Shown here piece by piece: positions 1-64,000 of a stretch of DNA of 64,000 bases. This stretch comes from Golubevia sp. BC0850. Its lineage: Eukaryota > Basidiomycota > Exobasidiomycetes > Golubeviales > Golubeviaceae. Below the pieces are notes generated by a model. It ran no database searches. It saw only the letters and a list, made by a program, of their open reading frames with translations, and had not been told where the DNA came from. The stretch's first letter is position 1. Each line of letters begins with the position of its first letter. Both the position numbers and the translations under genes were made by a program. The stretch covers positions 682,001 to 746,000 of the forward strand of contig JAAVVG010000003.1 of the NCBI GenBank assembly GCA_012976225.1, read 5' to 3'.

Positions 1-17
1 GTTTCAAGCGACGAGCG

Positions 18-3000
18 GTTCTCGAAAACGAAAACGTACGCGTTGAAATGGAACTCTTCCAACTTTTCTCTCCCTCTCCCTCTTCCATTACTACTTTCCA
101 ACCAGCCAACCATCACCTTTTCTCCTCTGGATCATGTCTGACATCGTTCCAAGTCCCGATCCTTCAACCGTCAACTTGAATCCAAAAGAGAAAGTTGAAA
201 ACGAGAGCACTCTCGCCGATCTCTTCGCTCTTGACCCAGTGAGTTTCCACTTTCCTCTACTTCCATCCACCTTTCGTTGACCTTCTTTTCCCACGTTCAC
301 CCTTCTTTCAAAAGTACTCTGAAGTAGACTTCCAAAAGAGCACCGCTCTTTCACCAGAGGACTTGTGAGTCAGAGTAATCGAGGTCCAAAGCTCAGTACC
401 GAGTCTCGAAGGCTGACTCGATTCTCCACCTGTCTACCTTTTTCAAACCTTTCGAAAGCTATGTGGATGATCAAGACAGTCTCGGAGACATGTAAGAGCG
501 AAGAATCTGACGCATACATCCAACTTTCCGGCAAGCCGTCGACTGAGCTGCAACTTGTCTCACTTTTCTTCTCCATCACCTTCTTCCCTTATCCTAGCTC
601 TGCCAAGTCCAAACGTCTAGCAGAGGTCGCTCTCAATGGAATGTCTATCGGAGTAGCCACCGGACAACTCTTCAACGTCAGAGGACAGAGACTGAACTCG
701 GTTGAGCTAGGTCGCAGGTCCTTCACCTCTCTCGAATCACTTCAGTATCGTGCTTGGGAATCCTCGGTGCCTCTTCCTCACTTCAGCTTCAAGCATGCTA
801 AGACGCTCCAACAACGTGCCAACTCTGGTGGTGGAGGAGGAGGAGGAGCTAGAGCTGGAGCTGGAAACCCAGGTCCAGATCGCAGATCCAACTCGTCTCA
901 CTCTCGTCGCTACGATCCAACCGCTCCAACTCAGCTCTCTTCTGCCAACCAGCACGGGAATGTATCAGAAGGCTCCGGCTTGGATCTCAAGGGCCAGGCT
1001 CTCAAGGAGCTGTATCGCATCACCGGCGACTTGGTCGTCACTAGCGCCGACGTCTCTCACTTTGAGAAGAAGTACCCACCTCTCAAGCCTCTCCGTGAGT
1101 TCTCCGTTTGAGAAGGAAGAGGAAGAAGATGATGGAATGGAAGGAAAAGAGAATACTGACGTTCAACTCATCTGCTCCTTTTCTCTCTCTCTCTCTCCTT
1201 CCTAGTGAACGCTCAACATCGCATCGTTTGCATCAGAGAGGTGAGCTAGAACTGATCCGGGGAGTCACTAGAACGATCTACTGCTGATCTTTCTTCCTTG
1301 GCTTCTCTTCACACTTTCATCACGCAGTCTCAAAAGATCGAGCCCTCCTTCGACGACGAACGCAGAGCGAGCGAACAGACTGCCTGTCTCGCCTCTTACA
1401 ATCGCATCAAGGACCATCTTGACCAAGTGATGAGCTTCGCCTTCAAGATGCAAAGCGAGATCCACGAGAACCTCAGAGTCATCGAGGACAGAGCCAGAGC
1501 GGTGGGAGTGGACGACTCGAAGTCCAACGACGTAGCTCCGCTGCTTCTGAGAAAGACTCCCAGTCGCTCTTTCGATCAATACGGAGAGGTCAGAAGAAGA
1601 GGAGGCGAGTTCCCCGAGTTTCTCCCACCCGCAGCCCGTCTCAACCACCGTCAACAAGACTTTCCATCTTCATCTCAACAACTTCAGATCCGTTCTAGCT
1701 CCCCTCCTGTTTCTGGAGGTCCAGAGGAAGCGACTTCGGACAACGTAGGTCCTTCGAACGTCGTCATGCAGAACGGTGAAGGGGATGAGAATGGGAATGG
1801 GAATGGGAATGGAAATGGGAATGGAAATGGAGTCGATCGCTCCTCACGTCAAGGCTCTCCAGAAGCAGCAGAGAAGGTCGACAACAAAGAGGGAAGAAAG
1901 GACGATGAGGCAGCCGAGGTCAACTCTGGTTCAGACGGCTCCGCAAAAGAAGAAGATCAGGAAGAGAATAAAGGTCAAGGAGACGTCTCGATGACCAACG
2001 AGAAGGAGACCGTCGCCGTCGCCATCGTCATCGAGGCTCAATCCTCCTCCCCAGCCAAGCCAGTCGAAGACATCCCCATCTACGACAGAGCTCGTTCCGG
2101 TTCTCTCTCCTCCCCACCTTCCGATCCTGCAAAGACCACTGACGCTCTAGGATCTGAGGCTGGACTGCAATGCGATTACCAAACCAGTCCTGGTCCTTCT
2201 TCCGGAGGAGCTCTTAGGAAAATGGAAGGCGTCCAAGGAGACGAGTCCGAAGAAGAGGAAGAAGAGGTAGATGAGTTGATGGAGGGACCTTCTCAAGGCA
2301 AGACTGGTCTCTCTCAGAATCAAGGTCAGAAGATGGAGATCGACGAGGAAGAGGACCAATCGAAAGCGGCAGACGCAGCTCCCTTCCTCTCTTCTCCTGA
2401 TCGTCAACAAGCCATTTCCTCCCCTCAACGTCAAGGAAGTTCCTCCTCTTCCTCTCCTGAACGTCAAGAGAACGCTAGGCCCTTCGCGATGGTCAGAACC
2501 AACTCTCTTCTCAAAGACAGACTCTTTTCAAGAGGTAGAGAGAGATCCAGTCCTGAGAGAAACTTGAACTCATCCAGCGTCACTCTCGTCTCTCAAGAGG
2601 TCGTCATGGAGAGAGTGGAGGAGAGTTCCTCGAGTCCACTTCAACCTAGATTCGCAATGCAGACTCAGATGGACAACGGTCGAGTCGAATCCTCTTCTCC
2701 TTCCAACTCTCCAACTCCTTGGAAGAGTTCCAAGCCTCAAAATTTCTTCCCACCCTCCGTCTTTCGCAGCAGTGGGTTGAATCCAGCAAACGATCCGAAG
2801 ACTCCAGAGGGCCCAATCTCGACTCTGTACTCGAATCCAGATGCTCAATCTTCGAAGGATCAAGAGAAGCAACTCGCAGTCGACACTTCAAAGAGACCCA
2901 CCTCTTCAGGAGGTCTTCAGTTCTCCACTACTTCCAGACAATTCGTTCCAGGTCTTTCTGGTCTTCAGAACCCTCCAAGCTCGAACACAATCAAGGAGAT

Positions 3001-3277
3001 CACTTCTGGTCAGATGGAGGGAGTGGACGGTAGAAAGAAGACCTCGAGTCTCGAGAGAAAGAAGAGTGGCGGTGGATTCAAAGGAGGAAAGCCAGAAGCC
3101 AAGAAGCCCCCCAAGCTTCTTACTTCTAAAGAGCTGGCGGAATTAGAAAAGGAAGAGGAGAAGTGAGAGAGGGGTGCTAGATTGAAAGAATGGACCGAAA
3201 CGAAATTGTCGACTCTGCCTCTCATGGTGATTGTAAATTCTCAGATACGCAAAACAGCCTTTGGTAATGGATGGACT
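18..3277 (+). repeat. Left arm of 3.26 kb inverted repeat
   Basis: This segment recurs in reverse complement at 8088-11347, with left and right coordinates summing to 11365. Open frames on both strands and in several overlapping phases translate identically in the two arms, which requires base-level identity rather than only protein similarity. One difference was seen, near the inner edge (3264 G against A in the other arm). The inner edge is sharp: similarity stops after 3277. Identity stops outward at about 18, but a short GTTTCA(A)GCG likeness just outside both outer edges leaves open that the repeat continues past the window start with a small indel. The arm holds one complete gene with about 115 bp upstream and 110 bp downstream. 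No transposase or terminal target duplication was seen. Confidence 0.95.
134..3166 (+). CDS. Hypothetical Ser-rich protein, left copy
   Basis: I do not recognise a family. Five exons close in phase: 134-238, 315-364, 412-1094, 1206-1240 and 1328-3166, giving 903 residues with GTGAGT/GTGAGC donors throughout. The start is the ATG at 134, which opens the first exon and gives a continuous frame through all splice junctions. The N-terminal part (to about residue 350) looks folded, with a helical segment around SQKIEPSFDDERRASEQ leading into a heptad-like stretch. The remaining 550 residues are low complexity, rich in Ser, Pro, Glu and Gln, with an Asn-Gly run coded by GGGAAT-type repeats at 1784-1830 and many SSP motifs that could be kinase sites. 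The C-terminus is Lys/Glu rich. An identical gene lies in the other arm, so dosage may be doubled. A role in cytoskeleton or chromatin would be guesswork. Confidence 0.75.
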
Positions 3278-3707
3278 GATTGAAACCAGCCAGATGAATG
3301 AGATTAAGAGAGTACGAGAAGAACATTTTTGTTGTTACATACAGGAGACAAAGGACTAACAAAAGGGTTTTTCATTTCCTTTTTTGGTCACAAGAGAGAG
3401 TGGATGAAATGTGCGTTTTAAGGAGGAGATGATGTGGGGACATTGTAATTTCATGGAGATTCCCCAACAGTGAAGGACAAAAGAAAAAAGAGAATGGAGG
3501 GAGAAAAGGGGTTGAAGATCTTGAGTGCTTTCTCCGACTTTCGAGTCGTGGCGTTCAAAGGAGAATTAATTGAGATTTTGAGAGAATTGATGAAACTCTA
3601 AGAAGTTCCCTGGAGGCTTGAGGTTTTGTTGAACTTTGAGAATTCTATGAACCCCTAGTTGTTTCCGACTTTCTCCTCCCCTCGAAGTTTCACTCTTTTT
3701 TCATTTT
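3278..3707. other. Spacer edge, no gene seen
   Basis: This stretch lies between the inner edge of the left repeat arm and the stop codon of U2A'. It is AT-rich with scattered short frames only. It probably supplies the 3' end of the minus-strand U2A' transcript. Confidence 0.5.
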
Positions 3708-5045
3708 TTATTTCTTCCCTCTTCCTCTTCCTCTACCTCTTCCACGACCTCTACCCGTACCTTTAGAACTCGTTTCAGCTTCTTTTTCTTGATCCAAAGT
3801 AGTTGCATCAATTCCATCTTCTTCATCTTCAACTTTCTTTTCAATTTCTTTCTGATCTATTTCCATTCCTTCCCCATTTTCATCTCCATTTGTTTCTTTC
3901 TCTTGTTCCTGTCCATTCCCATAACTTTCTTCAAGTTCAATTCCATCCTCATCCTGAGGCATAAACCCATCTCTCAATTTCTCCTCCAATTTCCTGATTT
4001 CTTCCAAACTACTTGAATTTTCAATCAACCTTTCTAAATTCTTTCGTTCTCTTGGTGTCATTAATCTACCTTTCCTTCCTGCTTCCCCTTCCGAACTGGT
4101 CTCTTTTCCATTGGTCTTTGTAGAACCAACTTCAAATGTGTTTGATAAAACTATAGACTGATCCTTTAAGATTTCATCTTGAGATTTGGTGGTTAAAGAA
4201 ATTGAGAGAGATGAAGGACGACCGTCTTCTAGCTCGAAGAGTTGTTTTGAATGAGATCGTTCCTTTGAAAAGAGGAAGGGGAAAGAGGGGGAAAGGAGAG
4301 GGTGGGAGGTAGGGAGAGAGAGGATTAGAATCCAGACATCAAGGTCGGTCTAAGAGTAAAGGCTCTTCCTCTCCTCCAACCCCTCTTGGACCTGCAAACG
4401 TGCTTGCGAGTTCATCAGCTAGAACTTCACCATCCAAAGCCGTCTTGCCATGTGACTCACCTTATCCTTGATCCTCCTAAAATCCAACACTCTCAACCCT
4501 TTACATTTCCAAACCAAGAATTCTCTATAATTAGCCAATCGAGCGACTGGATTCCCCATCAAACTCAGGTATTCAAGTCTCGGAAACTTTCCCAAGGGTA
4601 CCAGACTTGAGATTGTAGAGAGATGATTGTTGTTGAGGTTGATGGTGACCAGGTTTGGTAGAGTGAAAGCTATAGTAGGGGATAATAAAGAGATTTGATT
4701 GTTTGAAAGTAATAGAATCGATAAACGAGATAGTAAAGGGAAGTTTGTAAGGTGATGGATGTCATTGTCTGTTAAATCTAGAATATCATTTTGATCCTGG
4801 AAGAAATGGAAGGATGAGGATGGGAGATGGAGAAGGTTCAGTCAAGGCAGGTAGATGAGCAGTGATCTCTCCCTTCTTTTGCCTTCTTTTCCCTTCTGAA
4901 ATGACATTAGAATTTGATTACTAACCTTTGTTACACCCAAGTTTTCGATTGCGGGTAATTTCAAACCTCTAAGATCCAGTTCTCTCTGTTTCAATGGGTT
5001 TAACTTTGATGGAGCTTGAGCTATAAGCTCCGGCGTTAACTTCAT
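3708..5045 (-). CDS. LEA1: U2 snRNP protein A' (U2A'/Lea1)
   Basis: Spliceosomal leucine-rich-repeat protein that partners U2B'' on stem-loop IV of U2 snRNA, acting in branch-site recognition in the nucleus. Three exons join in phase: 5045-4926, 4796-4461 and 4262-3708, giving 336 residues. The opening MKLTPELI and the following RELDLRGLKLPAIENLG are hallmark U2A' sequence. Exon 2 has the LRR series (ILDLTDNDI, LLLSNNQIS, TINLNNNHLS, YLSLMGNPV) and the cap motif with LRVLDFRRIKDK. The C-terminal half is charged and ends in a pure Arg-Gly run (GRGRGRGRGRGKK), longer than in yeast or human relatives and likely an RNA-contacting or methylated tail. It faces the septin gene across 311 bp and lies inside the inverted-repeat spacer. 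Confidence 0.95.
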
Positions 5046-5356
5046 CGAACTAGAAACGTCTGTCTTAACTTGATTTTGCGATCTGATTTGCCAGAGATTT
5101 AGATCGACTGATTTGAATAGAGAGAAGAATCAAAGAAGAATCGTTGGATGCTATACGAAGGAAGTGGCTCTGGCTGCTGTTGCACTAAGTTTCCTCGCTC
5201 TTACTCCCTCCCACCTTCCCAACCTGCTGGACTACTCCTCATCCTACTGCAAGTTGATCTCACTTCGATTCAAGTCTAGTAACTTTAATCCATCAACTAG
5301 ACCAGACCAATCCTTCCTTCCATCAACCTCCAATCCCTTCATCCTTCGCCACGACC
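5046..5356. promoter_or_regulatory. Shared divergent promoter, U2A'/septin
   Basis: The 311 bp between the two start codons must serve both transcripts. The septin side has a pyrimidine-rich leader just before the ATG. No specific factor site was identified. Confidence 0.5.
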
Positions 5357-7493
5357 ATGTCAAGCGCACAATCCAATGGAGCCGCCCCAGCAGCTCAATC
5401 CAATGGAGCCTCTCGTAAGAAGTTAATGGGTTACGTAGGTTTCGCCAATTTACCAAATCAAGTTCATCGTAGATCTGTCAGAAAAGGTTTCCAATTCACA
5501 ACCATGGTAGTCGGTGAATCTGGTTTAGGAAAATCAACCTTGATTAACACTTTGTTCAACACAACCCTTTACTCCAAGAAGGAAGTCCCTCCTCCTCATC
5601 ATGATAGATCCAAAACTGTCGCGATCGAATCCATCTCGGCTGATATCGAGGAGAATGGGGTTAGGTTGAGATTGAACGTAGTTGATACTCCTGGGTTTGG
5701 TGATTTCGTTAACAATGATGATAGGTGAGTAACCGGCCAGGAGGAAGGACGAGCGAACACAAGTCTGACTGGGATCAGAGGCTCTCGTTGAGGCTTAGAC
5801 AAAGGTTGGAGGGGATGAGGCAGTTTGAATTGGTTCTGAGATAGATTCGAAGATGCCATTGAGAAAGCAGGTGTACTGCATCTACAGAATTGGCTAGAGC
5901 CAGAGCGAGCGAGCGAGGTCGCTAGCCATCTCGTTCTTCTCGAGCCATCAATCAATCAACCTTCTTCTATTCAACTTGCTCAAAGTCTCAAGTGTATCAA
6001 TCCGAAGTGATGATAACTAACTCTACCCACTTTCTCGCCTACTTCCCGTTACAGTTGGAAGCCAATCGTAGACAACATTGAATCCAGATTCGATGCTTAC
6101 TTGGAACAAGAGAACAGAGTCAATCGCGCAAAGATGGTCGATAACCGTGTTCATGCTTGTCTTTACTTCATTCAACCTACTGGTCATGCGTGAGTATAGA
6201 TCATCTCAGACGTAGGGAAAGAGGAGGGTTGAAGTGGGGCTGTAGCGAAGGTACGGAGGAGAGGAAGCTAAATGGCTAAAGAGGGGAAGTAGAATAACCC
6301 TTCCTCAAACGAGAAGGATTTCTTAAATTTCGAAGATCAAGCATCATTGAAACAGAGTTCTAATGCAAGGTCGGATTGTATCGCGATGGCTCTGTCCTAT
6401 CCCCACTTTCTACTCCATTCTAACCTCCCCCTTTCCCCCTCTCTTTTGGCAAATTTTCAGTCTTCGTCCAATCGACATTGAATTCATGCGTCGTCTACAT
6501 GAGAAAGTTAACCTAATCCCAGTCATTGCTAAATCAGATACCTTGACAGATGAGGAGATTACTACTTTCAAGAAGAGAGTTTTGGATGATATCGCTCATC
6601 ATAGCATTCAAATCTTCCATGCTCCTATTTATGATAATGAAGATGAGGAGACTGTGGCAGAGAATGCTGAGATTGTTGTGAGTATGAGCTTTGAGGAGAA
6701 GGAGGGAAAGTTTGGGAGGGTAGATGGGAAGTGGAAAGTGGAAAGATGAGTGGATAGAAGAGGTTAGAAAGATGAGGTTGAGTTTCTTGGGAAGGATTGG
6801 AAAATTGAACCTTGTCTTTCCGTTTTCTCAACTACCCAACCTTCAGCGCAAGATTCCATTTGCAGTGGTAGGATCCAACACAGAAGTCGACACACCAGAT
6901 GGACGTCGCGTTCGTGGACGAGTTTATCCATGGGGAACCATTGAAGTAGACAATGAAAACCACTGTGATTTCGTTAAATTACGTCAAATGTTAATTCGTA
7001 CTCATATGGAAGAATTAAAAGAACATACTCACAAGACTTTATACGAAAAGTACAGATCTGGAAAATTGGTTGGAATGGGAGTCACTCAAGACATGTCAGT
7101 CTTTAAGGAAGTCAATCCTGCTGCTAAAATGGCAGAGGAAAGATCGTTACATGAAGCTAAATTATCCAAAATGGAAAACGAAATGAAATTGGTCTTTCAA
7201 CAAAAAGTGGCTGAGAAGGAAGCTAAATTGAAACAAAGTGAAGAAGAACTTTATGCTAGACATAGAGAAATGAGAGATGCTTTGGAAAAACAAAGAGCTG
7301 AATTGGAAGATAAGAAGAGAAGATTGGAAAGTGGTAGACCTTTGACTCCGGAAAAGGTTTCGGTGAGTATCTTGAAATTTCTCCTTTCACCCTTTCTTTC
7401 GCTACTTCCACTGACTTGCACTCCTTTCTTCTTCGCTTTTTTCGCTCACTTCAGCAGCAACAAAAGAAGAAAGGTTTCTCGCTAAGGAATTAA
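5357..7493 (+). CDS. CDC3: Septin, Cdc3 type
   Basis: GTP-binding filament protein of the septin ring, needed for bud-neck or hyphal septation. Five exons close in phase: 5357-5724, 6055-6189, 6461-6677, 6847-7362 and a 39-nt last exon 7455-7493, giving 424 residues. The phrase [20 protein letters not shown] is the Cdc3/AspB-class signature. P-loop GESGLGKS is at residues 53-60, the G3 motif DTPGFGD and G4 motif AKSD are intact, and the septin unique element with [13 protein letters not shown] is present. Residues from about 300 to 400 are charged and heptad-like, the expected C-terminal coiled coil. It has a much shorter N-terminal extension than S. cerevisiae Cdc3. The gene is single copy within the spacer of the inverted repeat. 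Assignment to Cdc3 rather than another septin class rests on the N-terminal signature. Confidence 0.95.
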
Positions 7494-8087
7494 ATCCCCT
7501 TCTTTTTGTTCGTCGAAGTCAAGAAGGACTCTTTCTCTTTCTCCCTTTCCCCCCTTCTATTTGCCTTTCAAGCCTTTCCAAATCTCCAAACTCATCTCGG
7601 ATTCAATTCGAAGGAATGATTTCATCTGAAATACCTCAAATTCAACCAAAAACAAGGTTTAAATCCTCCTTTCTCAACCCAATCTATTCTTCAACTTTCT
7701 CCATCCCCTCGGTCCCCTTTGACGCTTTTCTGCAGGAAGATCTTGTCATTTTCGTTTCCTCCCTTATTGTTTCGATAACACAAACCTCTCCCTTTATTTG
7801 ATGTTTCTCTCATGCCCCCTCTTTCATGAAGTGCCTTTCTCTCTTTTGAGTTCCCCAATTTTCGAAACTTTCTCCTCTCCTCATTTTTCTTTCTCAATTT
7901 CTCTTTTCCTTAGATAATGCTTTTCTACTTTCTCCCACTCTTATTATTTCTCTGTCTCCTTTTCTCTATTCTCCTTTCGAATCACAAAGACCAACAAAAA
8001 AACAAGTATCTCTCTTCAAGTGTCGATTATAGTGAGACTCTCTGGTGCTCTCGAAGGAACCTATCCCGCCGGCTTGAAAAGATCTCT
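7494..8087. other. Intergenic, pyrimidine-rich, no gene seen
   Basis: The sequence after the septin stop is strongly C/T-rich with short frames that look like nothing known. It probably contains the septin 3' UTR. The boundary with the right repeat arm is at 8087/8088. Confidence 0.5.
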
Positions 8088-11000
8088 AGTCCATCCATTA
8101 TCAAAGGCTGTTTTGCGTATCTGAGAATTTACAATCACCATGAGAGGCAGAGTCGACAATTTCGTTTCGGTCCATTCTTTCAATCTAGCACCCCTCTCTC
8201 ACTTCTCCTCTTCCTTTTCTAATTCCGCCAGCTCTTTAGAAGTAAGAAGCTTGGGGGGCTTCTTGGCTTCTGGCTTTCCTCCTTTGAATCCACCGCCACT
8301 CTTCTTTCTCTCGAGACTCGAGGTCTTCTTTCTACCGTCCACTCCCTCCATCTGACCAGAAGTGATCTCCTTGATTGTGTTCGAGCTTGGAGGGTTCTGA
8401 AGACCAGAAAGACCTGGAACGAATTGTCTGGAAGTAGTGGAGAACTGAAGACCTCCTGAAGAGGTGGGTCTCTTTGAAGTGTCGACTGCGAGTTGCTTCT
8501 CTTGATCCTTCGAAGATTGAGCATCTGGATTCGAGTACAGAGTCGAGATTGGGCCCTCTGGAGTCTTCGGATCGTTTGCTGGATTCAACCCACTGCTGCG
8601 AAAGACGGAGGGTGGGAAGAAATTTTGAGGCTTGGAACTCTTCCAAGGAGTTGGAGAGTTGGAAGGAGAAGAGGATTCGACTCGACCGTTGTCCATCTGA
8701 GTCTGCATTGCGAATCTAGGTTGAAGTGGACTCGAGGAACTCTCCTCCACTCTCTCCATGACGACCTCTTGAGAGACGAGAGTGACGCTGGATGAGTTCA
8801 AGTTTCTCTCAGGACTGGATCTCTCTCTACCTCTTGAAAAGAGTCTGTCTTTGAGAAGAGAGTTGGTTCTGACCATCGCGAAGGGCCTAGCGTTCTCTTG
8901 ACGTTCAGGAGAGGAAGAGGAGGAACTTCCTTGACGTTGAGGGGAGGAAATGGCTTGTTGACGATCAGGAGAAGAGAGGAAGGGAGCTGCGTCTGCCGCT
9001 TTCGATTGGTCCTCTTCCTCGTCGATCTCCATCTTCTGACCTTGATTCTGAGAGAGACCAGTCTTGCCTTGAGAAGGTCCCTCCATCAACTCATCTACCT
9101 CTTCTTCCTCTTCTTCGGACTCGTCTCCTTGGACGCCTTCCATTTTCCTAAGAGCTCCTCCGGAAGAAGGACCAGGACTGGTTTGGTAATCGCATTGCAG
9201 TCCAGCCTCAGATCCTAGAGCGTCAGTGGTCTTTGCAGGATCGGAAGGTGGGGAGGAGAGAGAACCGGAACGAGCTCTGTCGTAGATGGGGATGTCTTCG
9301 ACTGGCTTGGCTGGGGAGGAGGATTGAGCCTCGATGACGATGGCGACGGCGACGGTCTCCTTCTCGTTGGTCATCGAGACGTCTCCTTGACCTTTATTCT
9401 CTTCCTGATCTTCTTCTTTTGCGGAGCCGTCTGAACCAGAGTTGACCTCGGCTGCCTCATCGTCCTTTCTTCCCTCTTTGTTGTCGACCTTCTCTGCTGC
9501 TTCTGGAGAGCCTTGACGTGAGGAGCGATCGACTCCATTTCCATTCCCATTTCCATTCCCATTCCCATTCCCATTCTCATCCCCTTCACCGTTCTGCATG
9601 ACGACGTTCGAAGGACCTACGTTGTCCGAAGTCGCTTCCTCTGGACCTCCAGAAACAGGAGGGGAGCTAGAACGGATCTGAAGTTGTTGAGATGAAGATG
9701 GAAAGTCTTGTTGACGGTGGTTGAGACGGGCTGCGGGTGGGAGAAACTCGGGGAACTCGCCTCCTCTTCTTCTGACCTCTCCGTATTGATCGAAAGAGCG
9801 ACTGGGAGTCTTTCTCAGAAGCAGCGGAGCTACGTCGTTGGACTTCGAGTCGTCCACTCCCACCGCTCTGGCTCTGTCCTCGATGACTCTGAGGTTCTCG
9901 TGGATCTCGCTTTGCATCTTGAAGGCGAAGCTCATCACTTGGTCAAGATGGTCCTTGATGCGATTGTAAGAGGCGAGACAGGCAGTCTGTTCGCTCGCTC
10001 TGCGTTCGTCGTCGAAGGAGGGCTCGATCTTTTGAGACTGCGTGATGAAAGTGTGAAGAGAAGCCAAGGAAGAAAGATCAGCAGTAGATCGTTCTAGTGA
10101 CTCCCCGGATCAGTTCTAGCTCACCTCTCTGATGCAAACGATGCGATGTTGAGCGTTCACTAGGAAGGAGAGAGAGAGAGAGAAAAGGAGCAGATGAGTT
10201 GAACGTCAGTATTCTCTTTTCCTTCCATTCCATCATCTTCTTCCTCTTCCTTCTCAAACGGAGAACTCACGGAGAGGCTTGAGAGGTGGGTACTTCTTCT
10301 CAAAGTGAGAGACGTCGGCGCTAGTGACGACCAAGTCGCCGGTGATGCGATACAGCTCCTTGAGAGCCTGGCCCTTGAGATCCAAGCCGGAGCCTTCTGA
10401 TACATTCCCGTGCTGGTTGGCAGAAGAGAGCTGAGTTGGAGCGGTTGGATCGTAGCGACGAGAGTGAGACGAGTTGGATCTGCGATCTGGACCTGGGTTT
10501 CCAGCTCCAGCTCTAGCTCCTCCTCCTCCTCCACCACCAGAGTTGGCACGTTGTTGGAGCGTCTTAGCATGCTTGAAGCTGAAGTGAGGAAGAGGCACCG
10601 AGGATTCCCAAGCACGATACTGAAGTGATTCGAGAGAGGTGAAGGACCTGCGACCTAGCTCAACCGAGTTCAGTCTCTGTCCTCTGACGTTGAAGAGTTG
10701 TCCGGTGGCTACTCCGATAGACATTCCATTGAGAGCGACCTCTGCTAGACGTTTGGACTTGGCAGAGCTAGGATAAGGGAAGAAGGTGATGGAGAAGAAA
10801 AGTGAGACAAGTTGCAGCTCAGTCGACGGCTTGCCGGAAAGTTGGATGTATGCGTCAGATTCTTCGCTCTTACATGTCTCCGAGACTGTCTTGATCATCC
10901 ACATAGCTTTCGAAAGGTTTGAAAAAGGTAGACAGGTGGAGAATCGAGTCAGCCTTCGAGACTCGGTACTGAGCTTTGGACCTCGATTACTCTGACTCAC

Positions 11001-11347
11001 AAGTCCTCTGGTGAAAGAGCGGTGCTCTTTTGGAAGTCTACTTCAGAGTACTTTTGAAAGAAGGGTGAACGTGGGAAAAGAAGGTCAACGAAAGGTGGAT
11101 GGAAGTAGAGGAAAGTGGAAACTCACTGGGTCAAGAGCGAAGAGATCGGCGAGAGTGCTCTCGTTTTCAACTTTCTCTTTTGGATTCAAGTTGACGGTTG
11201 AAGGATCGGGACTTGGAACGATGTCAGACATGATCCAGAGGAGAAAAGGTGATGGTTGGCTGGTTGGAAAGTAGTAATGGAAGAGGGAGAGGGAGAGAAA
11301 AGTTGGAAGAGTTCCATTTCAACGCGTACGTTTTCGTTTTCGAGAAC
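8088..11347 (-). repeat. Right arm of 3.26 kb inverted repeat
   Basis: Reverse complement of 18-3277. The arms are separated by a 4810 bp single-copy spacer (3278-8087). The arm ends 594 bp beyond the septin stop codon and carries the second copy of the unknown gene on the minus strand. Near-identity implies a very recent duplication, ongoing gene conversion between arms, or an assembly error that joined two copies of one locus. The distinct flanks on all four edges are what a real inverted duplication would show. Confidence 0.95.
8199..11231 (-). CDS. Hypothetical Ser-rich protein, right copy
   Basis: This is the mirror copy of the gene at 134-3166. The predicted exons are the mirror positions (11231-11127, 11050-11001, 10953-10271, 10159-10125, 10037-8199) and code for the same 903 residues. 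All splice sites are preserved, so nothing in the sequence says which copy is the original or that either is decaying. About 116 bp of shared upstream sequence are inside the arm, and upstream of that the two copies have different flanks, so their promoters may differ. The two copies are transcribed toward each other across the spacer. Confidence 0.75.
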
Positions 11348-11523
11348 AGTGCCAGCGTGCCAGACGATCAATGCTGAAGCGCTGAAACGTAGACCTGTCT
11401 GGCATGAAACTTTGGTTTTAGATGCTTTTTTGATTACGAATTTTGATTAAAAGAGAGGGGATGAGGATGTAAAATTACAGATGGAGTGATAGAACAGATC
11501 GAGTGATGGAAAAGTCAAGAAAC

Positions 11524-13863
11524 TCAGATTTTTCTGATTCTGACCGGTAATTGGAAGCCCAAATGCTCTTGACCAACCACGATTGGTCTCGAGACAACAG
11601 CTTGACGGCTGTCAACAGGGTAACGAGGAGATCAGCAAGAAGTGGGTTCAGAATGGGCGATGATTGCTGCGTGGACCCAGCCAGACCCGAACTCGTCATA
11701 GCTACTCACTATTCCACCTGAACTCTTTCTTTTGGCGGTAAGAACTCGAAGTTGGAAACGACACTGGCGATGACAGCCTGAAATTCCAGAATAGCCACTG
11801 CAAAAGGGAAAGAATTAGAGAAGGGGTTGATCAGTTCCCCTCTTGGGCACTAGAAGATGAGATCTCGCATGCACTTACTTCTCATTCCAATACAGTTGCG
11901 AGGTCCAACGGTAAAGGTTTGAAGACCACTCCATCCATTCTTGAGGTTCTTCGCTTCGTCGATTAGACCGCCTTCAAAGAATTCGTGTTCTTCGTCCTCG
12001 ATAAACCTCTCCGGTCTGAAAGTCATTCCATCTCCCCAGGTTCTATCTTCAGTGTTGAGAGCATGAATAGGCAACACGATGATGTCTCCCCTTTGAACTC
12101 TGATAGCCGAAGTCGTGGAACCATCTTTCAAGGTGATCGGGTGGTCTAGGGGAATTAAATCATCTTCGGTTGCTGATCTACTTGTCGCACGAACCGGACA
12201 ATGGAGTCGGAGAACTTCCTTAGTGACTGCAGATAGATAAGGCAAGGACTCGATGTCTTTAGCTGATTGGTTCCAGGTGGGATTCGATTTGAGTTCTTGA
12301 CGCAGTCTACTTTGACTTTCCATTCCTTTTTCTGAAGAAGTGAAAGCGTATGCGCACCAAGAAAGAGCTGTCGAACTTGTCTCGTGCCCAGCTGCGAGCT
12401 TTTGGGGCGGAAAGATCGAGGAGAAAGAAAGTCAAGAATCGTCAATCTCAGTCGAATTGAGTTGAATCAATTTCTGCGTCAAAGTGGCCTCTTGGAGTTC
12501 AGTCGAGGCTCGAGCCGTCGACGAACATCAACTCACGAAGGTTGGAACGAAAGAAACAATCTCGTGATCTGAGATTCTCTCCGAGGCCTTCAAATCGCTT
12601 GAGAGATTAGATCTGACCAAAAGGGAGAGAAGGTCTTTTGAAGCAAAGGAGTCTTTCTTGACCTTTCCATCTCCTAATTGAGCTTCTTCGACCGCCTCGG
12701 CTTTGGCTTTCGTTACGAGCTCCAAGGCGACTCGATCGACGACCTTTCTAGCTCTATCCAGTTCCTTCTGTTCGGAAGACAGATAGCTTCCGAGCCATTG
12801 GACCAAAGCAAAGTTGTGACGCAAGAGAGCGTAGAGACTGCCAGTGATCAAAAGACTGAAGATCTTTTCGAAAGCTTTCGAGAGGTCTGATTCCTTGTCT
12901 GACAGAGAGTCAAAGTCATAGCCAAAGCCTGCCTTTCCGATGATATCCAAAGCAGCGTGGGTGAATTCGTTGAACTGTGGGAGAGATGATTGTCAGAAAT
13001 GGGATTCGTTCTTCAGACCAGCTTCCTCAACTCACAGCGTTGATAGGGGCCCCTTCGGATGCCAGTTCTGGAGTTTTATCGATTAACCTGTTCCATCTTG
13101 CTACCAGAGCTTCTCCACTCTGAACGAAGAGAGGCGTCAAATCATTGATTGCCGTTTGAGTAAAACTAGGAAATGCCACCTTGCGGTGGACCGCATGGCG
13201 TGGTCCATCAACACCTAGAAGTGATTCTCCGAAGAAGGTGGATAGGACACGAAGTCTTTCCGGAAGAGAGGAGATCGGAGAGCAAGGAAGAATTGTTAAA
13301 GGTTTGGTTAGTCTGGCTTCCACCTATCCCTCATCGGTTTGGTTGCCACTCCTTTCTCTCCGAATCATTTCCCTCCAGTAGATCCCATCAGCCAAATTGA
13401 TTCATCTGCCAGACTATCCGCAATTCCACGATGAGGCTCAAGCTCGAGCCCCTGTGTCTCTCTTTCAGTTCCTATTTCCTCCAAGTTTGACTCACGAAGT
13501 AGCGGGCTTGACGAAGGTTCTACTCTTTGTGAGAAAGACATGAGCCATCGCTTTCCTATCTTGAATGACTACAAAAGGCAACCTTCCATGTTGTACAGCA
13601 TGGTAGACTCCTCCAAATTCTTGTCTCCACTTGTCCATTTGTTGAGTCCCCTTGCTCTCCTTCAGAGCCTGTCTGTCAAAGCTTCCGTAGTACCAATGCG
13701 CGAATGAAGGGCCTTTCAAGGCTCTCAGAGGAGTAGTATGAGAGTTGAAGATCCGTCCATAGGGAAGGGAATAGAGCAGGAGTGTGATTAGGAAAAGGAA
13801 GATTGTATGGTAGACCGACATGTTGAAGGAGAAGGCTGAGTCGGAACTTTTAGAGAAGACCAT
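11524..13863 (-). CDS. Cytochrome P450 monooxygenase
   Basis: Haem-thiolate monooxygenase anchored in the ER membrane, substrate unknown. Six exons join in phase: 13863-13496, 13255-13036, 12974-12537, 12398-11879, 11797-11710 and 11608-11524, for 572 residues. A hydrophobic anchor lies at about residues 15-33 (TIFLFLITLLLYSLPYG). The I-helix has AGHETSS, the K-helix EVLR (ExxR), the meander FRPERF, and the haem loop FTVGPRNCIG with the Cys ligand. The last exon gives a normal P450 end (VVSRP...LPVRIRKI). All key residues are present, so it is probably active. The pattern of E-class, GroupI-like motifs resembles fungal CYPs of secondary or fatty-acid metabolism, but no clan can be assigned by eye. 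No biosynthetic cluster partner is adjacent. Confidence 0.93.
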
Positions 13864-14493
13864 TTTGAAGACTTCCAGATCTTGAAGACAAGAGTATGTA
13901 AAGAGGAAGGAGGAAGGAGGAAGTGACTAATACTAGAGAGAGGTTCGCAACTTTCTCATCCGGGCCGGCATCGCTTCATCGTCATCCCTTCTTACTTAGT
14001 TCTTCCTCCCCAACAAAAAAAAAGTCTGAGTTCATCATAGAGCGATGATCAATGATCCGATGGTTGATGATCTCAGAGACGCAGAGACGGAGCTGAGATG
14101 CTGAGAAGGGTCAGATCCATCACAAACTCAAGCTCGACTCGACTGCTGCATTCGTCAACTGCTTCTGTCACCTTGAAAACAAAGGAATCATTCAACAGTA
14201 TTTCAATCCCAAAGAGAGAGTCTTGATTTGCCTCCGTCACGAGGGCAAAGGTGGCGAGACTGGGTCGGTCTCGCTGCGGTCCAATACTGATCTCTCCCCT
14301 TGTACCAGTCGAGTTTGGTCTAGACAGCTTTCTAGAAACCTCGGAAAAGGTATAAATCCCAGTCGGATTCTAGCAAGGCTAAGAAGAGAAACGATTCCCA
14401 TTTCTTTCCCTCCTTGTCGAGTATCAAGTCAAGTCCACTTCTATCAACCATCAAGACCATTCTTCAACCTCAATTTAGTCAGTAAGATTCACA
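13864..14493. promoter_or_regulatory. Divergent upstream region, P450 / Ser-rich gene
   Basis: These 630 bp separate two start codons on opposite strands. A TATAAAT box sits at 14350-14356, about 140 bp before the ATG at 14494, in a good position for a core promoter. A run of A near 14014 is the only other feature noted. Confidence 0.45.
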
Positions 14494-16638
14494 ATGAGCC
14501 AGAATTCTCACACATCTAATCAGCATCATCATCATCATCATCATCATTCTTTGGGTGAATCGTTTCATCGCTGCACCAACAAAGTTTCTTCCCTACTATC
14601 AAGAAAGTCCTCTACCTCTAACACTGCCATCAACACCTCTCAAAGAGATTCAAAAGATCAGAATCCACTATTGCCTCCAGATTCTGGAAGAAACGAAGAA
14701 ATGCCTGCCTTGCCCAAGAACAAGAAGCAGGGACTCTCAATCTTGACCAACATCAAAACGAAAGTCACATCGCCAACTCCATCACCAAGAAGCAGTTCCT
14801 TGAAGAAGACGAAGAAAGAGGCGGAAGAGCTTCGGGAGAAAAGAAAGGGAGGTCACAAGAGATCCGCTAGTGCTTTTCCTTCGCTCTCAACTTTCAAAAT
14901 TGACGAAGCTTCTTCGCCTGCAAGTAACACAATTGCCTTGTCCTCCTCATCTAACGACAAATACAGTTCTAGTTCCGCGGAGAATCAAGAGAACTCTTCT
15001 TCAGTCAGCAGAATACCGATGATTAGGAGGATGTCTGATGGAAGCACCAGGACTGTCGCGGTAAGGGGTGGGAGGAGAGCGAGCGTTGGAAATCAAGATA
15101 ATTCGAGGTCAACTTCAATTTCAAATGAGAATCAATTCAAGGAACTTTTTCCAGCATCTAGAATGCATCTCCCAGATGAAAGAACTCAGGCTTCAACTTC
15201 ACGTCGAGGGATCGATTCAACTAAAAGGGGCAATCCAGCAACACTGGCTCATCGTCGACAAACTTCGATGCCAATTCAAATGCTACCTTCCAGGAGCTTT
15301 ACAAGTCTGAAAGACTTTCAACTTCAATATCCAAAAATTCCGCCAACCTCTGAGAATCCAGTTCAAAAGATGTCGAAGGGCAGTCCCGTGGCCAACGGCG
15401 ACATGAAGACCCCTTTCTTCGCCCTCTCGAATACGGAAGGAAAGAGAGAGCACCACAAACGAAGTTTCTCTGGAAGATCAGCTGGTACTTTTGGGAGAGA
15501 AGAAGTAGAACGTTCAGCTTCAACTTCAGTGGGATCGGAAGTCTCTTCAGTCTCGAATTCAAAATTGGCCACAGAATTTTCAACTCCTACGCAAGAAACC
15601 AAGTCTCAACCTCTCAATTCAAGTCCTTTCAAAGGTTCACCTTCAGCGTGGAGTCCTTCTCTTCTCAGCACAAGCTTCAGCTCCCCACCAACTACTCGAC
15701 CGCTTCCAACACCTATTCTCAAACGATCTCATTCTTCAAGTACCTACTCTTCAAATTCTTTCGACTCTTTCAGGTCGACTTCTACTTCACCTACCCACAG
15801 CCTCAGAGAGTTCAAGATGAGCTCTCTTTCGACTCCATTTTCCATGAAGACATTAAAGAAGAAGTGTTCATTTGACTCACAAGTTCTCAACATTTCTCTG
15901 GCTGAACCAATTTCTCCTGAGCTCTTGAAAAGGTTGAGACCCCTGAGTGCTGATAAGAACAGGGAGTCTACGTCCGGCACTAGATGTCCTGATAACAGTC
16001 CTACAGATCCAATCTTCCCTGGAGGCGTTTCGAATGACGTTGAGGAGGAGAGCACAGAGGAGATGGACAACACGTCTTCGTCGAATAGAGACCAGAACAG
16101 CAAGGCATTTTCAAAGATCAAGGGCTTCAGTCAAAGTAGGCCTATCCTCAAACCACTAGAAATCAAGTCCAAAGCCAAACCTCTTCAAGAAAGCACTACT
16201 TCTCCTTCATTTTCTCCCACTAGACGACATTCCTCAAGTGCAGGCCTCCAAACTTCGATTGGAGATTCCGTAGAGTGGAGTCTTGACTCAACCGACTCAG
16301 CCAAAGTTGATCAAGACTTCGACTCGACTTCTCCAGATTCGACTGATTCCTCTGTCACCTTCTCTAGATGGCAAGTCGATTCTTTCAGTCCTGATCGACA
16401 AGGGTCTGATTCAAAGTTGCATTTGGCATCCATAAGTCATCTTCCAGAATCTCCTATGAGCTCTCCTTGTGGAAAGATGAGGGCTATCAGAGAAGAAAAG
16501 GAAGTCGAGGAGCAGGAGGATTTGATGGAGAGGTTTGGACGTTCAATCAGAGCGAGGGCTGCTTCTGATTCTGCTTGTGGATCTGGGGAGATCAAGGAGT
16601 CTTATGATTTATCGATGAGTTGGTCTTCCTCAATTTAG
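14494..16638 (+). CDS. Hypothetical Ser-rich disordered protein with His run
   Basis: Intronless frame of 714 residues, family not recognised. It opens with a run of eight His (CAT/CAC repeats at about 14524-14550) and is Ser-rich throughout, with no obvious globular domain, signal peptide or membrane segment. Recurrent basic-Ser motifs such as RRMSDGS, RRAS, KRSHSS, KRSFS and RRHSSS look like basophilic kinase and 14-3-3 binding sites, which suggests a phosphoregulated scaffold or signalling protein. The C-terminus is more acidic and ends in SMSWSSSI. Upstream is a TATA-like box; downstream the transcript converges with the PRELI gene. Codon use is even and the frame is long, so it is very likely a real gene. 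Confidence 0.8.
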   Translation: MSQNSHTSNQHHHHHHHHSLGESFHRCTNKVSSLLSRKSSTSNTAINTSQRDSKDQNPLLPPDSGRNEEMPALPKNKKQGLSILTNIKTKVTSPTPSPRSSSLKKTKKEAEELREKRKGGHKRSASAFPSLSTFKIDEASSPASNTIALSSSSNDKYSSSSAENQENSSSVSRIPMIRRMSDGSTRTVAVRGGRRASVGNQDNSRSTSISNENQFKELFPASRMHLPDERTQASTSRRGIDSTKRGNPATLAHRRQTSMPIQMLPSRSFTSLKDFQLQYPKIPPTSENPVQKMSKGSPVANGDMKTPFFALSNTEGKREHHKRSFSGRSAGTFGREEVERSASTSVGSEVSSVSNSKLATEFSTPTQETKSQPLNSSPFKGSPSAWSPSLLSTSFSSPPTTRPLPTPILKRSHSSSTYSSNSFDSFRSTSTSPTHSLREFKMSSLSTPFSMKTLKKKCSFDSQVLNISLAEPISPELLKRLRPLSADKNRESTSGTRCPDNSPTDPIFPGGVSNDVEEESTEEMDNTSSSNRDQNSKAFSKIKGFSQSRPILKPLEIKSKAKPLQESTTSPSFSPTRRHSSSAGLQTSIGDSVEWSLDSTDSAKVDQDFDSTSPDSTDSSVTFSRWQVDSFSPDRQGSDSKLHLASISHLPESPMSSPCGKMRAIREEKEVEEQEDLMERFGRSIRARAASDSACGSGEIKESYDLSMSWSSSI

Positions 16639-16995
16639 AAAGAGAAGGGCTCAAATGACGTTGCTCTCCTCTCTAGTTCCGAGACTCGATCTGTTTCATC
16701 TTTCTTTTTTCCATCGAAAACTTTACGCTTGAGATTTTCCTGCATTGACCATTGAACACAAATATGTACCATATAGATTTGAAGTGATCTCATTGGACTG
16801 GATCTAGATAGAATCTGCTATGTGCGATAGCAATCCTTTCAAAAGTAGCTTTCACAACACTGGAAATTGCATCTCTCAACCTGTTCGTTTCTTTCTTCCA
16901 ACTGCCAAGCGATCAGTTGGAATTCTATCCGATTTCCAAAAGGTATACCAATTCAACTGGCTTCCATCTGTTTTCGACTCCCCTCTTTTGCTGTC
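16639..16995. other. Convergent 3' ends, no gene seen
   Basis: About 360 bp between the stop codons of the Ser-rich gene and the PRELI gene. No open frame of note; presumably both 3' UTRs and terminators. Confidence 0.5.
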
Positions 16996-17884
16996 TCAAA
17001 GTCTTGAACTTTCCTCTCCACTCTTGCCCCATAGATTTTCTAGCACGTTCATAAGACCCAATCTTCCTTTGGCGGCGTTAGCACCGAATCTTCCAAAACT
17101 TAAGTCTTCAACCTTCCTGGCAGCAGAAGCTAGAATGCCATCTAAACCTGCACATTCGATCAGGGCTCTTTGATGGAATTGAGTTGTTAGCGGAGAGATT
17201 GGTTGATACGTGATGTACTCTTTCACTAAGAGATACTTTGAAAGCGAGAGACTAAGAAGAAGACGGAGGGGTTAGAGTCGGAGGGAACAGGACACCGAAG
17301 GGGAAAGAACGTTCAGAGACTCACTTAGTACTGGTCATCTCTAAGCTCTGTTCGCTAGGATCAATCATTGTGACTTCTCGAACGTATGTGTCTTCAGACC
17401 CACCTAGCATCTAAGGGAGATCGAAGGTCGAGAGAGGAGTCGAAGTCAGTCCTTTGAAGACGGACGAACGTTTCAAGAGCGTTCCTTCTGTGTGCCTGAA
17501 AACTAACTCTCACAGCCCAACCTGGAGCACCTTGTTTGACACCGATGACCCTTTCCAACCGTAAGAGACCTGTTTCAGCATCGAAGGATTGATCAAGGAC
17601 GTCCATCGAGACGACATGATCTGCATTAGGATTGGGGTATTTGTGCAGAACGCCTGAGTTCGTTGGAGAGCGTGCATCGGGAGGAGGACCAAAAATGATG
17701 AGTCGATTGATGAGCATTTAGAAAGAGGGAGAGGGAGGGAGAGAGAGAGAGAGAGAGAGACGCGAGAAAGGTGAGTGGAGAAGGATCGAGGGAGAAAGGA
17801 CGAGAGACTCCCTGTCTACTTACCCATTGCGCTCTTGTTCCACTGAAAAGGGAAATCCGACTTAGTTTCAAATGAGCGTGGCAT
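16996..17884 (-). CDS. PRELI/MSF1-domain protein (Ups family)
   Basis: Mitochondrial intermembrane-space lipid-transfer protein of the Ups/PRELI family, which shuttles phosphatidic acid or phosphatidylserine between membranes with Mdm35. Four exons join in phase: 17884-17824, 17653-17508, 17410-17325 and 17251-16996, giving 182 residues, the usual size of a single PRELI domain. Diagnostic pieces are the N-terminal FPFQWNKSA, KYPNPNADHVVSMDVL, GLLRLERVI, and the second-half pattern YVREVTMIDPSEQSLEMTSTNLS. The start is the ATG of MPRSFETK. It cannot be assigned to Ups1 or Ups2 by eye. It faces PUS7 head-to-head across 152 bp, so the two may share a promoter. Confidence 0.85.
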
Positions 17885-18036
17885 GATCGAGCTTAAGAGA
17901 AGGGAAGAGAAAGAAGAAGAATCTGAGAGAGCCCATACGAAAGAGTGCCGAAGGAAGCTCGGCAAGCGACTTTTTGAGAAGTTAAGTGCTGGACCTTCTC
18001 CCTCTTGCATAAAGGATCAATTATCACTTTTGATAG

Positions 18037-21000
18037 ATGAGCGATAGCAATTCTTCAAGCAAGCGAGCTGCTACATCTTCACCTCAAAGAGAGGTTGACC
18101 CAGCTTCTTCCATTCCCTCAGCAAAAATCGATCAAGCAACTTCAACTTCAGATGAGTTGAACCCAACTTCATCAACCTCATCTGAAGATTCTTCTTCAAA
18201 AAGACTCAGGTTAGATCATCAAGATATGCATGGAGAGGGAAAGAGAGAAGAGAAGGATCAAATCCAGGTGGAAGATGGAGAAGAGAAGAAGAAAGAGCAA
18301 GTGGAAGTGGAAGAGATCAAACATTTGACAGAAAAGGATGTTGGAATTAGCTGCTACATAGAATCTACAGTTCCTGCTTTTGAGGCTGTCATCAAACAGA
18401 GGTGAGTAAAAAGGGGGAGAAGAAGGAGAGACCTCGGTAAGAGACTCTCGTGATGAGCAGTGGGCAAGGAGGGAGGCAAGGAGGTCATGTCTGGAAGCTT
18501 TGAATCAAGCAACTTCGAGCAAAGAGGCTCAATCTTTATCGAATACTCAAACTGAATCTCAGAGAAGCTCTTATAAGCCGATGGGAGATGGCACAGGGGA
18601 CTCTAGAGCTCTTCACTTCACTGCACTCTTCTCACCTCCTTTTCTCTGTAATCTGCCTTTCTCCTCTCCAGGTTCAGCGATTTCCAAGTCTTCGAGGTTC
18701 CGCTTTCAAAAGACTCTTCAGCTCCTTCAGAGCTACATATCACTTCCTTAAATCCACCTCCAGGAGAACTTCTCACTGAATTAGAATCTCTCTTAGCAGA
18801 GGAAAAAGACCCGTCTCTTCGAGCTAAGAGATTCGACGAAGAAGCTGAAAGAAGAGCTAATGCTTTCCAAGATCGTCAAAAACAAGAAGCCGAAGCTAGA
18901 GAATTCGAAAAGAGCTGGCCTGGAGATTCGCAAACTTCAGAAGGAAAGGAGATCAATCAGAAATTGGAAGGTTTCTTTGGAAAGGAGAAGACAGAACAGA
19001 TCAGAGAATTATGGGAGAGTGGAAGAGAGGTTCCGAAACATTTGATTGTCAAGGATGAGGAGCCTCAGGCAGAGGAAGGTGGGAGAGGAGATAGAGGCGG
19101 AAGAGGCGGGAGAGGTAGAGGGAGAGGCGGGAAGAGAGATAGAAATGGAAGAGGAGGGAGTTCAAAGAAGGATCCTAGACATGTCGTCACTGAGGTGAGT
19201 TGTGGATACAGAGACGAACCTGTGGGTTTGAGGAAGTGTGCCTCGCTGATCATCTGAAGTCCTCTCTCCTTTAGCCACTGCTCTCGAAAGAATCACGAAC
19301 GACAGCTCATCAATTGATCAGAGAAATCTTCGGAGGTCGTCTCTCAACCGAAACTGCTGAAGTAGCTCCACCTCCAACAGCCGAAGAAGAAGAGGAAGCA
19401 GCAGCAAATGGTTCAGCAGCGAAACCTTCGCAGAACGCTATCAAAGGATCAGTCATCATCATTAGATGGAGTGGATCAAGTGGAGCTAAAGATCGATGGG
19501 AAACTGACACAAATTCTCAGAGATCAAAGACTGACTCTTCAAACCACCCACCGTACATCAAATTCTTACTTCAAAAGGCCAATAGAGATTCTCATGACTC
19601 TCTAACGATTCTAGCTCGTTCACTGGGCTTACATGGGAAGTCTCAAAAGGATCTTTCCGTTGCCGGAACTAAAGATAGAAGAGGTGTGACAGTTCAACAA
19701 GTTACTTTTCAAAGAGGCAGGAAAACTGTCGAAGACGTTTACAAGTCTTTGAACGGAATTGGAAGAGAGAAAGATGGAGGTGGAGGGGTTAGGGGTGGAC
19801 GAGGAAGGGGAAGGGGAAGAGGTAGAGGTGGATTTGGTGGTAGTGGAGAAAGGAAGACACTGCTGGATGCAGTCAGAGAAAGAGGTGACAGAGGGATGAG
19901 AGTTGCTCACCTCGAATACGCTGAGAAAGGTTTTGGATTGGGAGACTTGAATGGGAACAAATTCGTTATTGCCCTCAGAAACGTCAAGGTAGAGAATGAA
20001 GATGTTATTCATAGATCGATGAAGGTTCTTGAACAGAGAGGTTTCATCAATTATTATGGTGAGTCTTCGTGGGTTTGCTACTCGCAAGGAACTTAAGCGT
20101 CACTCACTTTCTTCTCTTTCTCTGGCCCTTCGACTCACCCCCTTCAGGAATGCAACGTTTCGGTACCTCTATGGTCTCAACACATCAGGTAGGAATCCCA
20201 GTTTTCAAAGGTCAATTTGAAGAAGCTTGCAAGTTATTGCTTTCTCCAGCCCAAGCTGGCGGAGATCTTTCAGAAGTCGAAGAAGCCAAGGAATTCTTCG
20301 CTAAGGGAGAGCTCGACAAAGCTCTTCAAGTACTACCTAGGAATAGAGTAGGTGAAAGGGCGATTCTGCAAACTCTCGAGAAGATGAAAAGTGATGTGAA
20401 GACGGATTGGAAGGCAGCTTTCCAATCAGTGAGTTCCGTCGATCGAGTTCACGACATGACCAAAGCTCTCCCGGAGTTGAGTTCTTCTTACCTGAAACGG
20501 ACCTCTCCATCTTCTCTCAGATTCCGAAAACTCTTCGTACCATGTACGTCCATGCCTATCAGTCTTATCTATGGAATCGAATGGTCTCAGCTCGTATCGA
20601 ACGTTTCGGTTCAGAAAAGGCAGTCGCTGGTGACTACGTTTTTGTGGATCAGGCTGACGAAGACGCTCAAGGAGACGAAGTGGTAGATGGAGACGTTCCA
20701 GAAGGAGGAGCCGACGAAGCAGACGCTATGGACGTGGACGCTGTTGCTCCCGGAGAACAAGAAGAATCCGAGGTCATAGTAGAGACGGAGTCAGTCAAAA
20801 AATCGACCAGTGGTCTTCCAAAAGTCAAGATTCTCACCGAAGATGAAGCTCCAAGCACTTCAATTCTGGACGTCCTAATGCCAATGCCAGGAAGCGAGAT
20901 CGTTCTGGAAGAGAACCACTGGTTGACCAAGCTTTACATCGAGATGCTGGCAGAGGACGGCCTTACTCCTGACTCTATCACCAATTCAAAGACTCCGTGA

Positions 21001-21706
21001 GTGACGAAGTCTTCTCTCTCTGCTGTCTTCTTAGACAGATCTGACTGACCTTCCCTTTTTCCCGCTTTCCCGCTTTCCCGCTTTCCCTCCCTCCTTCCGC
21101 AGAGAGTTCGCTCTTCGTGGAGCTTATCGCAAAATGATCCGCAAGCCTTCCAACACCTCTTACGAATTAATCAGATATACAGATCCAAACGTAGCTCTTT
21201 GTCAATCTGACGAGGACAAGATCTTGGGCATCGATTCTCCTCCAGAATCCGATCCAGAAGGAGAATTCCTTGCTCTCCTGGTCAGATTCACTCTTGGAAC
21301 CAGTTCTTATGCTACTATGGCTTTGAGAGAAGTCTTGAAGACTGAAACTAGCTCGAACTTTCAGAAGGAGATGACAAAGAAAGGTGACGATCAGAAATTC
21401 AAGGGAAACTTCAAGAAAGAGGGAGGTGGAGATAGGAATGCTAGGAGGGATCATGGTGGAGATAGGAACGAAAGAGGTGGTAAGAGAGATCACAAGAACG
21501 GAGACAGTGGTTGGGGAGATAGAGGTGCTCATGTCAATAAGGTCAATTCTTCAAAGCAACGTCAATGGGGAAAATCTGAAGGAGCTACGGACTCGAAATC
21601 TACTAATGAACGTCCGGCTGAGATTAATGTCTCTTCGGCTGCTACTGAGGCGTTTCGAAAAGCAAGGGAAGAGATGGAGAAGGAGGAGAAGTTAGGAGAC
21701 GAATGA
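18037..21706 (+). CDS. PUS7: tRNA/mRNA pseudouridine synthase Pus7 (TruD family)
   Basis: Converts uridine to pseudouridine in tRNA, U2 snRNA and mRNA. Six exons close exactly in phase: 18037-18401, 18672-19194, 19275-20058, 20148-20428, 20521-20996 and 21103-21706, giving 1010 residues against 676 in yeast. The catalytic motif AGTKDRRGVTVQ (active-site Asp) is at about residue 425, followed by NKFVIALRNV, YYGMQRFGT and the Pus7 block AYQSYLWNRM. Extra length comes from disordered insertions: an N-terminal acidic region, Arg-Gly blocks at about 257-280 and 465-490, an acidic insert after the YLWNRM block, and a charged C-terminal tail with RG/ND repeats from about 916. All conserved catalytic pieces are present. 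The intron before the last exon carries a short TTTCCCGC tandem repeat (21058-21084). Head-to-head with the PRELI gene. Confidence 0.95.
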
Positions 21707-22025
21707 TTCATTGTATCTTAATCACCAATTTTAGCCCTTTGCACTGCATATCCCTTTGGCTTCATAACTACTTTTCCAAGTTCATTGTGATGGAGGAAGA
21801 GCGGCAATTTCGATTTTGTGTCAGGAGAAGGTCTGGCGACAGGTTACTTCAGGAGGACGATTCGATGTCAACACATCTCGCGTCGTTTGAGTTACAAGAA
21901 GATCAAGGGACAGAAGGGATAGATTAAACAAGAGATGCGTATAAGTATGCAGAAAGTAGTGTGGCATCGTGTATTACATTTAGAGAGCATAAGGCAGAAT
22001 AAGTAGGGATAGAATGATAACGATG
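21707..22025. other. Convergent 3' ends, PUS7/YPK9
   Basis: About 320 bp between two convergent stop codons. A short plus-strand frame here shows no recognisable sequence. Taken as overlapping 3' UTRs. Confidence 0.5.
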
Positions 22026-25000
22026 TCATCGACCAGACTCAACGTTTCTCAAAACTGTTCTCCACCTCTTTTCGACTTGAGCTTCAATTGGAGTCCCATT
22101 CTCATCAACTTTGCCTCTTCCTCTGTACCTTCTCAAAGCTATCACCGGTTTCAACCAAAACTTGACCACGTGATCTAGGAGGAAGAATTCGTAGAGAACT
22201 GCCAAAACGATTTGGACAAGAGCCACTCCAAAGATTATCCCTTGGAATCTAGTCGTCAGAGGTACGAATCCAAAGACGTCGAACAGAGGACCTGACTTCA
22301 TGAAGGTGAAGTAGATAGATAATGCGGAGAGCACGACGACTGCGGGGAAGAGAATCCAGTTGTAATAGAGAGCTTTGCGATGGGGAGGGCCTAAAGAATA
22401 CGCCGTAGCTGCGATCATGTAGGAGTAAAGGGACGATAGGAAGACTGCAGTGTTATCTTGATCGTTTAGTTGCAGGTTGGCTGGATCCAGCTCGGGAGGA
22501 ATGTAGAAGGACTGCTTGTGAAGGAGGATGTAAACCGTTGCTTGAGATAAGATTAAGAGAATCATTTGACCTATTAGAGAACAAACAACTCTTCGACACA
22601 TCAGTCTTGAAGGTGGAGGAGTAGTAGCTAGCTTCTTCGATGGCCATGAATTAGCCATTCCGAAAGCGATTGGAAGGACGATGAAGATATCGATGTAGAG
22701 ATACTCTCCATTATCAAAACTTGTGGCTTGACCGTAGAGCAAGAGGACGCTGAAGTATTCACAGATGCTGTAAATTGCCATAAATCGGAACATGGAGGAG
22801 GAAGTCACTAGAGTACTGCGACCTTCTCCTGTGAAACGGAGAGAAAAGGGAAAGACGCGCTGTGAGATACATTGATACATTTCACACATGAAGATCGTCG
22901 CAGATGAACAGTCAACTCACGGATAAGATACTCCAAGCAATCGATGTTCTCTTCAGAACTGGTGAAGGGAGCGGCGATGCTAGCTTCAGCTTCTGAAAGA
23001 CTCAGACCTACGTCGGCACTGAAAGGAATAGCGAAGAGAGGTTCATCAGAATGAGTGTTGGGACAGGATTCGAATTGAGAAAGAAATCGGGTTAGCAATC
23101 TTCTTTCAGTTTCTCTACTCACGCTCGAAGGGCAACGACATCATTACACCCATCTCCGACAAAGGACACAGTCCATCCTAGTTGATGAAGATTTTCTACC
23201 AACTCTCCCTTCTGTTCTGGGCCCATTCGAGCGAAAATTTGAGCATGAACGAGGATCCTCTCCAAAGTTTCTTTCGGACAGTGAGCAAGCACGTGAGCGA
23301 AGGTTTCCCCAGTGATAGCCATCCCGATGTCCCTCAACTTGAGGTTCTTCTGCTGTGAATCCGAGTCTGTTGGATCCAGAGTGTAAGGATCCAAAGTTTT
23401 CGCTCCGTCGTCAACATTGACCCACTCGATCCCATTCGAAGACTTTTTCTCCTCCATTCCAGAACCTCTGAGCCTTGGCACGTAGACAGGAGCACATGTT
23501 GGAATGATACGAACGTCTCTAGCACAAGCGATAGCAGTAAGAACGGCATCACCAGTACACATCTTCGTTGGAATCTGAGCTTCGGATAGTCTTGAGATAG
23601 TTGCGGGAGAGGAGGGCTTGAGAGGATTTTCGAAGATCAGGAGGCCCAAGAAAGTCAAATGAGATTCGGCAGTTGCACTGAGAGAATGGTTGGGGGTTGA
23701 AGAGAAAGTTAGAGAGGGGAGGAGGAGGTCAAAGGAGGGAGAAGTTAACTAACCGAGTCATTCTCTGAGCTTCGTCCCAGCTCAAGTCCTTGACTTTCTT
23801 TCCAGCCAGAGCGAGAACTCTGTAACCAACGTGAGTGATGGAATCCAATACAGTTTGGAAGTCATCCGGTAGAGTAGCTGGATTGATGATGTTCCCAAGA
23901 GCCTCTGGAGCTCCCTTCACATAGACGATGCTGTCTGTCGATTCTTCTGGCTTAATGATGACGCTCATTCTCCTGAGAGATGAGGCAAAATCGTACTTGT
24001 TGACGAGTGCGAACCTCTTACCTGAAGAAGACGACTTTACGACAGAGACAGTTGCGTTACCTCCATCGAGATTGCGACCCTCGCCTTCAGAGACTCCATC
24101 TCTCGACAGAGCGACCTTGTGAGAATTCTCTTCCAGCTCATACTTAGCCCATTGAAGCATAGAGATTTCCAAAGGTTCTCCAATGAGTTCACCATTCAAC
24201 AGGTTGACATCATGGGTACATCCCAAAGCGTCGGTCAAGGAGGGAGAATCAGAGGCGGTGTCTCTCTCATCGAGATCCTCCACAGACGACTGAAGGTCAC
24301 TGAAAACTCTTCCGCTTCCATGAGATTGTCTGACTCCAAGTACCTGATGAGGAAAGGACAAGGTGAAAAAGGTGTCAGAAGCTGAAGCTGTTGTTTTACC
24401 CTCCTCCTCAAGTCTATAAACTTCTTCTATCCTCTTCTTTCGGCCTTTTGAGCTCGATCGAGAGTTTTTCTTTAAGACGAGAAGCATTGCAATCGGGTTC
24501 AAGCTTATCGAAGATCCTTTCAAGTCACCTCCTTCGTCTTCCTCCAACGGGCTGGTCCCTCTCTTCTCCTCTTTCAGCTACGCCGAACTCACATCCAAGC
24601 CTTCCAGTGTTAGTGTCCCTGTCTTATCGAAGACCACGACTCCAATCTTTCCAGCGACATTGATCCTTTGGGGCGACGTGCAGTAGATCTTCTGCTTCTT
24701 CAATCTTGCAATACTGAAAGTGATACAAACAGACATAGCGGCTGGTAAAGCTGGAGGCACACAGATAGTGAACAGATCTGTAAATCGGATTTTTTAGGTT
24801 GGATAAGGAGGAAGGAGAGAAAACAAGAGAGGTGGGGGGAGTTAGTGCGGAGGGTTCGTCTTGCTCAGCTACTTGGTCTACAACCATCCGACTCAAGTTG
24901 ATCTCTCACCTAAAGCACGGAGAGCAATTTCTTCGTCGTCAACTCCAATCTTCAAGAAATAGACTAAAGCACCCATAAATCCGACGACGGCGATGACTAC

Positions 25001-27177
25001 GAGAATCAGAATGAACTTGAAGGCGTCAGCGTAGAATTTCTGATCGACCGGCTTAGGAAAGAGCATGCTTCGGATCAAGGATCCTTTTGCAGTGTTGAAA
25101 CCAGTCTTGACCACCAAAGATCGAGTAGCAGCAGATTGAATTGTAGATTGATCTTCGTCTTGAGGCGAAGTAAGGTCTTCTTCTCCGGGTCTGACTCGAA
25201 TGAGTTTTGTTCCGCCGGACAAAAGATGCTTTTCCATACTCTTCAGATCCTTTCCATTGCAGAGTACTTCTCTCATAATCTTGGTGTTGGCTCCGGACTT
25301 GACGACAGGGACCGATTCTCCTGTGAGCATACTCTCATTCACAATAGCATCACCTTCGAGCATGATACAATCGCAAGGTAAAGCAGCTAAAGAGCTAGCT
25401 TCTCCGTTTTCATCCTCTCCGTTTGACAGAGAATCGATGATATCTCCAGGGACCAGTTGATCTGATTCGATGATTTTCCATTTGCCATCTCTCTTGACCT
25501 TGACGGCACAGACGAACCTAGACATCTTTCTCATTCTGTTTGAAGCTCTTTTGGTAGTAATCGTAGTTGTGGCGATACCTGCGACGGAAATTCCAGCAAT
25601 GACACAGGCATATGGTACTGAAAAAGGCCAGATGGGAGGGAGGAAAGGAGAAGCAGAAGACGTCAGTCTTTTCGCGACCTTGTCGGAGTTATGTTCCTTC
25701 GACTAACCATAATCATCATAAGACCATAGGGCAATTGAGAGCAAAGAAAAGATGTAAAAAGGATGGGTAGCTTCGATAATAAAGATATCCCAAGTCGAAG
25801 CTCCAACTACGTCAATCAAATTGGTCCCAAACATAGTTCTCCTAAGCTCTACTTCGTCACTAGTCAGACCATCTTGAACTGAAGCTGCAGAGGTCCAGCT
25901 TGGGTCTCTCCAAGCAGAAAGAAGTAACAATTTCCCAGTTGGATGAAGAATGAGATTCATAGACTTGTAGTCTAGAGTCTTGATTGAAAAAATCATCTCC
26001 TCTCCTTCTTCTTCTTGAGCGGCCGTGATTTCCTTTTCGGAAGGACTGTTGTTTTGAGAACTGAGTAGAAGATCGGCTACTGAAAGTTGTTGACCTGAAC
26101 TGGCTTCAGAAGAAGAGGTAAAAGGGACTGACATGGAAAGTGGGAAGACGAGAGAAGAAGGCAGAGGACTTGTAAAGGTACTAGTCTTGAGAGGTACCAA
26201 TTCTATATCTTCGTAGCGAGTCTGGAGTGGAGAGAGAGGAGGGGTCGAGAAAGCGAGATGAGAACTTCTCTCCAAGGTCGATTCCTTCTCTGAGTCGACT
26301 GTCTTTGAATCCTTCTTGTACCAGCTCCTAGTCAAGTCCAAGTCAAATCCTTTTTTATATTCCGAGAATCTTTCCAAATCGAACTCACCTTGACTCCAAC
26401 CCTAACCCTTCTATTCTCATTTCCCTTCTCAAAGATTCCCGCATCGACTGGCTTACAAGTGAACCAAATGAAGAACTTAGGAACCCATTTACCAACTAAA
26501 TACAAGACCCCAACAGTTAAAAAGCACAGGAAGTACCAGAGATAAACCTTTGATCTAGATTGAAAGAAAAATAAGAAATCTATTTCTCTATCATCATCTT
26601 GAAGATAAATGGATTGAGATGCGAAACCTCGAGGGATTGAAGAACTTTCCCCTTCATTGTCTTTCTTTTGAGCTCCAGATTTCTCCAAAGTTCCAATTTG
26701 AATTCTAGAATCTATTCTTCCCAACCCAGCTTGATCATTCTTCTCTTGATTTGAGGTTGAGTTCTTCTCACCAGAATCCTCTTCTGCAGAGATTGATCGT
26801 TCCTTTGGGTTCTCACCTGCAAATGCAGTAGTTGAAGGTCTTGAAGAGGCATTCCCGTTGAGGTTTGCTTCATCTCTCTTGAGCTGATCTAGCTTTCCAT
26901 TCCCACCTGAAAGGTTGAGAGTTGGTACAGTAACTTCTCCTGAACCTAGATTAGACTCTTCTACTGCCAGAGTGACTGGATCTGATAGCGGTTCTGATTT
27001 AGATTCTGATTCGTCGTTTCCTGAAAAGTTTGATTTTGCAGGATTAGCATCTTGTGGCTGAGCGGGAGCAGAAGAAGACTTCTGAGAAGGTTGTAAGAAT
27101 TTGAAGACTGATGGTACTGAGACCGCTTTGACTTGATTGTCAGGTGGAGATGGTTCAGTTGGATTAGAGTTTGACAT
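22026..27177 (-). CDS. YPK9: P5B-type P-ATPase (Ypk9/ATP13A2-like)
   Basis: Vacuolar/endolysosomal P5B ATPase; members export polyamines from the lumen and affect metal tolerance. At least eight exons, about 1,450 residues; the first is 27177-26389, other junctions were not all fixed. The N-terminus is Ser/Glu-rich and cytosolic, followed by a membrane hairpin ([19 protein letters not shown]). P-type motifs appear in order: [16 protein letters not shown], the P5B membrane motif VPPALPAAM, the phosphorylation site [23 protein letters not shown], and [32 protein letters not shown]. The GLDV after the phosphorylation site and the GRSTLVTS stretch favour P5B over P5A (Spf1). The hinge reads GDGCND where GDGxND is normal. 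The start ATG at 27177 opens the long first exon. The gene runs in the same direction as RAD2, which ends 417 bp upstream. Confidence 0.92.
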
Positions 27178-27593
27178 TCGTTAACTTGAAATTGAAGAAA
27201 GGAAGAAGGGATGAGAGATGAGTGGAAGGTTATAGGTTATCTGGATGGCTGCAAGGAAATTGGAAAGAGCTGCTCTATGATCTTTCTGCTCTCTTGATAG
27301 TCCAAATTGAGATCTTGATGGAAAGCACAGAATCAAGTTTCTTGAAAAGAAATAAGTCAAGCAGGAAGAGGTGGTCAGGAAGGAAATTCGAATAATTTTT
27401 TTTGATAGCACCCACGGATTCTTGAGATTGCCCTGATGAAGCCGACGATTGAGCGGTTGTACCACGCGAGCAAACATGTGGCAAAACCTTTGAAAGTTGA
27501 AACGTATGGAAATTCTGACTATGATGATACAACAAAAGACTGAAACTTGATTACAAATTACATTTTGAGATTTGGAAATGCACGACACCACCC
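27178..27593. promoter_or_regulatory. Region between RAD2 stop and YPK9 start
   Basis: These 416 bp hold the RAD2 3' end and the YPK9 promoter. A T-run lies near 27400. No convincing coding frame was seen. Confidence 0.45.
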
Positions 27594-30500
27594 TCACTCT
27601 TCATCATCTTCCCCCCTCTCTTCACTCTCCTTCTCACCTCTAGCAGCGGCTCTAGGTTTCGGTCTTGGTTTCAGTCTCGAAGCTGTTCCACCTCCTCCTA
27701 GATTGACTTCAGCATCCATCACGTCGTCCAGATTGTACTTCCTAGCTTCAGCCAACCTTTTCTTGTTGCTACTTCTAGCAGGAGAAGAAGAGGGGCCGCC
27801 TCTCCCTCTTCCTCGAGTACCTCTGCCTCTTGATCTGGCAGCCTCACCTCTTCCCCTAGTCTTGGAAGCTTTAGTTCTGAATTCAGCATCATCCTCATCC
27901 TCATCAGTAGGAGATTCCAACTCATCTTCTTCGCTCTCATCCGTCTCCATCTTCCCCTTTCCAGCCGCCTTTTTCTTCCCTTTCCCATTTTCTGCAGCTT
28001 TCTTTGCAGCTTTCTTCGGAGTCGGTCTCTTTCTCTTGCTCAGACTCTTCCCTTCCAAAGCTTCGATGTTCTGATCGAGATTGGCCTGAGTCCCTGGTTG
28101 ACCTCCGTCTCGCCTGACAGTAGGTCTCTTGAAGCCCTGATCTCTTCCTAAAGTAGCTTCATCTATCACTTCGAGTCCATCCGAAGATTTATCATCTCCA
28201 TTCTCATTTTCTTGATCAGAAGCGCTGATCAGATCGTCATCTTCTCCAGCTTGCTTCGACTTCTTAGCAGCAGCTTTCTTCGGTTTTGGTTTTCTGGAGG
28301 TTGAGGGTTTGCTGGTAGAAGACTTCTTGTCTCTTCCATTCTTGCTTCTGAAAACTTTGACAACCTCTTGAAGTCTATTACTCTTGAACTTGGGAGCCTG
28401 TCTACCAGCGTAAGATCCCAAACCACCAGATCTATCGAAGTAACCGTTTCTATCCAACGTAGTTTGCTTCTTTTTACTTCTCCTCCTTTGAGCTTCAATG
28501 ACTGGAAGTAGATGATGATCAGTCTTCTCTTGATCCCAACCCAAGAAAGCCTTCAAGACGGTTCTTAACCCATCTAGATCTGGAAGTCCCCAAGTGAAAG
28601 GTTCTTCAGATTTGTCTACTTGTGGTTCATAGTACGCATCCAAAACTTCTGGTTCTGGCCAATTGTCTTCCAGATGAACCTTGTTTCGAAGAGTCTTCTT
28701 GATCTTTTTCATGGTTTTTCCTCTAGTGTCTTCTGTTGAATCGGAAGCTGATTGAACCTTGACCCACCAATCTCTAAAATTGACGAGTCCATCTTGACCA
28801 TCGAACAAGGCTAAGATCTCCATTGCCAGCACCGGTCCTACTCCTGTTAGACCTTCAGTGTAATCCGATCCCAGAAGATAAGCCAATTGAACCAGCTTCT
28901 CTCTATCGATTCCGAGTTCTCTTTGGAGATCCGAGAGGACAAAGCATTCTACAACCTTGTTCTGATTGAACATGTTCTTGTAGACTCTGTTTCCACCAAA
29001 GAGGAAGACATCCGAATCGTCGGTGATGATTCCATCTACCAATTTGAGGATTCCCAATTCGGCACACTGAGCTTCAGCTTCTGCAGGGGCAGTGATGAAA
29101 GGGATTCCAAACAATCTCAACATCGTTTGGACTTCTGCTGCCATCTGTCGAGTGATGTCTTCTTCTGATCTGACGGAAGTAGCATGCTCAGCTTTGAGAG
29201 CAGCTACCTCTCTCTCGATTTCTTCTCTCGCCTCGTTGAGTCCGACAGAACGAGACTTGCTAAGGAACGAAGCGAAGTCTCCAGTCGATCCACCTAGCTC
29301 CTCGAGATCCTCAGCTTCCATAGCTGCCAGCTCTTCTGCTGTCGGGAGAGGGAATCCGTCAGGTCCCAAAGGTACTGATGCTTCGTCGTCTTCATCCGAG
29401 TCTGAGAAGGGAGTTCCGCTATCGCTATCGTACTGAACGTTCGGCTTTCTACGAGAGGTCGGCGATATCATCCTAACTCTCTTATTATCGGAAGAGGGCT
29501 TGGTGATTTCGGCTTCCTTAGATGAAATGTTGTCGAGAGCAGGTTGAGCGATGGGAGCTTCTTCCTTTTCCTTTTCCGGATCCTTCGATCCTTTTGTCTC
29601 TTCAATTCCCGTCATCTCCTTCTCTAGTACCTCCGGGTTTGCTCCTTGAAAGAGTTCTCGAGGTCGAGACACTTCCTTTGAAGCTTCAGCAGTAGAAGCT
29701 TTCATCTCCTCTCCCAACTCATCCCCTCTACCGACTCCAGCCGCCTCCTTGGCCACGTTGTCAGCCTTGGATGGTTTGACTTCAGCTAGGGGCTCCATTT
29801 GCTCTGCCCCGTCTTCGAGAGAGACATCATCGTCAACGTACTGAATCTTGGCTTTCGCCCCAGCTCCTGCGTTCCTTCGAGAGCCAAGTTGAGAGGCGCT
29901 AAGAATATAAGTCTCTTTACTCAAAAGACTGTCATGCCCTACCACAGATTCGTCGGGAGGAGGAGAGCTCGTCGGGTAGTCTGAAGGGGGAATGACTTTG
30001 GAAGGCGATCTGGCTGAACATTGAGAGAACGGCAGGGAAGAAAACTCGGCTTGAGAGTTGGGGTGCGATTTTGAGGGTGACTTTGACGGAGATTTAGGGG
30101 AGAATTTTGAAGGAGATTTGGAAGTAGATGCGGATTCGGCAAGTCCATGCTCGGCTTGACGAGAGGCAAGTGAACTTTTCTCTCTTTCAGCGACGCTGGT
30201 AGAGCTAGCCATACATTTTTGATAAATGGCTTTAGAATCTTCTTCTTCCCCTTGATTGGAAATGAAGATATCCGGCGAAGGTTCGCGATCTTCTCCAACC
30301 TGTACCTCGTCCATCTCCATTTTCTCGTCATCATCGAGGTTTCGGATCTCTGGACGTGGATCTGAGATTCCTAAAAATCTTCGATCTTCACCTTTGGATT
30401 GGGAAAGCCGTACCTCTCTGTCCTTTTTTTGCTCTCTGCTTCTGTCTTCCGTCTTTTTAGCTGCCCTAGAAGCTGCTGACTCCCTTTCCAACTCCCTTTC

Positions 30501-33141
30501 CATCTCCTCCCTCTCCTCCCTTTCCCTCTTTTCTCTTTCTTTCCTCCAACCAGAAGTATCCAATCTCACAGGTTCGCCAGTTCTATCTTGATATCTAAAG
30601 CCTAAAGCTGGACCTGAATCTGGATGAGTTGCTCTTTTCTGAAAGCTTGACCTGGAGGTATGCTCATTGGAATTCGAGCTCGAATTAAGTTTTGAAGGAG
30701 AAGGATTTGACTTTGATAGAGCACTTAAGGCAGCTTCATAAGCTGCCAAAGCAAAACTTTTCTTCTCATCTTCTGTGAGAATCAAATCTCCAGTTTCGAC
30801 TTCTTCCATTTCCATATCTTCATCATCTTCTTCAAATCCAATCACTTGTTTCTTGGCCAAAGATTCGTTTCTTGAAAGTTCTAGAGCTTGATTGAGATCG
30901 TTGATTTCACCTACTTCCATGAGATCATCGTCTTCGTCTCGATTAGTTGCTTGAAGTGGAGGAAGTGATTCGTCTTCGAAATCTTCAGCTGCGAATCCTT
31001 GATCTTGATTTCGAGAATTGTTTAGAAGTGATGCAGCGTTTTCCCAAGCTATATCTAAATCTTCATCATCATCTAATAGTTCATCTTCTGTCAGACCTCC
31101 AAGACCGCCAGCGGCTCCTACTCCTCTTTCAAGTAAATCATCATCTTCGTCATCACTGTCTCCTAGTTGAATTGCGTTGTCTGAAGGCGATCCGCCGGCC
31201 TTGTCAGAAAGGAACAAAGATGCTCCAGAATGTTGATTGATTGGAATTGATTTAGAGAGTGACCTTCGTCGTCTTCCAGCCATACCTTTAACTTCTTGCT
31301 CTTTCCTCAACCTTTCCAGATTTTCTCCTCGCATCTTTCTCAGAATTTCCATTCTCTTTTCAGGATCGTCTGCAATCATTCTACCTTCCTTTCGAGCTTG
31401 GTCGATTTGAGATTGATTTAGTCCTCCTCCATCTGAATCACTATCATCTCCAAAAGTGTTTCTGGTAGAATGAGTAGCAGAATTGATATCGACCTGTTCA
31501 AATTCCGTTCCATCTTCACTTCCGCTTCCATCGTTCTTTCTTCTACGATTTGCTAAGTCATCTTCATCGCTATCATTTCCTACAACGATGGCTTTCTCCT
31601 TACTCATTCCCTGATCTCTGACTCCTAAACTGTAACCAATAGAATTCTCATCATTCTTGATTAAGACGTATTCTCTATTCCTTTCGCCTGAGACTCTAGT
31701 GCTACCGATTTTCTGTATTTGATTGTCACCAATATCATCGCTGACAGACAAGACTTTCTGAGTTAATGTGTTCCTGGTTTTCAATCCTTCAACCTGAGCT
31801 TTTGAGAAATCGATAGGAGTAGGAGCAGAGGATAACATAGATTGTAATCTTTTATAAGAAGTCCCTCTAGATTGAGATCTCATATCTCCCAACAATTCAT
31901 ACTGTAATTCTGGAGTTAAAGATTGAAAGAAAGAAGATTGAGTGTCTAGATCTGAAGGTTTCAATTGAGACATCAGTTCTCTTTGTTCAGTTTCAGTAGC
32001 GAACCTAATGTCGGTTCTATAACCTCTTCCACCTGGATTCGATCTCTTAGTCTTTCTACCATTCGTTTTAGTAAGTTGTGAAAAGTCTTGCTCCATTTCA
32101 GGCAAAGCATACGGATCTCTATGATAATCATTCTTCTTTGCTGGTTTCTTGGTTGGTGAGATTGATCTTGAATTACGAGATTCTGACTGACTTTTCCTTG
32201 TTCTACTTCTTGTGAATTCAGCTTCGTCCATCCAAGCATCGTCATCACCGTCTAGATCTTGATCTCTTCGGTTACTTGTAGATTGATGACCTCTATCGTT
32301 GCGAGATCCTACACCTCGACTATCTTCTCCAGCTTCTTCTAGATCATCGAAGTAGACTGTGTTTTCTCCTAATCCTCCATCATCTTCGTCTGGATCGAAT
32401 TGCTTGTTGGTATCGGCTCTCTTTTTTCCAGCGGAGCGAGAGGAGACTTCTTTGATAGCTGCTTGACGAAGTTGAGCGTTCAGCAACTTCTTGGCCGTAA
32501 AAGTGTGAGCATCTCTGGCACCTTCACGAACTTGACGACGTTTGGCCTGTGGAGGGTGGCAATTCGAGAGGGGGAGGGGGAGAGAGGCAGGGGTCAGTTT
32601 GAGCTCGAACTGCGCCAACAATGGCTCCCTCTTTAGAGATGAGGGGAATGGGAGCTTGCTCTCAACCCCTCTAAAGGCTGTATGAAGATCCAAAGGCTTG
32701 CGCAGCTTTTCTCTGACCAATCCTGTCTCTACACATCGTGCCAGTTCCACCCTCCGACTTGTCACGCCAGTCTTCTACTTACCAAAGTTCTTCTTTTGAT
32801 CTTTGGAGCATTCCCGTCAAAGACAAAGACTGGTCTGATACCATAATAGAGCAATTTGAGGATTCTGTAGAAGAAACCCAAGACATGAGCGTTCTTCAAA
32901 GTCTTTCCATCTTTAGATCTCATTGCCATTCTGAAGTGATAAAGCCAGATTGAAGAATCTATGGCTAATTTCCTTCCCTCGAGCGTTGGCAGGCTGAACA
33001 CAGAGAGAGAGACAGAGGACGGGAGGGAGAGGTTGAGAATGAGCATCAAAGGAGAGCTAGCTGGCTTTGAGTGGATTGTTGAACTGACTCTATAGGTCTT
33101 GCTACTGGTTGAATTAAGGACCATAATCCTTGAACTCCCAT
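27594..33141 (-). CDS. RAD2: DNA-repair endonuclease Rad2/XPG
   Basis: Structure-specific nuclease making the 3' incision in nucleotide-excision repair. Three exons join in phase: 33141-33089, 32993-32783 and 32546-27594, 1738 residues (about 1,030 in S. cerevisiae Rad2, 1,186 in human XPG). XPG-N occupies residues 1-100 (MGVQGLWSLIQP, KLAIDSSIWLYHF, FVFDGNAPKIKRRTL). XPG-I is near 1215-1310 (APAEAEAQCAEL, GIITDDSDVFLFGG), followed by the helix-hairpin GLTGVGPVLAMEIL. The metal-binding Asp/Glu residues visible in these motifs are present. The 1,100-residue spacer is acidic and disordered and contains an SPSK repeat cluster near 900. The C-terminus is Lys-rich with an RGRG block before the stop. 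The correct start is the ATG that gives MGVQGLW; the third exon is a single 4.95 kb open frame. Shares a 195 bp divergent promoter with the PXA gene. Confidence 0.96.
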
Positions 33142-33336
33142 CTCGAAAGATGATCAGAGTGCAAAGTGGGATGGTTCAAGATGGTGTGGGTGGGGAAATG
33201 GGAACTTGGGAAGCTGAAGTCATTTAATCTCTTCGCAACCTCAACAGCTCAAACAAGAATAACCAAGAATCGGGTCGGATTGAATTGAATTGAATCGATT
33301 TTAAGAAGTGTTTCTCCCACATTCCTCAAGAAATAC

Positions 33337-36300
33337 ATGGTCCCCAACGACAGAGCGAGCAGCAGCAGCAGCGATGGAAGCAGGTCTGAATTCCCTTTGG
33401 TTCAAGCTGGGTCGACTCTGCTACTTCTTACAGCCATCTACTCTCTTGGTTTGAAGTCTTCAATTCTTATCTTTATATCGGCTGGGTTAGTAAGGAGCTG
33501 AGATTGATCCAGAATAGGAGGAGTGAGGGACATTTGAACGACTCTAACCTGACTTCCTCTGCCTGACGCTTCACAGACTTTTGCTCTTGAATCCATGGAT
33601 TCGGATACTACTTGAACTTCCATCCAGCTCATCATCTCCAAAGCGATCTAACGTGAGTCGATCGTGCAGCTGCACTCTATCTCCCCACTTCTTCTCATCC
33701 ATCTATGTCTCTCCAGCAGTCTTCTCTATCAAGGTTCGACCCAGCATATTACCTGTCCTCATTTCATTCTAAAGACGAATCTCAACCCGAATCGGAGCAG
33801 GTAGGGAAATTCACTGAGCCTACAAGCAAGTCCACTTCAGTTCAGAGAAAGCTCTCCTTGTCTGGCCTTCCACCTCTCATTACAAGCAGGCTTAAGATCA
33901 CCGTGCCTTTGTTGGTCAGAGACTTTGTCAAGTACTGGTTAGTCTTAAAAATCGAGAAGTTGGGCTGTCGGAGTCACCAGAGCTTGGATAGGAAATGGTT
34001 GCGAAGATGAGAGGGGATACCTTTCGGTCTTGTGATGATGGATAGTCATGCATGAGGAGGTCCTGGTTTTCTTTTCCTTGAAGAGAGATCTTGACTAATT
34101 CTGCACTCTCGCTCATCTCTGGTCTGACCTCCGGTCCGCAGGTACGATCCTTTGACGTTCGCCCATCCTGCCTTTCCTTCCGAGGCTTCCGCGACGATCG
34201 AGCATCTATGCGGCAGTGTTTACACGAGAGTAAAGAAGAAAAGGACTGTAGATGTGGTAAGTAACTGAATCACTCGACGGAGATGAAGAGACACAATGAC
34301 GTTCTAGCCAATCTCTAATCATTCCCTCCTTTGCCACAGGCCTCGAACCTCCTCTTGACTTCTTCTTCAGTGATTCTCTCAGCCCTTAGAGCTCGTCGTA
34401 CGGAAGGATTCAATGATCTTAATTCAAACTCCACATCCAATCAACCTCGACCCCCAGCAGCCAATCCCTCCCTTCCACCAATTCATTCTTGGAATTCCAC
34501 TTCCTCTCGGATTCAATCTCTTCGAATCTCATTGCACAAATTTCTTTCGATCCATCTACCTTCAGACACGAGCTCCTCCCCTTTGGTTCTAAGTGTCGTG
34601 ACTGAGATTCTGGTTAAACAACTCTGGGGAATAGTTCAAGTAGTCGGTGATCCTGATTGGATTAATCAGAAGATCGTCGAGAGTAGCATAGAGAAGGAAG
34701 ACGGAAGTGAGCCGCAAGTAAACTCAACTCCTGCTGTTGGATTAGGACTAGAAAGTAATGGAGTTAAATCGCCCGAATTGGATGTAGATCCGTTAGCAGA
34801 TAGGGAGCTCTTGAAGAAAGCTCAACTCGAAGCAAACATGAACATGGAAGATCAAGAGAAGTTCACTCAAAGGACTCAGCCTCAATTCCGGGATCAGATG
34901 AAGACAGGAGGCGATCAATCTATTGGAAGCTCGGGAAGCCTTCAAAGAACTTCTTCACCCAAGCCTATGCTTCCAGACCGTCCCATCCAGCAATCTCAGT
35001 CTTCACTGAGCGGTAGTCACAGGAACTCATCCGAACAGCCCTTAAGGTCTGGCTCCAATGATCCTTTAACTTCTTTAGGGAACTTGGGTCTCTCAGCTTT
35101 AGGATCTGTTGGCAAAGCTGCTGGAAAGACAATGGGAGTCATTGAAGGAGCGGTAGATGAAGTTGGGAACACGATAATGGGAGGAGAAGCTACGATATCC
35201 AATAGAAACGGAAGCAGCTCCAGTCTAAATCAACCTGATCCTCAATCCAAAAATTTCGATCAGAGAAGAAAACCAGCTCCTTTGATCAACTTCGACGACG
35301 AACCAACTATCAAGAGACCTCCCTCAAATTGGAACACTGATCTACCAACTAATGATTCAGGAATTCAAGAGCCCCAACTGCCTCAAAGCCTCATAGATTC
35401 GATGAAGGAAAGAAAGTCGATAGATGGCTATGAAATCGGAGAACCGGAACAAGGACGAGAAAATGATGTGCCTACTCTACCTCCTAGAACCCCTGTCCTT
35501 TCTTCATCAACTGATCACAGCTTCGACTCTTCAAGATTTCCACCTCTAACTTCAGTCCTTCGGAGAGAATCTCCGGAACTTTACGATAGATTTGAATCCT
35601 TCTTAGAAAATCGGTCCAGCTCCTCTTCGAACGAAGGTGAAACTCTACTTCGACTTCATACTCAAATCCAAACACTAGCTCAAATCTCGGAAATGTCATC
35701 TCCTGATGAGCCAACTTTTGTCAACGATGCTCTCGCAATTCTAGAAAAGGTTAGAACGTCTCTTTCTCCTGGAAGTGAACTCAGTCTGGAAATGGAGAAA
35801 ACCGTCTCGAAGCTACAGGTCGACGGAAATGGGAGCATGAGAAGTCTAGATGGATTGAAAGAGAAAGTTCACGATGGATTACAGAGGCTCTATCACCTCT
35901 TCTGTCAAAGGCAACAGGAGAAATTGGATCAAGACAAACCTTCCAATAGTTCTTCAATTCCCGCGACTCCTTCGAATCTGTCAACTAGACCTTCTGCTCC
36001 CTCTTCCGTCGCTTCGAACGCTTCAGCTCAAAGGTCTAATTCCCCAGGACTGAACTACGTTACTCGTGGATCTGTACCTAAAGCTCAGCCTGAAGCGCCG
36101 GTGCCTCTTAGTTACACTCCGAGAAAGAAGAGCTCGAACTTTCCGTCCGCAACCACACCTTCTACTTTAGACCCGAGTAGCTCTGCCATTTTCGAGCAGC
36201 GACAGTCCTCAATGCCTCCGCCTCCTCCTCCTAGACCTCAATCTTCTCTATCTCAAGTCTCAAGACCTTCAGAAGCAGAAAATGATGTTCAACCTTCCAA

Positions 36301-37690
36301 AAGGATCTCCTTAGATCAGTTGTCTGCTCATCCAGGCACTCCTACTTCATCTTCCAGGACGTCAAGCGAACAGTCAACCAGACCGCCTTCCATCGAGCAA
36401 CCTTCTTCGTCTCCCTCTCCAATCTTATCTCTAGAAGTCAGCATCACCGACGTTTCGCCATCTTCCAATGGACCCAACTCTTTCATCGATCCAAGGAGTC
36501 TAGAGTTGATGGTTGCTGTGGAAGGCATGGCAGCTTCTGGTGGAGGATTCGTCCTAGTCAGACGATGGGTCGAGTTCGAAGGATTGGATCTAGAACTGAG
36601 AAGGTCTCAGGTTCCAAGATCAACGGTCCCTCAACTTCCTAATCTCAAATCAAAGACATCTATGGCTGCATGTCAGCTGATCGAATCTTATCTGATCAAA
36701 CTGCTAGCTAATCCTGTGCTCTTCGATCTGGAGGCGACGAAACGATTCGTAGACAAGACCAGGGCTGGAGCCACTGCCGAAAGTGAAGCTGTCAAAGCTA
36801 AAGGAGGTCCTAAGGCTTTTATATCCGGCATGGGAGCTTTTGGTGGAACTTTGGGGAGAAGCGTAGCTATTGGAGCCTCAAGCGTTGGAGCGGCTGTTGG
36901 CAATGTCGGAAAGACCGCGGGTCAGAAAAGTGGGCTGGTGGGACTGGAAAGAGACAACTCAGCTTCAAGTCGGAACAGCGACGCCTTGTCGACGAAGCTA
37001 GAAAATCTTTCGAGTCTATCAGTCTCTTCTTCTACATCAAGTTCTCCGACCTCCTCTCCCTCTATGGGACTATCAAAATCCTCTGAATCAAACGCTCAAC
37101 TCTCGAACTCGAACCCAGCTTTAGCGTCACCTCAACTTGGCGCTGAGGCTCCTTCTTCAGAGTTATCAGCTCAAGATTTAGATGCTCTCCTTTCTGCCGT
37201 CTTCTCAGTCGCAGATGAAGCGTTTGATCTTTCAGGAGGATGGACTTTCAGAAGAGGAATGTTGAGAGTCTTGGAACAAATCGTCAGAGCAAGTTATGGA
37301 ACTACAATCATCAACGCGTTCAACCACACTGCTCAAAGTTTGAGTTCTGAAAGTCTAGGGAACCATCTGGAAGGTTTGACTGATAGTTTCTGGCCTATTC
37401 AGAAAGGGGAGGATGGCCAACTGACTTCGTCGGAACTATCCAATCGAGTTTGGGATTCTACTCCATCTCCATCTAGAACTTTGGAGGAGAGGGAAAAGAC
37501 TTCGAGAGAAGCTAGAATGGTGGTTTTGAGTTATGCTCCAACCCAAGCTGCTTATCTCCTAGGTCCAGGTGGGAAGCAAAGTTGCGAGCGAGCCCTTTCG
37601 GCTATTCATCAAACTGTTGAACATCCGATTACCGCTCTAGATCTAGGTTTGACTATTGTGCTCAGAGTGCTGGAAATCTCTTGCGAGTGA
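33337..37690 (+). CDS. PXA/PX-like/Nexin_C membrane protein
   Basis: Membrane-tethered sorting-nexin-like protein, related in layout to Mdm1/SNX13/SNX25 but without a visible RGS domain; family members bridge ER and endosome/vacuole or lipid droplets. Five exons join in phase: 33337-33485, 33577-33652, 33717-33937, 34142-34256 and 34340-37690, 1303 residues. Two hydrophobic stretches lie at about residues 28-65 (STLLLLTAIYSLGLKSSILIF, LLLLNPWIRILLEL). A PXA region follows with VPLLVRDFVKYWYDPLTF and the LLLTSSSVILSALRAR helix. A Ser/Pro-rich linker leads to a degenerate PX-like segment (LELMVAV...FVLVRRWVEFEGLD). The C-terminus has a Nexin_C-type region (GGWTFRRGMLRVLEQIV, ANAFNHTAQ-like helix). 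A short VGAAVGNVGKTAG stretch between them recalls an amphipathic helix. Confidence 0.82.
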
Positions 37691-38410
37691 TCTTTGGAGG
37701 TGGAATTATTCCAATATTGTACTTTATACTTCTCATTCCAACGAATCTGGGCAGACGTTCGTGAACGAGTGCTAAGTATACTAGGTCCTGTTCTCTGGTA
37801 TGCTTGTTTTCTGCAATTGAAAAGCGAAAGCCCTGAAACTCAAGGGTTATGTTGAAAATCAAGGACAATTTGAGTAAGAACTTTCAAGAAGATGGGCAGA
37901 AGGAAACGAGAACTTGGAACTTCTGAGTCTTCTAACCTGCTGTCGATTGTCAGTAGAATGAGGAAAATCGAAAACTTGAGGAGACATGACTTTTTCTTGC
38001 AATCGAAGCAATTGCATTCTTCATTGACTGATTTTTGGGAGCTGATGAAGCAGAAGAGGGAGGTCAGAGAAGGATCCTTTCGCGCTCTCCTGTCGACACG
38101 CATAACTCTCTCTGGGGGTTTTTTTTTCTTTTTTTTTGTTTTTTTTTAGGAAACAATTCAATTGGGTAAAAGTTCCAGAATTTCTAAGGGCCTTTTTCTC
38201 TCTGAAACCTCTCGACATGGCTATCCAGAGGGGTCGAATGAACGTTCAAGGCCAAGAGGGGCGTCAATTTTGCCTTTTTCATTTTCTTTTGGGGGCCAGA
38301 CTTCGTTGAAACGATGGGGCTGAGGAAAAATTTGATTTTTGGTGATTTGAAGAGTTTGTTGAGTAGATCAGAATCTCAAATTTGATCACTTTTAGAATTG
38401 CTCCGATTTG
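37691..38410. other. Intergenic, T-tracts, no gene seen
   Basis: Between the PXA gene and the tRNA. Long T-tracts lie at about 38118-38148. Short frames here resemble nothing known. Confidence 0.5.
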
Positions 38411-38531
38411 TCTCGCGTAGCTCAACTGGTTAGAGCGTCGCCCTTATATAACACCATTTTATACCTGAAGCGAGTTCGAATCTTGCATTTTCCCAAGGCG
38501 AAGGTTGAGAGTTCAATCCCCTCCGTGAGAA
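38411..38531 (+). tRNA. tRNA-Ile(UAU) with 47-nt intron
   Basis: Fold drawn by eye. The acceptor stem TCTCGCG (38411-38417) pairs with CGTGAGA (38524-38530), with one G-T wobble; discriminator A at 38531. The D arm is GCTC-AACTGGTTA-GAGC. Anticodon stem TCGCC/GGCGA frames loop C-T-TAT-A-A, giving anticodon UAU, the minor Ile codon AUA. The canonical intron position after base 37 holds 38449-38495. The intron contains ATA-bearing sequence that could pair with the anticodon, as tRNA introns usually do. The T arm GAGAG/CCCTC has one A-C mismatch around loop TTCAATC. A T-run follows at 38537-38541 as the Pol III stop. UAU-Ile genes in yeasts also carry introns. Confidence 0.9.
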
Positions 38532-38536
38532 CTTTA

Positions 38537-38541
38537 TTTTT
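38537..38541 (+). terminator. Pol III terminator of tRNA-Ile
   Basis: T5 run six bases after the discriminator base, in the expected place for RNA polymerase III release. Confidence 0.7.
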
Positions 38542-40258
38542 CGCCATCATCTACAGCCCTGACCCACTTCCACTCCCCTTGGTCTCCTTTTACACTTTTT
38601 GATGTCCAGTGTACCCAAGTCCATTTTTTGATGCTCAAGACGAAGATACTCAGCCTCCAGGAGAAGCCCGTAATGACCAATGCTCACCATAGATCGATTT
38701 ATGTATGAGCTTCTCGAAGTCTGAAATGTGCTCCTCCTTGCGTTTCTGGGCAGGATTTGCTCCATCAGAAGATGATTTCTCCACTATGAATCTCTTTCTC
38801 TACAAGGTTGTATCTCGCTTGAGATTGGTCCAATAAGAAAGACTACCAAAACAATGTTAGATTTCAACTCCATTGTGTCAGCAGCGAGCAGCTGTTTTGA
38901 CGCTCACAAGTTTAGAATGAACAGTACCGATTGGGATGATTAGAGACTTGGAGATAGACCAAGACAGGAGAAGAAAAGGGTAACAGATTAGTGGCGTTGG
39001 TATAGTGGATAGAGAAATGCAGGGGTTAGGTGCATCTCCCAAGCTCTCATCTCTTTTGATGATGAGAGCTCAAAGATTCCGAAATTGGGTTGCAGTAGCG
39101 CTTCACTTCTGACTCGTTGGGGAAGATACTTGGGTAAGGAAGAAAATCGAAGTCCTGGCTGGATTCCTGGCTCTGCAGTAGACTTCTTTCTCTCTTTTCA
39201 TTTCTTCGCTTACATCACAAACTAGGGTCCCTAGTCCCGCCCTTGGAAAGTTTCTATGATTCGAAATCAAAAATTCAGATGCAAATCTGCCAGTATCTGC
39301 AGATGCCCGCATGACCACCCCTTTCTGCCTAAGGCCTTAGCAAGCTCCTTCAACGTCTTTGTTAGCTTTAATGCCTCCTTCAAAAGAATCCCTTTCTTTC
39401 TGAAAATATTTTTCTCAAATTGCCCCATTGGAAGCAAGATAAGAAGGAAGATGACAGTGGGTAGAGTATGGTGGGAAGGATCAAGCTGAAGCGCAATAGT
39501 GGAACTGTTGAGGATGAAACTTCGGGAGCAGGAACAAAAAAATGGGGTTGGAAGCGTATCTACTGGAGATGGAGGATGATAACGGGTAAAGGGGAAAGAA
39601 AGAGAGGTAGAGGGCGAGACCTCTTCTTTGCCACAATGGAGTGAGCACAAGTCACCACCAAAAGAATGCTAGGCAACACCGAATACACTTTTGGTGGGGT
39701 CTATAGACTAATTGAGTGGTCTGGATTGTCTGAGCTGCCACTAGCTTAAGAAGAAGAGTGTGATAAAGAGGTGGTAGCACAGTACTACCTTCTCTCCCTC
39801 TCTTCCTTAAGATCGATTTCCCTGCACACTACTTGTTCTTATCTAGCTATCTGAGTTCTTTAGGATGAAGATAGATCGCGAATTTCACTCTTGAAGTTTG
39901 GTTTTTTTCACCCATCCTTTTTCAAGGAGGTCGCCGAAAAGCAATTTTTTTTCGGTGGCTGCTTGACTGGTTCATATTGGAGTTCTCTCCTTTCTGCTTT
40001 CTGCTTTCTGCTTTCTGGAAAACGAAGCAGAACTTCCAACCCGAACTTTTCTCTTACTAGCTCTTTCATGTTGAAACTGTATATGGGCCTCAACAACTAA
40101 AGCCTTCATCTAGCAGCTCTTCTCTCCACTCTGCAACTCAAACGTCACTACAAAAAAAAGTTCGGACTAAAAAGATGATCCTTTCATTTCCATTCTCCAC
40201 CTTGACTCCATTCTCAATCAAAAGATACAGCAATCACCTCAATCTACCCCATCGTTTC
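38542..40258. other. Gene-poor stretch, no gene supported
   Basis: This 1.7 kb has no recognisable coding sequence. It holds an A-box-like TGGTATAGTGG (about 39000) with no matching B box, a 10-bp hairpin (AGCTCTCATC/GATGAGAGCT, about 39040-39070) and a TTTCTGC tandem repeat at about 39991-40016. A 127-residue minus-strand frame at 39267-39650 looks random. Confidence 0.5.
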
Positions 40259-43200
40259 TTACTTCCCCTTCTTGCCCTTCTTAACAACCTTGAACCCGAA
40301 TCCAGAATCCGGCTTAGCAGCCCCAGAACCTTTCAAAACATCACTTGAACTTCTCATAGAATTTCCAGCATAACCAGAAGGACCACCTCTTCCAAGATTT
40401 GGAGCTCCTCTACCAGAAGCGTCCAATTTACGTTTAGCAACGAAATCAGCTGCGAACCTCCTTCCGTCCAAAGTTGAAGAATTGGCATAAACCGATTCAG
40501 CGATGATTTCAATGACATCTGGAGAAGGATCTAATGGAAAGGAGAGTAACATTTCGATGAAGTCGTCGACTATGTGAGGGAAGAAGAGAGTAAAAAGAGA
40601 GGGTTAGAAACTTGACAGGGAAGGAATAGAGTTAGTTGACTTTCGAAAAGTGAAAACTTACCCTTGATGTTTAGACCTTTAAGTTGATCCTTACAGTATT
40701 TGATGAATTCTGTACTTGGTTGAGCATCTCCAGAAGGTTCGTTAAGTGCAGCTTGAGTTCTACTTTTTGAAGGAGCAGTTTGAGCAGGAGGTTTAGGAGG
40801 TACAGAAGCTGGTAAAGTTGGAGGTCCACCATTAGTCTTTGAACCAGCAACAGACCAAGCACCACCAGAAGTTTGAGAAGCTCCAAGACTAATAGCACGT
40901 TGAGTTGAAGGTTTAGCAACAACGTTAGCAATGCTTTGAGCTACAGGAGGAGTAGTAGTAGTAGAATTGGTTGGAGTTGAAGGTTTTCCACTAGCACCAA
41001 CGACATTCCAACCAGCACCAACAGCAGCAGCAGTTGAAATTCCAGTCGAAGTTCCTTGTTTCGAAGCAGAATCAGCATAAGCTTTGCGAAGACCAGCTTG
41101 AGCTTCTCTAGCTCTTTGAGCTCTTAGTCTTTCTTCTTCTTGAATTTCCATCAAAGTCTTTTTTGGTGCTTTCGAAGGAGCTGACCAAGCTGAAGAGGCA
41201 TCTACGACTGAAGATTTGGATGAAGTAGCGGTTGAAGGAATGGAAGCTAACCCCCAAGACATGTTGGTTGGAAGAGAATCTCCATTGATGCTGGCGGTTG
41301 GAGATCCAGAAGATTTTCCAGCTCTTTGAGAAGCAGCAGCACGTAAAGCACGTTGAGCTTCAGCGCGACGAGATTCAGCTTCTTGAATCTGTCTGAGACT
41401 CAAACCTTCTTCCTTTGACGATGAGGTTTGACCAGCCCATGGAGCTGCTTTGGCGGTGGCGCTAGTTGGAGTTCCAGAACCAGATTCAGGCATCCAGGCA
41501 GAGAGAGGAGCTTGAGTAGACCCGGGAGTGTTGGCAGAGGCACCACCTTTATGGAATTGTTCTTCGCTTACGACTCTGACCGATCCAGAAGTTGGACCTC
41601 CACGAACTGGACTTCCGGACCTCGAATCGTCACCGTCTAGCTCCAACTTCTTGACTGATCTACGTGTCTTCTTTCCTACTCGAGAAGCGAAGTCATCGTT
41701 ACCACCAGTGTGCTGTTGAGCTGATGATTGATCGGCAGAGGCATCGCTGACGAAGCTTGGCTCGGAAGCGAACTCGACCGCTGAAGGACTTTGAGGCCAA
41801 AGCTGCTCGATAGCTGGCTCTTCAGCTGGAGGAGTCTGAACCACCGGCTTATCCTCTTCCTGCGTAGAGGTCTTGATGGAAGGAGCTGCAGCTTCTTGTG
41901 CGATAGAGGCAGCCGGCTCTTCCGTGGCGACGGTGCTTGGAGCTGGAGAGCGAGCGCGTCTAGGAGTACCGATTGGTCCTGGGACATGAGATTTCTCACT
42001 AGTAGCGACGCTTGAAGTTTCATTATTAGCATCCTTCAGAGCTTGAATCCCATCCCAAGGAGCTTGTTGTTGTTGAGCTTGATGAGCGTGTTGATTAGCT
42101 TCATAAGGAACTCGAGGAGATCCCCAAGCTTGTTGAGGTTCCATTTGAGGAGTATGTTGGAGTGGTTGAGGTTGTTGATTGAAACGATCAAAGAAGTTAG
42201 GTTGTTGAATTCCTTGTTGTTGAAGATTTTCCGATTGTGATTGATGCATTAGATTTTGGCCTCCATTCCAACCAACTCCACCAGAAGGATCCCAACTTTG
42301 ACCATTTCCGAAAGGATCTGAACCTAGTTGACCGAATTCAGGTCCACGAGAGGTTTCTCTTTGTTGATGAAGAGAGTACTCATCTCTAGGTCCACCGAAT
42401 GGAGAGACTCCGTAAGCTTGTTGAGGAGCACCGAAAGGAGAACCGGGTAGAGCTCCTGGACTTTGAGCGCTTTGTGAACCTCCAAATCCTAAATCCAAAT
42501 TTGATAGCCAGCCTCTTGGGTTCACGTCTGGACCTCCCCAGCCATTACGACCTAGATCCGCGCTTTGATGGAAAGGCGAGCTGTAACCTGGTTGACCTGG
42601 AAGAGCTTGATCGATTGGGTTGCGTTGACCGAAGGCACCTATGTCAGATTGTAACTGATCTCTGAGAGGAAGAGAGGCCTCTGCGGCTGGGGGAGGAGGA
42701 GGAGGAGCGACTGGAGTTGGAGCTGGTGGAGGTAAAAGGAAGGGCGTAGCGCTATTCCCTAAGAGCGCGATGATCTCTCCCAAAGGAAGGAAGTCTGATT
42801 CTTGTTCTCTTCTCATGAGAAGGTCGTTGTTGAAGTAGCTCTGAGCATGCCAGTCATGCATCGTAGCTGCTGGGAAAGGGCCTTGCTCATTTCCAGCTGG
42901 ATCTCGATAGAACCATTGTTGATCTTCGACTTTCCATTCTGGAGGCGGAGGGGCTGCTGCTGCTGCTTCACTTGCGAAAGTTCCATTAGTTCCTGAACCG
43001 ATTCCTAGACCAGCTTCCTCGTGAGCGTCCAGGCTGAGAGACCCGAGGATAGAGGTGGCATGAGAGGCTAGAGCAGAGTCTGCATCTACATCCGCTGAAG
43101 AACGAACTCCATTCTGAGCCTCTGAAGAGTCGTCTTGGAGAGATCCATTGACGTTGGTAGCAGGCTCAGTTGTAGAGGTAGAGACGCGCCAAGAGTCTGC

Positions 43201-44585
43201 GTCTGAAGAAGCTCCAGCTAAGCTAGGGATTCGTTCACGCTGAGACGAATGACAAAGGGAGTTGGAGAAGAGAAAGAAGAAGGGAGTCAGACAGAGAGAT
43301 TCTCGGCCAAGACCTCTCCAACGAAGCGGAAAAGTGGAAAATGAAAACTCACCCGACTCCTAAAGCCAGCACTACCATCAGCAGGAGGTCCCAAAGGAGT
43401 ATCTCTCTTGAATCTCGAAGGTCTAGCAGCCGAATCTGGTTCTCCAACTGGAGGACCTTTATCTGAAGACTTCCCACGAAGTTTGGCAGAAGCATCAGTG
43501 ACGCTAGAAGTACGACTCCAAGTTCCTCTTTCCAAGTTAGGAGAAAGAGAGACCTCGGATTCTCCTTCCTTCTTCCTTCTGACATTGGGACCAACTCCAG
43601 ATAAGACACCACCTTGAATGCCAGCGAAGCGATCTCGATGAGATGAAGTAGCGGTTGGAGAATGAAGAGCAGATCCAGTCCCACCAGAAGGTCTTTGAAA
43701 CAATCCACCACTACGTTCTCTTTCTCTTTCAGTTCTATCTCCAGTTCCTACACCTCCTCCAGTAGAGCGAGGATTAGAATTGATAGAGGATGTTCCACCA
43801 GATTCGACCCCATTCGGAGAACGTAGGGAAGAGAAATCACGTTCTTGAGCTCCAGGGACCTGTAGATAAGGAATTGAGAACCCAAGCAATCAGAAAAATC
43901 AGTCTTACTTCCGAGTTGATTTGTGTAGAGATGGGACCTTCGATGATGATACGCCCTTCTTCCTCCTCTCGAGTCTCATTCCTCACTCTACATCTCAACC
44001 CCTGTTGGCCTTCCCAACTTGCACTCCATCTTGACTTACTTTTTTCTTCAATCCAGTTCCATTGGTAGTAGGAGTACTTCCAGGAGAAGTAGGGTCTACA
44101 GTAGCTGCGGCAGTAGATTGATCCAAAGGATTTGTCGCTCCACCAGCATACAAGCTCAAAAGACGCTCTCTACTATAACGTAGGTTTGAATCCTTTTGAT
44201 TAGATTCAGCTTCATTGGTATCAGCAGTCAAAGCTGAGGAAGCTAAAGGAGAGGAGAGAGAAGTTGTACCTGCTGCACCTCCAGCAGCAGCACTGGCAGC
44301 AGCAGCGAAGGAGAAACCACCAGGGGAACGAATTGAAGGGTTCTTGACTGGAGTTGGACCCGAAGAAGGTTGATGAAGTGAAGATAAACTTGGTTGACGT
44401 CTTTGTTGAATAGTTGAAGAAGAAGAAGAAGAAGAAGTAGAATTCTTGGTTGATTGAGGATTTGGATTGGGATGAGGAGGGGAAGAATCTAATAGTGAAT
44501 CTGATTCTTTGTTAGAAGAATTTGATGCGCTTCTGGTTGATCCTTTACGCATCCATTCAGGTCCAAATTGAAGTGAAGCTGACAT
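40259..44585 (-). CDS. GYF-domain protein (Smy2/GIGYF-like)
   Basis: GYF domains bind proline-rich peptides; fungal Smy2/Syh1-type proteins act in mRNA surveillance and COPII-linked trafficking. Four exons join in phase: 44585-44040, 43859-43353, 43239-40662 and 40569-40259, 1313 residues. The GYF domain is near residue 445: QQWFYRDPAGNEQGPF followed by MHDWHAQSYFNNDLLMRR; the family GYF triad is SYF here, with the W-F-Y, DP-G, GPF and hydrophobic core residues intact. Around it are disordered Ser-, Gln- and Pro-rich tracts, including a PPPPPP run just after the domain. A helical Arg/Ala/Gln/Glu-rich segment (EEERLRAQRAREAQ) recalls the GIGYF coiled coil. The conserved C-terminal end (FIKYCKDQLKGLN, DVIEIIAESVYANSSTLDGRRFA) matches the family's tail. 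Shares a 311 bp divergent promoter with LIA1. Confidence 0.92.
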
Positions 44586-44896
44586 TTCTAAAGAGAGAGA
44601 GGGGGTTTAGTCAAAGCTGAAAAGTGGGTGGGAAGAAGTTGAAAAAGAAGGAGGAAAGAAAGGGATTGACCTTTGCAATGAGTTTAACTCGGCTGCTTTT
44701 TTGATGATTGGAAGTTCAAGATTGAGAGTAAGACGAGGATGAAGTTCTCGTTTTTGGAAGTATCAGAAGGAGTTAATGATGAGAGAAAAGAAGAAGAAGA
44801 AGAGAGAAGGAGATCTTGGGCAAGCAAATTCTCACTGGGCCACCCAAAACCATCTCACCATCTTCCATTGATTCGCATCTTCAAGACTCTGAAATC
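44586..44896. promoter_or_regulatory. Divergent promoter, GYF protein/LIA1
   Basis: 311 bp between two ATGs on opposite strands. A plus-strand frame extends upstream of the LIA1 ATG but lacks family sequence there, so this is read as 5' leader. Confidence 0.45.
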
Positions 44897-46499
44897 ATGA
44901 GTTCAGTAGAACTTTCACCTATAATTTCCTCATTACAATCCTCTTCGAATTCACTCGCCTCTAGATTCCGAGCCTTATTCACCTTAAAAGGATTAGCTTC
45001 ACTCCAACCAACTTCAATTTCGCAAATCATTTCCTCAATCGGTTCAACTTTCACCTCAGATTCTGCGTTATTAAAACATGAGTTAGCCTACGTTTTAGGT
45101 CAAATCAAGCATCCACTAGCCGAACCGATTTTGATTTCAGTTTTATCCGATCTATCACAAGATGAAATGGTAAGACATGAAGCAGCAGAAGCTTTAGGTG
45201 CAATCTCTTTAACAAGTAGTATACCAATCTTGGAAAAGTTTTTAAACGATGAGAGTGTTAGCGTTAGAGAAACTTGTGAATTGGCTATTGAGAAAATCAA
45301 GTTTGATAATGATGATGGACAAGGTGAATCTTCAACAAGTCAAATTAGGTCTGGAACTGGTCCTATAGATCCAGCTCCTTCTCTTCAACCTTTAAAAGAT
45401 CTACCAACTTCTGATGAAATCATTGAATTGAAGGACAAATTGTTGGATGATGAATCTCCTTTGTTTTTGAGATATAGAGCTATGTTCAGTTTGAGAGACG
45501 TGGTTTTAAAAGCTAGAGAAGAAGAATCTGGTCAAGGGAAATCTGAGGGTTTGAGAGAAGATGCTAGATCCAAAGGTAGAGAAGCCACTTTGGCTTTGGC
45601 AAGAGGTTTGGGAGAGGGAGTCAAAGGTGGAGCTCTGTTTAGGTGAGTAGAGAGAGAAGTAAGGCTGGGTTGGGTCACCGGGGGACTCAAAGAAAAGAGA
45701 TACCCCTTCTCATGATCTTTTTCCGAACAAATTTTCAAGATACTCGACAAATGTCTGCTGAGATTGGTACTTTTTCTCTTGGTTCTTACCTCTCTACTCC
45801 TCTCTCTCTCCTCTCAAACTTCTCAGACACGAAATCTGTTTCGTCTTTGGAGAAATCTCACACAAATCTTCAATTCCATCCTTACTGAAGACCTTACGTT
45901 CTTCAACTGAACATGAAATGGTTAGACATGAAGCAGCTGAAGCTTTAGGTGGAATCATTGAAGAAGAAATTGAAGAAGGCAACCTAAATCCAAATCTGAA
46001 AGACACTTCAACTGAAGTAACGATTGGAGATGGAGAAAAAGCTTTGAATCAATTAGAAAGAGAAGAGAAACAATTGATTAAAAACGCCATTGAAACTTTG
46101 AGAGATTTTTCAAAAGACATGGAATTACCTAGAGTTGTTAGAGAAAGTTGTGTGGTTGCTTTGGATGAGATGGCTTGTGAGTTTCTAAGTTTCCTCTTTC
46201 TTTCTTTCTTTCTTTTTCGTGTGTTTTTCTTTCCCATTGCTTTCCTTCAACTGTTTCCTCCCTCCTCCTTACTCAACCTCCCTCCATTTCTCCCCACATC
46301 AGATAACAACGACCCAACTCAATTTCATCGTCTAGAAACTGAAAATGAAGAAGCGAAAGAAACTCAATTCATGAAAAAACCTTCTTCTGAAGTGGATCTA
46401 CCAGAAATCAAAGATCAAGTTGGTGGTGGTTCTGAATCTACTGCAAAGGAAGATAGGGATTTGAATAAGTTGCAGGATTTAGCTGGGGCTCATGCTTAA
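44897..46499 (+). CDS. LIA1: Deoxyhypusine hydroxylase
   Basis: Iron-dependent HEAT-repeat enzyme that completes hypusine on eIF5A in the cytoplasm. Three exons join in phase: 44897-45642, 45827-46176 and 46303-46499, 430 residues (325 in yeast). The four His-Glu iron-ligand dyads are present: LKHELAYVLGQ, MVRHEAAEALG, LFRHEICFVFGE and a second MVRHEAAEALG, two pairs arranged symmetrically as in the family. The internal ATG giving MSSVELSP was chosen because the upstream frame lacks conservation. Extra length lies in an acidic insertion between the two HEAT halves and a Glu-rich C-terminal extension. The second exon starts within the third dyad. Catalysis looks intact. Confidence 0.95.
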
Positions 46500-47230
46500 G
46501 CTTTGTATCTTTTTGAACGACAACTTGATCACTTCAAACTCTTAAAACAGAACACGAGTCGCGGACATATCATCTCCAAACCATTAAAAAACAAAACAAT
46601 GCCTCCTTTTCTGTTCCGTCTGCTCTGTATGCTATCATCCCTCTAAGACTCGTTCGTTCCCTTCCAATCTCAGAACTATATTGTATTCTGCTTCACATAT
46701 GTCTCCTTCCTTGCTCTTCTGACTAATCTAGATTTTCTTGTTTTCTCCTTTCTCTGTGTTTCTTTGAAACGTCTGCTTCTCAAAGTCAATCAGCCATGGC
46801 TGCGTAGTTCATTTCTCATCAGTAGAACTCAAAAGGAGATCGATTCAACACTTGTACTTGAGCAACTGAAATCGGGCGAACAAGAGGTAAGGGAAGATGG
46901 CATCGTAAACAATGATTCTTGATTAGAGAATGGCTTGGGGCAAAAGCAAAGGGCAAAGAGGCGAAGATTTATAAAGGCAAAGAAAGACCGAAAAATTCAA
47001 AAGACTGTTAGAAGAAGCAAAAAATCGAGCTTTGAAGCGAAAAGAGAGAGAAAGACGGAGAGAGAGAGAGAGAATGGATGGCGACAGACTGAAGGCTTGG
47101 GCTTAAGAACGTGGAACTGAAGGCTGACACTGATCTGAGCTACTCGAGAGAAGGTGTTACAGAGATCCAAATGTCAGTTGAGAAGAAATCAAAGGGAAGC
47201 ATTAGGGACTCAATTAGAGACTCACCCAGG
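46500..47230. other. Intergenic, no gene seen
   Basis: Downstream of LIA1. Only a short Lys/Arg-rich frame (46935-47120) on the plus strand, with no recognisable sequence. Presumed LIA1 3' UTR and spacer. Confidence 0.5.
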
Positions 47231-48193
47231 TTAGAACTTCAAGACGAAGCCGTTGTGAGCTTGGAAGATTGGCTCCTGTAGTAACCAATCCTTAGTTTCT
47301 GCAGTGGCAGAGACAGGACTCATGACTAAAACTTTGAACAGATGCGAACATCGAGGTCCGGGTGGATCATGATGCATCACAGGGTAGTTTAGATTTCCAC
47401 TTGCTGCGGACATAACTGAAAGGTAGATAAACCATTGGCAGCAGCTCTTCTAGAAGACATCAGAGAAGTGAGAGCCCTGCCATCTGCCGGAGAAAGAGGA
47501 ATATAGCTTAGAGTTGGATAGACTTTCCGTTAAAACCACTTCATTGCTTTCTCTGGACATTGGGGTGAGTAGATGAACTAGAGTGTTCCAAAGTGTGTGT
47601 GACGTCCTAACACCGAAAGACAAATCTGATAAACTGTTCCAATCTTTAATCGTCTTGATGAAAGAAAAGGCCTTCGCCTCCTCCCCTACAGCTGTTCCAC
47701 CTAATATCACACTACTTATCAAGTATCTCATCGTTGATGTGGATGGAGCTCTGTTGATTGGAATATAACTCCATTATTCAATTCTAGCTTGATGAAGACT
47801 TAAGTGCTGAAGCTTGGGGGCATATAACTTTTTAAAGAAGGAGTCGAAGCCATCATTTGGGGCTGAAGATAGAACCAGCCTGAAGAGCTGTTCGCACTTC
47901 AATTGCGGGATGAAGTCGATCGTTTCAGCTACCAAATTTATCAGAGAAACTTCTGTCAATTCCAAGCACGTAGAGAGAAGCTGAATTGCGAATCCCGGCG
48001 AGACGCTTGACTTGATGAAGACTTGCTTCGATGTGAGAAGTCGTTTAAGCAAGCGATCATCACAGATGATTTGAGGTCCGTCTCCAAACCATACGAACGT
48101 GTCCAGGATCGATCTCCAGCTTATAGGACACCTGAGCGAATCCTTACTAACCACCGAAGGAGATCCAATGGGTGATGATTTGCTTCTCCCCGG

Positions 48194-48231
<38 letters not shown>

Positions 48232-48505
48232 AGTTGGGGCTACAAGGCAGAGAACAATCGATCACTTCGCTCACTCGATCACAGATCTCGATAGCAGTCT
48301 TGTAATTTAGTCTTTTCAATGCAGCTTCCGCGTACTCGAGACTCAATCCATCAGGGATTTGCTCTTGCTCTTGTTGCTCTTCTTTTTCTTCTTCACCGAT
48401 GCCTTGCAATTCCACCTGTTCTTCGCCATCTTGTTCTAGATTGATTGACGCGCGTTTTGCAGCAGGTGTTTCGGTTGAGTCACCGTTGCTTGGTCTTTTC
48501 GTCAT
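47231..48505 (-). CDS. Unresolved F-box/LRR-like gene, possibly broken
   Basis: No single clean gene model was obtained. Starting at the ATG at 48505, a frame reads MTKRPSNGDSTET, then Glu/Gln-rich sequence and a short helix (EYAEAALKRLNYKTAIEICDR). A likely donor GTGAGC follows, then a 35-nt T-tract on the coding strand. A second frame (about 48154-47776) reads VSKDSLRCPISWRSILDTFVWF, LQLLSTCLELTEVSLINLV and LQHLSLHQARIE, the style of fungal F-box/LRR proteins. A third piece at 47731-47452 is in a different phase. The T-tract could be the pyrimidine tract of an intron, or a homopolymer slip that has changed the frame. Either a multi-exon gene with unclear junctions or a decaying pseudogene; the F-box reading is from style only. 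Confidence 0.35.
48194..48228. repeat. A35 homopolymer
   Basis: Thirty-five uninterrupted A residues on the plus strand. It sits inside or beside the unresolved minus-strand gene. Read-length errors are likely in such a run, so frame conclusions across it are unsafe. Confidence 0.95.
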
Positions 48506-48613
48506 GATCCGATGAGTGGAAGAAGAAGATGATTTTCGCGTCGTGGTGGGACACGTGGTGCGTCGTACGTGGCTTCTTCGCGGTCCGAGGTTGACAATCG
48601 AGTTGAAACCCAC

Positions 48614-49114
48614 TATACAGAAATGAATACCATTATAAGTAGCATTGAAATTGAGTGTGAATTTGGAGCAAAATAAAAAAGAGAGACAACCGGAAAGCGT
48701 GGGCGACTGAGGTGTAGAAAAGAGTGTGGGTCATCGAGAGAAGGGAAAGATTGGGACTTAATTTGTAATTAAAGCGAAAGGTACAGATTGATTTTAAGTT
48801 AAGGAATGGAAGAGAAGCTGCCCTTCAGAGCGAACGGTCGAGGGTGGACGATAAGGAGCAAATAGAGAAAGAGAAGAGAGAGGGAAGGATAAGGGATCGA
48901 TTCAAGGAAACCAAAGATAATGAATTTGAGCGGAAGACAAGTACGGACCTCTGGGTATCAAGAATAGAATTTGAGTACTAGGGCGGCAAGCTGTAGAAAG
49001 ATAGACAAGAAGGAGGCAAGAGGGGTCTGTAAGAAAGATTTTCCAGGAGACAAGAAAGTTTTGAAACTGAACGTCCTCCAAAGATACTCACACAAATCTG
49101 AACAATGGACCACC
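48614..49114. other. Intergenic, no gene seen
   Basis: About 500 bp, purine-rich on the plus strand. It would contain the SUN gene 3' UTR and the upstream region of the F-box-like locus. Confidence 0.45.
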
Positions 49115-52100
49115 TCAATCTTCTTCGGCACTGACACCATGAACCCTAAACCTATAAAGGCAAGTGAAAGCCTTATTCCCATGGTTGCTTGCGATATGAA
49201 CCTTGATGAAACTAGTTGGTAAATTTAAACTTCTAGCAACTGAGCTAATTGGAAAAGTCTGAATGGACCTAGAAGCGTTGATGTCGTACTCGAATTGTGT
49301 GAGAAGATACATATTAGGAGTAGGATTAACCGCCTTTTTAACATAGTCTTCCATATCTTCATCTTCAAATTCACTTTCCACTTCAATAGCCTCATCATCA
49401 ACCATTTGAGGAACCTCGATTTGTTGGAGTTTCTTGGCTTTAAGTGCTTTGAGTTTTGAAATGGATTCTTTGTCATGACTATCGACAACTCCAAAGACGA
49501 AGATTTTCTTTGGGGCAGAATTTGCTTCTCCAAAAGCTATTTCCTTTGAGATATGTTCTAAAGAGAAATCGGTCGGAAGGACTTTTCTAGCTAATCTGAT
49601 TGTTAACATTCCGTTATCACCAGCGAATGGCCAACACATTCCAGGAGCATTGTCATGATGAAGAGCAGTGATTGCAGGTCGACCTTTAATTGGAGCTCCG
49701 ATTAGGAATTCAGGTAGAACAGAACCTAAGATTCCACCTTGTCTTGGCATTAAATAGGTTTCGGAAGTCATTGAAGGAATGACTCTAGCTCCATTTGTAT
49801 AGAGAGCGAAATCTGTCTTCGATATTCTGTCTGAAGAATAAATCTCTAAAGCTGAATCGATTAAGGTCTTGATTGAAAGAGAGGCATCTCCAGATTTGGT
49901 TTTCAAGGCTGACAGATCGTTTAGAGCCTCTTGATATTCCATTGAAGAGGAGCTTTCAGACTGAGTTGATGTAGAACCTTTCTTTTGAGCGATGTTTCCA
50001 CCTCCTGGAGTCCAAGAACCTGATTTCTGGTAAAGGTCGTTTTGAGCTCTGACTTTCGCTAAAATTGAAGTCTGGAATTCTTCCGAGTTTTCGTTGAATT
50101 TTGTTGATAAAGTCTCCTTAGCATTCTCCATCTCAACATGAAGCAGATCTAAAAACGAAGCTTTGCTTAGAAGGGCACCAGAACCCAACTTGTTTTCCAG
50201 ACCCGCATTCAACTCTTCGGTGAATAGGGACTTTAGAGATTCCTCATTTGCTTGCCTGAAAGCAGACCAATCTAATTCCATCGACCTGACCGGAAGGTCA
50301 TTCCCACCCTCTTTAGAACCTGCAATTTTCTTCATCGATTTCTCCAAGGAAGCGACTTCATCTTTTTGGGAAAAGACTTTCTTCAATTCGGTCCAAAAGA
50401 CGGGATCGATCTTAAGCTGACCTGATTTCTTGTCTACTCTGACTGGCATAAGATCTGGAAGTTGTCTTGAAAGAGGTTCTAACGCTTCTTTAGCAGCATC
50501 AGCTGTTTCTTGAGCTCTCTTGGCTTGCTGCGTTAAGTTCTTCAATTGCTTGTTAGCTTCCATCAACTCTTTGGCTAAGTCATCAACCTTCTTGTTGATC
50601 TTCAAGGTTTCATCCGCAGAGCCTTGATTCTTTGAAGCTCCTTTCTCCAAAGAAGCTAGCTTGTCAGCTTTTGTTTGAGCTTCTTTCAATTCCTTCCTGA
50701 TGATTCCAACTTCCTCTACCATTCCAATGGCTTTCCTTTCGATCTCCTTCACCTTCATCTCAGACTGAGATCTTGATTCGTTGATTCTGGTTTCTAATTG
50801 TTTACTGATCCGAGCTGCTTCTTCAGAATCTTTCTCCAATTTAGTCAATCTCTGGCCCAGATCTCTATTAGCCTTGTCTGCTCTCTCTCCTGCTGATCTT
50901 GCGTCTGCGGCAGAGGAGCTTAGACCTTGAACAATTTTCTCCAGGGTACTGAGACGACCAACTAGTTCTTCTGACGTTCGAGGTTTGATAGAAGGAGCTA
51001 TGTATCCACCATTTCGAGAGAAAGTGGAAGGATCTTCGGAAAAGAGATTCGTTAGAACGGCGGCTGCTACGACAGCTATTGAAGCCAGACCAATCCAATG
51101 GTAGAGAGACCATCCAGTAGATGAAGAGTTAGAAAGAGTCTTGCGAGTTCGACTTGAAGATGACTTGCGAGAGAGTCGACTGCGGGACGGTCGAGCCTGT
51201 TCTTCTTGTTGATTCGAAGCTTCAGGAGTTGCGTCGTCTGCTCCGAAGGTGAGGTCATCTTCTCGGCCTCTATTGTCCTCCTCCTCTTCCTCTTCATCAT
51301 CATCTTCTTCTCCGTTTTCACCACTCTTCCTTCCCTTCTTTCCTTTCCTCCTCTTATCTCTCCAAATATCATTATCGTCCCTCCCACCTCTTGCAGTCCT
51401 TGAAGAGGAAACCTTCCTAGTAATCTTGTTATATTTCTTTCCTTCTTCAGAATCACCAGAGTCAGAGTCTTGATCGGTTGCAGTAGGTCTGAAAGTTGGG
51501 TCCTTCGGTGTCTTTCCTTTTCTAGAAGATTTCGAACCTTTCGAGGTGTTTCCAATATCTTCAGGATCTAATTCTAAATCTAACCCATCATCCTCTTGAT
51601 CTGAAGGTACATAATTCCCATCTTTATCTTTAGATCTTGACTTCCCACTCCCATTCTTTGGACTTCTACCAAAAGGACTTTTCCAACTCCAACTAGAAGA
51701 ACCGCCACCATTCCCGTTCCTTCTAGCTTCCTCTTCCACCATCTGTTGTTCTCTTGAATAACTTCTAGATTCAGAAGTATCACTTGAATGAATTGAAGGA
51801 GACATGTAATTGTTGTTTGAAGGTCTCTGAGCTCCTCTTAGTAGAGAGCTTGCCATTTCACCTTCCTTTTCCGGAGAAGTAGGCCCTCTCAAGAAAGCGT
51901 GGTGCATTTGATTCCCACCTTCATTCGATCTGCTTTCTTCTTCCTCTTGACCACTTCCATCTAAATCCCTTTCAGTCGATTGAGTGACTCTTCTTTTCCC
52001 ATTCGTACTACTACTACTAGCTTTATTCCCACTTGCCTTTGTCCCACCAGCTCTACGCACAGGTCCTGATCCACCAGCCCCTCCTCTATTGAGTCCCCCA

Positions 52101-52591
52101 GGATTCAAAGCTTTAGATTCTCTTAGAGCTTTATACCTTTCAGCAGCAGGTGCTGGACCTTGTCTAGAGTCGTTATTCCTATTGCTTGAAGTTTCTGAAG
52201 GTTCTAAACTTGGACTCATTGCACCTCTACCATCCTCATCTTGATCTTCTTCACCATCTTCTTGACGACCTGAACCAACGCTTGTATTTCCATTTCCAGA
52301 CGAGTTTCTAACTCTTTTCGTTGAAGGATCTGGAGGTGCACCATAAGCGTAGCTAGGTTGTCTAACTGTTGTGTCTACAATTCTAGTGCTTCTACCTCCT
52401 CCAACTGCTCGATTGGTTGCATTGGATTGAATTGAAGATTCTCTTGCATTCCTTAATTCTGAATCCAACTCTTCAATTCCTATACTTGAATCTCGATTGG
52501 AATTCTTTCTTGAAGAAGTTGAAGTAGAAGTAGATTGAACTCCATTGTTGGTGGTTGACTTTCCTCTTCGAGATGGAGGAGGGGAGAACAT
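49115..52591 (-). CDS. SAD1: SUN-domain inner nuclear membrane protein
   Basis: LINC-complex protein linking chromatin or spindle pole bodies to the cytoskeleton through KASH partners. One uninterrupted frame of 1158 residues, unusual beside its intron-rich neighbours. Residues 1-495 are disordered, Ser-rich and acidic/basic, the nucleoplasmic part. One membrane span (HWIGLASIAVVAAAVLTNLF) is near 500-520. A long coiled coil covers about 545-730 with regular Leu/Ile heptads. The SUN domain runs from about 925: DFALYTNGARVIPSMTS, GMCWPFAGDNGMLTIRLA and the C-terminal FPISSVARSLNLPTSFIKVHI. An acidic insertion (EVESEFEDEDMEDY) interrupts the SUN domain between FGVVDS and the final strands, larger than usual. 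The KASH-binding Cys/Trp region CWPF is intact. Head-to-head with the COA8-like gene, 211 bp apart. Confidence 0.94.
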   Translation of the reverse strand: MFSPPPSRRGKSTTNNGVQSTSTSTSSRKNSNRDSSIGIEELDSELRNARESSIQSNATNRAVGGGRSTRIVDTTVRQPSYAYGAPPDPSTKRVRNSSGNGNTSVGSGRQEDGEEDQDEDGRGAMSPSLEPSETSSNRNNDSRQGPAPAAERYKALRESKALNPGGLNRGGAGGSGPVRRAGGTKASGNKASSSSTNGKRRVTQSTERDLDGSGQEEEESRSNEGGNQMHHAFLRGPTSPEKEGEMASSLLRGAQRPSNNNYMSPSIHSSDTSESRSYSREQQMVEEEARRNGNGGGSSSWSWKSPFGRSPKNGSGKSRSKDKDGNYVPSDQEDDGLDLELDPEDIGNTSKGSKSSRKGKTPKDPTFRPTATDQDSDSGDSEEGKKYNKITRKVSSSRTARGGRDDNDIWRDKRRKGKKGRKSGENGEEDDDEEEEEEDNRGREDDLTFGADDATPEASNQQEEQARPSRSRLSRKSSSSRTRKTLSNSSSTGWSLYHWIGLASIAVVAAAVLTNLFSEDPSTFSRNGGYIAPSIKPRTSEELVGRLSTLEKIVQGLSSSAADARSAGERADKANRDLGQRLTKLEKDSEEAARISKQLETRINESRSQSEMKVKEIERKAIGMVEEVGIIRKELKEAQTKADKLASLEKGASKNQGSADETLKINKKVDDLAKELMEANKQLKNLTQQAKRAQETADAAKEALEPLSRQLPDLMPVRVDKKSGQLKIDPVFWTELKKVFSQKDEVASLEKSMKKIAGSKEGGNDLPVRSMELDWSAFRQANEESLKSLFTEELNAGLENKLGSGALLSKASFLDLLHVEMENAKETLSTKFNENSEEFQTSILAKVRAQNDLYQKSGSWTPGGGNIAQKKGSTSTQSESSSSMEYQEALNDLSALKTKSGDASLSIKTLIDSALEIYSSDRISKTDFALYTNGARVIPSMTSETYLMPRQGGILGSVLPEFLIGAPIKGRPAITALHHDNAPGMCWPFAGDNGMLTIRLARKVLPTDFSLEHISKEIAFGEANSAPKKIFVFGVVDSHDKESISKLKALKAKKLQQIEVPQMVDDEAIEVESEFEDEDMEDYVKKAVNPTPNMYLLTQFEYDINASRSIQTFPISSVARSLNLPTSFIKVHIASNHGNKAFTCLYRFRVHGVSAEED

Positions 52592-52802
52592 TCAAGGATG
52601 AAATTCAGGTGGCTGGAAAGAGGAGACTAATACGAATTGAATGGAAGAATAATCTTGGAACCTATGCGTTGTTTTTTAAAAGGTTAATGAGGTTGAAGTT
52701 GAGAGAGGTGTGCTGCTTCATGCTTCATAGCGCAGTTGCTAACTTTATCGCTACCAACTTGGCAACCTTACACAGCATCTCTAATCAGATCAAGTGATCA
52801 CT

Positions 52803-53830
52803 ATGAAGGTTTCAACTCAAAGGATCCTAAGACATCAATCGCAATTCAGCAATCATAACCGTCAATTGAGTCAATCCAGCAAGAGCCTTCAAGTTACGGC
52901 TGCTTCTGCTTCTTCCTCCAAACCTTCAACCAAAAGATCGTCTCGTCTTGCTAAAAGACCAGGTTCAGATCTAGTTGGCCAACCAGATCCAATCAGCAAT
53001 CTGCGACCGATCAAGTATGGCTCTGCCTTCGAATCAGACCCATCTTCCTCCTCTCCCAATTCCAACTCGAGCTCAACTCATCCTTATTCGTTGGCCGAAT
53101 TCACCTCTCCCTCCTCCAGTAATGGGTTGGGATCCAGCTCAAAGAATTCAGCACCCAAGCCTTATTCGAATTACTTTTTGAGATTGGCAGGGGAACTGGA
53201 AGAGGCGGAATTGATTCATAGACTCAGAAGATCCAAAGCCGATTCTTTCAATCAGGTGAGTGTGCTTTGAAGTTTCGAGAACTAAGTTTGGTGTGGACAT
53301 AGAAAGAGAAAAAGAGAGCTTTTCGCAGACAAGAGCCGAGAGGCGAAAGAAATGCACCTGGAGACCGTGGCAGTCTAACCTGACGTTCAATCTTCCCTCT
53401 TCCCTCTCCTCTTGTCACTTACTACCTCTTCCATTTCTTCCCTCAGCGGTTCTGGCAAGACAACAATTCCAGATTTCAATCCGATCTGAAAAATTTCACC
53501 TCAGCCAACAGCAATCCATCTCAAATTCCAGCTCCATCGTCTCAATCTACATCTTCGAATTCACCTTCTACCTCTATTCCCACCTCAACATCTTCTAGTC
53601 AACTTCAAGCAACTTCCGCAAAATCCGCAAAAGCTTCTCCGGAAGTAGATCTAGCGCCTTTCTATTCCGCTTGGTTGTCGGCCAATTCTACAAGACATCA
53701 AAGATACAATCGAAGTTTGGTTGGCCAGATATTCAGAGATTTGGGACCTGCTGCTAGATATTCGGTGTTGAGGAAATGGGTTGGAGTGGTTAGGAAATGG
53801 GAGGAACTACGGAGGAGAGGTCCGGCTTGA
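52803..53830 (+). CDS. COA8: COA8/APOPT1-family protein
   Basis: Mitochondrial cytochrome c oxidase assembly factor 8 family (DUF2315), which supports complex IV and protects it from oxidative turnover. Two exons in phase: 52803-53255 and 53447-53830, 278 residues. The start is the first ATG, giving MKVSTQRILRHQ, a basic Ser-rich N-terminus suited to mitochondrial import. Family sequence is clear in PDPISNLRPIKYG and HPYSLAEF. A helical region with FLRLAGELEEAELIHRL follows, then the splice junction falls directly before RFWQDNNSRF, and the C-terminal part has LAPFYSAWLSANSTRHQRYN. A Ser/Thr/Pro insertion separates the last two blocks, longer than in animals. Function in this organism is inferred from family only. 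Confidence 0.85.
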
Positions 53831-54321
53831 TGATTGAATGGAAGGAGAGGAGTCTATAGGAGACGGGGTGGCGACGGAGAAAGCAGAAAGAAGCCGTGGA
53901 GGGGGCAGAACTCTGTAACCAGCTTGCTAGCCTGTGAAAACGATATCTTTCAAAGTCATGGCCGATTGGGTTGGTTCGAACTCGAGAGAAACGCTGAAGA
54001 GATTGGTGAAAAAAGACATTACGATTAGTTTTTTGCGAATGCTATGACGAATCTATTGTAAAGAGAGAGCTGAAAAAGTTACTGGGCATGACTGAAAGAG
54101 AACAGAAGGGAGACAAGGCGAGGGTGCTGGGAATGTGACATGAGCAAGCATAAGGGACAGGACGACGGGACTAGAAGACAACAAACGAGCAACGGAACAT
54201 GTAAGAGAGCAGAGGGGAATAAAAGAATCACAAGGCTTAGTGTTCAATAGAATAGGGTAGGATTGGATAGGATAGGATAAAGTATGGACGAAAGACAGAA
54301 GAGAAACGTTCAAGCTACGAC
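53831..54321. other. Convergent 3' ends, no gene seen
   Basis: About 490 bp between the COA8-like stop and the stop of the Sec14-MoaD gene. It has a short ATAGGAT/ATAGGAT tandem near 54258-54282. No supported coding frame. Confidence 0.45.
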
Positions 54322-54681
54322 TTAACCTCCACTGACAGGCGGGATGATTGCGATTTCTTCACCTCCCTTCAATTCTAGACTTGCAAATTGATCTTCATCT
54401 ATCATCTCTTCATTCAAAGACCACTTGACTCCACTCTCTGAGCTTAATATCGATTTGAGTCCTTCTAGATCTGAATTTGATGGAGAGTTGATTTTCAGTT
54501 GAGAGAGGATTGAGCCTGGCAAGTCTCTGAATGGTAAAGTAGAAGCTTTCAAGGCAGATTCAGATTCAATGGTCGAAGAGATGGGAATGTTGATGTTGAG
54601 AGAGGAAGTTCCAGCTGCTTCTTTGGCGGAAGCGAAGAACAGAACTTTGACGAAAGTTGCAGTTGTTCCGCTCTCTTTCAT
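54322..54681 (-). other. MoaD/MOCS2A domain with internal ATG
   Basis: The C-terminal segment of the fusion gene, marked separately because the ATG at 54681 offers an alternative start. From it the product would be 119 residues, a little longer than typical MOCS2A (about 85-90). The sulfur-carrier tail ends VSGG followed directly by TAA, so the Gly-Gly is the true C-terminus as the chemistry requires. Whether the internal start, protease cleavage or the full fusion is used cannot be told from the sequence. Confidence 0.6.
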
Positions 54682-56872
54682 TTCCGCCTTCTCCTTTCCA
54701 GTTTCGTTAGAATGAGAGATCCCGACAATAGTAGGAGCAGCAGTACTTGTTCCCGCAGTTGAAGCTCCGTTGACAGCCCCGGGAGTAGCGGAAGTGGTCG
54801 GACTGATCGATCGTTCCGAAGTTGAACTCTTCGATTTACTCTTCTTCAGGTCTTGACTGTTTCTTCTGCTTTCTTGATGTTGATGGACCATGTCTTCGAA
54901 CTTGTGAAACTTATCACCAGTCTTCTTGATCGACTTGTGCATGAACTTGGAGAATCCACCTTCACTTCCTGAATTTCTCTTTTCATTTCCAGCTCCATTA
55001 ACACCTTTCTTCCCGACGTCTTGTTCGTCTTCTTCGGCTGGTCTCTCGTGAGTTGGATCCAAAGCTGAGCTTTCAGCTCCATTGGCGGCCGGAGTAGTCG
55101 CACTCTTCTCGTTTCCACTTGTACTGCTGAATGACCTTTCTAGAGGGTTTTCATTCAAAGTTTCAGAAGGAGTTTGGAAAGCTGAAGAGTTAACTGCTAA
55201 TAATGAACCTGTTGTTGTAGTCTTCTTGAGGTCTGAGAAGCCATTTTCTTGAGTCTGTTCAGGTTTCTCTTCTTTGACTTCCTTCTCATCTTCATTCTTC
55301 TCCTGATCTACTTGTCCTTCTTTTTCATCTCCTCCCAAAATAACCCATTCGGAAGCTCCAATTTCTTCCCCGCATTCTTCCTTGAACCTCCTCTCCATTC
55401 CTTCTCTCCTCTCGGAGCAGAGAGTGACTAGTTGTTTCCAATAGCTTTCATGGACTTTCTCATCGTACTGGAAGTTCAAAAGACCACCGAAATCAGTAGT
55501 CAATTGTTGAGGTGGGACTTCTCCCTTTATCGCTTCGTCGAATTTGCACTTGGACTTGGTGTTTGGATCGATGAAGGATTGAATGGCGTTCCAGAAGACT
55601 TTGAAAACCCAAGGAACTGAAATTAAGAAAAGAATTGAGCAAGGGAATTGATGAGCAAGGGAGGCACACACTCATGTTTCGAAAACTTGGCATAAAAGTA
55701 CTCACCATTGATGCAAAGAGCAACTCCCAATCTTTCAACGTAATGATTTTGTAGAATGTATAGCATTAATTTGGCATTCGCGATCGACGTTGGATTCCTA
55801 GAACGGGAATCGAAGTTGATGAGAAGAGCTAATTGTTCTACTCCGGGTGGCATAAGGTCGATACATCTTTCTAGAATCTGTGAAAGTGATGGAACACAAG
55901 ATGAATGATTTGCAATAGAGAGAGGGGTAAGAAGAGAGGTCAGTAAAACGGAAGGGACGGGAAGTCGATCCGTACGCTACTCGGTCCGTCTCACTCCTCG
56001 AGCAGAGCCCAGCAAGAAGCGCTGAATCTTGGAGGAAGAAGTTCAAAGTAGATCTCCTTGGAAAACTTTCGACTCTTCCCAATGAGTGTTGTCTTTGTTG
56101 GAGATTTGTTCCTACTTCACAGCTCATCCTCATGCTCTCTTTTTTCCCTGTGGTCCTCACCTCCCTCTCTTGTCCAAGTACTCACCCAAACTGCAAATCT
56201 CATCTGCCTGGGGCCTTCCTTTGTGTTGTTTCTATGAGGATGCATCATGTGTAGAGGTCTTCCCAACTTATCGTAACCAAGAACACTCTCTTTCCCACAT
56301 CTTGCTTCTTCTTCCACCTCATCTTCCTGAATCTCATCAACTCCAAATTCCCTTCTCCAAGAGATGGTTTCTTCCAATCTCCTCTTAGCTACTTCCGAAT
56401 CCCATTTACTAGCTCTTAGATATCTCAGCAACGATTCTCTACAGAGCAAACGAAGCTTTTCAAAAGTAGTTGGAGGTGCATAATCATTTGAGAGTGGAGC
56501 TTTCAAACCCTTGGGGAACCCTTTTCCAGAGGCAGCTTCCTTGAAGTAAGAGAGCATTGAATCATACTTGGTTTGCTGATCTGAGGTTAAGTCCGGCTTG
56601 GAGGTGTTGGGAGGAACTTCCGAGGAGGTTGAAGCTGGAGGAGCTGGATGTGGAAAGACTGTCTTGAAAGGAATCTCACTTCCTGAGAAGTTCGACTTGA
56701 TTTGTGTGATCGCAGGTCTATTTGAATCTTTGCTTCTGACTCTTCCGACTGTTGAAGATGAAGGCTTGGAGGATTGAGAGGTGCTAGTTGATGCTCTTGA
56801 CATGGTAGAATAAGCTCGAGTTAAAAGCCGAGACGTCGTTGTTCCAGATTGAGAAGGTTCGGTTGAAGCCAT
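54322..56872 (-). CDS. Sec14/CRAL-TRIO protein fused to MoaD/MOCS2A domain
   Basis: Three exons join in phase: 56872-56186, 55877-55706 and 55616-54322, 717 residues with no stop between two unrelated domains. Residues about 130-340 form CRAL-TRIO_N plus the Sec14 lipid-binding fold (ESLLRYLRASKWDSEVAKRRL, ANAKLMLYILQNHYVERLG, VPWVFKVFWNAIQSFIDP), a phosphatidylinositol/phospholipid transfer module. A charged Ser/Glu/Lys-rich linker follows. Residues about 600-717 read as molybdopterin synthase small subunit: VKVLFFASAKEAAG, WSLNEEMI, GGEEIAIIPPVSGG, ending in the Gly-Gly that is thiocarboxylated by the MOCS3/Uba4 enzyme. An in-frame ATG at 54681 lies just nine residues before VKVLFF and could start a free MoaD of 119 residues. 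All MoaD landmarks are kept. Separate genes sharing the frame is possible but would require about 250 stop-free linker codons by chance. Confidence 0.9.
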
Positions 56873-57558
56873 CTTTGACAATAGAATTGAAAGGTTAGAT
56901 AAGAATAAGGAGGGGAAGAGAAAGAGGAGAGGAGACGGAGGTTTTTAAAGAGGAGTGGAGAGAACAATTCTCATCTGTGGATTTAAGAAGCGGATCCAAG
57001 TTCCCTTCCAGTTGCTTCGAACTTTGCTTCCACGCTTTCGCCCTATCCCCTCCGAAACCCTAGTCTAGCATAATCAAATTAAAGCTGAAATTCATCAAGG
57101 AAATAACAACGCCGAGAATTCTCGCTCGAAGTTGTCACTGGACGGACGCCTCGTAGACTCTCGTTGAATACGTCCTTCACAACAGCTTCCCTGGAACAAT
57201 GAAACAGATCAAAGGATTGTTTGCAGGGATTGTTTACAGACCAATAATCGGGTGTCACATTCCTACCTGCCATTCATCCAAAGCTCAGAAGTTTTTAGTT
57301 TTTTTACTTCCTTCTCGCCACCCACCCCTTTCCCTTCCAATCTCACGTAAATCGTCAAGTCGTCAACCCAAACCTCTCTCCCGCGGGTTTTGAAATCTTT
57401 AATCGAGATTGAGAAGAAGAACATGAGTAAAGAGAAACGGTATAGTTTGAGAGATAAGATTACAAAGGAGGTGAACGCCGTTTGCGGAGAGTCCTGGAAG
57501 AAATCGAAGAAGCGTGAGAAGAAGCGAGAAAAGAAACAAGCCACAAAGTAAGATAGCT
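56873..57558. promoter_or_regulatory. Upstream of Sec14-MoaD gene
   Basis: About 690 bp between the fusion gene start and the stop codon of the secreted-protein gene, both minus. It holds the promoter of one and the 3' UTR of the other. A 42-residue Lys/Arg-rich plus-strand frame at 57424-57552 is not supported. Confidence 0.4.
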
Positions 57559-58514
57559 TTACTTGGCAGTTTGGGTCGCTCTGGCAGTCTCCATCCTGGT
57601 TCTAGTTGCTTGTGCCTTTGGTGGGGGAGTGAAACCTAGTTCTGGAATTGGAATGTCGATGGTTTCTCCTGCGATGATTCCTTGAAGAGTAGCACCTTTC
57701 AATCCCACAAAGTCACTTCCGATACCTCCATCAGCGTTGGCATGTCCACCAATGAGCCCCTCAGGGAGAGGCGAGAAAGGGAACGTTGGTCGTCAGCATG
57801 TTGAAATCGTTCGTCGATCAATAAGAGACCACTCACCAGGGTGAATCCTCCAGAGGCTGATAGGTGAGCTCCAGTTGGTGCAATTCCACCAGCTACAACT
57901 CCAGAAGCTCCATTTGAGCCAATTTGGACCACTCCAGTGGGAACAATGGTCCCTGCGAGACTCTTGCCGTTTACTCCAGCGTTCAAAGCTCCACCTCCGA
58001 TAGTGACTGGAACCCCTAGAACAGCTCCTCCGACCTGACCAAGTAGTCCAGACTCAGAAAGAACTAGATCACCAAGGTTTGCGGTGGCAGAAACAGGCCC
58101 AGTAGCTCCTGGAGCTCCATTGGCGCTGCAGAGAGATGGGAACCAACGTCGAGAGCGAAGGGAATTGAAGCTGACGTCAACAAAAAGTACCACTTCACAA
58201 ATCATGGTCTTTCCATTTACTCACATTGTGAGAGTTGCGAGGAATGGAATTGGAATAACTTCCGTGTCCATCTCTTGGACTCCACCTTCCAAGAAGTTTG
58301 ACTTGTTGATGTCTCCTCCTAGAGAAAGATAACCAGTAACGAGAGCCCCATCAGAGGAGCCGACTCCAGTGTTCAAGATTAGGCCCGCGCTGAGCTTTCC
58401 ATCCTCAATGGCGAAAGTTGGCTTGATTTGTCTTGCAACAGGGGTGGGTTGAAGACCCTGAGGCAGAGCCATTGCCACTGCAACCAGAGAAAGCAGAGCG
58501 AGGTGAGGAAACAT
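57559..58514 (-). CDS. Small secreted Gly/Ala-rich protein
   Basis: Family not recognised. Three exons join in phase: 58514-58225, 58125-57837 and 57759-57559, 259 residues. The start MFPHLALLSLVAVAMALPQG is a signal peptide with cleavage near residue 17-20, so the product is exported. The mature part is rich in Gly, Ala, Val and Thr, with alternating hydrophobic-small residue patterns (GGAVLGVPVTIGGGALNAGVNG) that suggest beta structure or a cell-wall protein. The short C-terminal tail is basic (KAQATRTRMETARATQTAK). No Cys-rich effector pattern was seen. A GPI signal is absent, so free secretion or wall association is more likely than a membrane anchor. Confidence 0.75.
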
Positions 58515-59105
58515 TGGAAGTTTTTGAATAGGGTGTGTGGCTTAAAGGGGTTGGAGAGTAGAAGAGAAGTAGAAGGAGTGCAAAAGAGTGTGGGGGAATT
58601 GGAGTGAGAGAGAAGGAGGTGAGAAGTGTGGGGGAAAGGGAATTGAGCAAACAAGTTGATTCCTTTTATGCTTGTAGAGAGAGATTTAAGGGGAGGGAAT
58701 TGATTGTGATCGAAGCAATCTCGGTTTCGATCAAGTTGAAGGCGACGCGGGGCTACAAAACTAGGGTGGTTTGAGACGCGTGAATGCGTCTTGGAATCTC
58801 CAGCAGTGTCATTCCAGAATGGAATTTCTTGGATTTGGAAATATTCACTCACAGAAAATCCTTCAGAAGGTGTTCCAGAGCAGCACTGAGCTTTGGATTT
58901 TGACTGAGATAGGATCTTTGCAAGCCTCGATCCGACATTTCGCTTTCTGTGGCGAAGACGAGGACCACTCTTTTGATCCTGGAATGATCGCGCTAGATGC
59001 GAATTAATGAGAGAACCTGATGTTCAGCGAGAGTTTTTGTTGAATCTTGCTGAGCCGCAGCGAACAGAAGGCGGACGAACAGAGTGGAATGGCCTTGGAG
59101 ATCAA
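58515..59105. other. Upstream of secreted-protein gene, no gene seen
   Basis: About 590 bp. The stretch directly upstream of the start is pyrimidine-rich on the minus strand, typical of a fungal 5' leader. No supported coding frame. Confidence 0.4.
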
Positions 59106-60062
59106 ATCGAAAGCAGGAGGTAGAATAGAGGACGTCAATAGTCACTAGAGAAGAAAGCTACTGGTTGGATCATCTTTTCTTTGAGGTGAATCAAAGCAAC
59201 CTCTGACAGGGGGCGACATACTGCGAAGAGGTTTGAGTCAGCCAGTACTAAAATGCTTAACGTGAGAGTGAGCTGATTTTCGAAGAATCCAAAGTAGAAG
59301 ACGCTCACGAGTTGGTAATATCAAAATCGGAATCAGTTGTAAGAGGATTTGACGTTGAAGAGATCAATTGATTAGCCTGAAGAGCAGAGAAAGAGGATGA
59401 AGGGAAGGGTAGAGAAAGATGAAGGAAACAGGGGGTGAGAGCTAACGACACATCCCATTGACCAGGTGGCCTCCAAGCTCATCCGATTACGTCGAGATTT
59501 GTGAGTGGTATTCAGTTGTCCCATGAAAGAAAGGAACTTCGGAGCTACATACTTAAGGGAGGAGACAATCAGAGACTAACTCAGTGAAAGACTTGAAGGG
59601 AAGAGAATCGTTAGCATTAGCGAGAGTTTGATCTTTCGAAGATGTGCGAATTTGTGATTGGTACCTACTCATGAAAATTCGACGGCAATGATCCAGGAAA
59701 TGGATGTGTCTCAAATGTCGAACCGGATCCCTCAGCTCTCTGATTGCCAGTTCCCACAGTTCACCCGACATCTCCCAGTCCTGAGAACTGATCCATCAGG
59801 TAGAACCACGCTCATCTCAAGGGGCTTTGTTTGAGAGACGAGTCTTTGGATGGAGTCGATGGACCAGGTAGGATGTGGTGACACGACCATTGAACGGCGA
59901 GAATCGAATCAGAGGAAGCGGATGGGGCGGATGGACGAATGTAGACAGAGTTCCCCTGAGATCCATTGAAGAGTGGACTTGCAAGGAGCTGAAAGATGAA
60001 AGAGATTAGAAAAGTAGGATTGGGATTGGGGGATATCAAAAGCGGAAGACGAAGAAGGAAAG
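59106..60062 (-). CDS. Possible spliced gene, unresolved
   Basis: Low-confidence locus on the minus strand. Several short coding-like pieces are separated by possible introns: SPLFNGSQGNSVYIRPSAPS near 59960, MSGELWELAIRELRDPVRHL at 59771 leading to SFTELVSDCLLP, then ANQLISSTSNPLTTDSDFD near 59370, and a last piece after a CGCAG acceptor near 59226 that can be read in two phases. Donor/acceptor pairs are plausible but the chain was not closed. No family was recognised. Confidence 0.25.
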
Positions 60063-60311
60063 GAAGGAACAGTTTTCTCTCGACCTTGGAAAGTTCTCAA
60101 TGACCTTGCCGCGAGTTTCCAGAGATCATATAAGAAACCTCTCCATTTGATCGATTCATCCCCTCGATCCCTTCGCTTTCTTCTCCTTTCTTTTCATAGC
60201 GATTCAGCAATGCACCAGATCAACCTCGAAGGAATGCCTCAAATTCAAAGAAGTACCTATTAACAATCGTAAATTTTCGTTTCCAGTTCCTTCTCCTTCT
60301 CTCCTTCATCC

Positions 60312-61742
60312 CTAAGCCCAGTTGCTAGCGACGTCGTCGAATTGGGCTTGAGTCAAAGGCTTGACAACTCCGTGTTTGAGTAAGGTTGGCATTCCAGGTG
60401 GGAATCCTAGATCTGTGTAACCGTACTCAGTGATTCCGTTGTCCACCGAGAAAGGATAGTATCCAGCAGGATTACGACCATATTGATCAAGGAAGACTGG
60501 AAGGAAAAGAGTAAGATAAGTTTGAAGCCCTGTTCTGCTTTTCAATGCGACTCGGACTCACCGTACCACGAGTCTTCCAGATTGTTTTCGAAGAAGAGAC
60601 AGGCTGGAGGAAGAGAGAAATTAACGCAAGGGTTAGAGCTTCTGTCATGTACGCGCAGCTTATCAGGTCATTTTCTCAGGCTAATCGGACACCTAAAATG
60701 TATTCAGTTCAATTCTTACTCGAACTCGAGCAAACTCACCTTCACTTTGGTCGTTGTTATCGACGAACTGATCAGAAGCTCCGATGTCTTCCCAGTCTCC
60801 GAAAATTCCATTGTTGGAAACCTGACCCCTGCATTTGTACTGAGATTCGTCTTTGAAGAATCTTACATACTGGCCATCGACTCCAGTTGGACGCATAGTT
60901 AAGTCAATGACTCCCACGGTTCCTAAGTCGATGTAAATCTGTGGGTCCGTGAAGGTCTTGAAATCGGATGTGTAGGAAGAGTAAATCTTGTCGTTGGTGG
61001 GATCACCAGAGTGAGAAGCATCAGAGTAGGTGTTAGAACTCCAATAAACCAAGAATTGACCCTTCTCTTCGTCCCACAGCGCTTCGGGCGCCCAAGCCAT
61101 TCTGAATTCTTCTGGGACTACTTCTACTAGTCTTGGCTCACTCCATTGAGTTAAAGAAGAGCCGGCAGATTCTGGCGAAGAGAGAAAGTCGGCTCGCTTC
61201 AAAGGTCAGTCAACAGATCTTACCTCGACATCGCATTCATTTCAGTTCTCGAGATCGGCTCACCCCAAATTGTCAAGCTTCTGCTCAAAAACTTCCCTCC
61301 AAATCCACCCACTGCGGTTTGGTTGAGATCCGTGGCGATAATGTAATGTTGAGATTCGTCTGGTTTGGAAATGATGAACAAATCTCTGATGGCTTTTGTT
61401 CCTACGTTTGAAGTAAGTAGTGGAGCACCTCCTTTCAGAGTGTTGTAACTTAAGGCATCGTTTCCATTACTCATATGTCCGAACTATAGGGAGAGGGAGG
61501 GGAAGAGTGGGTCATATGGGGAAAGTTTAGATGCTGAAGGGGCTTCAACTCACGACTTGTTCTCCAGCTGGGTAAGTAGCATAGACTCCTGGCGATTCGT
61601 AATTATCGTAAAAGTGCAAGAAGAGGTAACCTACTTTGGAAGAATCAGCTCTCTTGACTGGAGGTGGTAGAACAGCTGAAGTGACGACTTGAGTGAGAGA
61701 GGTTAGGGCGAAGAGGCAGAGAGACGCTTTGGAGAGAAGCAT
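60312..61742 (-). CDS. Secreted glycoside hydrolase, GH43-like
   Basis: Extracellular enzyme of the five-bladed beta-propeller GH43 type, acting on arabinan or xylan side chains by family inference. Five exons join in phase: 61742-61554, 61483-61264, 61171-60740, 60603-60562 (42 nt) and 60496-60312, 355 residues. The ATG at 61742 gives a signal peptide (MLLSKASLCLFALTSLTQVV); the upstream in-frame ATG would bury it. Recognisable pieces are YIIATDLNQTAVGGFGGKF, FRMAWAPEALWDEEKGQFLVYWSS, VIDLTMRP and a C-terminal blade with GYYPFSVDNGI. WAPEA and DLTMR fit the family's Glu and Asp sites, but I cannot assign the acid/base with certainty. A GH43 subgroup with this N-terminus (FLHFYDN) is common in plant-associated fungi. 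Confidence 0.85.
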
Positions 61743-62380
61743 GATGGGTGTGAGGGATGGGGAATTTGGTGAAGGCTTCAATCTACCCCTCCTTTTATAC
61801 GTTGGAGGGGATCGAGTAGGAGCCATCCCTGAAATGCTCCCGACACGGCGAGTGGTGGTTCCGAAAACGCTAATAAAGTGCTGATCGCGATTCCGTTCAG
61901 AGTGTGGTCCTTTCTCGTCTTGTCAACAACCTTTTTGTGGTGTTCAAAGATCCGAAACCCTGGAAAGTCTCGGTCCAATTTTAGGTTTTATCAGACCCGA
62001 AAGTTCGAAGACAGAATTGCGGGGAAGCCGAGAGGGATTTCTCGAGGTGGCGAATCCCTGCCCTCCCCTTCTCATGATCTCATTACAAGACATGCTCTCA
62101 TACTCGCCGTTCCAGTGGATCATATTCTGACTGCACACTTTAGAAGTTCCAGACGGCAAAAGAGGAGAAGTTCAGGGTAGCAGAAGGGAACTTCTCGATT
62201 CTCCTACGCCCACTGGCCCCTTCTTCACTCGGCCATTGCAGCTATAGAATCTGCTTTTGCTTTGTTGAGATTACTCATATTTCCCCCAAGATTGAGAAGT
62301 AACATTTATATTATCAGCATACAAAGGGGAAACAAGAGAAATAAACATCGAAAATAATTCCAGAATGTCTGTCGATCTAT
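61743..62380. promoter_or_regulatory. Region between QCR8 and the GH43 gene
   Basis: About 640 bp that carry the GH43 promoter and the QCR8 3' end. Nothing else recognisable. Confidence 0.4.
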
Positions 62381-63750
62381 TTATTCATCATCGTGACCAG
62401 CAGCCAAGTGACCAGCTTTGGAGTTGTAGTATGCATTTTTTGTTCTTCCCCAGGTATAGATTGCGTATCCTGAGAAGAGTTGAAGATCGGAGAGAAAAGT
62501 AGAAAGGGAAGGACGAGAGGATAGAGCATTAGTCAAAGGTCAAATGAAGTCAAAACGGTCAGAGGGGGAAAAACGGAAGAGAGAAGAGATCTTGGGACAT
62601 AAACTTGAAGAAATTGGAATTTGAGAGAGATTGAGTAGCTTGAGAAAGTTCTGGAGTGACTTGCTGAAAGAGAGCCTGATCTTGGGTTCGTTGCTCTATC
62701 TTCCATCTCGCCAATTCTGTTTCTCGTCATGAAGAAATTCTCAGGCTTACTCTCAAATCCAGGATCTATTCGCCGAAGTCTCGTCAGCCAGCCTAGGAAG
62801 CTTTCAGCACCTCTCTCTTGAGCCGTCCATCTTCCAAGAAACTCCTTCCATTTTCCAAACCCCCTCCTCTACTCTCATTTTCAATTAAGATCAGTCTAAG
62901 ATTCCCCACCAGGCCCTACAGGCAGGCTCTGCTGTTTGGCGAGTCTGTTTGAGGCTTTGCCCTTCCTCTCCCGATGACTTCCTTTCCTCATATTGGAGTT
63001 CACTTGGATCCTCCACCTCCAACCATTGGTAAGCCTTCCTCTATATCTGAGCAATCTCTCAAAACCTTTCCCCGATTCCGGGACCTCTACTCGACTGGAA
63101 TAGGAACTTCATTCCCTCTCTCCATGCTACCCGGAACCTCCTTCTCTCTGTATACTAACCAGCAGCGAAAGGGATAGCAAAGTAAGGAGCCTGCGAGATG
63201 ATACGCTTGTATCCGTAGAAGACATATCCATGAAGAGCTCCCTTCATGGCACGAACTTGGTATGGAGAGATGGCTGAAAGATTGAAGGAAGGAAGCGGTT
63301 TGCAGATTTGACGTCACGATTCAAAGAGTTGCCGTTGAAGTTGAAGTGAAGGATAGGAAGTGGAAGTAGATCGATTGTGTAGGTATGAGAGAGATTTCAT
63401 AGGAGAAGAGGAGGAGAAAGAAGAGATAAGGTGAGCAAAAGAAGGGTAGCACACACCCAGAAAAAAGACGAGACCTATCTCTCTCAAACGTACAGTATTG
63501 GGTGATACCTTTCTGTTGAGGGCCACCTAGGTGTCCCCACCAACCCATCTAGAAGGAAGAAAGAGGGAGAGAGAGAGAGAAAGTAAGAGAAAGGTTGAAT
63601 TTGAAGGTTTGACAATTAGAAGAGCTCTCCTTCCATCAGCAAGCTTAATCTTGACCTTGAGGTTTGGATGGTTAAATCGCAAGTGAATTAAATGCTCACG
63701 TATTTTTTACCAGTGGGCATACCACTTTGAGAGACTTGAGAGGGCCTCAT
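62381..63750 (-). CDS. QCR8: Ubiquinol-cytochrome c reductase subunit 8
   Basis: Small complex III subunit in the mitochondrial inner membrane, next to cytochrome b and the ubiquinone site. Four exons join in phase: 63750-63700, 63548-63494, 63273-63160 and 62469-62381, 102 residues, close to yeast Qcr8 (94). Diagnostic sequence is [22 protein letters not shown], then SPYQVRAMKGALHGYVFYGYKR, a membrane span APYFAIPFAAGYAIYTWG, and NAYYNSKAGH near the C-terminus. The first exon is short (17 codons). Intron 3 is 690 nt, by far the longest intron closed in this window; the others in the gene are 151 and 220 nt. That intron has scattered short frames but no recognisable gene. Confidence 0.95.
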
Positions 63751-64000
63751 GATTGAAATGTGTCGATTGGGTGGGAGGATCAGGAGGAAGCGACTCATCC
63801 CGCGACTCCATCACCAATACCCCTGGTTTCTCTCTTTCTTTCTGTATTACTTCTTCCTTGGCGCTTGTGCCAAGCAGAAATGGAAGATCTTCTAGAATCA
63901 CCAGGATTGCTGGACCTCTCTCTCTAGTCGCCCATAGCCAGCCCGGGTCCGAATAGCTGACAGCTGACTGCTGAACCAGCCACAGACGCATGGGTTGCAG
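63751..64000. other. Window end, no gene resolved
   Basis: 250 bp upstream of QCR8. Open frames exist on both strands here but show no known sequence. It may be the QCR8 promoter or the edge of a further gene. Confidence 0.4.

Follow-up and report, generated by a model that had tools for sequence, protein, structure and literature searches.

The sulfur carrier of molybdopterin synthase (MoaD, MOCS2A or CnxG) is usually a small separate protein encoded by a gene of its own. The known MoaD proteins of eukaryotes are small and free. Chains that hold MoaD together with another domain are described for prokaryotes, namely MoaD-MoaE, MoaD-MoeB (archaea) and AOR-MoaD (Azoarcus), in the accessible text of PMC1779556 and PMC11237513, and the fungal gene reported here has the same general property. 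In the bacterial AOR-MoaD, MoaD is joined to the C-terminus of another enzyme, which is also its position in the fungal fusion (PMC1779556, in the portion available). MoaD-MoaE fusions are proposed to be non-functional until they are cut, since MoaD needs an accessible C-terminus, according to excerpts of PMC11237513. In these prokaryotic chains the partner of MoaD is either a member of the cofactor pathway or a user of the cofactor, whereas the fungal partner is a lipid-transfer protein.

A second point of reference is human MOCS2, in which the frames for MoaD and MoaE overlap (PMC9370521, available passages). The fusion locus resembles this bicistronic gene in that a single gene accounts for MoaD and a second product, but it differs in having one frame and a partner other than MoaE. 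A search of the open-licence PMC literature for a pairing of Sec14/CRAL-TRIO with MoaD found none, and broader searches gave none among the matches listed. The architecture may already be present, unremarked, in public protein databases.

Gene model and domains of the fusion locus

The window, by which we mean the whole stretch of 64,000 nucleotides that was analyzed (C33:682001-746000), belongs to a genome of 25.8 Mb in 64 contigs. Its introns, together with the size and gene content of the genome, indicate a fungus, perhaps a basidiomycete. The minus strand of the window contains, at 56872-54322, a three-exon fusion gene encoding a protein of 717 residues plus stop (2154 nt spliced, with no internal stops). 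The exons (56872-56186, 55877-55706 and 55616-54322) are separated by two introns of 308 nt (56185-55878) and 89 nt (55705-55617), both with GT-AG borders. This model was derived from the DNA alone by splicing open reading frames, the exons being chosen by eye on splice sites and domain continuity. The encoded protein starts with a Pdr16-type Sec14 module, continues with a charged linker of 218 residues and ends with MoaD.

The preliminary description of this DNA proposed a single stop-free reading path from the Sec14 domain into MoaD. This is correct for the last exon, where a stop-to-stop frame of 449 aa (55671-54322, minus strand) includes the end of CRAL-TRIO, the linker and all of MoaD, but what precedes in the Sec14 domain is brought into this frame only by removal of the two introns. 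The order of parts that it gave, a Sec14 domain and a charged linker followed by a complete MoaD with a Gly-Gly end, is confirmed at the level of open reading frames by Pfam, NCBIfam and the spliced frame. The fused reading frame is real, and both domains are intact as judged from their sequences.

The Sec14 part matches two Pfam families above their gathering cut-offs: CRAL_TRIO_N (PF03765; residues 102-168, 56369-56569; 4.4e-7) and CRAL_TRIO (PF00650; residues 191-331, 55483-56302; 1.9e-37), the latter being split by both introns. It also matches 19 PDB sequences, of which the best four are PDR16 (7.4e-48 to 9.5e-48), followed by Sec14p at 2e-14. The alignment with PDR16 spans both exon joins (query residues 24-272, corresponding to residues 129-377 of the fusion). 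Residues E277 and K309 of the fusion align with E235 and K267 of Pdr16, and a Pdr16 in which both of these are changed is defective in PI binding (PMC4331669, accessible part). The Sec14 part is a predicted PI transfer module of the Pdr16 type (Pdr16/Pdr17), with the predicted PI-binding Glu and Lys retained. It is similar to the PITP Pdr16/Sfh3 (Pdr17-type) both in the overall match (7.4e-48) and in the two PI-binding residues; however, the homologous part runs to residue 331 of the 351 of PDR16 (chain 4m8z_A), and the fusion adds the linker and MoaD beyond it.

A Pdr16-like paralogue (42.6% identity across 129 residues) is present on contig C20. No MoaD was seen at this gene. Among the reading frames at its 3' end there is a charged stretch, continuing to a stop and without a Pfam match, that could be the tail of the paralogue. 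If it truly is, a charged tail would be ordinary for the Pdr16-like family in this fungus, and MoaD would be the addition. Searches with a 278-aa Sec14 query gave 56 pattern matches in a collection of prokaryotic contigs and 26 in a collection of viral contigs, none of which was confirmed; both results are uninformative on fungi.

The fusion gene has a convergent neighbor, a plus-strand frame (53384-53830) that matches the cytochrome c oxidase assembly factor COA8 (1.3e-7) and ends about 490 nt from the stop of the fusion gene. The window also contains a perfect inverted repeat (18-3277 and 8088-11347), with arms of 3260 nt at 100% identity and a spacer of 4810 nt. Frames of 262 and 636 aa lie within the arms, and those of the first arm matched no Pfam family at a threshold of 0.001. 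Possible origins of the repeat are a recent duplication, the presence of a mobile element and an effect of assembly.

The MoaD domain and the molybdenum cofactor genes

The MoaD/MOCS2A domain comprises residues 609-717 (54325-54651) and ends with PPVSGG, directly followed by the stop codon TAA, Gly-Gly being the last residues of the protein. Pfam ThiS matches residues 657-717 of the full-length protein with 31.7 bits (2.2e-7) and an end piece of 125 aa with 37.8 bits (2.8e-9), the cut-off being 22.5 in both cases. The same end piece is covered by NCBIfam moaD over the full profile (1-80 of 80, E = 2.1e-12), which is the best among the six NCBIfam families listed for it. The match, at 47.7 bits, does not reach the equivalog cut-off of 66.15 bits of this model, which is the one used for bacterial and archaeal genomes. 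As a result, the assignment to MoaD is based on the Pfam family, the coverage of the entire profile, the terminal Gly-Gly and the other genes of the genome. The full moaD profile, the ThiS match and the Gly-Gly before the stop are features shared with MoaD, MOCS2A and CnxG, while the location of the domain at the end of a 717-aa protein is not. The best PDB match of this part is the molybdopterin synthase sulfur carrier subunit 5mpo (E = 0.0013), which we take to be human MOCS2A. A single-sequence AlphaFold2 model of the 125-aa piece was uninformative (pLDDT 36.1, pTM 0.27).

No MoaD other than that of the fusion was detected in the genome. The ThiS family gave one match in the whole 25.8 Mb (one candidate), which is the fusion; a protein search for a second MoaD up to an E-value of 10 returned only the fusion itself (two candidates scored); and the DNA pattern for PP[VI][ST]GG followed by a stop occurs at one site, the fusion end, with 0 sites in the reversed control. 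These searches are of a kind that may miss a diverged, intron-split copy or one located in a gap of the 64-contig assembly. With the family, protein and pattern searches agreeing on a sole MoaD, the case for the fusion is stronger than the preliminary description could know.

Other genes of the molybdenum cofactor pathway are found elsewhere in the genome. A single MoaE gene is located on contig C44 (3.2e-28). Pieces of MoaA, whose matches are below the family cut-off, share a contig with MoaC, and MoeA and a separate Urm1 gene are also encoded. A Uba4/MOCS3-like gene was recognized by its ThiF part and, reading by eye, by a rhodanese-type CRRGNDS loop downstream; Pfam Rhodanese had no match in this gene. 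The five Pfam domains expected of a nitrate reductase (Oxidored_molyb, Mo-co_dimer, Cyt-b5, FAD_binding_6 and NAD_binding_1) are all found in one gene, distributed over five frames, and a further Oxidored_molyb gene is located on contig C10. Since the fusion is the sole MoaD detected while MoaA, MoaC, MoaE, MoeA, a Uba4-like gene and nitrate reductase are all present, cofactor synthesis in this fungus very probably depends on the fusion locus.

Two of the pathway genes have features of their own. The MoaC frame (L047 2580-3902, minus strand) includes a Met of its own, and its N-terminus is strongly basic (+11 in 48 residues) though not unusually amphipathic (reached by 1859 of 5000 shuffles). 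This suggests a separate mitochondrial MoaC rather than a MoaA-MoaC fusion. Upstream of MoeA (L048 1953-3155, plus strand), the same frame contains what appears by eye to be the end of a MogA domain, together with a His-rich stretch.

Continuity of the join and the number of products

The linker (residues 381-598, 54682-55335) is rich in Ser, Glu, Lys and Thr, and lies wholly within one exon in the frame of the two domains. A tested stretch of 642 nt (55341-54700) has no stops in the fusion frame, and the two alternative frames have 5 and 15. A codon-usage score, trained on 16 other long ORFs of the window that are unreviewed and include two second copies from the inverted repeat, gives the linker +0.40 bits per codon when read in the fusion frame versus -0.03 and -0.06 in the others. 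In the rest of the gene, the fusion frame scores +0.30 in exon 1, -0.04 in exon 2, which is short, +0.25 where the last exon encodes the end of Sec14, and +0.44 in MoaD; the flanking stretches range from -0.55 to +0.03. Since a value of +0.22 occurs in one frame of intron 1, and one of +0.20 in a wrong frame of this Sec14 end, the score is a guide and no proof. When the choice among synonymous codons is considered alone, the fusion frame is favored in the linker (0.20 versus -0.02 and 0.02) and is not singled out in MoaD (0.18 versus 0.08 and 0.18).

The reading that we favor, and consider likely, is that one gene gives rise to one protein, in which a Pdr16/Pdr17-type PI transfer module is connected by a long flexible linker to a C-terminal, working MoaD, possibly near membranes. 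Two separate adjacent genes, joined in appearance by a linker that is open by chance or through an assembly or sequencing error, would agree with the usual occurrence of MoaD as its own gene. We give this explanation almost no credence. In first-order Markov simulations, a linker of 642 nt was open in the given frame in only 3 of 20,000 runs, whichever of two base compositions was used; 60 simulated windows gave a longest stop-free stretch of 249 codons (mean 196) versus the 449 observed; and one error could not produce about 200 codons that resemble coding sequence, with a signal specific to the frame. The products could also be separated at the level of the mRNA. An in-frame ATG, Met599 (54679-54681), is a candidate start for a free MoaD, being located ten residues upstream of the MoaD profile match with a G at -3. 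However, 33 ATGs precede it in the spliced coding sequence, counting all frames and including the start itself, so that leaky scanning to Met599 is implausible. The suggestion in the preliminary description that two products are made from one mRNA, as in MOCS2, is rejected for the same reason, and also because the parts are in a single frame with neither a stop nor a frame change between them, and MoaE is encoded elsewhere (contig C44).

Another possibility is a nested gene: a shorter mRNA that starts in the linker would yield a free MoaD of 119 aa from Met599, and the MoaD tail of the long mRNA would matter little. The position and context of Met599, and the small and free state of the known eukaryotic MoaD proteins, favor such an arrangement. 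We nevertheless regard it as unlikely. The linker codes in the fusion frame, Met599 would need its own promoter in view of the preceding ATGs, and it takes no more than ordinary chance to find a Met within about ten residues of where a domain begins. From 57400 to 53700, the sense strand has no start of any of the motifs AATAAA, ATTAAA, TATAAA, TATATA and TATAAG; the lack of the three TATA-type motifs in the linker is weak evidence against a nested promoter, because they are also missing upstream of Met1, and the fusion gene must have a genuine promoter and a genuine polyadenylation site that do without any of the five. Alternatively, the fused chain could be made and MoaD then released by proteolysis in the flexible linker, the free domain being the working carrier. 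The linker is long and charged, and a JAMM protease cuts a linear MoaD-MoaE fusion, as cited in the accessible text of PMC11237513. We consider this improbable, as the location of MoaD at the C-terminus already leaves Gly-Gly free, and neither activation nor docking into MoaE would need cleavage; the fusion could work uncut. Finally, the MoaD-like tail might have lost its role in the cofactor and instead serve the lipid-transfer protein to which it is attached, perhaps in regulation or conjugation as ubiquitin-like tails do. Ubiquitin-like relatives of ThiS and MoaD also act as protein modifiers (PMC2948915 and PMC4443979, available portions), and the score of the domain falls short of the moaD equivalog cut-off. 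This is highly improbable, since it would leave MoaE and nitrate reductase without any MoaD detected in the genome, and Urm1 is present separately.

Possible working and placement of the fusion protein

We infer that the cell produces the fused polypeptide, uses it as MoaD and keeps it at membranes. In such a protein, an enzyme of the Uba4/MOCS3 type would adenylate the free Gly-Gly tail of MoaD, leading to a thiocarboxylate. The thiocarboxylated tail would then dock into the separately encoded MoaE, where cPMP would be converted to the molybdopterin that serves nitrate reductase and other molybdenum enzymes. The part played by the Sec14 module would be to hold the sulfur carrier close to membranes, and the long linker would allow MoaD to reach its partners during the membrane visits of this module. 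The cofactor step may, in this manner, be tied to the membrane through the Sec14 part.

Two further segments could contribute to membrane placement. The first 48 residues (56729-56872) have a net charge of +6 and an amphipathic 18-mer (residues 10-27), the best hydrophobic moment of this region, which was reached by 59 of 5000 shuffles. Judged by the general features of presequences, this N-terminus looks like a putative mitochondrial presequence. In the linker, a cationic amphipathic stretch (residues 509-526, 54898-54951) has the highest 18-residue hydrophobic moment of the protein, reached by 91 of 5000 linker shuffles, and is a possible membrane-contact helix. Both shuffle counts are only suggestive, because the two stretches were chosen after the sequence had been viewed.

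In plants, mutation of the exporter Atm3 causes cPMP to accumulate within mitochondria (PMC9370521, accessible passages). By analogy, a sulfur carrier held at the mitochondrial surface is a reasonable idea. The N-terminus of MoaE has a net charge of -4 and no presequence-like feature, an observation that speaks against work in the matrix. A more specific proposal is that the fused protein is the working MoaD, held on a membrane by its PI-binding Sec14 module, perhaps assisted by the amphipathic linker stretch and the presequence-like N-terminus, and possibly at the mitochondrial surface where cPMP exits. We put this forward only tentatively, as a possibility that we would not expect to hold in all its parts.

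Should the fusion be expressed, this organism, with its apparent need for the molybdenum cofactor, relies on a sulfur carrier attached to a lipid-transfer protein. Such a protein would be a natural experiment on the spatial organization of molybdopterin synthase and would provide a handle on how cPMP leaving the mitochondria meets the next enzyme. Expression also carries the prediction that loss of this Pdr16-type gene abolishes the use of nitrate, linking lipid transfer and nitrate use, two processes that are unconnected in the open-licence literature found. A membrane-held fusion would further mean that cofactor synthesis is placed by, and possibly responsive to, the lipid state of the membrane.

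A second ATG, at Met24, has a good context (accATG), and initiation there would remove part of the presequence-like N-terminus. Alternative use of this start could possibly result in dual localization of the protein.
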